Positions 1 through 64,000 of a stretch of DNA of 64,000 bases are shown here, piece after piece (positions within the stretch are counted from its first letter, which is position 1; every line of letters begins with the position of its first letter). Position numbers and translations under genes: made by a program. The notes below the pieces were generated by a model, which saw nothing but the letters and a program-made list of their open reading frames with translations, did not search any database and was not told where the DNA came from. This DNA comes from Gammaproteobacteria bacterium (GTDB taxonomy: Bacteria; Pseudomonadota; Gammaproteobacteria; Steroidobacterales; GCA-2729495), in assembly GCA_023383705.1 (NCBI GenBank), contig JAHDYM010000003.1:1-64000 (forward strand), read 5' to 3'.

Positions 1-740
<740 letters not shown>

Positions 741-756
741 AAGTACTGGTTAGGTC

Positions 757-1176
757 ATGAGCACAATCAAGGTTGACATCGTCAGCGTCGAGGGCCAGAT
801 CTGGTCCGGCGAGGGCAACCTGGTCATCGCACCGGGAAAGCATGGTGAAGTGGGCATCGCCCCGCGCCACGCGCCGATGATGATGAACCTGCGCCCGGGC
901 GAAGTGCGCGTGCAGCTCGATGGCGAAGAAGAACGCTTCTTCTACATCACCGGCGGCCTGCTTGAAGTGCAGCCGAGCCTGGTGTCGATTCTTGCCGATA
1001 CGGCGCTGCGTGCCGACCAGCTCGACGAGCAGGCGGCGGACGATGCGCGCCGCAAGGCCGAGGAGGTTCTCAAGGGCGTGACTGCCCGGGAAGACCTGGC
1101 CCATGCGCAGGAGCAGCTCGTCGAGGCGGCCGCACGCTACCGCGCGGCCCAGAAGCTCAAGGGCAAGCGCAAGTAG
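757..1176 (+). CDS. atpC: F1F0 ATP synthase subunit epsilon
   Basis: MSTIKVDIVSVEGQIWSGEGNLVIAPGKHGEVGIAPRHAPMM; position after atpD. Confidence 0.97.
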   Translation: MSTIKVDIVSVEGQIWSGEGNLVIAPGKHGEVGIAPRHAPMMMNLRPGEVRVQLDGEEERFFYITGGLLEVQPSLVSILADTALRADQLDEQAADDARRKAEEVLKGVTAREDLAHAQEQLVEAAARYRAAQKLKGKRK

Positions 1177-1187
1177 TTTGCGGTCTG

Positions 1188-1212
1188 CAGGAGCGGCTGA
1201 AGCCGCTCCCAC
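1188..1212. repeat. Single REP-like hairpin
   Basis: GGAGCGGC-TGAA-GCCGCTCC perfect 8-bp stem, same family as the 683..740 pair. Confidence 0.7.
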
Positions 1213-1228
1213 GCCGTATAATCCCGGC

Positions 1229-2602
1229 ATGGCAAATCTCACCGTCGTCGTTCTCGCCGCCGGCCAGGGCAAGCGCATGCGCTCTGACCTCCCCAAGGTC
1301 CTGCACCCGCTGGCCGGGCGCTCGCTGCTGGCGCATGTGCTGGATTCGGCGCGCGCGCTGCGCGCACGCGAAATACGCGTGGTACACGGGCATGGCGGTG
1401 AGCAGGTAAAGCAGGCGTTTGCCGGCCAGCCGATCACCTGGATCCACCAGGCCGAGCAGCGTGGCACCGGCCATGCCGTACGCCAGGCGATGCCCGGCAT
1501 CCGGCCCAGGGACGTGGTGCTGGTGCTCTACGGCGATGTCCCGCTGACCCTGCCGGAAACGCTGCGCAAGCTGGTGGCCCGGGCTGCCCGCGGCCAGCTC
1601 GCCATCCTGACTGCGCGGATGCCGGTGCCGACCGGTTACGGCCGCATCATCCGCGGCACACGCGGCAAGATCACTGCGATCGTCGAAGAGAAGGACGCCA
1701 CGCCGGCCCAGCGTGAGATCGACGAGATCAATACCGGCCTGATCGCCTGCCCGGCAGCGCTGCTCGCCGGCTGGACCCGGCGCTTGCGCGCGAACAACGC
1801 GCAGAAGGAGTTCTATCTCACCGACTGCGTCAGCCTGGCGGTGAAGGACGGCGTACCGGTCGTGTCGGTGACCGCCGCTTCTCCCGACGAGGTGCTGGGC
1901 ATCAACGACAAGGCCCAGCTGGCCGAAGCCGAAGCCATACGCCGCCGGCGCATCAGCGCGGAACTGATGGTCGCTGGCGTGACACTTGCCGATCCCGAAC
2001 GCCTCGATGTGCGCGGGACGCTGAAGTGCGGCCGCGATGTCGCCATCGATGCAAACGTGATCTTCGAGGGCAATGTCGTGCTGGGCGACGGTGTGCGCAT
2101 CGGACCCTTCACGCTGGTGCGCGATGCGACCGTCGGTCCCGGCACGGTGATCCACTCGCACTGCGTCATCGAGCAGGGCAGGATCGGTGCGGGCTGCGAT
2201 ATCGGTCCCTATGCGCGGGTACGGCCGGAGGTGGAGCTGGCCGATGGCGCGAAGATCGGCAACTTCGTCGAGATCAAGAAGAGCGTGATCGGTGCCGGCA
2301 GCAAGGTGAACCACCTCAGCTACATCGGTGACGCCGTGATCGGCAGCAAGGTGAACGTGGGCGCTGGCACCATCACCTGCAACTACGATGGCGCCAACAA
2401 GCATCGCACCCGCATTGGCGATGGCGCCTTCATCGGCTCGGGCGTGGAACTGGTGGCACCGGTCGAGATCGGCGCGGGGGCGACGATTGGCGCCGGCTCC
2501 ACCATCACCAAACCAGCGCCTGCGAATCAGCTCACACTCGAGCGCGCCCGGCAGACCACCATTCCCAACTGGAAGCGCCCGGCCAAAAAGGCCCGCTCGT
2601 AA
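1229..2602 (+). CDS. glmU: Bifunctional UDP-N-acetylglucosamine pyrophosphorylase / glucosamine-1-phosphate N-acetyltransferase
   Basis: MANLTVVVLAAGQGKRMRSDLPKVLHPLAG and C-terminal left-handed hexapeptide repeats. Confidence 0.97.
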   Translation: MANLTVVVLAAGQGKRMRSDLPKVLHPLAGRSLLAHVLDSARALRAREIRVVHGHGGEQVKQAFAGQPITWIHQAEQRGTGHAVRQAMPGIRPRDVVLVLYGDVPLTLPETLRKLVARAARGQLAILTARMPVPTGYGRIIRGTRGKITAIVEEKDATPAQREIDEINTGLIACPAALLAGWTRRLRANNAQKEFYLTDCVSLAVKDGVPVVSVTAASPDEVLGINDKAQLAEAEAIRRRRISAELMVAGVTLADPERLDVRGTLKCGRDVAIDANVIFEGNVVLGDGVRIGPFTLVRDATVGPGTVIHSHCVIEQGRIGAGCDIGPYARVRPEVELADGAKIGNFVEIKKSVIGAGSKVNHLSYIGDAVIGSKVNVGAGTITCNYDGANKHRTRIGDGAFIGSGVELVAPVEIGAGATIGAGSTITKPAPANQLTLERARQTTIPNWKRPAKKARS

Positions 2603-2685
2603 CTGCGATGCAGGTTACAGCCCCGTAACCCCGAAATCGCTATCTTCAAGCGCCAATCCCCTGGTAGCCAAGTCATAATTCGCCT

Positions 2686-4518
2686 ATGTGTGGAATCGTT
2701 GGTGCAATCGCCGAGCAGAATGTCGTCCCTGTCCTGATGGAGGGGCTGCGCCGGCTCGAATACCGTGGCTACGACTCGGCCGGTCTCGCCGTACTCAGCG
2801 AGGGCCAGCTCCGGCGGCAGCGCCGGCAGGGCAAGGTGGCAGAACTCCAGCAGGCGCTGGATGCCGAGCCGCTCAGTTCACACATCGGCATCGCCCATAC
2901 CCGCTGGGCCACCCACGGCGTGCCGAGCGAGAGAAACGCCCATCCGCATATTTCCTACGATGGCCTGGCCATCGTCCACAACGGCATCATCGAGAATCAC
3001 GAGCAGCTGCGCGAAGAGCTCAAGCAGCTCGGCTATGTCTTTTCCTCGGATACCGATACCGAATGCATCGCGCACCGCATCCACCACCACCTGAAGAGCC
3101 AGCCTGACCTCTACGCTGCCGTGCGCGCCACGGTCGCGGAACTCCACGGTGCCTACGCGCTGGTGGTGATGAGCGAGGCCGACCCCGACCTGCTGGTACT
3201 CGCCCGCTGCGGTTGCCCGGTGGTCGTCGGCCTGACGGAGAAGGGCAATTTCGTTGCCTCCGACGTCTCGGCCCTGCTGCCGGTCACGCGGCGCTTCATC
3301 TTCCTCGAGGAAGGCGATGTTGCCGAGATCCGCCAGACCGCGGTGCGCGTGACCAACAGCGACGGCCAGCCGGTCGAGCGGCCGGAAAAACAGAGCGAGC
3401 TGTCTGCCGATGCCGCCGAGAAGGGCCAGTATCCGCACTACATGCTCAAGGAAATCCATGAGCAGCCGCGAGCCGTCGCGCAGACGCTCGAGGAGCGGGT
3501 CGCCAACGGCAAGTTACTGGAGGCCGCGTTTGGCCCGGCAGCCGGCGAGATTTTCGGTCGCGTCGATGCCGTGCACATCGTTGCCTGCGGGACCAGCTTC
3601 CATGCCGGATCGGTGGCGCGCTACCTGATCGAGCAGGTCTGTCGCCTGCCCTGCCACGTGGATATCGCCAGCGAATACCGCTATCGCAGCCCGGTGGTGC
3701 CGAAGAACACGCTGTTCGTGACCATCTCGCAGTCCGGTGAAACGGCCGACACGCTGGCCGCGCTGCGCCTCGCCAAGGGTGCGGGTTACCTGTCCACGCT
3801 GGCGATCTGCAACGTGCCGGAGAGTTCGCTGGTGCGCGAATCCGAGCTGGTGATGCTGACGCGCGCCGGTCCGGAGATTGGCGTGGCCTCCACCAAGGCC
3901 TTCACCACCCAGATCACCGCGCTGACGATGCTGGTGATCGCGCTGGCCAAGCACCGTACCGCCGATGCCGAGCGCGAACGCGGCCTGGTCACGCGGCTGA
4001 TCGAAATCCCCAGCCTGATCGAGAAGACCCTGGTGCTCGACCCGGTCATGAAGAAGCTGGCCGAGCGCTTTGCCGACAAGCACCACGCGCTGTTCCTCGG
4101 TCGTGGCATCCTGCATCCGATCGCGATGGAGGGGGCGCTCAAGCTGAAGGAAATTTCCTACATCCACGCCGAGGCCTATCCGGCTGGTGAACTCAAGCAC
4201 GGCCCGCTGGCGCTGGTCGATGCCGACATGCCGGTGATCACGGTGGCGCCGAACAACGATCTGCTCGAGAAGCTCAAGTCCAACCTGATGGAAGTCCGTG
4301 CCCGTGGCGGCGAACTGTTCGTGTTCGCCGATCCGGATTCCGGCTTCGAGTCCAGCGATGGCGTGACGGTCATCAACATGCCCAAGCACGTCACCTACCT
4401 GCAGGCGCCGGCGGTATACACGGTGCCGATGCAGCTGCTCGCCTACCACGTTGCCATCCTGCGCGGCACGGACGTGGATCAGCCGCGCAACCTCGCCAAA
4501 TCGGTGACGGTCGAGTAA
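2686..4518 (+). CDS. glmS: Glutamine--fructose-6-phosphate aminotransferase (isomerizing)
   Basis: [33 protein letters not shown]; two SIS domains; LAKSVTVE C-terminus. Confidence 0.98.
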
Positions 4519-4529
4519 CCTCCTGCGGC

Positions 4530-4871
4530 GTGCACGCTGCAGATACCAATGCCGAATTGCTGAGCCTGATGCAGGAGCAGGGCGACGACCTGGCCGCGCC
4601 CCGCGACATCGATTTTTTCGTGATCTTTGACACCCGGCCGCAGGCCGAGGCCTTCGCCGGTCTCGCGGCGGCGGCGCTGGAATTGCCGGCACGGGTATCG
4701 GCCTATGAAAAGACCGACAAATGGCAGGTGAGCCTCACCCGGCACATGGTCCCCGAGCATGCCCAGCTCAACCAGCTGGAGAAGCGCATCGCCGGGCTGG
4801 CCCGCCAGCATGGCGGTGATGCCGATGGCTGGGGTTGCCCGCGTGTCAGCCAGGACCGAGGGCGCCGGTGA
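4530..4871 (+). CDS. RraB-like ribonuclease E inhibitor domain protein
   Basis: IDFFVIFDTRPQAEAFAGLAAA...EKTDKWQVSLTRHMVPEHAQLNQLEKRIAGLARQHGGDADGWG resembles the RraB/DUF1260 domain; GTG start. Confidence 0.75.
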   Translation: MHAADTNAELLSLMQEQGDDLAAPRDIDFFVIFDTRPQAEAFAGLAAAALELPARVSAYEKTDKWQVSLTRHMVPEHAQLNQLEKRIAGLARQHGGDADGWGCPRVSQDRGRR

Positions 4872-5374
4872 CCGTCACAGTCAGCTACCTGGTGATGTAC
4901 GCCCCGGAGCAGTTGCGCTCCACGCCCTTCGACGACCCCCGCTTCGAGATCCGCCCGGTCAGCCCGCCGCGCTGGCAATTCAACCAGTCCATGTACCGCC
5001 GCATCGGCGGCGACTGGTGCTGGCAGGAAAAGCGTGACTGGCCCGAAGACCGCTGGCGTGCCTACGTCGAGGCGCCGGGGCTGCACAGCTTCGAGGCGAG
5101 CTGGTCCGGCGAACCGGCCGGCTATTTCGAATTGCGCGAGGATGCCCACGGCGGGATCGAGATCGCCTATTTCGGGCTGCTCGCCGGGTTCATCGGCAAG
5201 GGCCTGGGCGGAGCCATGCTGAGCCGTGCCCTGCAACATGCCTGGGCGCTTGGCGCCGAGCGGGTCTGGGTGCATACCTGCACGCTGGATCACCCCTCGG
5301 CGCTGGCCAACTACCAGGCCCGTGGCATGCGCATCTATCGCACCGCTACCGAAACCGTATCCGGAAACGATTAG
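4868..5374 (+). CDS. GNAT family N-acetyltransferase
   Basis: AYFGLLAGFIGKGLGGAMLSRALQHAWALGAERVWVHTCTLDHPSALANYQARGM; GTG start overlapping the previous stop. Confidence 0.85.
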   Translation: MTVTVSYLVMYAPEQLRSTPFDDPRFEIRPVSPPRWQFNQSMYRRIGGDWCWQEKRDWPEDRWRAYVEAPGLHSFEASWSGEPAGYFELREDAHGGIEIAYFGLLAGFIGKGLGGAMLSRALQHAWALGAERVWVHTCTLDHPSALANYQARGMRIYRTATETVSGND

Positions 5375-5510
5375 GGCAGCTACAATGCGCACAGCTGGAA
5401 AACCCTTATGGAACACCGGGTTTGGGCTGACGTGGAGACTTACTGTCGAGTCGATGGCAAGTCACTGATCAGAATAATCAACAGGCCGTCCCATAGCAGG
5501 AGCAGTCCCC

Positions 5511-6536
5511 GTGGAAGTCGACATCATCCTTGAACCCGATCTTGGCCCGGCGCAGCTGGTTGAGCTTGCCCAGGCAGCCGAGCGCTATGGCATCCGCGCC
5601 ATCTGGACCTCCAATTATTTCGCCCACTGGGATCCCTTCATCAGCCTGGTACCGGTCGCCCAGGCCACCAAACGGCTGCGCATGGGCGCGCTCGCCGTCA
5701 GCCCCTTCGAGATGCATCCGCTCAAGATCGCCAATGCCCTGCTGAGCCTCAACGAACTGTCCGGGGGCCGGGCGATGGCGGCGATCGGCGCCGGTGAGGG
5801 CAATCTCGATGCGATGGCACTGCACAAGCCCGAGAAGATCGTCGTGGCGGTGCGCGAGGCCATCGAGATAGTGATGGGCGCGGCGCACAAGAAGCTCGCC
5901 AAGGATGGCTACAAGGGCGAGATCTTCAACGTCACCTACCCCTGCGCCTACGACTGGCTCAAGGCCCCGCCGCCCTTCGTCTACGGCACGGCATACCGCC
6001 ACATGATGATGCGCATGGAGGCGCGGGTCGCCGATGGCGTGTTCATCGGCTGCACCCCGACCGAGCTGATCGAAGCGGCCATGGACAATGTGCGCATCGG
6101 CATGGCCAAGCGCGAGCCGGGTGCCGCGCCGATCCGCGTCAACAGCTTCTGGGCCTGGCACGTGAAGAAGGACCGCAAGGAAGCCTATCGGGAGTCGCGC
6201 CGCGAGCTGGCCTGGCGGGCGCGCAAGCTGGACGGCGATCTCATCAAGTACTGGCTGACGCCGGAGGAGGTACAGACGGTGGTCAGCAACTTCGACAAGT
6301 TCGTGGCCGCCTGGTTTGACCGCTCGGGCCACATCCAGGGCGTGTCGGAAGAAATGTGCAATCGCCTCTGCGAAGGCCTCACCTCAACCGGTGGCATCGA
6401 AGACCTGGACCGCGAGATCGAGCGCTTCAAGCTGTTCGGCAAGGCCGGCCAGACGGAAATCGCCCTGCGCCTGCACGACAACCCGATGGACGCGCTCAAG
6501 ATCATCGGTGAACACGTGGTGCCGGCGCTGCGCTGA
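5511..6536 (+). CDS. LLM-class flavin-dependent oxidoreductase (paralog 1)
   Basis: Luciferase-like monooxygenase fold motifs; close paralog of 54033..55073; GTG start. Confidence 0.85.
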   Translation: MEVDIILEPDLGPAQLVELAQAAERYGIRAIWTSNYFAHWDPFISLVPVAQATKRLRMGALAVSPFEMHPLKIANALLSLNELSGGRAMAAIGAGEGNLDAMALHKPEKIVVAVREAIEIVMGAAHKKLAKDGYKGEIFNVTYPCAYDWLKAPPPFVYGTAYRHMMMRMEARVADGVFIGCTPTELIEAAMDNVRIGMAKREPGAAPIRVNSFWAWHVKKDRKEAYRESRRELAWRARKLDGDLIKYWLTPEEVQTVVSNFDKFVAAWFDRSGHIQGVSEEMCNRLCEGLTSTGGIEDLDREIERFKLFGKAGQTEIALRLHDNPMDALKIIGEHVVPALR

Positions 6537-6546
6537 GTTGAATACC

Positions 6547-6594
6547 CCGGGCAGCCCCGGCCTGAAAGCCTGGCTACAGGCCGAGGCTGCCCGG
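6547..6594. terminator. Strong stem-loop between convergent genes (possible bidirectional terminator)
   Basis: CCGGGCAGCCCCGGCCTG / CAGGCCGAGGCTGCCCGG: 17 of 18 bp complementary, 12-nt loop, no U-tract. Confidence 0.55.
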
Positions 6595-8154
6595 ATTCAT
6601 CAGTCGGCCGGGGTCGACCACGCGCTTGATGCCCTCGAGCAGGGCCCAGGTGTCCGGCTGCAGCGATTCCCGGTACGGATAAAACCGGCCCAGCTGCTGG
6701 TGCACCGCACCGTGCTCCATGAAGATCCGCGCGAGGTCGGCGAGCATGCCGGCCACCGCCTCGCTGGCGCCCGCGACGGCCGGTAACCGGCGGTAGCGCT
6801 CGGCATCCGCGGCTTCCAGGTTGCGCAGGTGGAAGGCCTTCAGGGCGTCCGGATAATAAAAGGCCGGTTCGAAAATCATGTCCGTACCCGAGGAGCCGGT
6901 GAGATGCGAGGTGCGGATGTTGAAGCGTTCCAGCACCCCGGCCTTGCCGGCAAAGTAGGCCATGGTGGCCTCGAACACCGGTTTCAGGCGCGAGGCGGGC
7001 AGGCAGGCATGGATCGGTACCCAGCGTTCGCCGGCGTGGCCGACCAGGAATTCACCGACGTGCTTGAAGGGCATGGCACGGATGACCTTTGGAATGACCG
7101 GCTCGATCTCGCGGCCCCGCGCCGCGGTGGCGATCCGTTTGATCTCGCGCAGGCGCCAGGCCGCATCCGCATCGTGTGTCGCGTCAACGGTCATGTGCAG
7201 TGAGTAACGCACCCCATCGGCAAAGCCGCTGGCACCCGCTGCGGCAATGCTGGCGGCTTCCTTGAGTCCGCGCGCCAGGGAAGCCTGCGCCTTGATCACG
7301 CCGCCGAGCGCAGCCAGTCCGCTCTTCAGGTCCTTGACGATGGTGCGCTGGCCGTTGAGATAGGGGTCCAGCCCAAAGCACTCGGCAGCCAGTCGTGCCC
7401 GGCCGATTTCCGTCTGCGCATCGACCATGTCGTGAAAGCTGTCGAAGGCAAAGGAAGCGTAACCCGTGCAGGCCGGCTCCCGGATCAGGCGGATGGTGGC
7501 CTCGACCTTCACGCCGAGCGCGCCCGTGTCGGATAAAAACAGGCCAGTGAGGTCGGGACCGTAGTGGCGGAAGAACGGCTGCCCGCCCCGATTTGCGCCC
7601 GAGCCGGTACGGACCAGGCGGCCATCGGCCAGTGCGACCTCGAGGCCAAGCACGCTCTCGGCCACCGTGCCCCAGGTGGCCGAACCGTAGAACATGCTGT
7701 TCTGTGACAGGGCTCCCCCGACGGTGGCAAACATGCCGGACATGGGGCCGAAGTAGGGCGTGCGCAGTCCCTTCGCTTTCAGGGCTTCGTAAAGCTGCAT
7801 CCAGGTGCAGCCCGCCTCGGCGGTGATGTAGAGGTCTTCCGCATTGATCTCGACGATGCGGTTGAGGTCACGACAGTCGACGAGCACGGACTTCCCGAGG
7901 TGCGGAACGTAGCCGCGCGTATAGGACATGCCGCCGCCGCGGGGTATTACGGCATGGCCGGCAGCGCTGATGGCGGCCAGTGCCGCGCCGAGTTGCTGCC
8001 TGTTTTCCGGGCGTATGGCCACGGCTGCAACCGCGTCATCCCAGAAGGCATCCTGTGACAGGTAGGCAAGTTCCTCGCGGTCGCTGACCAGGCGTGCCGG
8101 CCCGACGATGGTGGCGAGTATCCGCTGCAGCTGTTCAGTGCCAGGCTCGTTCAT
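6574..8154 (-). CDS. FAD-linked oxidase (vanillyl-alcohol oxidase / GlcD-like family)
   Basis: VIPRGGGMSYTRGYVPHLGKSVLVDCRDLNRIVEINAEDLYITAEAGCTWMQLYEALKAKGL; FAD_binding_4-like N-terminus. Confidence 0.85.
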   Translation of the reverse strand: MNEPGTEQLQRILATIVGPARLVSDREELAYLSQDAFWDDAVAAVAIRPENRQQLGAALAAISAAGHAVIPRGGGMSYTRGYVPHLGKSVLVDCRDLNRIVEINAEDLYITAEAGCTWMQLYEALKAKGLRTPYFGPMSGMFATVGGALSQNSMFYGSATWGTVAESVLGLEVALADGRLVRTGSGANRGGQPFFRHYGPDLTGLFLSDTGALGVKVEATIRLIREPACTGYASFAFDSFHDMVDAQTEIGRARLAAECFGLDPYLNGQRTIVKDLKSGLAALGGVIKAQASLARGLKEAASIAAAGASGFADGVRYSLHMTVDATHDADAAWRLREIKRIATAARGREIEPVIPKVIRAMPFKHVGEFLVGHAGERWVPIHACLPASRLKPVFEATMAYFAGKAGVLERFNIRTSHLTGSSGTDMIFEPAFYYPDALKAFHLRNLEAADAERYRRLPAVAGASEAVAGMLADLARIFMEHGAVHQQLGRFYPYRESLQPDTWALLEGIKRVVDPGRLMNPGSLGL

Positions 8155-8189
8155 GGAGGCTGCTTCCTGCGTGTCGGTTTCCGTTGTCT

Positions 8190-8231
8190 ATACTAGGCAG
8201 CGGGCATCCCCGCCCCATTGATGCATATCAA
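8190..8231 (-). promoter_or_regulatory. FNR box (8218..8231) plus -10-like TAGTAT (8195..8190) for the FAD-linked oxidase
   Basis: TTGATGCATATCAA; box centre is 41.5 bp upstream of inferred +1 at 8183. Confidence 0.75.
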
Positions 8232-8261
8232 TCCTTCCGGGTTGCGGAGTCCCTGCAGACG

Positions 8262-9023
8262 ATGAGCATCGCTCCATATGCCAGCCTGCCCTGCAGTCGC
8301 TGCGTGGCGCGGGAAAGCACACTGTGTGCGAGCCTGGCCGACGATGACATGCATCGCCTGTACGGACTTGCCACCGGGCAGCGCTTCGAGGCAGGTGGCC
8401 TCCTGCTGCGGCAGGAGGGGCCGGCCGACCACGTATTCAGCCTCCGCTCGGGCCATGCCAACGTGTTCAGGCTCACGGCCGACGGCAAGCGACAGATACT
8501 CGCGTTTCTGTTCCCCGGTGACTTCGTGGGCTTCACCTCCGAAGACAACTATCACTACGGGGTTGCCGCCATAACCCCTGTCGAGGCCTGCCGCTTCGAA
8601 CGGACCCGGCTGGAGCTGCTGATCGAGGAATTTCCCCGCATGGATCGCAAGCTGCGTTTTACGCTGACGCGGGCCATGGACGCATCCTTCGAGCTGCTGT
8701 TTACGCTGGGGCGGAAGGACGCATTGCAGAAGGTGGCCTCGTTTCTCTGGTACATCAGCTACCGGCAGCGCAAGCTGGGCCAGCCGGACAACCCGGTGCA
8801 TCTGCCGATGCGGCGGGCCGACATCGCGGACTTCATGGGGCTCACCGTCGAAACCGTCAGCCGCGCACTGAGCTTGCTGAAACAGATGAAGGCGATTCGC
8901 CTGCGCAGTGCCTACGAGGTGGAGATCGTCGACACCGACCGCCTGCGTTCACTGGCCATCATCGTTGCCGAACCGGCGCCCTGGCTGCACGAAGACCCGG
9001 ACTACTATCCGCACAAGGATTAG
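8262..9023 (+). CDS. Crp/Fnr family regulator, FNR-type with N-terminal cysteine cluster
   Basis: CSRCVARESTLC (C-x2-C-x7-C), further Cys in VEACRF, cNMP-binding-like core, HTH ADIADFMGLTVETVSRALSLLKQ with E-x2-SR. Confidence 0.9.
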   Translation: MSIAPYASLPCSRCVARESTLCASLADDDMHRLYGLATGQRFEAGGLLLRQEGPADHVFSLRSGHANVFRLTADGKRQILAFLFPGDFVGFTSEDNYHYGVAAITPVEACRFERTRLELLIEEFPRMDRKLRFTLTRAMDASFELLFTLGRKDALQKVASFLWYISYRQRKLGQPDNPVHLPMRRADIADFMGLTVETVSRALSLLKQMKAIRLRSAYEVEIVDTDRLRSLAIIVAEPAPWLHEDPDYYPHKD

Positions 9024-9040
9024 TCGCGCGAGCAGCGACA

Positions 9041-10102
9041 TCAGCCAGGCAGGTGTTCCGGATCCGGAGCCACGCGACAGATCTTTACGCCGGTATTGCC
9101 ACCGGTGAACAGGCTCGCCAGCGCGGCCGGCATCGTTTCAAGCCCCTGTGACTCGTCCTCGGTGGCCTTCAGCACACCCTGCCGGTACCAGCGCAGCAGA
9201 TTGCCCTCCGCTTCGGCATACCGGTCCCAGTAGTCAAAGAGCACGTAACCTTCCATGCGGGCCCGCTTGTACACCATGCGCTGATAGTTGATTGGCCCAT
9301 GGTGCGTGCCTGGCGCGTAGTCAGTGGAAATGAAGCCGCAGATCACGATCCGTGCGTGCATGGCCAGCTGTCCCAGCGCTGCGTTGAGGGTATCGCCGCC
9401 GACATTGTCGAAAAACACATCGATGCCGTCCGGAAAAAGCTCCGCAAGGCGTTCGGGGACATTCTCGGTCCGGTAGTTGATCGCCGCGTCGTAACCCAGT
9501 GTTTCGCGCAACCAGCGGCACTTCGCCTCCGTGCCGGCGGTGCCCACCACGACACCTGCGCCACAGATGCGGGCTATCTGCCCGGCTATGGAACCGATGC
9601 CGCCGGCAGCTCCGGAAACCAGCACCTTGTCGCCGGGTTTCAGCTTGCCGATGTCCAGCAGGCCAAAGTAAGCGGTAGCTCCCGCCTGACCCAGTACGCC
9701 CAGCTGGGTCGAAAGCGGCCGCAGCGGGTTGGTCACCTTCCTGGTGCTGAACACGAACTCCTTGCCGCGCGGATGCTGGATCGAGTAGTCCTGCCAGCCG
9801 AGCGAGCCTATGAACATATCCCCGACCTGGTAATCCGGGTGCCGGGACGCGACGATCTCGCCCACGCCGCGGCCACGCATCACGGCACCAACTGGAAGGT
9901 TCTCCAGGAAGTCATTGTGGTTTTTTTCCAGATAGCCACGCTGTGCGGGCACGGGCGCCAGGCAAATGGTGCGTACCAGGAACTGTCCTTCGTCCGGTTC
10001 GCGCACGGCTTCGCTGGTCCATGTGAAGTGCTCGGGTCCGATCACTTCGTCGCGGCGTGGATAGCGCGCAACGCGCCATTGCCTGTTTGTCCCGGGATTC
10101 AT
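9041..10102 (-). CDS. NADP-dependent medium-chain oxidoreductase (enoyl / 2-alkenal / prostaglandin reductase-like)
   Basis: VLVSGAAGGIGSIAGQIARICGAGVVVGTAGTEAKCRWL; MNPGTNRQWRVARYPR start. Confidence 0.88.
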   Translation of the reverse strand: MNPGTNRQWRVARYPRRDEVIGPEHFTWTSEAVREPDEGQFLVRTICLAPVPAQRGYLEKNHNDFLENLPVGAVMRGRGVGEIVASRHPDYQVGDMFIGSLGWQDYSIQHPRGKEFVFSTRKVTNPLRPLSTQLGVLGQAGATAYFGLLDIGKLKPGDKVLVSGAAGGIGSIAGQIARICGAGVVVGTAGTEAKCRWLRETLGYDAAINYRTENVPERLAELFPDGIDVFFDNVGGDTLNAALGQLAMHARIVICGFISTDYAPGTHHGPINYQRMVYKRARMEGYVLFDYWDRYAEAEGNLLRWYRQGVLKATEDESQGLETMPAALASLFTGGNTGVKICRVAPDPEHLPG

Positions 10103-10188
10103 GCGATTCTCCGTACTCCAGCTGAGCGGGCAGAGCCCGTCATGTTCCTGCCCCGCAGGGATGCTAGGGATCGCGCCCACCGTTACCA

Positions 10189-10202
10189 TTGATATGAATC
10201 AA
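10189..10202. promoter_or_regulatory. FNR box between divergent oxidoreductase and alpha/beta-hydrolase genes
   Basis: TTGATATGAATCAA, perfect TTGAT-N4-ATCAA. Confidence 0.75.
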
Positions 10203-10259
10203 TGAACAATGCAGGCGCGAGCCCTGAAAGTGCCAAACCAACCCGGCCATGACAGCCAT

Positions 10260-11969
10260 ATGCAGACCACGATTCATCGCCAGTTCGTGACGGTCACCGG
10301 CCGATGGGGCCGGCGTCAGGTTCACTGCCGGTTTGGCGGTTCAGGACCCCTGCTGCTGATGCTGCATCAATCACCGCAGTCTTCCCGGGAGCTGCTGCCC
10401 CTGATGCAGGCATGGTCCGGGTATTTCACCGTGCTTGCCCCGGATTCTCCCGGCTATGGCCTGTCGGACTCCCTGGGCGTCGAGGAAGCGACGCTCGGTG
10501 ATTTTGCCGAGGCGACGCTCGAGTTCCTGGATGCGATCGGGGCTGGCTGCTTTTGCGTCTACGGCTTTCACACGGGCGGCATGATCGGTATCGCACTTGC
10601 GGAACGATATCCGGATCGCGTGCGCGCACTGGCGTGCAACGGCGTCGCCGTGCTGGCCGGGGCGGAGTTGAGGGAAATCCTTGCACAATACCTGCCGCGT
10701 TTTGAGCCATGCTGGGACGGCTCGCATCTGGCATGGCTGTGGGCCCGGTTGCGCGAGCAAACGATATTTTTTCCCTGGCACAAGCGCGCTGCCGCGTCAC
10801 GCATGAATTTCCCGATGCCGCCACCGGAGCGCCTGCAGGCTGGCGTGCTGGAGTTCCTGCGCGCTGCCGATCACTACCATGTGGCCTACCGGGCGGCCTT
10901 TCAGTACCCGGTCGCCGAGGTGGTACGGACGCTGCGGGTGCCCGCTCTGCTGACAGCGGCGGCCCGGGATCCGCTCTGTCCGCATCTTGACCGGATCACC
11001 GCTGCCGCGCCGTCGGTGGAGATCACGCCATCGGCGACACCGGAAGAAGCGGTACAGCGTTGCCTCGAGCATGTGCGTGCGCACGCGGCTGATCGAGCCG
11101 CGCTGCGGATTGCCAGCAAGCCGGACGATTTGCGCCTCTGGCCGGAGGTGCTCGGCGTGAACGGAACCCGACTGCAGCTGTTGCGGGGTGCCCGCCGCGG
11201 AAGGCCGGTACTGCTGCTCCACGAAGCGGGTGGCTCCACGCGCACGATGCGCACACTTGCCGACGCCCTGGCCGACCACTGCGAAGTGCTGACCCTCGAC
11301 CTGCCCGGTCATGGGGAGTCGGACCCATGGTGGACTGGCGAGCCGCTTGGTGTTGGTGGTGCAGCAGATGCCGTGATCGCGGTACTTGAGTCACTCGGCA
11401 TGCCGCCACTCGACATACTCGGTGTCGAGGCTGGCGGGATCGTGGCGCTCGAAGTCGCCAGCCGGGCACCCTCACGCGTGTCCCGGGTGGTGCTGGTCGA
11501 TCCGCCTGTCTGCGAACCTGAACTTGCCGCTGCAATCCGCACCGAGGGCTTGCCCTCCCTGGCGCCGGACTGGCACGGCGGCCACCTGTCGCGCTGCTGG
11601 CACATGCAGCGCGACGCACGCCTCTACTTCCCGTGGTTCCGCCGCGATCCTTCGGGCATACGCGAGGGTGAGCCCGATCTCGATGCGCGGGGCATCCAGC
11701 TGGAGGTCACGGAGCGCCTGAAAGCCGAAGGGGCGTGGCAATCGCTGCTGGCTGATGCCCTGTCGCCAGGCATTGAGGTGCGAATAACAGCTGCCGGCAT
11801 CGAGCCTGTACTCGTCAGCACGGCGCGAAGTCCGTGGCGAAAGCGGCTTGTCGCGCTGGCCGCCGAACCCGGCTGGCCCTGCGCCCTGCTGTCGGCGGAG
11901 CCTTCGGCCAGCTGCGCTGCGCTGCTTGCCTTGTTGTCCGGCCCGGATACCTGCCGTGAATCCCGCTGA
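10260..11969 (+). CDS. Tandem alpha/beta-hydrolase fold protein (two fused domains)
   Basis: Domain 1 PLLLMLHQSP..FCVYGFHTGGMIGIALAERYPDRV; domain 2 PVLLLHEAGGS..LDILGVEAGGIVALEVASRAPSRV. Alternative start 10209. Confidence 0.82.
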   Translation: MQTTIHRQFVTVTGRWGRRQVHCRFGGSGPLLLMLHQSPQSSRELLPLMQAWSGYFTVLAPDSPGYGLSDSLGVEEATLGDFAEATLEFLDAIGAGCFCVYGFHTGGMIGIALAERYPDRVRALACNGVAVLAGAELREILAQYLPRFEPCWDGSHLAWLWARLREQTIFFPWHKRAAASRMNFPMPPPERLQAGVLEFLRAADHYHVAYRAAFQYPVAEVVRTLRVPALLTAAARDPLCPHLDRITAAAPSVEITPSATPEEAVQRCLEHVRAHAADRAALRIASKPDDLRLWPEVLGVNGTRLQLLRGARRGRPVLLLHEAGGSTRTMRTLADALADHCEVLTLDLPGHGESDPWWTGEPLGVGGAADAVIAVLESLGMPPLDILGVEAGGIVALEVASRAPSRVSRVVLVDPPVCEPELAAAIRTEGLPSLAPDWHGGHLSRCWHMQRDARLYFPWFRRDPSGIREGEPDLDARGIQLEVTERLKAEGAWQSLLADALSPGIEVRITAAGIEPVLVSTARSPWRKRLVALAAEPGWPCALLSAEPSASCAALLALLSGPDTCRESR

Positions 11970-11987
11970 GTCCATCGACGGTCAGCG

Positions 11988-12734
11988 GTGCATGAGGGGG
12001 CAATTGCTGCCCGGACCTTGCCGGGGTGGTTTGCAGGCTTCGAACCAGGACACGTCGGGGTAGCCAGTCTGGATACACATCTCCTGTGGGCCTATGTCCA
12101 CATCGTACTGTTCGTCTACTGGCTGGGTGCCGATGTCGGCCTGTACCTGGTGATGATCTTTGCCAGGAACCCATCATTGAGCTTCGAGACCCGGGCCACG
12201 CTGATCAGGCTTGCCTTCTATATCGATCTGTTCCCGCGCGTCTGTTTCGCGTTGATCCTGCCGGTAGGGATGCAGCTTGTCCGCGGCACCGGCTTGTATC
12301 CGGTTTCCGGGAGGTTGCTGGCGCTCGCCTGGACTGCCGGGGTCCTGTGGAGCGTCCTGCACCTGGCTTTGATCAGGTTCAAGGGCACGAACATTGCCCG
12401 CAGATTGCGGCTCATCAACCAGGTCTACGAGCTGTTGATGGGTGGCTTTTTCATCAGTGTCGGCTTCGCCTCGCTCACAACCGGAGCGCCGATCGGTGTC
12501 GAGTGGTTTGCCGCAAAGCTGCTGCTGTTCGGCCTGATCTTCTGGGTGATCCTCGGGATCGACGTGGTGTTCCAGCCTTTCAGCATGATCCTGCGGATGG
12601 GGCCCGGCGGCTCGACGGTCGAGAAAGAACGGGCCGTGACGCGGGCGACAAACATCACGATGGCCTGGGCAATCCTGCTCTATGTACTGGTACTGGCCGT
12701 TGCCTTTCTCGGCAAGCTGAAACCGCTGTGGTGA
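11988..12734 (+). CDS. Uncharacterised multi-pass membrane protein (paralog A)
   Basis: Several hydrophobic segments; AYVHIVLFVYWLGADVGLYL, EWFAAKLLLFGLIF shared with 58327..59001. Confidence 0.8.
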   Translation: MHEGAIAARTLPGWFAGFEPGHVGVASLDTHLLWAYVHIVLFVYWLGADVGLYLVMIFARNPSLSFETRATLIRLAFYIDLFPRVCFALILPVGMQLVRGTGLYPVSGRLLALAWTAGVLWSVLHLALIRFKGTNIARRLRLINQVYELLMGGFFISVGFASLTTGAPIGVEWFAAKLLLFGLIFWVILGIDVVFQPFSMILRMGPGGSTVEKERAVTRATNITMAWAILLYVLVLAVAFLGKLKPLW

Positions 12735-12754
12735 ATGGCCAACGATCCCCGCAG

Positions 12755-13828
12755 CTAGCCCAGGGCCAGCGAAGACGCGGGTGCGTCCAGATTTGCCAGA
12801 TGGCGACTGACCAGCGCACCCACTGATTCGACGGGATTGGGCAGCACGGTGAATACGGGTGGCCGGCGGCGCAGCGTGTCGAGGCGACCGGTGTCGAGCA
12901 ATCGGCGCAGGTAGGCGAGATTGTGTTCGATGGCCGCCATGTAGGGATTCTGGCCACCGAACAGCGGCTCCATGTAGCGATAGGCGCGATTGAAGCTTTG
13001 CTCGAGGCGGCTGCGCGCCGATTCCTCCCAGAACCCGGGCGTCTTGCGCAACAGGTCTTCGCCCGAGGCGTAGCGCACCAGCCGCTCGCGCGGTCCTTTC
13101 AGCTCCACGGCCACGCCGGCCAGCACGAACTCGCCGTACAGCCGGTCGCGACACTTCTCCAGGTAGCAGCGGTCGGCCATCTGCGCGAGCATGTCAGCGG
13201 TGCCGAGCAGGTGTCCGACGGTGCTGTCCCGCGGATCATCGAGCTCCAGCTCATCGAGGCTGAGCTCGTAGCCGGTGAAATGCAGGATTTTGCGGGCTGC
13301 GGCCACCGAGGCATCGAGGCCGATGCGCGGCAGATAGGTGGCCAGGAACTCGGTACCGCGCGCAATGTGGCAGGGGGTGAACTCGGCGCCGTTGCGGTTG
13401 CGTTCACCGCTGCGCCTGATGTACCCGGAATCGTGGAACAGCGCGCAGACGATGCCCATCATGGTGCGCTCCACGCCCAGGCGGTCGCCAACCGCACAGC
13501 TTTGCTGGTAGCCAGCCAGCAGCCGCGCCATCGCCAGGGTCACGTCCAGCGAGTGCTGCTGGTCGTGATAGAGCGTGTCACAGCCCACGTAGCCTTCAAG
13601 CTGCCCGCGAAAGAGCCGGCGGAAATCGTGAAAGGCCATCCACAGCGGATCGAAGGCGGCGCCGGGGCAGGCCACCGCGAACAGGTCCTCGACCGCTTCG
13701 CGTACGGCGTCCACGGAACTCACGCGCACCGTGTTGGTGACGTCGTATTCGCTGCGGCGGGGAAAGGGCCCGGTCGACGGGACTTCCGCCCCGGCCAATT
13801 CGCCGACATTGATGTTCTGGGTAGCCAC
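12755..13828 (-). CDS. HD-domain metal-dependent phosphohydrolase (cyclic nucleotide PDE-like)
   Basis: CDTLYHDQQHSLDVTLAMARLL...MGIVCALFHDSGYIRRSG; GTG start inferred. Confidence 0.72.
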   Translation of the reverse strand: MATQNINVGELAGAEVPSTGPFPRRSEYDVTNTVRVSSVDAVREAVEDLFAVACPGAAFDPLWMAFHDFRRLFRGQLEGYVGCDTLYHDQQHSLDVTLAMARLLAGYQQSCAVGDRLGVERTMMGIVCALFHDSGYIRRSGERNRNGAEFTPCHIARGTEFLATYLPRIGLDASVAAARKILHFTGYELSLDELELDDPRDSTVGHLLGTADMLAQMADRCYLEKCRDRLYGEFVLAGVAVELKGPRERLVRYASGEDLLRKTPGFWEESARSRLEQSFNRAYRYMEPLFGGQNPYMAAIEHNLAYLRRLLDTGRLDTLRRRPPVFTVLPNPVESVGALVSRHLANLDAPASSLALG

Positions 13829-13911
13829 GGCAGGGATTCTTGCACGCACCCGGGTGAGCGGCAATCTGCGAAACTGCCCGGACTGTACATTCAGGTCGCC
13901 TTTACCACGCT

Positions 13912-14450
13912 TCAATCGTCCGTCTGCACAAACCCGATCCGCCGCTTCTTCAGTGGCTCGGGCGGGATCATCAACTCGCGGATTGCGTGAAGGATGCCAC
14001 TGATGGCCTGGTCGTGGGCCTGAAACTTGCCCTCCAGCTCTTCGAGCCGCTTGGCCAGCTCCTTGTTCGAGGCGAGCATCTCGCGCAGCCTGACGAAGGC
14101 GCGCATGATCTCGATGTTGACTGCGATAGCCTGGGGCTGTGGAGCACGGAGGACAGCATGGCCACGCCCTGCTCGGTAAAGGCATAGGGCGCATAGCGCC
14201 GCCCGCCGCGCCCGGCGTTTGAGATCACAAATTGTGATCTCAAAACATCCAGTTCCTCGCGACTCAGCTGGAACATGAAATCCTCCGGGAATCGTTCGAG
14301 GTTGCGCTTGACCGCCTGCACCAGCGCTCGCGTCTCGACTCCATAGAGATCGGCGAGGTCGGCATCGAGCAGTACCTTGTGTCCGCGTAGCCACACGATG
14401 GACTGCACGATCCGTGCGGCGCTGGCCGCTGCCTTCTTCTTGCTGGGCAT
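13912..14450 (-). pseudogene. ORF6N-domain protein, frameshifted
   Basis: N-terminal [70 protein letters not shown]-like frame; C-terminal [33 protein letters not shown] is in another frame. Confidence 0.8.
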
Positions 14451-14623
14451 GCCGCTTTCCCAGATCTGTGCTTAACGGTTCACCGTGTGCTTTTGCAGCC
14501 TGCACCCGATGAAGTGCATCAAGTACCGTCGTTCTGCTGTATGACGTTTTCGATGGGCAAGGATTCTTGCACGCGGTCCGGGCAGCGGCAATCCGCGTAT
14601 CGCGGTGAATCGCCGCGATACGC

Positions 14624-15262
14624 TCAGGTGCAAAGCGGCGGCAGCCCCTGTTCCTGGCGAACCTTCTGCAGCTTGAGCACGCCGTCGAGCGCCTCGTTGC
14701 GCGCCTTGCCACGATCAATGTAGGCGGGATCGAACTTGCCCCACTGCGCGTACACCTCGTTGGCCTTGCCGGCGTTGCTCGACTCCTCGGCCGCGATGGC
14801 CTCGATCAGCAGCGCGTATGTGCGGCGCTTTGGATCGGTCTCCGACTTGAAAGCCTGCTCGGCCTTGGCGATCGCGCTTACGTGGCGGCACCGGGCGAGA
14901 TCCTCGCTGGCGGCGAAATTCAGCTCGCCGATCTTCGCTTTCATCGCCGGGTCGTGGACCGGCTTGCCCGTTGCCGCTGTGGGCGCAGGTGCAGGAGTCG
15001 GTGCAGGTGCTGGTTGCCGGCTCTTCTGCTGCTCGGCGCCGTATATCGCGCCGACTGCGGCGCCGGAGCTTGCGCCCACCGCCGCGGAACGCAGCGCGTT
15101 GTTCACCACGTCGCCGCCCCAGAAAATGCTGCCGACCGCGCCGGCCACCAGACCGCCGACCGCGCCGGTCTTCGCGCCGCGCTCCGCGCCCTGCTGGGCA
15201 CCCGTGCTGCAGGCTGCCAACGCCAGGGCCATCAGCGCCGCCACTACATCTTTCGACCGCAT
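14624..15262 (-). CDS. Putative lipoprotein with glycine-zipper-like segment
   Basis: MRSKDVVAALMALALAACSTG lipobox; GAKTGAVGGLVAGAVGSIFWGGD; A/P-rich linker. Confidence 0.7.
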   Translation of the reverse strand: MRSKDVVAALMALALAACSTGAQQGAERGAKTGAVGGLVAGAVGSIFWGGDVVNNALRSAAVGASSGAAVGAIYGAEQQKSRQPAPAPTPAPAPTAATGKPVHDPAMKAKIGELNFAASEDLARCRHVSAIAKAEQAFKSETDPKRRTYALLIEAIAAEESSNAGKANEVYAQWGKFDPAYIDRGKARNEALDGVLKLQKVRQEQGLPPLCT

Positions 15263-15274
15263 CGGCACGCTCCC

Positions 15275-15300
15275 GGAAAAAGGTGTCGGTTTCATTCTAC
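15275..15300. repeat. Dispersed short motif, divergent copy
   Basis: ggaaaaaggtgtcggtttcattctac. Confidence 0.45.
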
Positions 15301-15344
15301 CGCCAGGCATCCTCTGCGGGACCCCTCGTGCGCCGCCGCAACCC

Positions 15345-16109
15345 TCAGCGGAAAACCGCCAGCACCGGCGCATGGTCCGAGGGCTTTTCCAGCCTGCGCG
15401 GCAGCGTGTCGATGATTGTCGCGCTGCAGTCCGCGGCCAGCTCCCTGGAGGCAAGGATCAGGTCGATGCGCAGTCCGCGGTTGCGCCTGAAGCCCATCTC
15501 CCGGTAGTCCCACCAGGAAAAGGACTTCTCCGGTTGCTCGGCCAGCCGGAAGGTATCGACGAGGCCGAGTGCGAGCAGGGCCGCGAGCCGCTCGCGCTCG
15601 GGCCCGCTGCACAGAACCTGGTCGCGCCACAGCTCGGGATCGTGTACGTCGCGATCCTCCGGTGCGATGTTGAAATCGCCGACGATGGCCAGCCGCGGGT
15701 GCTTCTTCAGCTCGCCCTCCAGCCAGCCATGCAGCGCATCCAGCCAGTCCAGCTTGTAGCGGTACTTGTCGGAGCCCACGCTCTGGCCGTTCGGCACATA
15801 GACATTGATGATGCGCGTGTCGCCGTAGCTGGCCGCGATCACCCGGCGCTGTTCGTCAGCGAAGTCGGGAATGTCCGTGACGATATCCGCAGGTGCATCG
15901 CGCGAGATCAGCGCGACACCGTTGTAGGCCTTCTGCCCGCTGAGCACGCAGCGATAACCGCTGGCCTCGATGTCGGCGAGCGGAAACTTGTCGGCTTCGG
16001 TCTTGATCTCCTGCAGCGCCAGCACATCCGGCTCGTTGGCGTTCAGCCAGTCGCGCACATGGCCCAGCCGTTGCCGGATCGAGTTGACGTTCCAGGTGGC
16101 GAGCTTCAC
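15345..16109 (-). CDS. xth: Exodeoxyribonuclease III
   Basis: MKLATWNVNSIRQRLGHVRDWLNANEPDVLALQEIKTEADKFP; GTG start. Confidence 0.95.
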   Translation of the reverse strand: MKLATWNVNSIRQRLGHVRDWLNANEPDVLALQEIKTEADKFPLADIEASGYRCVLSGQKAYNGVALISRDAPADIVTDIPDFADEQRRVIAASYGDTRIINVYVPNGQSVGSDKYRYKLDWLDALHGWLEGELKKHPRLAIVGDFNIAPEDRDVHDPELWRDQVLCSGPERERLAALLALGLVDTFRLAEQPEKSFSWWDYREMGFRRNRGLRIDLILASRELAADCSATIIDTLPRRLEKPSDHAPVLAVFR

Positions 16110-18160
16110 ACAGTGATTCCGGTTTGGGTGATGCCGGTCTGCTTCAGCAGCGCGTCCACATGGGCTGGCCGGCCGCGGAAAGCGATGAAGGCCTCGGCGA
16201 TGTCCCGCGAGCCGCCGACCTCGAGTATGTTCTGCCTGAAGCGCTGCGCCAGCTCCGCGTTGAACAGCCCGCCTTCCTCGAAGGCCGCAAAGGCGTCCGC
16301 CGCCAGGACTTCCGCCCACTTGTAGCTGTAGTAGCCGGCCGCGTAACCGCCGCCGAAGATATGCGTGAAGGCATGGGCGAGGCGGTTCCACTCCGGGTAA
16401 CGGATGACCGCCACGTCGGCCCGCACTTCGCGCAGGATCGCGGCGACACGCGCGCCGTCGGCCGGTTCGGCTCCGCCATGGATGCGCATGTCGAAGAGCG
16501 CGAACTCGACCTGGCGGAGCAGATCCAGGCCGGCCTGGAAATTCTTCGATTCGCGCAGGTTCTTCAGGATGGTCGCCGGCAGCGGCTCGCCGGTCTGGTA
16601 GTGGGCCGAGCAGAGCGCAACCACTTCCGGTTCCCAGGCGAAGGTTTCCATGAACTGGCTGGGCAGCTCGACCGCATCCCAGGGCACCCCATTGATGCCG
16701 GCGACACTCGGGTAGTCGATGCGCGTCAGCAGGTGGTGGAGCACATGGCCCATCTCGTGGAACAGCGTCACGACGTCGTCGTGCGTGAGCAGCGAGGGCC
16801 GGTCACCGGTGGGGCGCGAGTAATTGCAGACCAGGTGGGCCACGGGTATCTGCAGTTGTCCGCCTTCGCGGCTGCGGTTCAGGCACTGGTCCATCCAGGC
16901 GCCGGCACGCTTGGTGGAGCGCGCGAAGAAATCGACGTAGAAGCCGCCAACCGGTTTGCCGTCCGGGCCGCTCAGCTGGTAGTAGGCGGCGTTCTGGTCC
17001 CAGGTTTCGATGCCCTCGACCGGCGCGACGCGCAGGCCATAGAGTTTTTCGAGCACGCTGAACAGGCCCGACATGACCCGCGGCAGCGGGAAGAAGGGCC
17101 GCAGCTCTTCATCGGAGATCGCGTACTTCCGGTGCCGCAGTTTTTCGGAGTAGTAGGCGATATCCCAGGGTTCGAGACTGAAGCCGGCGAAGGCCTCGAG
17201 TTCGGCCAGCTCGCGCCGTGCCGCTGCGCGCGAGTGTGCGACCAGGTCCATCAGGAAGGTCCGCACTTCATCCGCCGATTTCGCCATCTTGGTGGCCAGC
17301 GAGTAGTCGGCATAATTGGCGTAACCGACAATCTGCGCTGCCTCATGGCGCAAGGCCAGGATGCGCTCGATCACCGCGCTGTTGTCATTGCCGGGCGAGT
17401 AATCCGCCTGGTCCGAAGCGCGCGTGGACCATGCCCGGTAGATCTGCTGGCGCAGTTCCCGGTCATCCGCATGCGTGACCACATCCACGTAGGTGGGCTG
17501 GTCGAGCTGCAGGATCCAGCCTTCCTTGCCGGATTCCCGAGCCAGCTCGGCGGCCGCCTCCACGACATGCGCCGGAATGCCCTTGAGCCGCTCCGCACCG
17601 CTGATGTGCAGTGACCAGGCAGCGGCCGAGTCGAGAACGTTGTGTTCAAAGAGCGCTTCGGTCTGTGCCAGCTCTTCCATGATGGCCTTGAAGCGCGCCT
17701 TCTGCTCCTCGGGCAAGTGCACGCCGGCCAGCGTGAAATCGCGGATCGCGAGTTCGAGCAGGCGCTCGCCGCCCTCACTGGCACCCTTCTGTTTCGCCGC
17801 CTTGTCGGTGCTGAGCCGCTGATACAACTGGTAGAGCCGCTGGTTGTGGCCGAGCTCGGTGGCATAGCGCGACAGTGCCGGCAGGCAGGCGTCGTAGGCG
17901 GCGCGCAGCTCGGGCGCATTGGCCACCGACTGCAGGTGCCGTACCGGTGCCCAGACGCGGTGCAGCCGGTCGCCCAGCGCCTCGAGCGGCAGGATCAGCG
18001 CCTCGAAGTCGGGGGCTGACTGGCTGGCGGCCTCGATCAGTTGCTCGAGTTCAGCGCGGCTGGCCTCGATGGTTTCGAGTACCGCCGGTTCGACGTGTTC
18101 TGGCCGGATATGTGCAAAGGCCGGCAGGCCGGTGGCCTGCAGCAGGGGATTGTTGTTCAA
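16106..18160 (-). CDS. prlC: M3 family oligopeptidase A
   Basis: LFHEMGHVLHHLLT (HExxH); MNNNPLLQATGLPAFAHIRPEHV. Confidence 0.95.
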   Translation of the reverse strand: MNNNPLLQATGLPAFAHIRPEHVEPAVLETIEASRAELEQLIEAASQSAPDFEALILPLEALGDRLHRVWAPVRHLQSVANAPELRAAYDACLPALSRYATELGHNQRLYQLYQRLSTDKAAKQKGASEGGERLLELAIRDFTLAGVHLPEEQKARFKAIMEELAQTEALFEHNVLDSAAAWSLHISGAERLKGIPAHVVEAAAELARESGKEGWILQLDQPTYVDVVTHADDRELRQQIYRAWSTRASDQADYSPGNDNSAVIERILALRHEAAQIVGYANYADYSLATKMAKSADEVRTFLMDLVAHSRAAARRELAELEAFAGFSLEPWDIAYYSEKLRHRKYAISDEELRPFFPLPRVMSGLFSVLEKLYGLRVAPVEGIETWDQNAAYYQLSGPDGKPVGGFYVDFFARSTKRAGAWMDQCLNRSREGGQLQIPVAHLVCNYSRPTGDRPSLLTHDDVVTLFHEMGHVLHHLLTRIDYPSVAGINGVPWDAVELPSQFMETFAWEPEVVALCSAHYQTGEPLPATILKNLRESKNFQAGLDLLRQVEFALFDMRIHGGAEPADGARVAAILREVRADVAVIRYPEWNRLAHAFTHIFGGGYAAGYYSYKWAEVLAADAFAAFEEGGLFNAELAQRFRQNILEVGGSRDIAEAFIAFRGRPAHVDALLKQTGITQTGITV

Positions 18161-18302
18161 GACGCTGACCTGGGCTGTAGTTGCGCAATATCGCGCCCCG
18201 GAATGCTAACGGAAAGCGCGATGAATCCCCAAGATGCGAATCACCCGATTCCGTCCGCTTGCTAGACTTGCCGCCTCTCTACGGTGCAACAGGGCGATGC
18301 GC

Positions 18303-19649
18303 ATGGCGGAACGGTTTGATCTCATCGTGATCGGCGGTGGCAGCGGTGGTCTGGCCGCCGCCCAGCGTGCCGTGGAATATGGCGCCCGGGTGGCAGTGGT
18401 CGAGTCGGCCGCCCTCGGTGGCACCTGCGTCAACGTCGGCTGCGTGCCGAAGAAGCTGGTCTACAACGCGGCCAGCCTGGCGCACCTGATGCACGATGCC
18501 CGCGACTACGGTTTTGCGGTGACCGTCACCGGCCAGGACTGGGCCGGCTTCAAGGCCAAACGCGATGCCTACATCCAGCGCCTGAACGGCATCTATGCCG
18601 GCAACCTGGCGCGCAAGAACATAAAGCATGTCGTCGGCCGGGCGCGCTTCCTGGATGCGCACAGTGTCGACGTCGACGGCCAGCAGCTGTCGGCCGCGCA
18701 CATCATCATCGCCACCGGCGGTCGCCCGCTGGTTCCGGACCTGCCCGGCAGCGAGCTCGGCCTGGTCTCGGATGATTTCTTTGCCCTTACGGAGCGGCCA
18801 CAGCGGGTCGCCCTGGTCGGTGCCGGCTATATTGCGGTCGAGTTTGCCGGCGCACTGCGTGCGCTCGGTTCGGAGGTCACGCTGCTGGCCCGACATGCCC
18901 GCGTGCTCCGGCATCTGGACGAGTCGCTGCAGGAAGGCGTGCTGGAAGCGTTCGCTGCCGACGGCATCAACTTTGTCGGCAATGCGGTGCCATCCGGGCT
19001 GCAACGCTCGGCGCAGGGCCTGCAGCTCGACACTGCGGATGGTCGCAGCCACGGTCCCTTCGATGCGCTGTTCTGGGTGGTCGGTCGCGTGCCGGCGACC
19101 GCCGGCCTGGGTCTGGAGGCCGCCGGTGTGCAGACCGACAAGGCTGGCTTCGTGCCGACCGACGCGTACCAGGTCACCAACGTGCCGCATATCTATGCGC
19201 TCGGCGACGTCACCGGCCGCGCGGCGCTCACGCCGGTGGCAGTGGCGGCCGGCCGGCGCCTGTGCGACCGGGTGTTCGGCGGCATGCGCGGCCGGCATCT
19301 CGACTACAACAACATCCCCACGGTGATCTTCAGCCATCCGCCGATCGGCACCTGCGGGCTGAGCGAGGCGGAAGCGCGCGAAAAGTTTGGCGATGCAGTA
19401 AAAGTCTATAGTTCGAATTTCGTGCCGCTCTGGAATGGCATGACCACGCACAAGCCGAAGACACGCATGAAGCTGGTTACCGCCGGCGCGGAGCAGAAGA
19501 TGGTCGGTTGCCATATCATGGGCCCCGGCGCCGACGAGATGCTGCAGGGTTTCGCGGTGGCGATCCGCATGGGTGCCACCAAGCGCGACTTCGACGACAC
19601 CGTGGCCATCCATCCCACCGTCGCCGAAGAACTCGTCACCATGCGCTGA
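18303..19649 (+). CDS. gor: Glutathione-disulfide reductase
   Basis: [52 protein letters not shown]. Confidence 0.93.
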
Positions 19650-19673
19650 AAAGGTGTCAGATTTATTTTCCCG
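19648..19673 (+). repeat. Dispersed short motif
   Basis: gaaaaggtgtcagatttattttcccg, overlaps the gor stop codon. Confidence 0.7.
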
Positions 19674-19699
19674 CTTCCGTGCCGGATCAGGAGAGTCAC

Positions 19700-20263
19700 A
19701 TGAACAAGACTGCGATGACAGCATCAATCCGCGTGGGCTTCTGCATGCTCGCAATGCTGTGCCTCAGCGTGCCCTTTGCCGTCCACGCCTCTACCGCTGC
19801 CGAGATCGATGCCAAGGTCAATGCGGCGCTGGCCAGGCTGAAAGCGGAAGTGCCGGGCTCGACGCAGGTGCTGGCCGATGCCAAGGGCGTGCTGGTCTTT
19901 GCCGAGGTCATCAAGGCCGGCTTCGTGATCGCCGGTGAAGGTGGCGAGGGTGCGCTGCGCATCGGCGGCAAGACCACCGGCTACTACAGCATTTTCTCCG
20001 GTTCGGTCGGCTTCCAGGCCGGCGGCCAGAAGCGCGACATCATCATGGTGTTCCTCGACGCCGATGCGCTGAAGCAGTTCCGCGACAGCAAGGGCTGGAA
20101 GGCCGGCGTCGATGGCAACGTCACGCTGATCGACACGGGCGCGAGCGGCACCATCGATACCGCAACGCTCAAGAAACCCATCGTCGCCTTCATGGTCGGC
20201 CAGAAGGGCCTGATGGCCGGCATCTCGCTGGACGGCTCGAAGATCACCAGGCTCGAGCGCTAG
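19700..20263 (+). CDS. SYLF/Ysc84-like lipid-binding domain protein, secreted
   Basis: Signal peptide; AKGVLVFAEVIKAGFVIAGEGGEGALRIGGKTTGYYSI. Confidence 0.8.
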   Translation: MNKTAMTASIRVGFCMLAMLCLSVPFAVHASTAAEIDAKVNAALARLKAEVPGSTQVLADAKGVLVFAEVIKAGFVIAGEGGEGALRIGGKTTGYYSIFSGSVGFQAGGQKRDIIMVFLDADALKQFRDSKGWKAGVDGNVTLIDTGASGTIDTATLKKPIVAFMVGQKGLMAGISLDGSKITRLER

Positions 20264-20275
20264 CCGATACCTTTT

Positions 20276-20515
20276 CTAGGCGACGCTCTGCATGCGGTTG
20301 GCGAAATCACGTCCTGAGGTGGCTGGTGGCAGCGGTTTTCCTTCCCGCTGGTACAGGGCAATCGCCTCCTCGACGATCTCGCAAAGTTCCTCGAATACCA
20401 GTTGCTCATCGTCGCCATGACACCCGCCGAGGATGAGTCCTGGAGCGCTGCCGACGTAGCACTGGTCCTCTTCAGACCATTCCACGATCTTGGCATACCT
20501 TGCGCTGGCCTTCAT
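20276..20515 (-). CDS. hicB: HicB-like antitoxin
   Basis: YAKIVEWSEEDQCYVGSAPGLILGGCHGDDEQLVFEELCEIVEEAIALY; overlaps hicA. Confidence 0.82.
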   Translation of the reverse strand: MKASARYAKIVEWSEEDQCYVGSAPGLILGGCHGDDEQLVFEELCEIVEEAIALYQREGKPLPPATSGRDFANRMQSVA

Positions 20516-20709
20516 TCCCTTACCTCTGAAACGGCCCTGCGAACTGCCTGGATCTGATACTGCCTAGCATCGTCGCCGAGTTTGCCTGAAATCGTCACCG
20601 GCTTCGACAACGCGGGATGGACATAATTCCTGTGGCTGCCTTTGCCACCACGGTTGCTGAAGCCTGCGCGCTCCAGTTCCCCGATCAGATCCCGGACTCT
20701 CGGCGGCAT
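20512..20709 (-). CDS. hicA: HicA-like toxin
   Basis: VRDLIGELERAGFSNRGGKGSHRNYVHPALSKPVTISGK: G-SHR dsRBD-like signature. Confidence 0.85.
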   Translation of the reverse strand: MPPRVRDLIGELERAGFSNRGGKGSHRNYVHPALSKPVTISGKLGDDARQYQIQAVRRAVSEVRE

Positions 20710-20870
20710 TATCGGGAGTACCTGATGAATGCTGTACAGCAAACTGCGTGGCGAAACACAGCGTCAGCGAGGCGGCCTGCCCGTATGGAAGCCTCACGAA
20801 AGCCTGAGAGACGCTGCAAGGGTAGTTGCTGGTGTCCCCCACAATCACGCCGCGAAAGGCGCGTAAGTGA

Positions 20871-20897
20871 CGGGAAAATAAATCTGACACCATTCTG
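20871..20897 (-). repeat. Dispersed short motif
   Basis: cgggaaaataaatctgacaccattctg. Confidence 0.7.
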
Positions 20898-20938
20898 CAG
20901 AAAGCGACGTTGACGGCAGCCCTTTGGCGGTCCTAAGA

Positions 20939-20957
20939 TCTGACCAGACTGGTCAGA
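20939..20957. promoter_or_regulatory. Perfect palindrome upstream of phd, candidate TA operator
   Basis: TCTGACCAG-A-CTGGTCAGA, 9+1+9. Confidence 0.7.
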
Positions 20958-20971
20958 ATAAGGCTTTGGCC

Positions 20972-21220
20972 ATGACGAGCTGGCAACTGCAGGACGCCAA
21001 GGCGAGGTTCAGCCAGGTGGTTAAATCGGCTGTTACCGACGGACCGCAGCAGATCACCGTGCATGGCAAACCGGCAGCGATCGTGCTGTCGGCGGATGAC
21101 TATGCCCGCCTTGCAGGCGGCAAGCCGTCGTTCGTCGATTTCGTGCAGCAATCGCCCCTGCGCGGTGCTCCGCTGGTCGTCAAACGCGCTCGCTCGCCCG
21201 CGCGCCGCATTCGCCTGTGA
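20972..21220 (+). CDS. Phd/YefM-type antitoxin
   Basis: MTSWQLQDAKARFSQVVKSAVTDGPQQITVHGKPAAIVLSADDYARL. Confidence 0.92.
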   Translation: MTSWQLQDAKARFSQVVKSAVTDGPQQITVHGKPAAIVLSADDYARLAGGKPSFVDFVQQSPLRGAPLVVKRARSPARRIRL

Positions 21221-21558
21221 GTTATCTGCTGGATACGAATGTGGTGTCCGAGCTGGCCAGGCCCAGGCCCGCACCCGCCGTCGTGGACTGGGTGCGGTCA
21301 GTGCCCGATGAATCGCTTCACTTCAGCGTACTGAGTCGGGGTGAGTTGCGCAGCGGCGTCGAGCGCCTGCCACCGGTATCTGCCGCGGTCGCGGATTGCT
21401 GGGGTCGCCTGATGGCCGACAGCCGCCGACCGCTACCCGCCGTGGACAGCCTGCTGGCCGCAACGGCCCTGCACCACGGCCTGCGGATGGTCACGCGCAA
21501 TGTTGTGCACTTCCGGTTCCACGGCCTCGATGTCATTGATCCGTGGTCGGGAAAATAA
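21217..21558 (+). CDS. vapC: PIN-domain toxin, VapC/FitB-like
   Basis: SYLLDTNVVSELARPRPAPAVVDWV...PLPAVDSLLAATALHHGLRMVTRN; overlaps antitoxin stop. Confidence 0.92.
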   Translation: MSYLLDTNVVSELARPRPAPAVVDWVRSVPDESLHFSVLSRGELRSGVERLPPVSAAVADCWGRLMADSRRPLPAVDSLLAATALHHGLRMVTRNVVHFRFHGLDVIDPWSGK

Positions 21559-21571
21559 ATTTGACGAGCTT
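21548..21571 (-). repeat. Dispersed short motif, partial
   Basis: cgggaaaataaatttgacgagctt, contributes the last codons and TAA of vapC. Confidence 0.5.
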
Positions 21572-22089
21572 TAAAAACCCAGCGAGACCGTCAGTATGGC
21601 GGTCATGGCTGAGGTTGCTATGGTAATTACTAGCCCAGCTAATCCATCCTTGTGATCGCTATACCAAAGTTCGCAACGGCCCATCCTGCTATCAAGCTTG
21701 CGGGCAATGTCTGCGCCAAGTGCAGTCAATTGAACTCGAAAAATATCCGATTCATGTGTGTATGAGACGTAGCCCGCAGCAGCGAGATAAGCTAACGGCC
21801 GTAGTACATCAGTGAGTACGGTTGCGAAAGACCCAATCGGGTCTGATGTGCTAACGGGACAGGATTTTAGCCTTTTGTCAGTGCCGCGCCAGTTACGGCC
21901 GTTCGGGATGGGTGTATCCAGTAACCACCGGAGTTCGGGCGCGTTGTATAAAAGTTCACAAGCTACAAGTTCACGCTCAAAATAGAGGCCGTGAAGTAAT
22001 CTACGCTCCATCTCGTTCATCGTTGCACTCGCTGCTGAATAGATCGCTATTCTCCGAATACTATGCGCTGCGCCGAGCCATCTGACCAT
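21571..22089 (-). CDS. Hypothetical protein: possible winged-helix-like middle plus C-terminal TM
   Basis: VLRPLAYLAAAGYVSYTHESDIFRVQLTALGADIARKL; hydrophobic GLAGLVITIATSAMTAILTVSLGF; low GC locally. Alternative start 22020. Confidence 0.6.
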   Translation of the reverse strand: MVRWLGAAHSIRRIAIYSAASATMNEMERRLLHGLYFERELVACELLYNAPELRWLLDTPIPNGRNWRGTDKRLKSCPVSTSDPIGSFATVLTDVLRPLAYLAAAGYVSYTHESDIFRVQLTALGADIARKLDSRMGRCELWYSDHKDGLAGLVITIATSAMTAILTVSLGF

Positions 22090-22181
22090 CTCCGGAGAAA
22101 GACTACCTAGGTAATTTCGTCCATCTGATACCGATTGGACCCTCTAGCATCGCAGGCGGTTTTCGCAGCGAATGACTCGCT

Positions 22182-22983
22182 TCACTCCGTTGCTCCCCTT
22201 GCAATCAGGTATTCAGCGATCTTATTTGCCGTATCTGGGTCCCGTGCTCTGGAGCGATTGCGCGCATGATAAAGCGCCGTTCTACCGGCGTTGTTCCTCG
22301 CGTTTATGTCGGCACCAGCCGCAAGCAAATAGACAACGGCGTCTAGATTTCCGACCTCTGCCGCTTGCATCAATGCCGTTCGATGCGGCAAACCGAAATG
22401 TGCGTTGACATCTGCTCCGCTCTCGACAAGAAGCTGCATTGAAAGCGGCTTGCGGCTCTCGATAGCCCATGCCAGAGGAGTATTTAGCATCCACTCCGTG
22501 TTCGGGTCTGCACCGTTGTTTAGCGCGTATTTGATACCGGCAATATTTTCGCTATTTACCGCTGCGACTAGATCCGCTTGAGTTGTCGTGTCCTTGAGAA
22601 GGGTTTGGACGACTGATTGACCTGCTCCGACAAAAACCACCGCTACGGTTGCTATGGTCAAGGCCAAGGCCCGCCGCTGGCGAAAGACAAACACAAGCAC
22701 TGCGGCGCAAAGAAAAAACAGACCGAATGTTGCACCTACAGCGTAGGCCACCTCCCGTGAGTGAGTTATGCGCCACGTTGATGCAGCAATTACCTTGAAC
22801 TTCAGCCATGCAAAGGGAATAGACCATGCCGCCATCACTATGGCGACCAAAAAAACTATCGAGCCTTCGGCGTATTGAAAAGGTTGCTATTCCAATTACT
22901 ACAGAAAATCCTGACGAGATCGCGATCGCGACCATGTTCGTTGCGATCCACATAACCGGAAGGATTACTAGGTAATAGCCCAT
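22182..22983 (-). pseudogene. Ankyrin-repeat membrane protein, apparently frameshifted at an A7/T7 tract
   Basis: Ankyrin repeats NTPLAWAIESRKPLSMQLLVESGADVNAHFGLPHRTALMQAAEVGNLDAVVYLLAAGADINARN; N-terminal TM frame is separate from the main frame. Confidence 0.65.
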
Positions 22984-23114
22984 ATTAAAAATATCCGCGA
23001 CGAATGGAGCTATGCAAACCTACATCAAACGTCATGGTGACAATAGGGATAATCCGCTTTTTGAATAAGCGGTTTTGTCTTTAATTTGTGTTCTGAGTGT
23101 CAGGAGATGCAGTG

Positions 23115-23144
23115 CCAATAAATCTGACACCTTTTCACTTTTCA
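23115..23144 (-). repeat. Dispersed short motif
   Basis: ccaataaatctgacaccttttcacttttca abutting the 3' end of the downstream minus-strand gene. Confidence 0.7.
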
Positions 23145-24113
23145 GGGCAGCAGCACGGTGGAGCCGGTGGTCCTGCGGCTTTCCAGGTCGCGGTGTGCCT
23201 GCGCGACATCCTTCAGGGCGTAGCGCTGACCGATCTCGATCTGCACGGCGCCGCTGCCGATCACGCCGAACAATTCCGCGGCGCCGGCATCCAGGTCGGC
23301 CTTGCTGGCGATGAAATCGAACAGCGAGGGGCGGGTGAGGTGCAGCGAGCCGCGCTTCACCAGCTCCATCGGCGAGAACGGTTCTACCGGCCCGGAGGCA
23401 TTGCCGAAGGTCACCATGGTGCCGTGCCGGCGCAGGCAGTCGAGCGACTGCATGAAGGTGTCCTTGCCGATCGAGTCATACACCACGGCGACGCCGCCGC
23501 CCGACAGTGATTTCACCTTCGCGACAAAATCCGCATCCTTGCCGAGCACGGTCTCTGCACAGCCATGCGCGCGGGCCAGTTCGGCCTTGGCTGGCGAACC
23601 CACCACGCCGATGACTTTCGTGCCCAGCGACCTGGCCCACTGCGCGACGATCGCGCCGGTGCCGCCGGCGGCGGCATACAGCAGCACGGGATCGCCGGCC
23701 TGCACCCGGTAGCTCCGCCGCAGCAGGTACCAGGCTGTCAGTCCCTTGAGCATCGAGGAGGCGGCGACCTCGGCGCTGATGCCGGCCGGCAGTTTGAGCG
23801 TGCGCTCGGCCGGCCAGTTGCGCTTTTCGGCATAGGCGCCGGGCGGCAGGCCGGTATAGCCGACCGCCTCACCGACGCGAAAGCCGCTGACCCCGGGGCC
23901 CACGGCTTCCACCACGCCGGCCGCTTCGGTGCCGAGCCCGGCCGGCAGGCTCAGTGGATACAGGCCCGAGCGGTGGTAGGTGTCGATGAAGTTCAGGCCC
24001 ACGGCGGTCTGGCGGATGGTGAGCTCGCCGGCCCCCGGCGGCGGCAGCTCAACCTGCTCCCACTGCATGACCTCGGGTCCACCAAAGGAGTGAATGCGAA
24101 TGGCTCCAATCAT
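23142..24113 (-). CDS. NADPH:quinone oxidoreductase (zeta-crystallin-like)
   Basis: MIGAIRIHSFGGPEVMQWEQVELPPPGAGE..VLLYAAAGGTGAIVAQWARSLGTKVIGVVGS. Confidence 0.92.
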   Translation of the reverse strand: MIGAIRIHSFGGPEVMQWEQVELPPPGAGELTIRQTAVGLNFIDTYHRSGLYPLSLPAGLGTEAAGVVEAVGPGVSGFRVGEAVGYTGLPPGAYAEKRNWPAERTLKLPAGISAEVAASSMLKGLTAWYLLRRSYRVQAGDPVLLYAAAGGTGAIVAQWARSLGTKVIGVVGSPAKAELARAHGCAETVLGKDADFVAKVKSLSGGGVAVVYDSIGKDTFMQSLDCLRRHGTMVTFGNASGPVEPFSPMELVKRGSLHLTRPSLFDFIASKADLDAGAAELFGVIGSGAVQIEIGQRYALKDVAQAHRDLESRRTTGSTVLLP

Positions 24114-24252
24114 CACGACCGCCTGCTGGAAAATGCTGCAAAAAGGAGGACCGGCGCCGCTGCGCCGATGTGCGACAGTATAATCCTGCAGCACGAGATC
24201 ACTCGATTGCATGGCGGGTCTGTGCGAGCCGCTGCCAGGGAGTAAAAGAATA

Positions 24253-25482
24253 ATGACCGAAACCATCCTGATCGCCGGTGCCGGCCACGCCGCTGGCCAG
24301 GCCATCGTCTCGCTGCGCCAGGGCGGTTACGTCGGCAAGCTGATACTGGTCGGGGAAGAGCCCTATCTGCCTTACCAGCGGCCACCGCTGTCGAAGAAAT
24401 TCCTCGCTGGCGAGCTCGACGTGCCACGCCTGCTGGTGCGGCAGGAGAAGTTCTATGCCGAGCACGAGGTCGATGTCCGCCTGTCGACCCGCGTGACCGC
24501 CATCGATCGCACCGCCCGCACGGCAACGCTGGGCAGCGGGGTGACGGAGCACTGGAACAAGCTGGTGATCGCTACCGGCAGCCGGGTTCGCAAGGTGTCC
24601 CTGCCCGGGGCCGGGCTCGCTGGCGTGCACTACCTGCGCAACATCGAGGACGTGGATCGTATCCGCGACGACTTCCGGCCGGGCGCAAGGCTGGTGATCG
24701 TCGGTGCCGGCTATATCGGCCTGGAGGTTGCGGCAGTCGCCGTGATGCGCGGCCTCGACGTTACCGTGCTGGAGCTTGCCGATCGCGTCATGGCCCGCGG
24801 TGGCGCACCGCTGATCTCGGACTTTTTCACCCGGGTACACCAGCAGGCCGGGGTCAAGATCCGCTGCAATACCGGCGTGAATGCCTTCAACGGCATCTCG
24901 CGCGTACACGGCGTGACCCTGAGCGATGGCAGCGAAATTCCGGCCGACCTGGTGATCATCGGCATCGGCATCCTGCCCAATGTCGAACTGGCCGAGGCCG
25001 CGGGCCTGCCCTGCGATAACGGCATCGTGGTGGACGAGTATTGCCGGACCAGTGACGCCGACATCCTCGCGATCGGTGACTGCACCAACCATCCGAACGC
25101 GCTGCTCGGCAAGCGGCTGCGGCTCGAGTCGGTGCACAACGCGCAGGAGCAGGCCAAGACGGCTGCCGACACCATACTCGGCAAGCTGGAGCCCTATGCG
25201 CAGATCCCGTGGTTCTGGTCCGACCAGTACGACCTCAAGCTGCAGTTTGTCGGCCTGTCGGCGGATAACCAGCAGGTCGTGGTGCGCGGCGAGCCGGAGT
25301 CGCGTTCTTTTGCGGCCTTCTATCTGGACGAGGGCCGGCTGTCCGCTGTCTATGCGATCAACAGCCCGCGTGAGTTCATGCTGTCGAAGAAACTCATCGC
25401 CAGCGGTGCGCGGCCCGACCGCAAGGTATTGCGCGACATGTCGATACCGTTCAAGGACATCGCCGAATCGCTGGGCGCCTGA
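24253..25482 (+). CDS. FAD-dependent ferredoxin/rubredoxin reductase-like oxidoreductase
   Basis: TETILIAGAGHAAGQAIVSLRQGGYVGKLILVGEEPYLPYQRPPLSKKFL; two dinucleotide-binding motifs. Confidence 0.9.
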   Translation: MTETILIAGAGHAAGQAIVSLRQGGYVGKLILVGEEPYLPYQRPPLSKKFLAGELDVPRLLVRQEKFYAEHEVDVRLSTRVTAIDRTARTATLGSGVTEHWNKLVIATGSRVRKVSLPGAGLAGVHYLRNIEDVDRIRDDFRPGARLVIVGAGYIGLEVAAVAVMRGLDVTVLELADRVMARGGAPLISDFFTRVHQQAGVKIRCNTGVNAFNGISRVHGVTLSDGSEIPADLVIIGIGILPNVELAEAAGLPCDNGIVVDEYCRTSDADILAIGDCTNHPNALLGKRLRLESVHNAQEQAKTAADTILGKLEPYAQIPWFWSDQYDLKLQFVGLSADNQQVVVRGEPESRSFAAFYLDEGRLSAVYAINSPREFMLSKKLIASGARPDRKVLRDMSIPFKDIAESLGA

Positions 25483-25490
25483 GGCCTTTT

Positions 25491-26393
25491 ATGACAAAAA
25501 AATCTGGCACCTTTTCCCGTTACGCGGTTTCGGCTGCATCGGGGCGACTGGGCCACGCGGTACTGCCTGCGCTGATTGCCGCCAGCGGCACGAAGAATGT
25601 CGTGGCCATCGCCCGCAACCCGGACAAGGTCCAGGTGGCCGGGATCGAAAAGCGTGCCGGCGACTACAACTCGGTCGAGAGCATGACCGCCGCACTGGCC
25701 GGCATCGACACGCTGATCATGATCTCGGCCCCGGTCGGCAACTGGGACCGGGTAGCGATGCACCGGAATGTGATCAACGCCGCCCGGCAGGCCGGTGTCC
25801 GCAAGATCGTCTTCACCAGCGTCATCGGCGGCGGCCAGGAACAGGACACCTGGTTCTGGGGCACCCAGCAGGTGAACCGGCAGACCGAGCAGGACCTGCA
25901 AGCCTCGGGTCTCGAGTGGGTGATCGCGCGCAACGGCCTGTACCTGGAGCTGGACCTGCGCCACATCATGCATGCCAGTGAATCCGGCGTTTACCGCAAT
26001 GTCGGCGCGGAGGGCCAGTGTGGCTACATCACCATCAGCGAGCTGGCCTATGCGATCGCCCGCCTCGCCCTCGACGACCGTCACAACGGCAAGTCCTTCA
26101 ATCTCGTCGGCGACAACCAGACCCAGGCGGCGCTGGTGCAACTGGCCAACGAGGTCTTCGGCCTGAAGGTGCGTTACGAGACGCTCAGCGATGAGGAAAA
26201 CATCGCCCTGCTGATGCAGGACGAAAAGATCGCGGCGCGCGGCCAGGAGGTTGCCCGCATGCTCACCGGCTGCTTCCAGTGCGTCCGTAACGGCGCCTTC
26301 GATGTCCGTTCCGATTTCGAGGCGGCAGCAGGGCGGCGGGTGAAAAGCACCCGTCAGATGATGGAAGAACTGCGCGCCAGCCTGCCCGGCTAA
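25491..26393 (+). CDS. NmrA-like NAD(P)-binding protein
   Basis: YAVSAASGRLGHAVLPALIAASGTKNVVAIARNPDKVQ. Confidence 0.85.
   Translation: MTKKSGTFSRYAVSAASGRLGHAVLPALIAASGTKNVVAIARNPDKVQVAGIEKRAGDYNSVESMTAALAGIDTLIMISAPVGNWDRVAMHRNVINAARQAGVRKIVFTSVIGGGQEQDTWFWGTQQVNRQTEQDLQASGLEWVIARNGLYLELDLRHIMHASESGVYRNVGAEGQCGYITISELAYAIARLALDDRHNGKSFNLVGDNQTQAALVQLANEVFGLKVRYETLSDEENIALLMQDEKIAARGQEVARMLTGCFQCVRNGAFDVRSDFEAAAGRRVKSTRQMMEELRASLPG
25495..25520 (-). repeat. Dispersed short motif at the 5' end of the NmrA-like gene
   Basis: caaaaaaatctggcaccttttcccgt. Confidence 0.6.
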
Positions 26394-27707
26394 TCAGGTG
26401 GCCGGCGCAGCCTGCCTGAGCCTGAACTGCCGCAATCCGGTCCACAGGATCAACGCCGCAACCGGCGCGCTCACGGCGTTGACGATGGCGATCGACTGGC
26501 CAACCGCCATGTCATCCATCAGTACATAGACGGTGATGAAGCCGACCAGGGTTGGCCCCATGATGGTGGATATCAGGTTCATGCACAGCATCCACACCGC
26601 CGAGATCTGTGCGCGCATCTCGTTGGGCACCATCACCTGGATGACCATTGGCGCCGCAGCCTGCGAGATGCAGGCGCAAAAGACCAGCGGGCCGATCAGC
26701 CACAGCGCAAGCGTCGGGTCGCTGCCGGTCGTTGCGAACAGGCTCAGCGGAACGATCGCGAGAGCCGCGCCGATGCTGACCCGGAACGGCGCATCCGCAT
26801 GGCCGCGCTTTTGCAGGTAATCGATTGCCCAGCCGCCGAAATACACGGCTGCGGGCGACAGGACGAGCAGCATCAGGCCGAGCACGTATCCCGTCTCTGC
26901 ACGGGCAAAACCCAGTACCCGGTTCAACCAGGTCGGCGCCCAGGCCAGCACCGTGGTGATCGGCACCACCAGCAGCCCGAAGCCGGCGAAGTGGGCGAAG
27001 AACAGCCGGCGATGGCTGCGGATGTAGGCGAGGACCTGCCGCAGCGGAATGCCCGTGGTGGCACCGCTGGTCTTGCCCCGCCGCGCCGGTTCCCTGACCG
27101 TCAGCATCAGCAGGGCAATGAGCAGTCCCGGCAGGCCGACCACGAAAAAAGCCAGCTGCCACATCCGCACCTCGCCCAGCACCGGCAGCACCTGGCCGTC
27201 ATAGGCCGACAGCATCTGTACGGCCGCACCGCCGACCAGGAAGGCGATGCCCGCGCCGAGCATCGCGCCGGACTGGTAAACGCCGAGCGCGCGGCCGAGT
27301 TTTTCGCGGGGAAAGTAATCCGCGATCATGGAATAGGCGGCAGGCGAGAGCGCGGCCTCGCCGACCCCTACGCCAACGCGCGCGAGAAACAGTTCGAAAA
27401 AACTGCGGGCGAGTCCGCAGGCGGCGGTCATCAGGCTCCAGATGGCGATGCCCGTGGCGATGATGCCGCGCCGGCTGACGCGGTCAGACAGCCGCCCGAT
27501 CGGAATGCCGAGCAGTGCATAGAAGAGTGCAAAGGCGAAGCCCTGCAGCAGGCCGATGCCGAAATCGCTGACCCCCAGGTCTGCCTTGATCGGCTCCACC
27601 AGCAGCGCGATGACGATCCGGTCGATAAAGGAAAAGATGAAGGCAATCACCAGGACGGCAACCGCATACCAGGCCCGCAGCGGAGTCGGCCAGACTGAAG
27701 GTGCCAC
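26394..27707 (-). CDS. MFS transporter
   Basis: 12-TM pattern; GIGLLQGFAFALFYALLGIPIGRLSDRVSRRGIIATGIAIWSLMTAACG. Confidence 0.92.
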   Translation of the reverse strand: MAPSVWPTPLRAWYAVAVLVIAFIFSFIDRIVIALLVEPIKADLGVSDFGIGLLQGFAFALFYALLGIPIGRLSDRVSRRGIIATGIAIWSLMTAACGLARSFFELFLARVGVGVGEAALSPAAYSMIADYFPREKLGRALGVYQSGAMLGAGIAFLVGGAAVQMLSAYDGQVLPVLGEVRMWQLAFFVVGLPGLLIALLMLTVREPARRGKTSGATTGIPLRQVLAYIRSHRRLFFAHFAGFGLLVVPITTVLAWAPTWLNRVLGFARAETGYVLGLMLLVLSPAAVYFGGWAIDYLQKRGHADAPFRVSIGAALAIVPLSLFATTGSDPTLALWLIGPLVFCACISQAAAPMVIQVMVPNEMRAQISAVWMLCMNLISTIMGPTLVGFITVYVLMDDMAVGQSIAIVNAVSAPVAALILWTGLRQFRLRQAAPAT

Positions 27708-27710
27708 CTT

Positions 27711-28367
27711 CTAGCGTACCGGTGGCGGACTGGCCTTGAGGGACAACTGCCAGCCTGGTTCGCCCGATGCCGCCATCAGCAGGCTCTCGCGGATCTCGCC
27801 GATGAAGCCGGCATAGCGGCCGGCAGCGCCGTTGACGCCGGCCAGATGTCCCGCTGGCGGCTGCGCCGAGAGCGGATACACGGGCGCGGCTTCACCATCG
27901 ATGCCCGGCAGCAGGTTCAAAAAGCGGTCCTGCAGCAGCGGCCAGTAGTTGCTGTAGCCACTGGCAAAGACGCTGCCCTCGCCGGGCCAGAAGATGTTCC
28001 AGTAATCAAAGGTACCGAGTTGGGCGCGCCACAGCGAATTCTGCTCTGACAGCGTCGAGATTTTCACCGCCAGTGCCGCTGGACGGCCATCGCCGGCGGG
28101 CAGCACGACGATCCCGATACGCAGCTTGGCGAGCGCCGGCGTTGCCAGTGCATTTTCCGCAGCACGGTCCGCGCCGCGAAACAGGCTGGCGAGATCCGGG
28201 CTCATGCCGCGGTAATCATCCATCCGGTAGCTCTTGTCGGGCACGAGGTTGGCCTGCAGGGGCGCCGGCCGGTCACCCGTCGTCAGCGGGTTGAAGAGCA
28301 CGAACGCAGTGCCGGCGAGCATGCCGGGCAACAGGCCGGCGAGGGCGATCGGCCAGCGCTTCTTCAC
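27711..28367 (-). CDS. Hypothetical protein, N-terminal TM/signal anchor
   Basis: ORF overlaps the upstream gene by 4 nt. Confidence 0.6.
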   Translation of the reverse strand: MKKRWPIALAGLLPGMLAGTAFVLFNPLTTGDRPAPLQANLVPDKSYRMDDYRGMSPDLASLFRGADRAAENALATPALAKLRIGIVVLPAGDGRPAALAVKISTLSEQNSLWRAQLGTFDYWNIFWPGEGSVFASGYSNYWPLLQDRFLNLLPGIDGEAAPVYPLSAQPPAGHLAGVNGAAGRYAGFIGEIRESLLMAASGEPGWQLSLKASPPPVR

Positions 28368-29050
28368 TCGATGCTCTCGCTGAGGGTGGAAAGCACGATC
28401 CGGCCATGTGCCCGGCCCTCCGTGCCCAGACCATCGAATTGCCAGGTTTCCCTGAAGCTGCCGGACAGTCCGGCAAACTCGCCGGTGCCGCGCAGGATCC
28501 GGCCCGCGTAACGGGGCGTGGCAGCGGTGACGCGCTGCTCCTTGCGGCCTTTCCAGAACGCGGGATCCTGTATGGCGCTGAGGGTGATCATGCCGTTGAG
28601 GGTATCGCGCTGGCGGGCGGTCGTGTCGAACATGTCGGGCTGGCTCAGGAAGATCGCCCCACGACCGGGTATCACCACCAGCCAGTTGGATGTCGAGCGG
28701 TTCGCATCGGCGATGGCGCCACCGGTACCCGCCAACCGGGCGGCGACGCCGATGACGTTGTCGGCCGTATCGCGGACGCGGAAGGTTTCGGCCGAGACAC
28801 GCTGGCCGGTGCTGTCTTCGAGTACCGCTGCGCCGGTTGCAGCTTCCGCCGGCAACTCCATGACGGTCTCGCTGCCGCGCGCGATGCGATCATCCGGCCA
28901 GCGAATGATGAAATCTTCCTGGCGTCCACCATCAGGCAGCACGGTCGTCAGCGAACGATACCGTGCGTGCTCGGGCAACGGCCAGAAACTGGCGGCCAGT
29001 CCGGCGAGCAGCAGACCGGCAAAAAAAGAATTCCAGAACAGCCGCGACAT
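28364..29050 (-). CDS. Hypothetical membrane-anchored protein
   Basis: MSRLFWNSFFAGLLLAGLAASFWPLPEHARY; coupled to the downstream hypothetical. Confidence 0.6.
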   Translation of the reverse strand: MSRLFWNSFFAGLLLAGLAASFWPLPEHARYRSLTTVLPDGGRQEDFIIRWPDDRIARGSETVMELPAEAATGAAVLEDSTGQRVSAETFRVRDTADNVIGVAARLAGTGGAIADANRSTSNWLVVIPGRGAIFLSQPDMFDTTARQRDTLNGMITLSAIQDPAFWKGRKEQRVTAATPRYAGRILRGTGEFAGLSGSFRETWQFDGLGTEGRAHGRIVLSTLSESIE

Positions 29051-29151
29051 CTTCGGGCCCCACCCGTTTGACGGCAGTCGCATCAGTGTAAACGCCCCGC
29101 CCGGGCAACTACAGTGCGGCCGTCACGTCACGGGCACACCGCGCTTGCCGG

Positions 29152-30714
29152 TCAGGCCAGGTAGCGCGCCAGGTATTCGTCGAAGTCCAGCACATCGCCG
29201 GCTTCCATCTGCGCCTGCCTGAGCAGCGATTCGCGGGCCTCGGTGGCCAGCAGCTCGCGATGCTGGTTCAGTTCCGGACCCAGCGACAGGAAGTACTCGC
29301 GGGTGCGACGCGCGAGGTCCAGGCCATAGGCCGCCAGCGACTGCTGCCGGTCGCGCAGCTCGGCGATCAGTGCCGCCGAGGGCGTCTGCGCCGGATCCTC
29401 GATACCCCGTGCGTGATGCCGGATCGCCTCCACGTGTCCCTGCCTGCCGTCAGGATCCAGCAGCCGGGCGACGGCCACCATCTCCTTGCAGATCGCGCTA
29501 CCCCAGGCCTGCAGGGGAATCTCGCCTTCGCCGCGTCGCAGGCGCAGGCCGGGCTCGCGTCCGCGCCGTGCCACCAGGCCGTGGTTCTGGTCGATCCGCT
29601 CCTGCTCGGCGGCGGAGATCGGTGGACTCTCGAGCAGCAGGCAGTAGATCAGGAAGACTTCCAGGAAACGCAGCTGCCGCTGGTTGAGACCGACCGGATC
29701 GGCGGGGCTGATATCCAGCGCCCGCAGCTCGATGTATTGCACGCCGCCGCGGCGCAATGCCGCCGTGGGGCGCTCACCGCGTTGTATGACACGCTTGGGC
29801 CGGATCGTGCTGTAGAACTCGTTTTCGATCTGCAGCTGGTTGGCATTGAGCTGCCGATACTCGCCATCGACCTTCACGCCGATGCGGGCAAACTCCGCAC
29901 GCGGCAGTTTCGTGGCCTGGTTCAGGTCGCGGATGTATTCGTCGAGGCTGTTGGCCGAAACCACCAGTTTTGCCTGCACATCGTTGCGATAACCGAGGTC
30001 GCTCATGCGCAGCGAGGTGGCCCAGGGGCCGTACAGGGTCGCCGTGTCCAGTTCCGCCAGTCCCGACTCGCGGCCCTGCACGAAACTCTTGCACAGTGCC
30101 GGTGAGGCGCCGAACAGGTACAGCAGCAGCCAGTCCATGCGCCGCACATTGCGTACCGCGGCGAGGTAGGCTGCCGAGCGGAAGTCCTGCAGCTCGCTGC
30201 GCTCGCCCTCGAGTTCCCGGTACAGGGGCCAGAAGGCATCCGGCAGCGAATAGTTGTAATGCACGCCCGAGATGGCCTGCATGATGCTGCCATAGCGATG
30301 GGCAAGGCCGCGCCGGTAGATGGTTTTCATGCGGCCGATGTTGGACGTGCCGTAATACGCAATCGGCACCTCGGCGTCGCTCCTGATCCGGCACGGCATG
30401 CTCAGCGGCCACAGCAGCTCGTCGCCGATCCGCTCCATCGTGAACTGGTGGATGTCGCAGAGAAACTGGATGGTCTGCCAGTTGTAGTCCTGCGGCGGTG
30501 TGACGAATTCCAGCAGCGCCTCGGAGAAGTCGGTGGTGATGAAGGCGTTGGTCAGGGCCGAGCCGATGGCCTGCGGATGCGGCGTCCCGGCCAGCCGGCC
30601 CTCGGGCGTGATGCGCAGGCACTCCCGTTCCACGCCCCGCTGTCCGCCGCGCACCAGGCCGGCGGCCTCGGGTGCGGACAACTTGAGGAGGCGGGTTTCG
30701 AGCAGACTGGCCAC
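29152..30714 (-). CDS. gshA: Glutamate--cysteine ligase
   Basis: QRGVERECLRITPEGRLAGTPHPQAIGSALTNAFITTDFSEALLEFVTPP. Confidence 0.96.
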   Translation of the reverse strand: MASLLETRLLKLSAPEAAGLVRGGQRGVERECLRITPEGRLAGTPHPQAIGSALTNAFITTDFSEALLEFVTPPQDYNWQTIQFLCDIHQFTMERIGDELLWPLSMPCRIRSDAEVPIAYYGTSNIGRMKTIYRRGLAHRYGSIMQAISGVHYNYSLPDAFWPLYRELEGERSELQDFRSAAYLAAVRNVRRMDWLLLYLFGASPALCKSFVQGRESGLAELDTATLYGPWATSLRMSDLGYRNDVQAKLVVSANSLDEYIRDLNQATKLPRAEFARIGVKVDGEYRQLNANQLQIENEFYSTIRPKRVIQRGERPTAALRRGGVQYIELRALDISPADPVGLNQRQLRFLEVFLIYCLLLESPPISAAEQERIDQNHGLVARRGREPGLRLRRGEGEIPLQAWGSAICKEMVAVARLLDPDGRQGHVEAIRHHARGIEDPAQTPSAALIAELRDRQQSLAAYGLDLARRTREYFLSLGPELNQHRELLATEARESLLRQAQMEAGDVLDFDEYLARYLA

Positions 30715-30775
30715 GCGGCTTCCTTGTTCTTGTTCGCCGGCGGGTGTGCCCCCGCCGGGCCGGCCAGATTACACG

Positions 30776-32089
30776 TTAACCGGCCGGATCGGCGAGCAGC
30801 CGGATTTCGACGCGCTGGTTGGCCCGCGCAGCCCGGTTCCACTCGCCGGCAGTCACGCCGTCTGCGGCGGCGGGATAGGGCACGAGTGGCTCGCTGTTGC
30901 CGAAGGCTTCGGTCTCGATGCGGATGGGCCCGTTGCTGACGGCCGGGTCGGCGAGGAAATTGGCAAAGGCCACCGACTGCCGTGTCGATTCGATGCGGGC
31001 CTCGCTGGCGGTGAGGCCCAGCCGGTCGCAGCGCGCCACGGGCAACTCGTCGGCCGCCAGTTTCCAGCCGGTGTCACCGCTACGGCGCATGCAGAAGTCG
31101 CCGACATGGCTCTCGAGCCGCACCGTGCCCCGGAAATCCAGGCTGCGCAGCCGGTCGAGCAGACCCTTGAGCAGTTCGAGCCGCGCATCGCCGAAGGGCA
31201 GTTCGTTGGGCGGATAACTCGCTGCCTGGTTGACGCTCCATTCCAGCGCCGCAGCGACGCTGGCCGAACGGTCGATCACGGCTGGCGCCGTACTCGCGAC
31301 CGGCTGCGGCTGGCCGGCTGCCGGCGTGCTGCCGGCCAGTTGCTCGTCAAGAGCCTTGATCAGTTCCAGGTTCTGGTGCGCCACGGCACGCCAGCGGGTT
31401 TCCGAATCGAGGTGCAGCCAGAAGGAAATCGCCGCGGCGATGGCCAGCACGACCACCAGCGCCCCGGCCGGCCAGAACGGCAGCCGTGTCCTCGGCGCGG
31501 CGGGCCGGGGCTCGGCTGGCCGGCTGTCGGGACGCTCGGCCAGCACCTGCCGGACGGTGGATTCAAGGTCGGTGCGCAGGCTGCGGTTGTGGTCGGCGAG
31601 CATCTCCTGCAGCCAGCGATGCAGGTCGGACCAGTCCGCAGGAGCATTTACCGACTCTACCCCGGCAAGCCCGCCCGGATGATCGCTGGCGCGACGGGCC
31701 GGCACCGGCTCGGCGCCGGGCAGCAGGCGCAGCGAGCGCAGCACCTCGGTGACTTCGACCGGGCGGATCTGCTTGGGCAGTACGCCGACCGCGCCGAGCG
31801 CCCGGGCCTGCCCCACGTAGAGGTCACCCGACTGCGAGGTGTACATCATCACGGGGATGGTGGCGGTCGCGGGATTTTCCTTGATCGCCTTCACCGCCTG
31901 GAAGCCGTCCATGCCCGGCATCATGTGATCCATGAAGATCACGTCCGGGCGATGGGCAGCCAGGTATTCGAGTGCGGCCTCGGCTGATTCGGCGGTCTCC
32001 ACCCGCAGTTCGTGTGTCTCGAGCATGCGGCGCAGGGCCTCGCGGGCGGTCCGCGAGTCATCGACGATCAGTGCGCACTTGTAGCCCAT
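30776..32089 (-). CDS. Receiver-domain protein with TM helix and OmpA-like C-terminus
   Basis: ALIVDDSRTAREALRRM..VIFMDHMMPGMDGF; TM LPFWPAGALVVVLAIAAAISFWL; C-terminal NQRVEIRL. Confidence 0.8.
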   Translation of the reverse strand: MGYKCALIVDDSRTAREALRRMLETHELRVETAESAEAALEYLAAHRPDVIFMDHMMPGMDGFQAVKAIKENPATATIPVMMYTSQSGDLYVGQARALGAVGVLPKQIRPVEVTEVLRSLRLLPGAEPVPARRASDHPGGLAGVESVNAPADWSDLHRWLQEMLADHNRSLRTDLESTVRQVLAERPDSRPAEPRPAAPRTRLPFWPAGALVVVLAIAAAISFWLHLDSETRWRAVAHQNLELIKALDEQLAGSTPAAGQPQPVASTAPAVIDRSASVAAALEWSVNQAASYPPNELPFGDARLELLKGLLDRLRSLDFRGTVRLESHVGDFCMRRSGDTGWKLAADELPVARCDRLGLTASEARIESTRQSVAFANFLADPAVSNGPIRIETEAFGNSEPLVPYPAAADGVTAGEWNRAARANQRVEIRLLADPAG

Positions 32090-32245
32090 GCCAGGGGGTG
32101 CCCGACGCCAGCTGGCGAGACCGGCATTCTAAACCCCCGGGGCGCGGCCGCATGCGCGCCGCAACACAGTTGGCGCTGCCGGCAGGCCGATATGCCATAA
32201 GCAACTTGTCCGGCTCGTGCCCGGTCGTCATGCTAGGCGTACCGC

Positions 32246-34294
32246 ATGCTCCGCAGGGTACCCGACCGGCCTATGCAGCCTCGTTCCACAGCGCTCCGGC
32301 TAGCCCTGGTGTTCGTCGCCGGTGGCTGCGTGCCGGTGCATGCCGCAGTCCCGACGGACATGCTCGTGGCCAATGCCATCATCGGCGCGCTCGTGCTTGC
32401 CCTGGTGGCAGTGCTGCTTCTCACCCGGCAGCGCCTGCGGCGCAGGAGCCAGATGATCAGCGAGCTGGCCGATGCGGTGGAACGGCTGGCGCTGCGCGAC
32501 CATGTCGGTGAGCCGAAGCCGCCGGAACCTGGTGCAATCCCGGGCCTTCCCGGCGAACTGCAGCGCCTGCAATCCGCCCTGCAGAAGGCCGCCAGTTCGC
32601 ACGACTATCTCAACCAGGTCATTCGCACGATCAGGGATGCGCTCATCGTCACGCGCACGGATGGCAGCATCAACCGGGCAAACCCGGCGGCTGAACGCCT
32701 GCTCGGCAGGTCGAATGCCGAGCTGTGCGGTCTGCCGCTCGTCAGCCTGGTTGCCGAAAACCAGCGTGCGGAATTTTCCTTCGAAGACAACCAGGGGCGT
32801 GCGCGCGAGACCACCCTGCTGGATGCCGCCGGCGAGCCCGTGCCGGTAAGTTACAGCTGCGCCGCGCTCGGTGGCGATGACCCGGCGCTGCGCGGGCATG
32901 TGGTCACCCTGCGCAACATCAGCGAGCGCAAGGCGGCCGAGCAACGCATCCGTTATCTGGCGCGCATCGATGCGCTGACCAAGGTGCCCAACCGCATGCA
33001 GTTCCAGCACCTGTTGCAGCGCGCCCTGGCGCGTGCGCGGCGTGGCAAGCATCGCCTCGCACTCATCTACATGGACGTGGACAAGTTCAAGGAGATCAAC
33101 GACACCTTCGGACACACCGCCGGTGACCTCTGCCTCGAGACGCTCACCACGCGACTGCGCAACGTCCTGCCCGAGGGTTCGGTGATCGGCCGCCTGGCCG
33201 GTGATGAGTTCGGCGTGATCCTCGACAACCTGGACCCGGGACGCAACCTGCGCGCCGAGGTTGTCGCCACCACCCGCCTGCTGCAGGAAACGATCAGCGA
33301 GCCGCTGAATTTCCAGGGGCACCAGATCTACACCACCGTCAGTGCCGGGATCTCGCTGTATCCGGGTGATGGCAACAACGTCATCGACCTGATCCGCAAC
33401 GCCGATGCGGCGCTCTACCGCGCCAAGCGGCAGGGGGGTGGCGCGCTCGACGTGTATCACCCGGACATGAACGCCGCGGCCGTTGACCGGCTGATGCTGA
33501 AGAGCCGCCTGCGCAAGGCCTTCGAGAAAAACGAGCTGCGCGTCCACTACCAGCCGAAGATCGACCTGCGCGACGGCTCGGTCGCCGGTGCCGAGGCACT
33601 GGTGCGCTGGGAACTCACCGATCGTGGCCTGGTGCTGCCCTCCGAGTTCATCCCGCTGGCCGAAGAGAGCAACCTGATCCTCGAACTCGGTGAATGGGTG
33701 CTCGACCGGGTCTGTCGCGACTATCGCCACTTGCTGGACAGCGCGATCAATCCGGGCCGGATCTCCGTGAACCTCTCGCTGCGCCAGCTCAAGCAACGTG
33801 ACTTCATCAGCCGCGTCCGCGCCATCTGCAGCCAGCATCGCGTGCCACCCGAGAGCCTCGAGCTGGAAATCACCGAAACGACGCTGATGGAAGATCCGAC
33901 ACGCACGATGCGGATCCTTGCCGACCTGCACCAGATGGGACTGCGGCTGGCGATCGACGACTTCGGTACCGGCTATTCCTCGCTGAGTGCGCTCCAGCAA
34001 TTTCCGATCGGCACGCTCAAGATCGACCAGTCCTTCGTCCGCCACGCCACCACCAGCCATGACCAGGCCACGATCGTCGCGCTGATCATCGAGATGGGCC
34101 ACACGCTGCGCCTCGACGTGGTGGCCGAAGGCGTGGAGTCGGAGGAGCAGCTGCGTTTTCTCAAGGCGCTGAACTGCGACTATGCGCAGGGCCTGCTGTT
34201 TGGCCGGGCGATGGCAGCCGACGACTTCCGCGACCTGCTGCTGGACCAGGGCGCCGTGACCAGCCGCTACCGCAGCCTGTTCGCCCGCGGCTGA
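32246..34294 (+). CDS. PAS-GGDEF-EAL protein, membrane-associated
   Basis: RIDALTKVPNRMQFQHLL, LAGDEFGVIL, GAEALVRWE, DDFGTGYSSLSAL. Confidence 0.93.
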   Translation: MLRRVPDRPMQPRSTALRLALVFVAGGCVPVHAAVPTDMLVANAIIGALVLALVAVLLLTRQRLRRRSQMISELADAVERLALRDHVGEPKPPEPGAIPGLPGELQRLQSALQKAASSHDYLNQVIRTIRDALIVTRTDGSINRANPAAERLLGRSNAELCGLPLVSLVAENQRAEFSFEDNQGRARETTLLDAAGEPVPVSYSCAALGGDDPALRGHVVTLRNISERKAAEQRIRYLARIDALTKVPNRMQFQHLLQRALARARRGKHRLALIYMDVDKFKEINDTFGHTAGDLCLETLTTRLRNVLPEGSVIGRLAGDEFGVILDNLDPGRNLRAEVVATTRLLQETISEPLNFQGHQIYTTVSAGISLYPGDGNNVIDLIRNADAALYRAKRQGGGALDVYHPDMNAAAVDRLMLKSRLRKAFEKNELRVHYQPKIDLRDGSVAGAEALVRWELTDRGLVLPSEFIPLAEESNLILELGEWVLDRVCRDYRHLLDSAINPGRISVNLSLRQLKQRDFISRVRAICSQHRVPPESLELEITETTLMEDPTRTMRILADLHQMGLRLAIDDFGTGYSSLSALQQFPIGTLKIDQSFVRHATTSHDQATIVALIIEMGHTLRLDVVAEGVESEEQLRFLKALNCDYAQGLLFGRAMAADDFRDLLLDQGAVTSRYRSLFARG

Positions 34295-34352
34295 GGCTGC
34301 GGCATAATCTTCTGTCCCGGATAACAATCATTCTCAACTGGAGGCCCCTGCC

Positions 34353-34697
34353 ATGCAGAAATTCATCATGACCGCTGTACTCGGCATCGCATTTGCCGTT
34401 GCTGTTCCCGCCCAGGCTGCCTGCGAATACCCGGCCGATGTCGCGCTGCCCGATGGCGCCAAGGCCACCGAGGCGGAAATGAATGCAGGCTCTGCGGTGG
34501 TCAAGAAATACATCGCCGACATGGACGCGTACATGGCCTGCCTGGATGCCGAACAGGCTGCCTTGCCGGTCGAGCAGCAGACACCGGAAAACAAGGCGCT
34601 GCATGTCAAGCGACACAATGCGGCCGTGGATGCCGAGGAGGCCATCGCCGCACGTTTCAATGAACAGGTCCGCGCCTACAAGGCTGCCAAAAAGTAA
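34353..34697 (+). CDS. Small secreted protein of unknown function
   Basis: Signal peptide MQKFIMTAVLGIAFAVAVPAQA. Confidence 0.7.
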   Translation: MQKFIMTAVLGIAFAVAVPAQAACEYPADVALPDGAKATEAEMNAGSAVVKKYIADMDAYMACLDAEQAALPVEQQTPENKALHVKRHNAAVDAEEAIAARFNEQVRAYKAAKK

Positions 34698-34782
34698 GCG
34701 CATCCGGACCGGGTCTACGGATCTGGTCCGGGCGAGCCCTGGCAGTTAAAATCCGCGCCCCGCAAACAGGAATCGAAGTCTC

Positions 34783-35760
34783 ATGACCAAAGCCGCGAGA
34801 GTGACCATTACCGGTGCAGCTGGCCAGATCGGCTATCAGCTTGCCTTCCGCATCGCTTCCGGGCAGCTGCTCGGACCCAACCAGCCGGTGATCCTGCAGT
34901 TGCTCGAAATCACGCCGGCGCTGAATGCGCTGAACGGCGTGGTCATGGAACTCGACGACTGCGCATTTCCGACCCTGCAGGGCGTGGTCGCCACCGACCA
35001 GCCCGATGTGGCGTTCCGGGACACGGACTACGCGCTGCTGGTCGGTGCCAAGCCGCGCGGTCCCGGCATGGAGCGCGGCGACCTGCTGCGCGAGAACGCG
35101 AAGATCTTCTCGGTGCAGGGCAAGGCCCTCAACGAGCATGCGAGCCGTGGCGTGAAGGTGCTGGTGGTCGGCAACCCGGCCAACACCAATGCACTGATCG
35201 CGCAGGCCAATGCGCCCACGCTGAACCCGGCCAACTTCACGGCGATGATGCGCCTCGACCACAACCGTGCCCTGGCGCAGCTGGCGCAGAAGACCGGCAC
35301 GCATGTCAGCCAGATCAGCCGCATGACGGTCTGGGGCAACCATTCGGCCACCCAGTACCCGGACATCAGCCAGGCCGTGATCAACGAACGGCGCGCCAGC
35401 GAGATGGTCGACGCGAAGTGGGTCAAGGACGAATTCATCCCCGTCGTGCAGCAGCGTGGTGCTGCGATCATCAAGGCGCGTGGCCTGTCGAGTGCCGCAT
35501 CGGCCGCATCGGCGGCCATCGACCACATCCGCGACTGGGCACTCGGTACCCCGGGCGACGACTGGGTCAGCATGGCGGTTCCAGCCGATGGCAGCTACGG
35601 CATCAAGGAAGGCATCATCTATTCGTATCCGGTGCGGTGCGCGAAGGGCAAATACGAGATCGTGCAGGGCCTGCCGATCAGCGATTTCAGCCGCGAGCGC
35701 ATGCAGGCAACCGAAGACGAGCTGCGTCAGGAGCGCGAAGCGATCGCTGCCCTGCTCTGA
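34783..35760 (+). CDS. mdh: Malate dehydrogenase
   Basis: [43 protein letters not shown]. Confidence 0.96.
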
Positions 35761-35769
35761 ACCGCCGGT

Positions 35770-35800
35770 GCCGGGGAGTGCCGCGTCGGTACTCCCCGGC
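35770..35800 (+). terminator. Stem-loop downstream of mdh
   Basis: GCCGGGGAGT-N11-ACTCCCCGGC perfect 10-bp stem; weak U-run. Confidence 0.6.
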
Positions 35801-35844
35801 GCACCGCGTGGTTTATAGTCAGTCGCTGCACCAAGTGGGGTGAC

Positions 35845-38307
35845 ATGATGACTGACGTCATTATCTGGCTGTTATGGACTGTCGCCCTGCTGGGCGTCGG
35901 TCTCGTGCTTGCGTACCGGCGTATCGACCTGCCCACGTCGACGCTGACGCTGGGCGGTGCGCTGTTCATCTACAGCCTGTTCGGCACCGGCTGGGCGACC
36001 TGGAAGCTGCTGCTCTGGATCCTGTTCGCCGGACTCCTCGCGCTGAACTCCGTCAGGTTCCGCCGTGAGCGGATCACGCTGCCGCTGTTGCGCTTCTATC
36101 GCACGGTCGTGCCGCATCTTTCCGATACCGAGCGCGAAGCGCTGGAAGCCGGCACGGTGTGGTGGGACGGCGAACTGTTTACCGGCTTGCCCGACTGGGG
36201 CCGCCTGATGGCACTGCCGGCACCGAAGCTGAGCCCGGAGGAACAGGCCTTTCTCGACGGTCCCACGGAAGAGCTGTGTCGCCTCAGCGATGACTGGCGG
36301 ATCACCCACGAACTGGCCGATCTGCCGCCCGAGGTCTGGGCCTGCATCCGCCAGCACCGCTTCTTCGCGATGATCATCCCGAAGCGCTATGGCGGCCTCG
36401 AGTTCTCGCCGATCGCCGTAGCCGCCGTGCTCGCCAAGCTGTCGAGCCGCAGCGCCGTGGTCGCCTCGACGGTCGGTGTGCCGAATTCGCTCGGGCCGGC
36501 GGAGCTGCTGCTGCACTACGGGACCGAGGAGCAGCGCGACTACTACCTGCCGCGCCTGGCGAGCGGCGAGGAGATTCCCTGCTTTGCGCTGACTGGGCCG
36601 CGCGTGGGCTCGGATGCCGCCTCCATTCCCGACACCGGCGTGGTCTGTCGTGGCGAGTGGCAGGGCCGGGAGATCATTGGTATCCGCCTCAACTGGGACA
36701 AGCGCTACATCACGCTCGCGCCGGTGGCGACAGTACTCGGCCTGGCCTTCAGGCTCCACGATCCCGACCATCTGCTGGGGCCGGAGGAAGATCGCGGCGT
36801 GACCGCGGCGCTGATTCCGGTCAGCACGCCCGGCATCACCATCGGCCGACGGCACTTCCCGCTGAACGTGCCCTTCCAGAATGGCCCGACCCAGGGCCGC
36901 GACGTGTTCGTGCCGCTCGATGCGATCATCGGCGGACCGGAGCGAGCCGGCCAGGGCTGGAAGATGCTGGTCGAGCAGCTCTCGGCCGGGCGCGGCATCA
37001 CGCTGCCCTCGAACGCGATGGGCGGCAGCAAGGCCATCGTCTACGCCTCCGGTGCCTACACGCGCCTGCGCCGCCAGTTCAACCTGCCGGTCTGCGAGTT
37101 CGAAGGCGTGGGTGAGGCACTGGCGCGGATGGCCGGTTTCACCTACATCATCAATGCCGGCCTGTCGGTCACGGCAACGGCGATTGCGCGCGGCGAGCGG
37201 CCCTCGGTACCCTCCGCTGTGCTCAAGTACCACTGCACCGAGCTGGCACGCCGGGTGACCAACGATGCCATGGACGTGCAGGGCGGCAAGGGCATCATGC
37301 TCGGCCGCTCGAATTACCTGGCGCGCATCTACCAGGGCATACCGATCGCCATCACGGTGGAGGGTGCCAACATCCTTACCCGCAGCCTGATCATCTTCGG
37401 CCAGGGTGCGGTCCGCTGCCATCCCTTCGTGCTGAAGGAAATGGAAGCCGCAAACGATCCGGATTTCAGCCGCGGCCTGCGCGAGTTCGACCGCTACCTG
37501 TTTGCGCACATCGGCTATGCGATCAGCAACGCCGCGCGCAGTTTCGTGCTGGCGCTCAGCAACGCGAAGGCCAGCCATGCGCCGGTCGACGGCCCGACCG
37601 CACGCTTCTTCCAGCACGTCAACCGCTACAGCGCCGCTTTTGCGCTGCTCGCCGATGTGGCCATGCTGGTGGTGGGCGGTGGGCTCAAGCGCAAGGAGAT
37701 GCTGTCGGCGCGCCTCGGCGATGTGTTCAGCTCCATCTACCTCGCCAGCATGGTGCTCAAGCACTACGACAACCAGGGCCGCCAGTCGGGTGACCTGCCG
37801 CTGGTCGAGTGGGCCTGCCGGACACTCCTCTACCAGGCGCAGGAGCAGATGCACGGGTTCCTGCGCAACTTTCCCAACCGCTGGGTTGCCGGCCTGCTGC
37901 GCATCTGTGTTTTTCCGCGCGGTCGCATGTACTCCGCGCCGCCCGATGAACTCGGCCAGCAGATCGTTGCGCTGATCACCCGGCCCACCGATACCCGCGC
38001 CCGCCTCTGCGAGGGCATTTATGCGGCCGCCGAACCGGGTTGCGTGATCGGCCAGCTGCAGGCCGCGCTGGAGACCAACGAAAGCCTGCTGCCGCTGCAA
38101 CAACGCGTGCGCGAAGCGACCAAGGCCGGCCTGTTGCCGCCCGGTGACTTCCACCAGCACATCGAGCAGGCCCGCAACCAGGACATCCTGTCGGCTGAGG
38201 AAGCCGAACAGCTGCGTCGTTTCGATGCCACCGTGCTGGCGTTGACCGCAGTCGATGATTTCGATTCTGCCGAACTGCAAAGCCGCGTGCCGGTGGCCCC
38301 GCCATGA
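35845..38307 (+). CDS. fadE: Acyl-CoA dehydrogenase, FadE type
   Basis: ALTGPRVGSDAASIPDTGVV..QGGKGIMLGRSNYLARIYQGIPIAITVEGANILTRSLIIFGQG. Confidence 0.92.
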   Translation: MMTDVIIWLLWTVALLGVGLVLAYRRIDLPTSTLTLGGALFIYSLFGTGWATWKLLLWILFAGLLALNSVRFRRERITLPLLRFYRTVVPHLSDTEREALEAGTVWWDGELFTGLPDWGRLMALPAPKLSPEEQAFLDGPTEELCRLSDDWRITHELADLPPEVWACIRQHRFFAMIIPKRYGGLEFSPIAVAAVLAKLSSRSAVVASTVGVPNSLGPAELLLHYGTEEQRDYYLPRLASGEEIPCFALTGPRVGSDAASIPDTGVVCRGEWQGREIIGIRLNWDKRYITLAPVATVLGLAFRLHDPDHLLGPEEDRGVTAALIPVSTPGITIGRRHFPLNVPFQNGPTQGRDVFVPLDAIIGGPERAGQGWKMLVEQLSAGRGITLPSNAMGGSKAIVYASGAYTRLRRQFNLPVCEFEGVGEALARMAGFTYIINAGLSVTATAIARGERPSVPSAVLKYHCTELARRVTNDAMDVQGGKGIMLGRSNYLARIYQGIPIAITVEGANILTRSLIIFGQGAVRCHPFVLKEMEAANDPDFSRGLREFDRYLFAHIGYAISNAARSFVLALSNAKASHAPVDGPTARFFQHVNRYSAAFALLADVAMLVVGGGLKRKEMLSARLGDVFSSIYLASMVLKHYDNQGRQSGDLPLVEWACRTLLYQAQEQMHGFLRNFPNRWVAGLLRICVFPRGRMYSAPPDELGQQIVALITRPTDTRARLCEGIYAAAEPGCVIGQLQAALETNESLLPLQQRVREATKAGLLPPGDFHQHIEQARNQDILSAEEAEQLRRFDATVLALTAVDDFDSAELQSRVPVAPP

Positions 38308-39776
38308 CTGTGTCCCCGACCATCGCCGGCCTGAGCGGCATGGCCCTGTATCTGCCGCCCTGCCGGGTCGACCTGCACAAGTGGTGCGAATGGACGGGCT
38401 CGGACTGGGAAAAGATCCGCCAGGTCGTGGGCACCGGCTTCCGCATGCTCGGACCGCAGCAGAGCGTCTACACGATGGCGGCCAATGCCTGCCTGCGCCT
38501 GATCGAACGCTACAACGTGGATCCGGCGAAGGTCCGTTACCTCGCGCTGGGGACCGAGTCGAGCACCGACAACTCCGCCGGTGCCATCATCGTCAAGGGC
38601 ATGCTCAACATGGCCCTGCATGCACAGGGCCGACCGCCACTGGCGCGCAACTGCGAGGTGCCCGAGTTCAAGCACGCCTGCCTCGGCGGCGTCTATGCGC
38701 TGCGCGCCGCGCTGCGGTTCCTGCAGTCGGACGGCAGCGATGGCGTGGCCATCGTCGTGTGCACCGACAAGGCGCTGTACGGGCGCGGTACCACCGGCGA
38801 GCCCACGCAGGGCGCCGGTGCGGTGGCGATGCTGCTGGAAAGCCGGCCGAGGCTGGCGGCCATCGACCTGCGCCGGGCCGGCACCGCTTCCGAGTATCGT
38901 GGCATCGATTTCCGCAAGCCACTGGTGACACGCCCGGGCAGCAGGGCCGAAACGACCTCAATCGATATCCCGGTTTACAACGGGCGTTATTCCACCAACT
39001 GCTACATCGATGAAATCCACCAGGCACTCGACCACCTGTACAGCCGTTCCTCGCTGACCCCGGTCGGCTACCTGCGCAGTCTCGAGGCCATATTCATGCA
39101 CCGGCCCTACCAGCGCATGCCGGAGACCGGCCTCGGGCTGGCCTGGCTGTTCGCACTGGCACGCGGCGATGCCGCCGACCGCGCCGAACTCGCCGGCTAC
39201 TGTCGCGGGGCCGGCTTCGCCGTCGAGGAAGTCATCGCCGAGATGAACGCTGCGCCCGAACTGGACCAGCTGGCCGTGCAGGCACGCATCCATGAAGAGG
39301 TGTTTCCGCTCAGCAATACCGTGCTGAAAGTCTTCCGGCAAAGCGAGGCCTACAGCCAGCAGGTGCTCGGCAAGATGACGCTGGGTTCGGAGTGGATGCG
39401 CGAGGTCGGCAATCTCTATACCGGCGCCTTGCCGGCATGGCTGGCGGCGGGATTTGCCGATGCAAGACAGCGCGGGATGGAGCTTGCGGGCAGGGAGCTG
39501 CTCGCGATCGGTTATGGCAGCGGTGATGCGGCCGACGCGATCCCGATGCACGTCGTCGAGGGCTGGCAGGATGCGGCGGCGCGGATCGGCGTCGAGACGG
39601 CGCTGCAGCCCTGCGTCGACATTTCCGCCGAACAGTACCTGGCCCTGCGTGAAGGCCGGCAGCCGGACGACCTGCACATCGAGCACGCCGGCGAATTCGT
39701 CATCGACCACATCGGTGCGCGCTCGGACCGCAGCTTCCAGGATATCGGCGTCGAGTACTACCGTTACCTCGGCTGA
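38304..39776 (+). CDS. mvaS: Hydroxymethylglutaryl-CoA synthase family protein
   Basis: YLALGTESSTDNSAG, EFKHACLGGVYALRAA, VYNGRYSTNCYIDEI, MHRPYQRMPE. Confidence 0.85.
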   Translation: MTVSPTIAGLSGMALYLPPCRVDLHKWCEWTGSDWEKIRQVVGTGFRMLGPQQSVYTMAANACLRLIERYNVDPAKVRYLALGTESSTDNSAGAIIVKGMLNMALHAQGRPPLARNCEVPEFKHACLGGVYALRAALRFLQSDGSDGVAIVVCTDKALYGRGTTGEPTQGAGAVAMLLESRPRLAAIDLRRAGTASEYRGIDFRKPLVTRPGSRAETTSIDIPVYNGRYSTNCYIDEIHQALDHLYSRSSLTPVGYLRSLEAIFMHRPYQRMPETGLGLAWLFALARGDAADRAELAGYCRGAGFAVEEVIAEMNAAPELDQLAVQARIHEEVFPLSNTVLKVFRQSEAYSQQVLGKMTLGSEWMREVGNLYTGALPAWLAAGFADARQRGMELAGRELLAIGYGSGDAADAIPMHVVEGWQDAAARIGVETALQPCVDISAEQYLALREGRQPDDLHIEHAGEFVIDHIGARSDRSFQDIGVEYYRYLG

Positions 39777-40840
39777 GCGTTGTTGCTGACCGCAAGTCCG
39801 GGTGCGCAGAAGCCGGCTGCCAGGCAGTGGTAGCCACGCGCGGTGAAATCCCCGGCGAGCGCAGCCAGTGCCGGTGCCGATGCGCTCAGCGCGAGGCCAA
39901 AATCACCACCGCCTGCCCCTGAAGGTTTGTAGACCGCTCCATGCGTGCGGGCGATTTCGGACATGGCCAGGTGTCCCCCGCTCCAGATGCCGATATCCGT
40001 ATCCCGATCCAGTTCCTGCAGGGCCGTGCTATAGCGGTCGAGTGCGGCCAGCACCGCCGGTACATCGGCCCCTTGCCATGCCGACAGCGTCTGGCCGGCG
40101 ATCTCGCCGAGCCGGGTCATGTGCCCGGCACAGGCGTCGGCCTGCCGTGCGCGGTAGTCCTGCAGCCGGGCCAGCATGGCTGGCGTCGAGGCGCTGTTGC
40201 CCGACCAGATGGCGAGCAGGTGCAGGCCGCTGGGCCAGTCGAGCGGCGTCGTGCGTGGTCCTGCCGCGTCCGGCCCGGCTGCGATGCTGATCACGCCACC
40301 GGCTACGGCAGTCGCCACATCGATGCCGCTGCCGCTGCCACCCTGCAGTTTCCGGTGGGCGGCACAGCAGAGCGCGATGAGTTCCTCCTGTTCCGGCCTT
40401 GCCGCGTTGGCATGCTCGAGGAGGACGGCCATCAGCGCGACCAGTACGGCGGCACTTGAACCCAGCCCGAGCTTGCTGCGCTGGCCGGCTGCATCCTTGC
40501 GGTGAAAGGCGGCCGTGTCGAGTTCGATCCGGCAGGCCGGAAGCCTGGCCGGCCACAGGCCGTGCGCAGCGAGCGTGGCGATACAGGACTCCAGCGGCAG
40601 GCCGAGCGCGCCAGGTGATTTGCCCAGCCAGCGCGGTGCGCCGCCCGCATCCAGCCGGAAGCCGAAGCACTCGCCGGTGTCCGGGATGCGCAGTTCGCTG
40701 TCGGGTCCCGGTAGCGGTTCCAGTCTGGCGATTGCCGGGACATTCACCGCCACGGCGATGCCGGGTGCGCCGCAGAGCACGGCGTACTCGCCGACGATGA
40801 CGAGTTTGCCGGGTGCCCGGGCCTCAATCACCGGCAGCAC
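39764..40840 (-). CDS. GHMP kinase, phosphomevalonate kinase-like
   Basis: IEARAPGKLVIVGEYAVLCGAPGIAVAV, KLGLGSSAAVLVAL, KPSGAGGGDFGLAL; GTG start. Confidence 0.85.
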   Translation of the reverse strand: MLPVIEARAPGKLVIVGEYAVLCGAPGIAVAVNVPAIARLEPLPGPDSELRIPDTGECFGFRLDAGGAPRWLGKSPGALGLPLESCIATLAAHGLWPARLPACRIELDTAAFHRKDAAGQRSKLGLGSSAAVLVALMAVLLEHANAARPEQEELIALCCAAHRKLQGGSGSGIDVATAVAGGVISIAAGPDAAGPRTTPLDWPSGLHLLAIWSGNSASTPAMLARLQDYRARQADACAGHMTRLGEIAGQTLSAWQGADVPAVLAALDRYSTALQELDRDTDIGIWSGGHLAMSEIARTHGAVYKPSGAGGGDFGLALSASAPALAALAGDFTARGYHCLAAGFCAPGLAVSNNAQPR

Positions 40841-41795
40841 GCAGTCGCGCTCCTGCGCCGAGCGGGCTGCGCAGTATCTGGCGTACGCCGTCGATGGCGC
40901 CGAGCGCAGCGGCCACGTCGCCGGCGGCTGCCGGCAGGCAGACGGCCTTGAGCTGCGGCCCCGCATCGATGGTGAAGAACACCGGTACCCCGCCGGCACG
41001 CAGCTCGCGGACCCGCAGCAGGCAGGCCAGGGTGGCCGGCGTCCAGTAGATCAGCGGTGGCCGCGTGCTCAGCATCACCGCGTGCATCTTCAGGCAGTTG
41101 TGCTCGGACAGTTCGGCCAGTGCGGAGAAGTCCCGGTTCCGGACCGCGGCGATGCCGGCCTCTAGGTCGGCCGCGTGGCTTCCCACCCAGGCCGGATAGT
41201 AGGGTGAGGTCTGCTCGCTCAGCGTCATGCCCTGCCGCGAGCTGATGGCCTTCTGGCCGGTGGCGGTTACCGCCACGACGATTTCCAGCGGCCAGTCAGC
41301 CGGCGTTGCCAGCTGCGTGCAAACGGTGGTGGCAGCCTGGTTTTTCAGCAACACGATGCCGCCTGCCAGCGAGCGCGCTGCCGACCCGGAACCGGTGCGC
41401 GCGATCTCGGCCAGCCGCGCCGCCGGCAGGCGCAGGCCGAGGGCGCCGGCCGCGGCCACCAGCAGGGCGGCAAATCCGGAGGCCGACGAGGCCAGGCCGG
41501 CGCCGGTGGGAAAGTCGTTGCGGGACTCGACCACGGCGCCATCGCTGACCCCGGCTTCGCGGCGCAGGAGGTCGAGGCAGGCCGTGACGCGCGCCGAGGT
41601 TTCGGCATCCTCGCGTCCGTCCAGCAATACCCGGTCGCCCTGCCTGCCCGCCTCGAAACGCACCAGGGTCTCGGTGCTGAGTCCGCCCAGCACCAGGGAC
41701 AGTGAGCCGGTGGCGGGCAGGTTGCCGACGATGGCGCGTTTCCCCCAGTACTTGATGAGCGCCACGTTGGGGTGGGCTATCGCGACCGCTTGCAT
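40824..41795 (-). CDS. mvaD: Diphosphomevalonate decarboxylase
   Basis: AIAHPNVALIKYWGKR..NDFPTGAGLASSASGFAAL..TIDAGPQLKAVCL. Confidence 0.95.
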   Translation of the reverse strand: MQAVAIAHPNVALIKYWGKRAIVGNLPATGSLSLVLGGLSTETLVRFEAGRQGDRVLLDGREDAETSARVTACLDLLRREAGVSDGAVVESRNDFPTGAGLASSASGFAALLVAAAGALGLRLPAARLAEIARTGSGSAARSLAGGIVLLKNQAATTVCTQLATPADWPLEIVVAVTATGQKAISSRQGMTLSEQTSPYYPAWVGSHAADLEAGIAAVRNRDFSALAELSEHNCLKMHAVMLSTRPPLIYWTPATLACLLRVRELRAGGVPVFFTIDAGPQLKAVCLPAAAGDVAAALGAIDGVRQILRSPLGAGARLRAAGD

Positions 41796-41891
41796 CGTGG
41801 ATCCTGTACCCCTGAAAAAAAGATTATAGCCCCGGGGAATAGCCGGCTTCCGCGCAAGCCACTATCCTGCGCGGAAAAGGAAGCAGCAAAC

Positions 41892-42785
41892 ATGACATTC
41901 AACGACCGGGTAGATACCTACATCAAACGCATCGAGACGGCGCTCGACCACTGGCTGCCTGCCGAACGCGTGGCGCCGACCGTCCTGCACCAGGCCATGC
42001 GTTACTCCGCGCTGGGCGGTGGCAAGCGGATCCGGCCGCTGCTGGTCTATGCGGCGGGCGAGGCGCTCGGCGTCGCCCCGGAAATGCTCGACGCACCGGC
42101 CGTCGCCATCGAGCTGATGCACACCTTCTCGCTGATCCATGATGACCTGCCGGCCATGGACGACGATGACCTGCGGCGTGGCCGTCCGACGGCGCATCGC
42201 GCCTTCGACGAGGCCACCGCAATCCTCGCGGCCGATGCCATGCAGCCGCTGGCTTTCACGGTACTCGCCACCCATCCGGCACTGCGCGACCACCCGGCAA
42301 TCCAGGTCCGGCTGGTTGCCCTGCTGGCCGATGCCTGTGGCTCGAGTGGCATGACCGGTGGACAGTCGATGGACATGGCGGCGGAAGGCAGGCGGCTGGA
42401 TGCCGCCGAGCTCGAGCACATCTACCGGCTGAAGACCGGCTACCTGCTGCGGGCCAGTGTCCTGTCTGCCGCCTACTGCCGTCCGGAGCTGCCGCTGGCC
42501 ACGCTGCATGCGCTCGAACGTTTCGTTGATGCGCTCGGGCTGGCCTTCCAGGTGCGCGACGACATCCTCGATATCGAAGGCACCACGGCGGAAACCGGCA
42601 AGACCGGCGGTTCCGACCAGGCCAGCGACAAGGCCACCTACCCGCGCCTGTTCGGCATGGCCGAGGCACGCGCACGCGCCGATGAACTCCTGCAGCAAGC
42701 GATGGCTGCGATCGCCGATGCCGGACCGTCCTACGATGGACTGCGCTGGGCGGCGCGCTATATCGTCCTGCGACAGCGTGCCTAG
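41892..42785 (+). CDS. ispA: Polyprenyl synthetase (farnesyl/geranyl diphosphate synthase-like)
   Basis: GGGKRIRPLLVYAAGEALG, HTFSLIHDDLPAMDDDDLRRGRPTAH, FQVRDDILDIEG. Confidence 0.93.
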   Translation: MTFNDRVDTYIKRIETALDHWLPAERVAPTVLHQAMRYSALGGGKRIRPLLVYAAGEALGVAPEMLDAPAVAIELMHTFSLIHDDLPAMDDDDLRRGRPTAHRAFDEATAILAADAMQPLAFTVLATHPALRDHPAIQVRLVALLADACGSSGMTGGQSMDMAAEGRRLDAAELEHIYRLKTGYLLRASVLSAAYCRPELPLATLHALERFVDALGLAFQVRDDILDIEGTTAETGKTGGSDQASDKATYPRLFGMAEARARADELLQQAMAAIADAGPSYDGLRWAARYIVLRQRA

Positions 42786-42819
42786 TATGCTGGCCCCTGT
42801 CTGAAGGCTCGCGAACGGG

Positions 42820-44490
42820 ATGTATACCAGTTTCTTTGGTCTGAACGAGAAGCCATTCTCGATCACGCCTGATCCGCGCTACCTCTACATGAGCGAGAGG
42901 CATGCGGAGGCGCTCGCGCACCTGATCTACGGTGTCCGGGAAAGCGGCGGCTTCATCCAGCTGACCGGCGAGGTCGGCACCGGCAAGACCACCCTCGTGC
43001 GCAGCCTGCTGCAACAGTTGCCCGAGTTCGCCGATGTCGCCGTTGTGCTCAATTCGCAGCTGTCACGCGTCGAGTTCCTGGGTGCGATCTGCGAGGAGCT
43101 GCATGTCGAACTCCCCGAGCAGCGCAACAGCATCAAGGCGCTCACCGATGTCCTCAACAGCTTCCTGCTGCGCAACCACGCGCTCGGGCGCCGGACCATC
43201 CTGATCGTCGACGAGGCACAGAACCTCCGTCCGGAAGTGCTGGAGCAGGTGCGGCTGCTGACCAATCTCGAGACAGCCAAGCAGAAGCTGCTGCAGATCA
43301 TCCTGATCGGCCAGCCGGAGCTGCGTGAGCAGCTGGCACGCAACGACATGCGCCAGCTGGCGCAGCGGATCACCGGCCGTTACCACCTCGAGCCCCTGAG
43401 CAGCGACGAAACCAGCGCGTACATCGATCACCGGCTGAAGGTCGCCGGGGCCATCGGCCCGATCTTCACGCCTGCCGCCAAGCGCATGCTGTTTCGCCAC
43501 TCGGGTGGCGTGCCGCGCATGATCAACGTGATCGCCGACCGGGCATTGCTCGGCGGCTATACCGGGGATACGCAGCAGATCACGCCGCAGCTGGTGCGCG
43601 AGGCCGTGCGCGAAGTCTATGGCCAGCCGCAGGCCGGCTTCGACTGGCGGCGGCCGTGGTGGGCGCATCCGGGTGGCCTGCTCGGCGCCGGTATCGCCGG
43701 CTTGCTGATCGTGCTCGCCTCGGGATTCGCGGGCATGCAGTGGTGGCGCGCGAATCGTGCGCAGGAGCAGCCCGTTGCGGTTGCCGTCGCGCCTGCGCCG
43801 GTGCCAGTTCAGTCGCCCGGGGTCGCGGAGCTGCCGGCCACCGGCGCCGGCAGCGAGGTGCCACCGGTGCCGCTCGGGGCGCTGCTCGATGACAGCGCCG
43901 GCAGGACCGGCACGGACATCGCTTTCGGCGAGCTCTTCCGCCTCTGGAATGTCGATCTGCAAGGTGATTCGCGGCGTCCCTGCGTGCAGGCCGAGGAGCG
44001 TGGCCTGCATTGCCTGTACCAGCGTGGCACGCTGGAGCAGGTTCGCACGCTCGGCCGCCCGGTGATCCTGACGCTGCGCGATACCGCGAGCAATCCGCAC
44101 CAGGTGGTGCTCACCGGCATCGGCGACCGCACGGCAACGCTGAATATCAATGGCGCCGAGTACCGCGTCGACAGCCAGGAGCTGGCGAGGTTCTGGTTTG
44201 GCGAGTACCTGCTGCTGTGGCGACCGCAGACCGAAGCGGTAAACGCCTTCCTGCCCGGCATGCGCGATCCGGGCGTGCGCTGGTTGCGAGACAGCCTCGC
44301 GGTGATCCAGGGTAGCCCCGTCGATCCCCCCGATTCCGAGCTGTATGACGAGGGGCTCGCCAGCCGGGTGCGCGACTACCAGCGCGACCGTCAGTTGCCG
44401 GTGGATGGCATTGCCGGGCTGGCGACACAGGCCGCGATCAATACCGAAGTCGGCAGCGGCGACATGCCGCGGCTGGCGCAGACCGACTAG
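42820..44490 (+). CDS. ExeA/GspA-like AAA ATPase with TM and peptidoglycan-binding domain
   Basis: MYTSFFGLNEKPFSITPDPRYLYMSERHAEALAHLIYGV; GEVGTGKTTLVR; C-terminal PG_binding-like. Confidence 0.9.
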   Translation: MYTSFFGLNEKPFSITPDPRYLYMSERHAEALAHLIYGVRESGGFIQLTGEVGTGKTTLVRSLLQQLPEFADVAVVLNSQLSRVEFLGAICEELHVELPEQRNSIKALTDVLNSFLLRNHALGRRTILIVDEAQNLRPEVLEQVRLLTNLETAKQKLLQIILIGQPELREQLARNDMRQLAQRITGRYHLEPLSSDETSAYIDHRLKVAGAIGPIFTPAAKRMLFRHSGGVPRMINVIADRALLGGYTGDTQQITPQLVREAVREVYGQPQAGFDWRRPWWAHPGGLLGAGIAGLLIVLASGFAGMQWWRANRAQEQPVAVAVAPAPVPVQSPGVAELPATGAGSEVPPVPLGALLDDSAGRTGTDIAFGELFRLWNVDLQGDSRRPCVQAEERGLHCLYQRGTLEQVRTLGRPVILTLRDTASNPHQVVLTGIGDRTATLNINGAEYRVDSQELARFWFGEYLLLWRPQTEAVNAFLPGMRDPGVRWLRDSLAVIQGSPVDPPDSELYDEGLASRVRDYQRDRQLPVDGIAGLATQAAINTEVGSGDMPRLAQTD

Positions 44491-44522
44491 CCCGGACCAG
44501 ACAAGCAGGGGCAGGCGAGCAA

Positions 44523-45224
44523 ATGTCATTCATCCTGGATGCACTCAGAAAGAGCGATGCCGAGCGCCAGCGCGGGGCTGCGCCGGGGCTGGCGGATGTG
44601 CGCTATGCGACCAGCCGCCGTCGCAATGTCTGGATCCCGTTGCTGGCGCTGGTACTCACGCTCAACATCGGGTTCATGGCCTGGCAATGGTATGCCGGGC
44701 AGGGGAAGCCAGCGCCGGTTGCAGTCGTGGAGCCGGCGGTCGCGCCCGATGCCGTGGCGCCTGCGGCTCAGGCCACAGCCCCGGTCAGCACACCTGCCGC
44801 GGCACCGGAAGTCCGCGCGCTGGCGCGCGAGACGGTGCCGGCCGAGCCGGTGGCCGTGCCCGAGGTGCAGAGCGATCTGCCCGGGCCCGCACCGGTCGCG
44901 CAGCAGGCAGCAGTGCCGGCAGCTCCACCCGTCATCGCGGTACCGCCAGTGGCAGCGCCGCCGGCCACGCCCTCGAAGATCATCGCTGATCCCGCGCTGC
45001 CGACCCTCGATCAGCTGCTCGGTGCCGGCGTCATAGAGCTGCCGCCGCTCAACCTCGACCTGCTGGTTTACAACGAGTCGGCTGCCGTGCGCTTTGTGGT
45101 CATCAATGGCCGCAAGTACCGCGAAGGCGCACAGCTCACCGAGGGCCCGACCCTCGAAAGCATCACGCCGGAGAACGTGATCCTGACGAGTCGGGGGCAG
45201 CGCTTCAGCCTCGATCGCAAGTGA
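44523..45224 (+). CDS. General secretion pathway protein B-like
   Basis: MSFILDALRKSDAERQRG; C-terminal RFVVINGRKYREGAQLTEGPTLESITPENVILTSRGQRFSL. Confidence 0.87.
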   Translation: MSFILDALRKSDAERQRGAAPGLADVRYATSRRRNVWIPLLALVLTLNIGFMAWQWYAGQGKPAPVAVVEPAVAPDAVAPAAQATAPVSTPAAAPEVRALARETVPAEPVAVPEVQSDLPGPAPVAQQAAVPAAPPVIAVPPVAAPPATPSKIIADPALPTLDQLLGAGVIELPPLNLDLLVYNESAAVRFVVINGRKYREGAQLTEGPTLESITPENVILTSRGQRFSLDRK

Positions 45225-47050
45225 GCAGCCGGCCGCCACCGCGCATTGCCTACCTGGATGGACGCCGCCTGCAGCGCCTGCTGCTGGCGGGCATCGCCCG
45301 GCTGGCCGGTGAGCGCCGGCACCTCGACCGCCTCAATGTCTTTCCGGTACCGGACGGCGATACCGGCACCAACCTCGCGCTGACCTTCGGCGCCGTGGGC
45401 GAAGCCGTCGCCGCGGCCACCACGCGCCACGCCGGCGAACTGCTGGCGGTGGCCGCCGATGCCGCGCTGGATGGTGCGCGCGGCAACTCCGGCGCGATCT
45501 TTGCCGCCTATCTGCAGGGCATGGCCAGTGCGCTCGCCAGCCATGCGCGGCTGGAGCTGCCGGCACTCGCCGGCGCGCTGGCCACGGCCGAGCAGTCTGC
45601 CCGGCAGGCGCTGCAGAACCCGGTCGAAGGCACGGTGTTGACGGTGATGCGCGATATCGCCACGGCAACCGAGCCGCAGCGGCTGCCGCCGGGTGCGGAT
45701 TTCGCGCAGCTGATGGGCAGCCTGCTCCTCCATGCCCGCGCCGCCGTGGCTGGCACGCGCAGTACGCGCGAAGAGATGCGCGCGGCCGGCGTCGAGGATG
45801 CCGGTGCGCTCGGCCTGTTGCTGCTCTTTGAAGGGATGGCCGAGGCGCTGCAACCCGGGCTCGCGCCGCGCGTCGAGTTCAGCAGCGATGCGGATATCGC
45901 CCGGCATGCGCACGCCGGCGGTGCGCATGGCGCTTCGGATGCTGGCCGCTACTGCACCGAGTGCCTCGTCACCGGCAGCGGCATCGACCAGGCAGCCCTG
46001 CGCGGGGAGCTTGCGCAGCTCGGCAGCAGCGTCGTGGTCATCGGCAACATCACCAGGCTGCGGCTGCACGTGCACGTCAGCGCGCCGCAGCAGGTGTTCA
46101 GCCTGGCCCGGCGCTACGGCGTGGTCAGTGCCGAGAAGGCCGATGACATGCTGCGCCAGGAACGCACGCTGCAGGCAAAGGACCGCCGCGTTGCCATCGT
46201 CACCGATTCCGCGGCGGACCTGCCTGCCGCTGTCTGCGATGAGCTCGGTATCCAGATGGTGCCCCTGCGGGTCATCTTCGGCACCGAGAGTCACCTGGAC
46301 AAGGTCGGCCTGCAGCCGGCGGAATTTTTCGCCGAGCTGGCCCGCAATCCGGAGCATCCGCGCACTTCCCAGCCCTCGCCGGGCGATTTCCGCCGCGTTC
46401 TCGAGTTGCTCTGCTCGCACTTCGAGCATGTGCTGGTGATCTGCCTCGATGCGCGCCTCAGCGGCACGCATCAGGCGGCGGTCGCCGCGGCCGGGCGCAG
46501 TGGCCGGCCCGGACAGGTGTGCGTGCTCGACAGCCGCAACGTGTCGGCAGGACTCGGACTGGTGGTGCGGTCCGCGGCTGAAGCAGCCGGCAGCGGCGCT
46601 GATCCGGCCGGCGTGACGGCGGCGGCCATGCGCGCGATCGAAAACACCCGCACCTACGGCCTGATCCCCGACCTGCGCCATGCGCTGCGCGGCGGACGGA
46701 TTCCGCCGGCCTGGCGCTGGCTCGGCAGCTGGTTGCCGGTGGGCTTTGTGCTCGGTCTCGACGCTGGCCGCATACGCATGCGTGGCCTGAAGACGCGCAG
46801 CGGTGACCAGGTTGCGGCCTTGCTGAAACCGGCCTTGCGCGATATCGCGGCGCTATCGCCCGGGGCATCGCCGCGCGTACGCCTGCTGATCGCGCATGCG
46901 GCGGCGCCGGAGCTTGCCGAGGCGATGCGCGCGCGGTGCCTCGCGCAGTTCCCGGCCGTGGAGTCGATCGAAGTCACCGAGCTGGGTCCGGCAATCGGCG
47001 TACATGGCGGACCGGGCACCCTGGCGCTGGCCGTGCAGCGCTGTGCCTAG
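45221..47050 (+). CDS. DAK2(DhaL-like)-DegV fusion protein
   Basis: NVFPVPDGDTGTNLALT (DAK2) and RVAIVTDSAADLPAAVCDELGIQMVPLRVIFG (DegV) in one ORF. Confidence 0.9.
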   Translation: MSSRPPPRIAYLDGRRLQRLLLAGIARLAGERRHLDRLNVFPVPDGDTGTNLALTFGAVGEAVAAATTRHAGELLAVAADAALDGARGNSGAIFAAYLQGMASALASHARLELPALAGALATAEQSARQALQNPVEGTVLTVMRDIATATEPQRLPPGADFAQLMGSLLLHARAAVAGTRSTREEMRAAGVEDAGALGLLLLFEGMAEALQPGLAPRVEFSSDADIARHAHAGGAHGASDAGRYCTECLVTGSGIDQAALRGELAQLGSSVVVIGNITRLRLHVHVSAPQQVFSLARRYGVVSAEKADDMLRQERTLQAKDRRVAIVTDSAADLPAAVCDELGIQMVPLRVIFGTESHLDKVGLQPAEFFAELARNPEHPRTSQPSPGDFRRVLELLCSHFEHVLVICLDARLSGTHQAAVAAAGRSGRPGQVCVLDSRNVSAGLGLVVRSAAEAAGSGADPAGVTAAAMRAIENTRTYGLIPDLRHALRGGRIPPAWRWLGSWLPVGFVLGLDAGRIRMRGLKTRSGDQVAALLKPALRDIAALSPGASPRVRLLIAHAAAPELAEAMRARCLAQFPAVESIEVTELGPAIGVHGGPGTLALAVQRCA

Positions 47051-47820
47051 TCGCGGATCCGCGTGCCCCGTTCCAGCAGCACGACGCAGACGACAAACAG
47101 CACGACCATGCTCACCAGCATCATGGCGAAGGCCGCACCGATATCGATGTCGGATACGCCGAGCATGCCGTAGCGGAAGGCGTTCACGATGTACAGGATC
47201 GGGTTGAGCTTCGACAGCTGTTGTGCGAGGTCCGGCAGCAGCGTGATCGAGTAGAACACGCCGCCGAGATAGGTCAGCGGCTGCAGCACGAAGGACGGGA
47301 TGATCGAGATGTCGTCGAAATGCTGCGCGAGGATGCCGTTGACCAGGCCCGCCAGCGAGAAGATGGCGGCGCACAGCAGGAATACCGCGGCCGTGACCAG
47401 CGGATGCACGAGCGGCAGCGGCGTGAACAGCCGCGCGACCACCGCAACCATCAGTCCCACCAGGATGCCGCGCACGATGCCGCCGACCATGTGTCCGAGC
47501 GCAATCGTTGCCGCCGACATCGGTGCGACCAGCATTTCTTCCAGGTGCCGGTGGATCTTCGCCGAAAAGAAGGAGGACACCACGTTGCCGTAGGCGTTGG
47601 TGATCACCGCCATCATGATCAGGCCGGGCGCTATGTATTGCGGGTAATCGAAGCCGTCCATCCGGCCGATGCGCGCGCCGATCAGTTCGCCAAAGATCAG
47701 GAAATACAGGCCCATGTTGATGGCCGGCGGCAAGACCGTCTGCAGCCAGATGCGCACGACCCGCACGTACTCCTTGCGCGACAGGGTGGCGAGCGCAACT
47801 GCCTGTTGCCGCAGGCTCAT
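47047..47820 (-). CDS. ABC-2 type transporter permease
   Basis: KEYVRVVRIWLQTVLPPAINMGLYFLIFGELIGARIG; 6-TM pattern. Confidence 0.92.
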   Translation of the reverse strand: MSLRQQAVALATLSRKEYVRVVRIWLQTVLPPAINMGLYFLIFGELIGARIGRMDGFDYPQYIAPGLIMMAVITNAYGNVVSSFFSAKIHRHLEEMLVAPMSAATIALGHMVGGIVRGILVGLMVAVVARLFTPLPLVHPLVTAAVFLLCAAIFSLAGLVNGILAQHFDDISIIPSFVLQPLTYLGGVFYSITLLPDLAQQLSKLNPILYIVNAFRYGMLGVSDIDIGAAFAMMLVSMVVLFVVCVVLLERGTRIRD

Positions 47821-48767
47821 GGCCGCGCGGCCTCCGAGCGCCGGTCCGGTGCCTTGTCCCTGCGTTCGGTTAGCGTCACGAACAGTTCTTCCAGGCGGTT
47901 GGCCTTGTTGCGCAGGCTGATCACCTGCAGCCCCGCTGCCGACAATTCCGCAAACAGTTCGTTGATGTGGCGCGAGCGGGGTACCGCGACCTCGATCTCG
48001 TGATCCGAGACCAGCCGGGCCGCAAAGCCCTCGAGCGCAGGCAGGGTGGCAACCGGCGTGGCCAGGCTCAGCAGGAAGTGCTCCTGCTGCAGGCGGGTCA
48101 GCACCGCGGCCATGCGGTCGTCGACGATTACCCGGCCATGATCGATGATCGCGACGTGCCGGCAGAGGTTCTCGGCTTCTTCGAGGTAGTGCGTGGTCAG
48201 GATGATGGTAGTGCCGGCGGCATTGATCTCGCGCAGGAACTCCCACATCGAGCGGCGTATCTCGATATCCACGCCGGCGGTAGGTTCGTCGAGGATCAGC
48301 AGCGCCGGTTCGTGCATCAGTGCGCGGGCAATCATCAGCCGCCGCTTCATGCCGCCGGAGAGGGTGCGCGCCGCGTCATTGCGCCGGTCCCAGAGCTGCA
48401 GCTGGCGCAGGCAGGTTTCTGCACGGCGCCGGGCGCGGCCCGGCGGCACCCCGTAGAAGCCCGCCTGGTTGACGACGATGTTGCTGACCTTGTCCCAGAG
48501 ATTGAGGTTGATCTCCTGCGGCACCACGCCGATGGCCGATTTCACGGCATTCAGTTCACGGTCGAGGTCGTGGCCGAATACGCGGACCTCGCCGCTCGTC
48601 TTGCGTACCAGCGAGGTGACGATGCCGATCAGGCTGGTCTTGCCCGCGCCGTTGGGGCCGAGCAGGGCGCAGAAGTCACCGCGCGGGACGTCAAGATCGA
48701 TGCCGTCCAGCGCCCGTACGCCGCTGGCGTAGACCTTGACGAGCTGGCGGACGGACAGGGCGTGCAT
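47817..48767 (-). CDS. ABC transporter ATP-binding protein
   Basis: LLGPNGAGKTSLIGIV, LSGGMKRRLMIARALMHEPALLILDEP. Confidence 0.95.
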   Translation of the reverse strand: MHALSVRQLVKVYASGVRALDGIDLDVPRGDFCALLGPNGAGKTSLIGIVTSLVRKTSGEVRVFGHDLDRELNAVKSAIGVVPQEINLNLWDKVSNIVVNQAGFYGVPPGRARRRAETCLRQLQLWDRRNDAARTLSGGMKRRLMIARALMHEPALLILDEPTAGVDIEIRRSMWEFLREINAAGTTIILTTHYLEEAENLCRHVAIIDHGRVIVDDRMAAVLTRLQQEHFLLSLATPVATLPALEGFAARLVSDHEIEVAVPRSRHINELFAELSAAGLQVISLRNKANRLEELFVTLTERRDKAPDRRSEAARP

Positions 48768-48789
48768 GGGCGCGCATTGTGCCTGTCCT

Positions 48790-49440
48790 TCAGTGCTTTG
48801 TAGCGGGCCAGGACGGGCTTCCATGCAGCGGCACGCGCTGCACCAGCGTGAGCTGGACCGCCGACAGGCGCGTGATGGCCATCAGCTGCGTGTCGCCGCT
48901 CGCCGCCGCCCGCAGCAGGTCCGGCCACAGCCGCGGATGCCGGCAGAAGCGCGCCTCCAGGTGTTCAGTGGCCATGACGGCTGCCCGCTGCAGCTCGCCA
49001 AAGGGGGCCGCCGCCAGGCCATCGAGATCGTGCAGGCCCGGGCCCATGCACAACACCGCCAGCAAACGGTCCTCGCGGGCGGTGTGCCAGAGCCAGGCGA
49101 GCAATGAGGCGGCGAAGAGCCGCGAGGCTTCTGCCAGCGGGGCCGGCATCGGTGCCGGCCGCTGCCCGGCCGGTTCGGCGACGCCGCGGGCAGGGCGGGT
49201 GGGCGGCAGGACGCTGAAACTGGCCAGCAGGCAGGGCGTACGGGCGATGTTGTCGAGCTGGGCCGGACTCAACCCGGCCAGACGCTGGCGCAGCGGTGCT
49301 GCCAGCCCGAACACCTCCGGTTCCCGGGCGCCATCCCGGAGCAGTTCCAGAAATTCCCGATTCAAGCCGTACAGCTCCGCCCCCCGCCGCGTTTCAGGCC
49401 ATTTTGCGGTCATTTTTTGCATTCCAATAGCAGCTGACAT
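48790..49440 (-). CDS. FlhD-like protein (N-terminal similarity) with long C-terminal extension
   Basis: ELYGLNREFLELLRDGAREPEVFGLAAPLRQRLAGLSPAQLDNIARTPCLLASFSV matches the FlhD pattern. Confidence 0.6.
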   Translation of the reverse strand: MSAAIGMQKMTAKWPETRRGAELYGLNREFLELLRDGAREPEVFGLAAPLRQRLAGLSPAQLDNIARTPCLLASFSVLPPTRPARGVAEPAGQRPAPMPAPLAEASRLFAASLLAWLWHTAREDRLLAVLCMGPGLHDLDGLAAAPFGELQRAAVMATEHLEARFCRHPRLWPDLLRAAASGDTQLMAITRLSAVQLTLVQRVPLHGSPSWPATKH

Positions 49441-49452
49441 AACTACTATATG

Positions 49453-49529
49453 TGGTCCAAAATAACCAGATAAACAGAAAATATATTCAGTTTTGATCCA
49501 AAACGACCAAATATGGTCAAAAACGGGGG
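49453..49529. promoter_or_regulatory. AT-rich divergent regulatory region with direct repeats
   Basis: TGGTCCAAAATAACCA (49453), TGATCCAAAACGACCA (49494), TGGTCAAAAACGGGGG (49514). Confidence 0.6.
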
Positions 49530-49534
49530 TATAT

Positions 49535-50113
49535 ATGCGCGCTACAGACGATCGCTACACAGCCGAGCGGAGCCGTTTCGATCTCGCCGTCCGCATGATT
49601 CGCCACGAGGCCCGTACCGGCACGATTCGCCTCTGCACCGGGTTCACCGAAGACCGGATCCGGAAAATCTATTCCAGCTACTTCCCGCGCCAGGACCAGG
49701 ACCAGAGCCCGGGCCAGGGCCAGGTGGTTCGCCGCCGACGCGGCAAGACACCCAGCCAGATCGCGCCCTTTGTAAACACCGCCCAGCGCCAGGGCGAGGC
49801 GAGCCTGTTCGCCAGCCTGCTGGTCCACAGTCGCGTGGCCGAAGTCGACGCCTCCGGCCGGGGCTTGCGTGCCGTGAATGTGCCGCGCGATGTCATGGGT
49901 TGCCGCTTTTGCGATGCCTTTGAGGCCTACCTCCACCTGCACCACCAGCCCCAGCTGTCCTTTGAATGGGCCTGGAACCTGCATATGTCCCTGGTCCACA
50001 CCCATGAACTCCAGCTCGCCTGGTGCGCCCTGTGCGATGGCCCGTATATCCGCGATGCCTATGCGCTGGACTACGAGCGCTGCCCCTTTTGCGAAGCCAA
50101 GGATCACGCGTAA
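49535..50113 (+). CDS. FlhC-like transcriptional regulator
   Basis: FDLAVRMIRHEARTGTIRLCTGFTEDRIRKIY; FEWAWNLHMSLVHTHELQLAWCALC; C-x2-C-x15-C-x2-C. Confidence 0.78.
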   Translation: MRATDDRYTAERSRFDLAVRMIRHEARTGTIRLCTGFTEDRIRKIYSSYFPRQDQDQSPGQGQVVRRRRGKTPSQIAPFVNTAQRQGEASLFASLLVHSRVAEVDASGRGLRAVNVPRDVMGCRFCDAFEAYLHLHHQPQLSFEWAWNLHMSLVHTHELQLAWCALCDGPYIRDAYALDYERCPFCEAKDHA

Positions 50114-50122
50114 CCTGCCCGC

Positions 50123-51067
50123 ATGAGCATCAACAGGCCCGCTTTCAGTGGCGCCGGCATCGAGCGTTTCGCCGGCTTGCGCCAGTTGCCGGAGGCGCTG
50201 GCGGCTGCCTGGGCCGAAAGTGGGACGCGGTTCGTGCCGGTGTGGCAGTCGCGCTGCCTGGTGCGCGACGGATTCGTGGTCGACTGCCGGCGTGAGGAGC
50301 TGGAGGTGGTGAGCGCGGGCTACGAGACCATGGTCTTCCTCGGCCGGCGCGAAGGCCGTGCGCTGTTTGCCGTAGGGCTTCGGGGTGAGACACCGCCCGC
50401 CGGCCTGCCCCCGTCAGCATTTATCGGCCTGCGCGAGATCGCCAGCCAGGTCAGCGAGGCCGATGCGGCCTTGCTGGCCTATGCGCGGGCGATGATCCTC
50501 TGGCAGGAACGACACCGGCACTGCGGTGTCTGCGGCGCACCCAACCAGCCCGCCGAGGGTGGCTTCGTGATGGTGTGCAGCGATGCAGCCTGCGCCCAGC
50601 GTTGCTTCCCGCGCATAGATCCGGCGGTGATCGTGCTGGTCCATCGCGGTGAACACTGCCTGCTGGGCCGGCAGGCAAGCTGGCCGGAGGGGCGCTTTTC
50701 GACCATCGCCGGTTTCGTGGAGCCGGGCGAGAGCCTGGAGGAAGCGGTGGTCCGCGAAGTCCACGAGGAAACCAACATCGAGGTGGCGGATGCCAGCTAT
50801 ATCGCCTCACAGCCCTGGCCCTTTCCCGCCGCGCTGATGCTCGGCTTCCATGCGACGGCATGCAGCAGCGATATCCGTCTCAACGATGGCGAGCTGGTCG
50901 AGGCGCGCTGGCTGTCACGCGCCGACATCCTCAACCGCGAGGTCTTGCTGCCGCCGCCAATCTCGATTGCCTGGCGCTTGATCGAAAGCTGGTTTGACCA
51001 GGTGCCGGGACCGCGGCTTGCCAGCCTCGCAAGCGACTGGAGGAATGCCGGGTCGCCGCGCGGCTGA
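50123..51067 (+). CDS. nudC: NAD(+) diphosphatase (Nudix)
   Basis: CGVCGAPNQPAEGGFVMVC zinc ribbon; GFVEPGESLEEAVVREVHEETNIEV Nudix box. Confidence 0.93.
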   Translation: MSINRPAFSGAGIERFAGLRQLPEALAAAWAESGTRFVPVWQSRCLVRDGFVVDCRREELEVVSAGYETMVFLGRREGRALFAVGLRGETPPAGLPPSAFIGLREIASQVSEADAALLAYARAMILWQERHRHCGVCGAPNQPAEGGFVMVCSDAACAQRCFPRIDPAVIVLVHRGEHCLLGRQASWPEGRFSTIAGFVEPGESLEEAVVREVHEETNIEVADASYIASQPWPFPAALMLGFHATACSSDIRLNDGELVEARWLSRADILNREVLLPPPISIAWRLIESWFDQVPGPRLASLASDWRNAGSPRG

Positions 51068-52297
51068 TCAGATCGCGATGCGGCCGGCAGGGGCCGGCAG
51101 CGAGCTGGTGCTCGTCACGGCCGTGGAGGGTGTGGTCGTGGTCGCCATCGACAGGCCGCGTTCGAAAGCCCGCGACGCCGACTGGGCCTCGCCAAGCTGT
51201 GCCATCAACTGGCCGAGCGCACGGTAGGTCTCGGGTGAGCCACGCAGTGCCAGGCTCGCTTCGAAATAGCTGCGCGCCTTGCCCCACAGCTGGTGGCGCA
51301 CGCAGGTACGCCCGGCAGCGAGCAGCAGCGCCGGGTCTTCCGGATGTTCCTTGAGCCAGGCCTCGATACGCTTCAGGTGTGTGGCTGGATCCGCCACCGC
51401 CAGCTGGCCATAGAGATTCACCAGCGCCTCGCTCCAGTCGTCGTTCAGTGTCCGCCGGATCTCGAGTTCGGCATCGTCGACGGCGCCGCAGGCGATCAGC
51501 GCCTTCGCGCGCGCCAGGCTCAGGCGCGGCTCGCGCCGCAAATGGCGTGGCACGGCTTCCCAGACGCGGTCGAGCGCGCTGCGGTCAGTCTGCGGCGCCG
51601 CCATGATGTTGCTCCACGCGGCCACGCTCCATTCATCGAGCATTTCCGTTGGCACGTTGCCGTGCCGGCGGATCAGCGGCAGCAACTCTGCCAGCGGCTG
51701 CCATTCGCCGCGCCGCTGATGGAGCTCGCCGAGCAGCTTCAGGGCCTGCGCGTGGTTGGGCTGCCGCTCACGGACGCGATTCAGGCTGGCCAGCGCTTCG
51801 GCGTGCTGGCCGTCCTCGAGTTGCAGTTCGGCCTGGGTCAGCAGCACGGCCTCGGTGGCCGCCGGCTCCTGCTCGCAGGCCATGCTGAGCCAGGCATCGC
51901 GCCGTTGCCGGTCACCCTGCATCTGGGCGGCGCGCGCGGCGGCGAGGTAATTGAGCAGCGGTGTCTCGGAATGACGGGCGCCGCTCGTAAGCAGCCGCTC
52001 GCCCTTGGACAGGCGGCCCTCGGCGAGGGCGATATAGCCTTGCGTGGCCTTCTTACCGGCATGCCTCCTCCGGCCGCGTGCCCAGGCTTCGCCGAGCCGT
52101 CGTGGCGCCTGCCAGATGTAGACCAGGGCACGCACCGCGAGGTAGGCGAGTATCAGCAGCAGCACCAGTATTGGTACCGAGGTCTCGATGATGTAGCCAC
52201 GGAAATTGATCAGCGCGTAGCCGTTGTCGGGCAGCGCCAGGTGCGCAGCGAGCGCCCCGATCACCAGCGCCACGACGATGGTGAAGCCGGTTTTCAT
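51068..52297 (-). CDS. hemY: HemY-like TPR protein
   Basis: Two N-terminal TMs, RALVYIWQAPRRLGEAWARGRRRHAGKKATQGYIALAEGRLSKGERLL. Confidence 0.88.
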   Translation of the reverse strand: MKTGFTIVVALVIGALAAHLALPDNGYALINFRGYIIETSVPILVLLLILAYLAVRALVYIWQAPRRLGEAWARGRRRHAGKKATQGYIALAEGRLSKGERLLTSGARHSETPLLNYLAAARAAQMQGDRQRRDAWLSMACEQEPAATEAVLLTQAELQLEDGQHAEALASLNRVRERQPNHAQALKLLGELHQRRGEWQPLAELLPLIRRHGNVPTEMLDEWSVAAWSNIMAAPQTDRSALDRVWEAVPRHLRREPRLSLARAKALIACGAVDDAELEIRRTLNDDWSEALVNLYGQLAVADPATHLKRIEAWLKEHPEDPALLLAAGRTCVRHQLWGKARSYFEASLALRGSPETYRALGQLMAQLGEAQSASRAFERGLSMATTTTPSTAVTSTSSLPAPAGRIAI

Positions 52298-53391
52298 TCC
52301 TTGTTCCCGGCGTCCGTCAGGCTCAGGAGCAGGGTCAGCGAGCCCGAGATATCCGGCAGTTCTTCCGGCAGTTGGGTCGTCGACAGCTCCCGGAGAGAGT
52401 CCAGCGCCGACCGCACTTCGGTGGACATCGGATCGAACTGGTCGGCGACACGCTCGGTGGCGGCGCCGATGGAGCGGCGGAACATGCCCGCATCGCCGCG
52501 CATGATGGCGAGGCGCGCCAGCTGCAGCTCGAGATCCAGGCTGCGGATCAGCACCGTCTTCTGGGCTTCGGAGAGCAGCGGCGAGATCGGGTCATCGGCC
52601 CGGCGTACACTCACCAGGCTGGACAGCGCGGTGCGGACGGTGGCCGCTGCGCGCGCAAAGCCGGCGAGTTCCTCCGCCGGTTGCTCGGGAGTCTTGCGGA
52701 AAGTGTCCGGCATGGAGTTCTTGAGCGGCAGGTCCTCAAGGCTTTCCGCCAGGCTGCCGAGGGTCAGCACGATGCCCTCCGTGTCTGGCCGGGGCACCGC
52801 CTTCAGCTCGTTCAGTTCCTTCGCCAGCAGTTTGCGCACCGGGGTCAGGCGCGGATCGTTGAGCTCGCGCAGGGTGTCGTCGGCCAGGCCCAGCGAGGTC
52901 TGGGCGACATTGATCTCGCCGGCCAGCCCGAGCTGCGCGTTGGCGATGCGCATGTAGTGCTCGGCTTCGGCGAGCAGCCAGGCCGCCCGCACCTTGTCGC
53001 CGGCGCCCACGAAGCGCTCGACGGTGTCCTCGATGGTATCGATGCGGGTGGGGAGCGCGCCAAGTGCTTCCGAGTCCTGGTTGATCTGCTCGGTGAGCCG
53101 GTCCATGTCCTCATCCAGCCGGCGCCGCCCGGCGCCGAGTTCCTCGACGCGTGCGCGCAGCAAGGCAAGCTCGGAATTGCTGATCCTCGCCTGGTCGCGC
53201 AGTTCGGTGAGTTGTGCGCCGCTGCCCGAACGCTGGCCGACCCATACCCAGGCAAGGGTCGCGCCCGCGATGCACAGGGCGAGCAGGGCAATGCTGGTGG
53301 CCTTGAGGTTGCTGCCAGCCGGTGCCGCCGCGGCCTTTTCAGGCCGCAGTGCGACTTCAGTGGTATCGGTGGCCGGCGTATATTGGCTCAT
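52294..53391 (-). CDS. hemX: HemX-like protein
   Basis: Single TM + coiled coil; AWLLAEAEHYMRIANAQLGLAGE; overlaps hemY. Confidence 0.85.
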   Translation of the reverse strand: MSQYTPATDTTEVALRPEKAAAAPAGSNLKATSIALLALCIAGATLAWVWVGQRSGSGAQLTELRDQARISNSELALLRARVEELGAGRRRLDEDMDRLTEQINQDSEALGALPTRIDTIEDTVERFVGAGDKVRAAWLLAEAEHYMRIANAQLGLAGEINVAQTSLGLADDTLRELNDPRLTPVRKLLAKELNELKAVPRPDTEGIVLTLGSLAESLEDLPLKNSMPDTFRKTPEQPAEELAGFARAAATVRTALSSLVSVRRADDPISPLLSEAQKTVLIRSLDLELQLARLAIMRGDAGMFRRSIGAATERVADQFDPMSTEVRSALDSLRELSTTQLPEELPDISGSLTLLLSLTDAGNKE

Positions 53392-53456
53392 CTGCGGGAG
53401 TATCCGGTGGCAGGTCCAGCGGTGGCCCATTCTGCCAGTGATCGCCGGGTGCATCC

Positions 53457-54017
53457 ATGCCACACAAGGTTCCTGAACCCTCCCCGACCAGCCAGCCGCC
53501 AGGCGCGTTGCCGGTTCCGGCCCTGCTCGACCTGATCCTCGACTCGCACCACGTGTTTGCCCGCGACGTGCTGTCGCGCATGCAGGAGTGTGCGGCAGCG
53601 ATCCCCCCGGCGGACCTCGCGCGCGACGAGCGGCTGCCAAGGGTGCTGGAGGCCGTTGCGGCGGTGAGCGATGAAATGCTCACGCACATGCACCGCGAGG
53701 AGGCCATGCTGTTCCCGGTACTCCGGCAGATCGCCGCCTCGGGCGAGGCGGATGCGGCCGACATGGAGATCATCACGCCGCCCATCGAATGCATGCAGCG
53801 CGAGCATGGCCTCATCGACGAGTTGCTCGAATACCTCCGCCTGCTCACCGGTGACTTCCAGGCGCCGGAATGGGCGGCGCCGGAGCACCGTGAGCTGCTC
53901 GATGAGCTCGCGGCCTTTGCCGCAGACACCGCCGAGCATGTGCGCAAGGAGAACGAGATCCTGTTTCCCAAGGCGCTCGCTCTCGCCTGGCCGGCCGGGC
54001 GGGACCCGGCCGGCTAG
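53457..54017 (+). CDS. Hemerythrin-domain protein
   Basis: ILDSHHVFARD, MLTHMHREEAMLFPVL, MQREHGLIDELLEYL, HVRKENEILFPKAL. Confidence 0.88.
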   Translation: MPHKVPEPSPTSQPPGALPVPALLDLILDSHHVFARDVLSRMQECAAAIPPADLARDERLPRVLEAVAAVSDEMLTHMHREEAMLFPVLRQIAASGEADAADMEIITPPIECMQREHGLIDELLEYLRLLTGDFQAPEWAAPEHRELLDELAAFAADTAEHVRKENEILFPKALALAWPAGRDPAG

Positions 54018-54032
54018 GCTCGGGGTCCAGGT

Positions 54033-55073
54033 TCAGGCGCGTTCGAATGCCGGGACGACGTGCTCGGCGATCAGCTTCAGGCCATCCATGGGGTCATCGA
54101 ACAGCCGCAGTGCCAGGTCGCTGAGGCCGGCCGCCGCGAATTTCCGGTAGCGCTCCAGTTCCCGCTCGATGTTGCCGAGGTCGCCGGCCGAGGACAGTTC
54201 GGCGATCAGGTGGTCGACCATCGCTGCGGGCGCGCCCTCGATGACGCCGGAGCGCGTCCAGTAGGCCTTGGCGAAGCTGGCCCAGTTGTCCTTTACGTAC
54301 TGCGCGTCCTTTTCATCGAGGAAGTGATGCAGGCCGGTGAAGGGCGGCACCATCTCGCCGCGGAACACCAGTTCCCGCCGTGCCTCGTACATCGACTTCT
54401 CGCGATCCTTCTTGATGTGCCAGGCCCAGAAGTTGCCGGTACGAAAATCCTCCGCCGGCACCTTGCGCCGGGCGAGTCCCGCGCGCACGTTCTGCATGGC
54501 GTCGTCGATCATCGGCAGCGCCACGTCGCTCATCTGCAGGCCATCGGCCACTTCCGCGCCCATGCGCAGCATCTGCGGTGCCGTCGAGCAGGTGTAGATG
54601 CGCGGTGGACGGGCCTTCGCCCAGCCCATCTTGTGCGGCCGGGTCACCTGGAAGATCTCGCCCTTGTAGCCCATGCTGAACTTGCCGGTGGTGGCGGACT
54701 TGAGAATGTCCACCGCCTCGCGGACGCCACGCACGATGCGCAGCTTCTTGAAATCGATGGTCGTGCCGATGGAGCTGAGCACCGCGCCGCCGCCGCCGAC
54801 CGCCAGCATCGCCCGGCCCTTGCTGATCTCGTTGAGGCTGAGAATCGAGTTGGCCATCTTCAGCGGGTGGAATTCGTACGGGCTGACAGCCAGTACGCCG
54901 AGGAGTATCTTCTTCGTCGCCATGGCCGCTGGCACCAGCGTGACGAACGGGTCCCAGTGGGCGTGATAATTCGAATGCCACAGCGCCCGGATACCGTAAC
55001 CTTCGGCAGCAACCGCGAGTTCGGCAACCTGGTCTGGTGTGAGATCGGGTTCGAGAATGACTTCGATTTGCAT
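54033..55073 (-). CDS. LLM-class flavin-dependent oxidoreductase (paralog 2)
   Basis: MQIEVILEPDLTPDQVAELAVAAEGYGIRALWHSNYHAHWDPFVTLVPAAMATKK, colinear with 5511..6536. Confidence 0.87.
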   Translation of the reverse strand: MQIEVILEPDLTPDQVAELAVAAEGYGIRALWHSNYHAHWDPFVTLVPAAMATKKILLGVLAVSPYEFHPLKMANSILSLNEISKGRAMLAVGGGGAVLSSIGTTIDFKKLRIVRGVREAVDILKSATTGKFSMGYKGEIFQVTRPHKMGWAKARPPRIYTCSTAPQMLRMGAEVADGLQMSDVALPMIDDAMQNVRAGLARRKVPAEDFRTGNFWAWHIKKDREKSMYEARRELVFRGEMVPPFTGLHHFLDEKDAQYVKDNWASFAKAYWTRSGVIEGAPAAMVDHLIAELSSAGDLGNIERELERYRKFAAAGLSDLALRLFDDPMDGLKLIAEHVVPAFERA

Positions 55074-55162
55074 CTGCTGTGTCCTGATGATGTGAAAGCC
55101 AGCGCTCGATGTTAACCGGATGAGTTACCGGTTGCGGCGCCTTCAACCGATGGAAAACTGAA

Positions 55163-55528
55163 ATGAGCAAATCCCTTTACGAACGACTCGGTGGCTACGA
55201 TGCGATTCGTGCCGTGGTCAACAACCTCCTCCCGCGCCTGCAGGCTGACGCCGTGCTCGGGCGTTTCTGGCAGAACCGTGGTGTCGACGGCATCGAGCGC
55301 GAGAAGCAGCTGCTGGTCGATTTCCTTTGCGCGCAGGCCGGCGGCCCGATGTACTACACCGGGCGCGACATGGTGCTTTCCCATCGCGGCATGAAGATCA
55401 GCGAACGCGACTGGACGGCATTCATCAGCCATCTCAATGCGACACTCGATGCCTTCAATCTGCCGCAGGCCGAGCGCGCCGATGTGCTGGCGTTCATCGA
55501 GAGCACGCGCGCGGAAATCGTCGAATAG
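55163..55528 (+). CDS. Group 1 truncated hemoglobin
   Basis: SLYERLGGYDAIRAVVNNLLPRLQADAVLGRFWQ..FLCAQAGGPMYYTGRDMVLSHRGMKI. Confidence 0.92.
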   Translation: MSKSLYERLGGYDAIRAVVNNLLPRLQADAVLGRFWQNRGVDGIEREKQLLVDFLCAQAGGPMYYTGRDMVLSHRGMKISERDWTAFISHLNATLDAFNLPQAERADVLAFIESTRAEIVE

Positions 55529-55689
55529 GCTGGTGTACGGCGGTGCCGCACCGGGGGGGGTACCAGCAATATCCAGTTGTCATTCAAGAAATTTTGTTGA
55601 TGGTGTCCGGCGGGCGCCACTCATTAGGCTTGCCCGTGGGCGCATGGTGAAAACGCGCTGGTCTGCAGGTTTTTTTTGGGGGATTCAAT

Positions 55690-58224
55690 ATGAATTTGAA
55701 AAGTAGCATGGCGCTGGCGGCCGCCCTGGCAGCGGCACTGACGTCCACGCCCAGCATGGGCGACCCTACCGAAATCATCGTCACTACGCGCAAGCGGGAA
55801 GAAAACCTGCAGCAGGTTCCGATTTCCGTCTCGGCATTTTCCGAAGAACTGATCGAAAAGCGCGGTGTCCAGGACATTGGCGACGTGGCCAAGCTCGATT
55901 CCAGCGTGATGTTCGACCAGGGCTTTTCCGCGCAGGACACGCGCATCACGATCCGGGGACTCGCTCCCACCCAGGGTCGCCAGAACGTGGCCATACTCGA
56001 GGACAGCATCGATGTATCGAGCCAGGCCATGCAGACCAACGGCGGCTCGCTGCTGATCAACCCGCGGCTGTTTGACCTGGAACGCATCGAGGTCGTGAAG
56101 GGCCCGCAGAACGCGCTCTACGGCCGGACCGCCTTCGCCGGCGCCATCAACTACATCAGTCGCAAGCCGACCGAAGAGCTGGAAACGCGTGTGAGCACCG
56201 AGATTGGCAGCAATGGCGAGCTGCAGTTCAAGGGTGGCATCAGCGGACCGATCATGGGGGACACCCTGCTCGGCGCCTTTACGGCCGCCAGCTGGGAGAA
56301 CGACGGTTTTTACAGCAACAGTGTCACCGGCAACGATGTGGGCGGTGAGGACGGCTATGGTTTTACCGGCACGCTGCTGTGGAAACCCACCGATCGGCTG
56401 TCGGTGACCGGCCGGGTGACCTACAGCGACGACGAGTATGAAGTCGATCCCTACGTCACAATCGTTCCGACGACCCTCCAGACCATACCCGCCTCGGCAA
56501 TTGCCGGCGATGTCATCTCCGAAAGCCTGACCTCCATCCTTGCGGTGGCCGGCACCCTGCCTGACGGCGACGAATTGCGTGCCGCCACCATGTCGTCCGA
56601 TCCGCGTACCGGCGGGGAATACGAAGGCACCAAACGGGATGTGCTGCGCTCGACGCTTACCATTGCCTACGACTTCGGCTCGATGACCCTGACCTCACTC
56701 ACCCACTTCGCCGATGCCGATAGCAGCCAGTTCCTCGAGAACTCCCGTGAAGGTGATTTCAGCACGCAGATCTACGCTTCCGAAACGAAGTTCCATGACG
56801 AGACGCAACTCTTCAGTCAGGAGCTGCGGCTGCAGTCCAACGACAATGAACGGGTGAACTGGGTGGTCGGTGGCCTGTACTGGGACGAGGATACGGATTT
56901 CACCGATAGCTCGCTCAACTGCCTGCAGCTCGCTGCCGGACCGGCCGCACCCGGACTGGCTTGCGGACCGGCGCTCGCAGCCTACCCCGGTACCTACAGC
57001 CGCTATCCGGATCTCTGGGAACGCGATACCAAGCACTGGTCGGTTTATGCCCTGGTCGACTGGGCCATCCTCGATAACCTCAAGCTGGTGACCGAAGCCC
57101 GCTATTCCTCCGAGGATGTCGACGTCGTGGGTCCCGATCGCGTGACTGCACCGCGAGCGATCGACACCCGCCCCGGTCTGACTCCCGGCCAGATTCTGGC
57201 TGGCCTCGGGCCGACCAACTTTCCGAATGTCCTCGGACCGTCAGCGGGCCGGATAGCCGACGATCAGGATGACGATTTCATTTCGCCGAAAGTCACCCTG
57301 CAGTGGTCGCCTGCCGATGATCTCATGACCTACTTTTCCTGGGCGGAGGCGACCAAGCCCAAGGGTATCGCCGTGGTGGCCAACCTGTCGGGCTTCATCC
57401 CCGCCAACAGCCATTTCGAAGACGAGAAAATGCAGGTCTGGGAGCTCGGTGCCAAGAGCACCTGGCTGGACGGGCGGCTGATCCTCAACGGCGCCCTGTT
57501 TTTCCAGGACTACACCGACAAACAGCTCAGCTCGCAGGTGCCGGTTGGCAACACACTTGCCACGCGCGCGATCAACGCCGGTGAAGCCGAGGTCAAGGGC
57601 CTGGAGCTGGAGGCCTCATTCCGGGCGACGGATTACCTGAGCCTCAGCGGTGCCTACACCTACCTCGACACCGAGTACACGAAGTTCCAGAGCCTCGATT
57701 CCGGCGCGGGCAACATTGCTGCGGCAGGCAACTGCACGGTAGTGGCGCCGACCGGAACACCGACCTGTCAGCTTGACCTGTCCGGCAATGAACTCGAGTA
57801 CGCACCGAAGAACGCCTTTGTCGGCAATGTCGCCTATCGGCGTCCCTTGCGCGGCGACACCGACTGGTTCGTGGAAGGCGACGTGAACTACCAGGATGAG
57901 CGCTACCAGCGATTCCTCAATACGGTCAAGTTCGACGACTACACCACGGTCGATTTCCGCGCCGGCATCGCCAACGACCAGTGGGAGATCGTTGCTTACG
58001 TCGAGAACGCCTTCGACGACGATACGGTCAAGACCGGTGTGAACAGCACCTGGAACGCCGGTTTCGCTGCGTTGCCCAATTACGTGGGAGGCGTTGTGAA
58101 TACCCCGCCGACGACGCCGTTACTGGGGTTCACCACGATCCTGCCGGCTGACATACAGGTCATCCTGCCTGACGAACGCCAGTTCGGCCTGCGTGTGGCC
58201 TACAGCTTCGGCGGAGCGAACTGA
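55690..58224 (+). CDS. TonB-dependent receptor
   Basis: TEIIVTTRKREENLQQVPISVSAFS plug start; FDLERIEVVKGPQNALYGRTAFAGAINYIS; C-terminal beta-strand ending in F. Confidence 0.95.
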   Translation: MNLKSSMALAAALAAALTSTPSMGDPTEIIVTTRKREENLQQVPISVSAFSEELIEKRGVQDIGDVAKLDSSVMFDQGFSAQDTRITIRGLAPTQGRQNVAILEDSIDVSSQAMQTNGGSLLINPRLFDLERIEVVKGPQNALYGRTAFAGAINYISRKPTEELETRVSTEIGSNGELQFKGGISGPIMGDTLLGAFTAASWENDGFYSNSVTGNDVGGEDGYGFTGTLLWKPTDRLSVTGRVTYSDDEYEVDPYVTIVPTTLQTIPASAIAGDVISESLTSILAVAGTLPDGDELRAATMSSDPRTGGEYEGTKRDVLRSTLTIAYDFGSMTLTSLTHFADADSSQFLENSREGDFSTQIYASETKFHDETQLFSQELRLQSNDNERVNWVVGGLYWDEDTDFTDSSLNCLQLAAGPAAPGLACGPALAAYPGTYSRYPDLWERDTKHWSVYALVDWAILDNLKLVTEARYSSEDVDVVGPDRVTAPRAIDTRPGLTPGQILAGLGPTNFPNVLGPSAGRIADDQDDDFISPKVTLQWSPADDLMTYFSWAEATKPKGIAVVANLSGFIPANSHFEDEKMQVWELGAKSTWLDGRLILNGALFFQDYTDKQLSSQVPVGNTLATRAINAGEAEVKGLELEASFRATDYLSLSGAYTYLDTEYTKFQSLDSGAGNIAAAGNCTVVAPTGTPTCQLDLSGNELEYAPKNAFVGNVAYRRPLRGDTDWFVEGDVNYQDERYQRFLNTVKFDDYTTVDFRAGIANDQWEIVAYVENAFDDDTVKTGVNSTWNAGFAALPNYVGGVVNTPPTTPLLGFTTILPADIQVILPDERQFGLRVAYSFGGAN

Positions 58225-58326
58225 CGCCAACCACCGGCTGGACCGTCCCGGAATCGTGTATCCCCGCACGATTGCTCCGGGGCGGTCCAGCGCTGATTTT
58301 GAGCAGGGGAGTCGTCCGGGCCACCC

Positions 58327-59001
58327 ATGCACAGCTACCCACTTGCCCTGTTTTGTCATCTGCTGCTGGTCGTCTACCTGTTGGGCGCCGACCCGGGCCG
58401 CCTGTATCTTGTCCGTGCCGGCGCAACGCCGGAAACCTCCGCCAGCGCACGACGGCTTGCCGTACGCGGCGTACTCTGGCTCAGCGTCATCACCGACCTT
58501 GCCCTGGTCCTGATCTTTCCCGCCGGCTTCGAGCTTGGCAGCATCCTCGATGCCTATCGTCTCCCGCCTGAAGGCTGGTGGCGGCTCGCCCCATGGATAC
58601 TGCCGGCCTTGCTGCTGGTAACCACGCTGGCTGCGGACATTACGGCAGCTCGCGGCGGTGGGCGGCGCGCCATGCTCGTCGATCTCACCGCGCGAGGCAT
58701 CATCGGCGCAGGCCAGATCTGGGACGGTGCCAGCGCGATCTTCCTGGGCATGACCCACATGGTCGAGGCCGACTGGCTCGCGGCGAAGCTGGCGGTGTAT
58801 GGCCTGCTGCTCCTTGTCAGCATTCCGCTGCGCAGGGCCTTGTTGCAGCTGCGCAGGGAACTGGCGGCGGCCGGCCAGGACGCGCCGGAGTCTGCACAAA
58901 CTGCATTCATGGCCACACTGCGACGCCTGCAGCTGCCCATCGTCACCGGTTGGCTGCTGATCCTGGTCATCGCCTGGCTCGGCACTGCCAAGCCCGGCTG
59001 A
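58327..59001 (+). CDS. Uncharacterised multi-pass membrane protein (paralog B)
   Basis: LFCHLLLVVYLLGADPGRLYLV, EADWLAAKLAVYGLLLL; resembles 11988..12734. Confidence 0.78.
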   Translation: MHSYPLALFCHLLLVVYLLGADPGRLYLVRAGATPETSASARRLAVRGVLWLSVITDLALVLIFPAGFELGSILDAYRLPPEGWWRLAPWILPALLLVTTLAADITAARGGGRRAMLVDLTARGIIGAGQIWDGASAIFLGMTHMVEADWLAAKLAVYGLLLLVSIPLRRALLQLRRELAAAGQDAPESAQTAFMATLRRLQLPIVTGWLLILVIAWLGTAKPG

Positions 59002-59061
59002 GCCGCGAGGGCCAGGCGCGGACCGCGCGGCTGCCCAACAGGGACCCACGGAGGCACTCCA

Positions 59062-60531
59062 GTGAAACGGCAATCACCGAAGCGACAAACGTCCGGCACA
59101 GCTGCCGACTGGAGTCGCCGCGACGCCTTGAAGGCACTGGGCGCCGGCACGGCCGCGCTGATGTTGCCGCGCGCTGTTGCGGCCGGTGGCCATGACGCTG
59201 ACGTGATCGTGATCGGCGCAGGACTCGCCGGTCTGCAGGCGGCAATCCTGCTTCAGGACGAAGGACTCGACGTGCTGGTCGTCGAGGGCAATGACCGGGT
59301 CGGAGGGCGCGTATGGTCACTCGACAATGTACCCGGACAGCCGGAAGCCGGTGGAGCCGAGATCGCCCCCGGCTACGCACGGATGCATTCCATGATCGCG
59401 AGGCTCGGCGATATCGGGCTCGCGAGCTGGAAGCAATACAAGAATGACCAGACTTTTGCCATCTACGACGCCGGCAAGCTGTCCAGCCTCGCTGACTGGC
59501 AAAAGTCTCCTGCCAATCGTTTCAGCAGCGCGGAACGGGCGCTCTTTGGTCCGCTCGGTCCATTTGGCGTGGCGCTCGCTTATCTGCCACGGCCGAACCC
59601 GCTGCCGGCCCTCGACAGCTGGCTCGACAGGGAATCTGCTGCCCTCGATGTGCCGCTCGACCGGTATCTGCGTGGCCTGGGAGCAAGTGCCGAGGCCCTG
59701 CGTTTCGCCGCTTCCGGCGTTCCAGCCGACAGCGTGGCTGCAACATCGGCGCTCGCGCTGCTGCGCATGATGCGCGTTTTTGACGAGATGGGCCCCTACG
59801 ACGGACTGCAGATCTTTGCCGGTGGCACCAGCCGGGTTCCCGAAGGCATGGCGGCGCTGCTCAAGCGCGAGGTGCGCCTTCGGAGCAGGGTTACCGGCCT
59901 GCGCACGCAGCGCGACGGTGTGGAGATCGCCCTCGCTGACGGCACCACCCTGAGGGCCGGGCATGCTGTATGCAGCGTTCCGCTGCCGGTCCTCCGCAGT
60001 CTGCGCATCGACCCGGCGCTGCCGCCGCTGCAGGCCGAGGCAGTGCAGAGGATTCCATACGATTCGGCATTGAGCATTTTCTTTGCGATCAAGACGCCGT
60101 TCTGGGAAGCGGACGGACTGCCCGCGTCGACGCGCGGCAGCGACAGCTTCGGGCGCGCCTCGGTGCGCCGCTCGCCGCGAGGCGAGCACATCTGGTTTCA
60201 CAAGGCAGGTGCTGCTGCCGTCCCTTACAGGAAACTCGCCGATGGCGAGTTGATGAAGGTGGCGACGAAGGAGTTGAACGAGGCGCGACCCAGCACGATC
60301 GGCCGTGTCGAAGCCAGCTTCGCGGTCAACTGGAACACCCTTCCCTGGAATCGCGCCCACCTGCACCACCGCGGACCCGGCGACATCACGAACTTCGGCA
60401 ACATCGCTGCCGAGGCCCATGGCCGCATCCACTTTGCCGGCGAACACACTTCGGTGACGATGATGGGCATGGAAGGGGCGATGGAATCAGGCGAGCGGGC
60501 AGCTGTCGAGATCCTGCAGCGCCTGGGCTAG
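59062..60531 (+). CDS. Tat-exported flavin amine oxidase-like protein (paralog 1)
   Basis: WSRRDALKALGAGTAALMLPRAVA Tat signal; DVIVIGAGLAGLQAAILLQDEGLDVLVVEGNDRVGGRVWS. Confidence 0.9.
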   Translation: MKRQSPKRQTSGTAADWSRRDALKALGAGTAALMLPRAVAAGGHDADVIVIGAGLAGLQAAILLQDEGLDVLVVEGNDRVGGRVWSLDNVPGQPEAGGAEIAPGYARMHSMIARLGDIGLASWKQYKNDQTFAIYDAGKLSSLADWQKSPANRFSSAERALFGPLGPFGVALAYLPRPNPLPALDSWLDRESAALDVPLDRYLRGLGASAEALRFAASGVPADSVAATSALALLRMMRVFDEMGPYDGLQIFAGGTSRVPEGMAALLKREVRLRSRVTGLRTQRDGVEIALADGTTLRAGHAVCSVPLPVLRSLRIDPALPPLQAEAVQRIPYDSALSIFFAIKTPFWEADGLPASTRGSDSFGRASVRRSPRGEHIWFHKAGAAAVPYRKLADGELMKVATKELNEARPSTIGRVEASFAVNWNTLPWNRAHLHHRGPGDITNFGNIAAEAHGRIHFAGEHTSVTMMGMEGAMESGERAAVEILQRLG

Positions 60532-61448
60532 ATCGCCGGCAGCTTTTTGGCGGTTGCGTGCAGCATCTCGATGAAGGTCTGCGTGATCGGTCCGGGTTTG
60601 CTGTCGGCACGCATCACCAGCAGGCAGGGCCAGCTGCGGGGTTGGGGCTGTCGCACCGGCAGCTCAATCAGCTTGCCACTGCGCAGTTCGGCGACCACCA
60701 GCCGGGCCGGCAGATACGAGAGGTAATCCCCGTGCAGCAGCTGCTGCAGGCAGAGATCGACCGAGTTGCTTTCCACACCGTGGCGCGGCGGCGCCAGTCC
60801 CGCCGCCGAGTACATGTCGCGCAGCTCGTTCCACATGCGGCAGAAAGGTCCGACGATTGCCCATTCGGCGCTGGTCAGCCGGTCGAGTCCCAGGCGCCCT
60901 TCGCTGGCCCAGGGGTGATCCTTGCGGGCGACGAAGATATTGCGATCGGTGTAGATCGTCTCGGCACTGAAGCGGGAATCGAGCCCTTCCTCGGGTTCAT
61001 CGCAGATCGCGATGTCATAGAGGCCGCTGGCCAACTGATCCAGGACGATGTGCGTGACCTGGTGCATGACCTGGACCCGGACGCCGGGCTTGTGCCTGCG
61101 GAATGAGCGGATCACGTCGGGCAGCAGGCTGCGGGTTGCCGTTGGCGTGGCACCGAGGCGCACCATTTCCCAGCCGGTGCCCATGAGATTTTCGAGCTCG
61201 TCGCGGAATATCCTGAGTTCAGTGAGGGCTTTCTGGGCCCTGGGGACGAGCAGCAGTCCAAAAGGCGTCGGTCCGACGCCGTGGCGGGTGCCTTTCTTGC
61301 GCTCCAGCAGGCGCCCGCCGCACTCCTTTTCCAGTTGCTGGATGCTGCGGCTGATCGCCTGTGGTGTAATGTTGGCGCGCGCTGCCGCCTTGTGAAAATT
61401 GCCGGTCTCGATGACCGCCAGAAAGTGTTGCAGTTGCCGGATTTCCAT
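60528..61448 (-). CDS. LysR family transcriptional regulator
   Basis: MEIRQLQHFLAVIETGNFHKAAARANITPQAISRSIQQLEKECGGRLLER. Confidence 0.95.
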   Translation of the reverse strand: MEIRQLQHFLAVIETGNFHKAAARANITPQAISRSIQQLEKECGGRLLERKKGTRHGVGPTPFGLLLVPRAQKALTELRIFRDELENLMGTGWEMVRLGATPTATRSLLPDVIRSFRRHKPGVRVQVMHQVTHIVLDQLASGLYDIAICDEPEEGLDSRFSAETIYTDRNIFVARKDHPWASEGRLGLDRLTSAEWAIVGPFCRMWNELRDMYSAAGLAPPRHGVESNSVDLCLQQLLHGDYLSYLPARLVVAELRSGKLIELPVRQPQPRSWPCLLVMRADSKPGPITQTFIEMLHATAKKLPAI

Positions 61449-61480
61449 CGCTCACCCTGCTTTATCAACTGATCCTGACT

Positions 61481-61497
61481 GACAAGACCGGTTTGTC
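61481..61497. promoter_or_regulatory. Interrupted dyad in the LysR/amine-oxidase divergent region
   Basis: GACAA-GACCGGT-TTGTC. Confidence 0.4.
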
Positions 61498-61609
61498 GGT
61501 CAAGAATAACAATTGCTGGTTGCCGGTGCGCTGCATTTATATTCTCACCGGCAGATGCTGAATCACTCCGCCGGTCGGGTGGGCAGCCTGTACCCATGGG
61601 GCCATCAAC

Positions 61610-63052
61610 ATGACTGTCTTGCGTACCCGTCGACGAGTTCTGAAGGAAATTGCGGCGACTGCCGGTGTTGTCGCCGCCAGCAGTGGTCTGGGCAGTAAAG
61701 CGCTGGCAGCCAGCCGGCGTGATGCCGATGTCATCGTCGTCGGCGCAGGCCTCGCCGGGCTGAACACGGCGCTCACACTCCAGGATGCCGGCCTCAGCGT
61801 GTTGCTGCTTGAGGGCAGCAACCGGGTTGGTGGCCGGGTGATGACGCTCGACAATGTGCCGGGCCGGCCCGAGGCCGGTGGTACCGAGTTCGGTGCCGGC
61901 TATGCGCGCTGCCTGTCGATGATCGATCGACTGGGTGGTTTCCCGATGCAGAAGTGGCTCGATACCGTCGAGCTGCCGTTTGCGCTCAATTTCGACGGCA
62001 CGCTCATGCCGATGTCGGCCTGGCCGGACTCGCCGCTCAATAAAATGGTTGGCGCCGAGCGTACGGCAGGCGGGTCGCTGATGGGTCCGTTTGCGCTGAG
62101 CATGATGTATGCGCCGCGTCCCTCGCCGCTCAATGGCCTCGACAGCTGGCTGTTGCCGGAAGCCACCGCGCTCGACATCAGCTATGCCGATTACCTGAAA
62201 AGCAAAGGCGCCAGCGAGGCGGCGCTGCGCTTTATCAGCAATGACGTACCTACTGCCGACCTCGACAGGTTTTCAGCGCTGTGGCAGCACCGGTTGTTCC
62301 GCTTTCAGGAGTTCATGGGCGGTATCGACGGCCTCAATCGTATCGCCACCGGTGCCAGCCGCTTTCCGGAAGGCATTGCGAAGCTGCTCAAGCGGGAGAT
62401 TGCCTTCAATACGCAGGTTACGGCGATCCGTGCCGACGAGCGCGGTGTCGAAGTCAGGACGAAGGGCGGACGCACGTACCGGGCAGGTCGCGTCACCGTT
62501 GCGGTGCCGCTGCCGCTGCTGCGGCAGATTGCCATCGAGCCGGCGTTGCCGCCCCTGCAGGCCGCCGCGGTACAAGAGATTCCCTACGACAACATGGTCA
62601 ACGTGTTCTTTGCCGTCAAGGAACCCTACTGGAAAGTGGACGGTCTGCCCGGCTCCATGTGGACCAATCAGCCGATGGGCCGCATGTATCACTTCAAGTC
62701 CGATCAGGGTGAATACATCTGGATGAATGTCCGCAATCCGCTGTCACCGTGGATAAAAATGAGCGATGCCGATGTCATGCAGGATGCGACCCGGACACTG
62801 AACGCTGCCCGGCCCAGCACGATCGGGCGGGTGGAAGCCATCGCGGTGGTCAACTGGTCCAACTACCCGTGGACGCGCGGCCACAACGTGTATCGCCTGC
62901 CCGGACAGATTGCCCGCTATGGCAACATCGTTGCGGAGCCACATGGCCGCATCCATTTCGCTGGCGACCACACGGCAGTCACGATGATGGGCATGGAAGG
63001 TGCCATGGAGTCGGGGGAACGGGCAGCGGTGGAGATTCTCCAGCTGGCCTAG
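61610..63052 (+). CDS. Flavin amine oxidase-like protein (paralog 2), probable Tat signal
   Basis: RRRVLKEIAATAGVVAASSGLG; DVIVVGAGLAGLNTALTLQDAGLSVLLLEGSNRVGGRV; C-terminus near-identical to paralog 1. Confidence 0.9.
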   Translation: MTVLRTRRRVLKEIAATAGVVAASSGLGSKALAASRRDADVIVVGAGLAGLNTALTLQDAGLSVLLLEGSNRVGGRVMTLDNVPGRPEAGGTEFGAGYARCLSMIDRLGGFPMQKWLDTVELPFALNFDGTLMPMSAWPDSPLNKMVGAERTAGGSLMGPFALSMMYAPRPSPLNGLDSWLLPEATALDISYADYLKSKGASEAALRFISNDVPTADLDRFSALWQHRLFRFQEFMGGIDGLNRIATGASRFPEGIAKLLKREIAFNTQVTAIRADERGVEVRTKGGRTYRAGRVTVAVPLPLLRQIAIEPALPPLQAAAVQEIPYDNMVNVFFAVKEPYWKVDGLPGSMWTNQPMGRMYHFKSDQGEYIWMNVRNPLSPWIKMSDADVMQDATRTLNAARPSTIGRVEAIAVVNWSNYPWTRGHNVYRLPGQIARYGNIVAEPHGRIHFAGDHTAVTMMGMEGAMESGERAAVEILQLA

Positions 63053-63086
63053 AATGGTTCTCCCTCCACACCAGGATCGAAGACCC

Positions 63087-63902
63087 GTGCAAACCATCGT
63101 CATTACCGGCAGTACCCGCGGCATCGGCAAGGGCCTCGCCCGTGAATTCCTCAAGCTCGGCCACCGGGTGGTGGTCACCGGCCGCAGCCAGGCGGCAGTA
63201 GATGGCGCGGTAGCCGAGCTGGCCAGTCCCGATGCGGTGCTGGGCTGTGTCTGCGACGTGCGCGACATGGCCGCGCTCGAAGCGGTGTGGACAGCGGCGG
63301 TTGCGCGCTTTGGGCGTGTCGATATATGGATCAGCAATGCCGCTGTCGCCACCGACCGGGCACTGCTGGCGGACCTGCCCGCCGAGCAGATCGTCGCCAC
63401 CATCGAAACCAACCTGCTGGGTACGATCTACGGCACCAAGGTCGCGCTTGCCGGGATGCTGCGCCAGGGCGGTGGCAAGATCTACACCTTCGAGGGCTTT
63501 GGCAGCAACGGCATGATGTCGCCGGGCCTGACCACCTACGGCAGCAGCAAGTACGGGCTGCGCTATTTCACCCGCTCGCTGGCGAAGGAATACAAGGACT
63601 CGCCGGTGCTGATCGGCGCCCTGAGCCCCGGGATGGTGCCCACCGACCTGCTGCTTTATTCCTCGAAGAGCAAGGACGCGGCCGAGTGGGCCAAGGCCAA
63701 GCGGGTCATGAATATCCTCGGCGATACGGTGGAGACGGTCACGCCGTGGCTGGCCGCACAGGCGCTGGCCAACCAGAAACAGGGTGCCTGCATCGAATGG
63801 CTGACACCGCAAAAAGCGGCGCTGCGCTTCGCCACGGCGGCATTCCGCAAGCGTGACATCATCTCGCCGCTCGAGGCGCGCGCTGATCTGAAGGTCCGCT
63901 GA
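63087..63902 (+). CDS. SDR family oxidoreductase
   Basis: QTIVITGSTRGIGKGLAREFLKLGHRVVVTGRS; YGSSKYGLRYFTRSLAKEY (YxxxK); GTG start. Confidence 0.92.
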   Translation: MQTIVITGSTRGIGKGLAREFLKLGHRVVVTGRSQAAVDGAVAELASPDAVLGCVCDVRDMAALEAVWTAAVARFGRVDIWISNAAVATDRALLADLPAEQIVATIETNLLGTIYGTKVALAGMLRQGGGKIYTFEGFGSNGMMSPGLTTYGSSKYGLRYFTRSLAKEYKDSPVLIGALSPGMVPTDLLLYSSKSKDAAEWAKAKRVMNILGDTVETVTPWLAAQALANQKQGACIEWLTPQKAALRFATAAFRKRDIISPLEARADLKVR

Positions 63903-63904
63903 AT

Positions 63905-63921
63905 TTCCGGTTGAACCGGAA
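63905..63921. promoter_or_regulatory. Perfect palindrome between SDR and third LLM gene
   Basis: TTCCGGTT-G-AACCGGAA. Confidence 0.45.
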
Positions 63922-63937
63922 CCAAGGAGTACACGGA

Positions 63938-64000
63938 GTGGAAATCGACGTCATCCTGGAAGCCGACCTGACCCCCGCACAGGTGGCTGAACTCGCGCAG
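63938..64000 (+). CDS. LLM-class flavin-dependent oxidoreductase (paralog 3), truncated by window end
   Basis: GTG start, (M)EIDVILEADLTPAQVAELAQ matches the N-termini of paralogs 1 and 2. Confidence 0.8.
   Translation, partial: MEIDVILEADLTPAQVAELAQ

Follow-up and report, generated by a model that had tools for sequence, protein, structure and literature searches.

Regulators of the FNR family most commonly act as class II activators, from a site centred at about -41.5 relative to the transcription start (PMC3688515). The alphaproteobacterial FnrN/FnrL proteins combine a Cx2Cx7C motif and a fourth cysteine with an ETVSR recognition helix, and operate from class II sites near -41.5 that have a TTGAT-N4-ATCAA core and a CAANG flank (PMC7713065, PMC4999443). 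The displaced third cysteine is the mark of the FnrN subgroup (PMC7713065), and TTGANCNNGATCAANG is the FnrN/FixK consensus (PMC4999443). AadR of Rhodopseudomonas palustris and AcpR of Azoarcus sp. CIB are FNR-type activators of aromatic catabolism, with AadR on the FnrN branch (PMC4999443), and AcpR, whose site is centred at -41.5, drives benzoate genes (PMC6678401). The gammaproteobacterium Pseudomonas putida has several FNR proteins with one box in common (ANR, PP_3233 and PP_3287), which show 41-53% identity to E. coli FNR, vary in the region of the Fe-S cluster and have been studied for their oxygen reactivity; the available part of that report describes no local operator pair (PMC4505428).

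The locus described here lies in the window, by which we mean the whole 64,000-nucleotide stretch of DNA that was analysed. Its regulator resembles FnrN/FnrL in its cysteines, its recognition helix, the core and flank of its putative boxes and their class II spacing. However, it is found in a gammaproteobacterium and, whereas FnrN/FnrL govern broad respiratory and nitrogen regulons, it appears to serve one catabolic cluster and not the whole cell. In being an FNR-type factor for catabolic genes it would be comparable to AadR and AcpR, although those proteins control anaerobic pathways and the cluster related to the window includes oxygenases. The likeness to P. putida extends to the host class and to the presence of several FNR proteins with a common box, but the protein encoded in the window is no more than a distant relative of FNR and has the FnrN cysteine spacing. 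The switch is of a known kind, and the FnrN-type local regulon proposed here is a new example of it: a simple two-operator system with exact predicted transcription starts near 8183 and 10154.

A rare FnrN-like regulator

The regulator has Pfam matches to cNMP_binding (7.6e-16) and HTH_Crp_2 (4.9e-16) and matches the FNR and FixK2 structures. On the basis of its four cysteines (C-x2-C-x7-C plus one) and its E..SR helix, features read from the translation, we can identify it as FnrN-like and as a member of the FNR family of the CRP/FNR superfamily. The Cx2Cx7C motif and the E..SR helix, the latter in TVETVSR and TIETVSR forms among others, are kept in four of four relatives, and the fourth cysteine is visible in their translations. 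A tree groups the protein with FnrN-type and FixK-like proteins and separates it, with a 100/100 split, from the canonical Anr of its own bacterial family. A named equivalog was rejected as its identity, since the best NCBIfam model (FnrL) gave 142 bits against a cut-off of 300 and the Fnr model 87 bits against 228, both far under the curated thresholds; the protein is a family member still. An AlphaFold model built from two sequences had a mean pLDDT of 50.7.

Few genomes encode this regulator. A survey of 40 family and 396 order genomes found it only in G015 (72% identity), G006 (52%) and G009 (45%), no further copy emerged when 369 class genomes were included, and a phylum sample held only distant FnrN-type proteins (up to 41% identity).

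Two candidate operators with class II spacing

A first-pass annotation of this DNA had proposed that a perfect TTGAT-N4-ATCAA box is positioned for class II FNR activation of a flavin oxidase gene. The palindrome TTGATGCATATCAA is present exactly where it was reported (Table 1). With its centre (8224.5) placed at -41.5 on the minus strand, TAGTAT falls at -12 to -7, as had been claimed, and the predicted start leaves a leader of 28-29 nt before the flavin-gene ATG, in agreement with the 28 nt given earlier. An AGGA-type ribosome site stands just 5' of this ATG. On the opposite strand, the sequence TATACT (8189-8194) overlaps the flavin-gene -10 element, such that two opposing promoters could use one patch of DNA.

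A second box lies in the next divergent intergenic region, between the minus-strand reductase ATG (10102) and the plus-strand hydrolase ATG (10260), and is followed at the same spacing by TAGCAT before the reductase gene. This arrangement was absent from the first-pass annotation; with the box centred at -41.5, the reductase-gene start is predicted at about 10154. The hydrolase side of the box offers just a weak -10 element, TGAAAG. One further near-match in the window (12369-12382) was rejected as an operator because it falls inside the membrane-protein gene.

Table 1. Positions of the regulator gene, the two FNR-type boxes, the associated promoter elements and the neighbouring genes in the window. 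G015 is the related genome discussed in the text.
Feature	Position	Strand	Remarks
FAD-dependent enzyme, VAO/PCMH superfamily (oxidase or dehydrogenase)	6574..8154	-	predicted target 1; Pfam FAD_binding_4, 1.5e-32
Predicted flavin-gene transcription start	8183	-	deduced from geometry
-10 hexamer TAGTAT	8190..8195	-	separated by 22 bp from box 1, centred at -41.5; hexamer and spacing identical in G015
FNR-type box 1, TTGATGCATATCAA	8218..8231		common to the divergent flavin-enzyme and regulator genes; G015 counterpart TTGATATACATCAA
FNR/FnrN-type regulator	8262..9023	+	C11-x2-C14-x7-C22 plus C110; recognition helix TVETVSR
NADPH-dependent medium-chain reductase (curcumin-reductase-like)	9041..10102	-	predicted target 2; 74% identical to G015 ortholog
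-10 hexamer TAGCAT	10161..10166	-	separated by 22 bp from box 2, centred at -41.5
FNR-type box 2, TTGATATGAATCAA	10189..10202		between reductase and alpha/beta-hydrolase genes; matching place in G015 has TTGATTCACATCAA and TTGACATACATCAA
Tandem alpha/beta hydrolase	10260..11969	+	possible target of box 2; 51% identical in G015
Small membrane protein	11988..12734	+	3' of hydrolase; 64% identical to L092:6160-6825 (G015 cluster)

No other perfect box occurs in the whole assembly of 2,926,570 bases (2.93 Mb), and neither of the two is more than 2 kb from the regulator gene; a reversed-pattern control scan of the genome gave no match. Hexamers of the form TA...T that agree with TATAAT at four or more of six positions number four on both strands of the two divergent intergenic regions, and both of the minus-strand hexamers among them stand exactly 22 bp from a box. 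Could a palindrome have arisen by chance beside a chance TAGTAT? Short motifs do arise randomly, and the genome holds 60 sites that have no more than one mismatch, the two perfect ones counted in. The first-order Markov expectation from window composition, however, is 0.017 perfect boxes in 64 kb and about 0.8 in the genome, as opposed to the two observed in the same 2 kb by an FNR-type gene, and the boxes are conserved in a second genome. Coincidence is strongly disfavoured by this conservation, and we consider it extremely improbable. The best-looking one-mismatch site, C13:18557, lies within a transposon-type gene and was rejected; as this check covered one of the 60 sites, degenerate members of the regulon may still lie elsewhere.

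We regard the class II promoter geometry of the flavin gene as well supported, both by its conservation in G015 and by the second promoter in the window. The flavin gene stands as a predicted target, but the earlier description of a single-gene case was too narrow: the probable unit is a local regulon that includes two or more boxes.

Conservation of the arrangement

G015 is the only other genome in which the full gene set was found, with the order hydrolase, reductase, regulator, flavin enzyme as the mirror image of that in the window, and a search of related loci for ortholog clusters returned G015 alone; conservation of the full arrangement accordingly rests on one genome pair. The flavin enzymes are 71% identical (for the other genes see Table 1), and the membrane-protein homolog sits further along the same cluster in G015. 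Conservation of the box and its spacing had been suggested as a check on the first-pass annotation, and the G015 flavin promoter keeps the box at 13 of 14 positions together with the 22-bp gap and TAGTATA. The sequence of the gap itself is identical at just 11 of 22 positions.

Five perfect boxes occur in G015. One, on another contig, falls within a coding sequence, while the other four fall within about 20 kb around the regulator gene (C3:108494-128434), between genes or at their starts, close to those for, among others, a TonB receptor, two reductases, an amidohydrolase and a DUF1838 protein. In the reductase region there are two boxes, and the nearer one (with one mismatch) is followed by TAGAAT after a gap of 23 bp, not 22. 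The G015 boxes at the TonB receptor, amidohydrolase and luciferase-like genes have no convincing -10 element at class II distance. Given the altered gap and these boxes, not every site fits one mechanism. Two side observations concern the same cluster: a pair of boxes 33 bp apart occupies the reductase/amidohydrolase intergenic region (L033:8612-8658), and the perfect palindrome TTGATTTAAATCAA (L033:16422-16435) precedes the TonB-dependent receptor gene, with no clear -10 element at class II distance.

Outside these two genomes, boxes were missing where the regulator was missing. Reductase homologs in the regulator-less genomes G004 (67%) and G027 (60%) have no box, nor does a flavin-enzyme homolog (60%) in G636, another genome without the regulator; in G027 and G636 neither box nor regulator lies near the homologous gene. 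The promoter of a closer flavin-enzyme homolog, 85% identical and encoded in G001, is cut off by a contig end.

The probable reader of the boxes

A canonical Anr/FNR-like gene with a Cx2Cx5C motif is encoded in the same genome and on the same contig, 7 kb past the end of the window (C160:71233-72066, L037). Its product has the classical motif and an ETVSR helix, and the core box is common to FNR and FnrN, which would allow it to read the boxes, with the adjacent regulator using another site and the cluster forming part of a global anaerobic regulon. We think this improbable on several grounds. G015 carries the boxes but has no canonical Cx2Cx5C Anr ortholog, the best match (32%) being a FixK-like protein without the cysteines, which leaves the local regulator as the remaining candidate there. 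Conversely, G004 has a canonical Anr and the reductase homolog, yet neither regulator nor box. Perfect boxes are confined to the cluster, which would be unexpected for a global reader, and their flanking CAATG fits FnrN/FixK sites. Across the boxes of the window, L033 and L092, an ATCAATG flank matching the FnrN/FixK consensus is present in 9 of the 16 half-sites, where about 7% would be expected (binomial p about 4e-7). The local regulator is more likely to be the reader because of the G015 pattern, the pattern in G004, G027 and G636, and the ATCAATG flanks; the support for its binding is one of linkage and co-occurrence.

Proposed activation, with probable autorepression

Taken together, we consider it probable that the locus is a small, self-contained local regulon in which an FnrN-type [4Fe-4S] regulator uses two operators for class II activation, with autorepression from box 1 also probable. 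With the predicted Fe-S cluster intact, as at low oxygen, the regulator dimer would bind box 1 and box 2. From box 1, centred at -41.5, it would activate the flavin-enzyme gene in class II mode and from box 2, likewise, the reductase gene, and box 2 perhaps also acts on the hydrolase/membrane-protein operon. Bound to box 1, in or next to its own promoter or leader, the regulator would probably repress itself.

The first-pass annotation had noted that box 1, about 38 nt before the regulator ATG, is consistent with autorepression. The ATG at 8262 is 37.5 nt from the box centre, and the claim is plausible: the spacing between box and start codon is the same in the window and in G015, and four of four relatives, the more distant G006 and G009 among them, have an operator next to the regulator gene. 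Class II activation of the regulator from box 1 was rejected, as the start codon would fall at -4, before +1. Because a class II site facing the regulator is impossible, repression is the natural reading for that gene.

The same observations could be taken to mean that the regulator is mainly a repressor whose boxes block promoters read from both sides, the match to -41.5 being incidental. The plus-strand TATACT would place a regulator start near 8201, a short way upstream of box 1, the equal box-to-start-codon distance would fit, and in G006 and G009 the operators are at the regulator start. Set against this are the exact activator spacing at two separate window promoters and one in G015, and a sigma-70 scan of 7900-10500 that found no promoter having both hexamers, as expected of activator-dependent promoters. 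A predominantly repressive role is accordingly quite unlikely in our judgement.

Oxygen signal and cluster function

The predicted targets of the proposed activator look catabolic, comprising a flavin enzyme, a curcumin-reductase-like enzyme and hydrolases. The nearest solved chains to the flavin enzyme are D-lactate dehydrogenase, glycolate oxidase and p-cresol methylhydroxylase. Since this protein may be a dehydrogenase, the earlier statement that low oxygen induces an oxidase is not to be read literally; low-oxygen induction of the gene is itself something we infer from knowledge of the family only. The G015 cluster also encodes a UbiD-type decarboxylase, an AMP ligase, a TonB receptor, two VanA-like Rieske oxygenases and a CoA-transferase, and this gene content makes it likely that the substrate is aromatic or similar. 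Rieske oxygenases require oxygen, so micro-oxic control seems likelier than strict anaerobiosis. If the local control proposed here also applies to oxygenase clusters in relatives, an Fe-S oxygen sensor would be tuning oxygen-consuming catabolism in micro-oxic habitats.

The oxygenases of the G015 cluster also bear on the idea that the boxes do activate, yet the regulator senses oxygen in an unusual manner, being active in some air or responding to another signal such as NO. In four of four relatives, the residue after the second cysteine is Val, Ile, Leu or Ala and not the Ser24 of E. coli FNR, a position at which replacement alters FNR oxygen reactivity (PMC4505428). The cluster cysteines are nevertheless kept, and many other FnrN-type proteins likewise differ from Ser at this position. 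We treat an altered signal as possible but doubtful.

Operator and recognition helix in more distant relatives

The recognition helices of G006 and G009 read TSESVSR and TGESVSR, with Ser or Gly where the window protein (TVETVSR) has Val. Because CTGAT...ATCAG operators accompany these Ser/Gly helices, we suspect that operator and helix may have changed together, a tentative suggestion from a two-against-two comparison. The pairs would be Val/Ile with TTGAT...ATCAA and Ser/Gly with CTGAT...ATCAG, linking the helix residue before the invariant Glu to the outer base pair of the operator; a literature search on specificity residues found nothing. The broader notion is of a rare FnrN-type family whose members each serve a single catabolic cluster, with co-changing helix and operator and with oxygenase-dependent catabolism tuned by an Fe-S sensor when oxygen is low; this is speculative and we hold it only tentatively. 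The CTGAT-N4-ATCAG palindromes at the regulator start are located at L034:9884-9897 (G006) and L035:9926-9939 (G009), and the pattern is infrequent genome-wide, with two occurrences in G006 and nine in G009.
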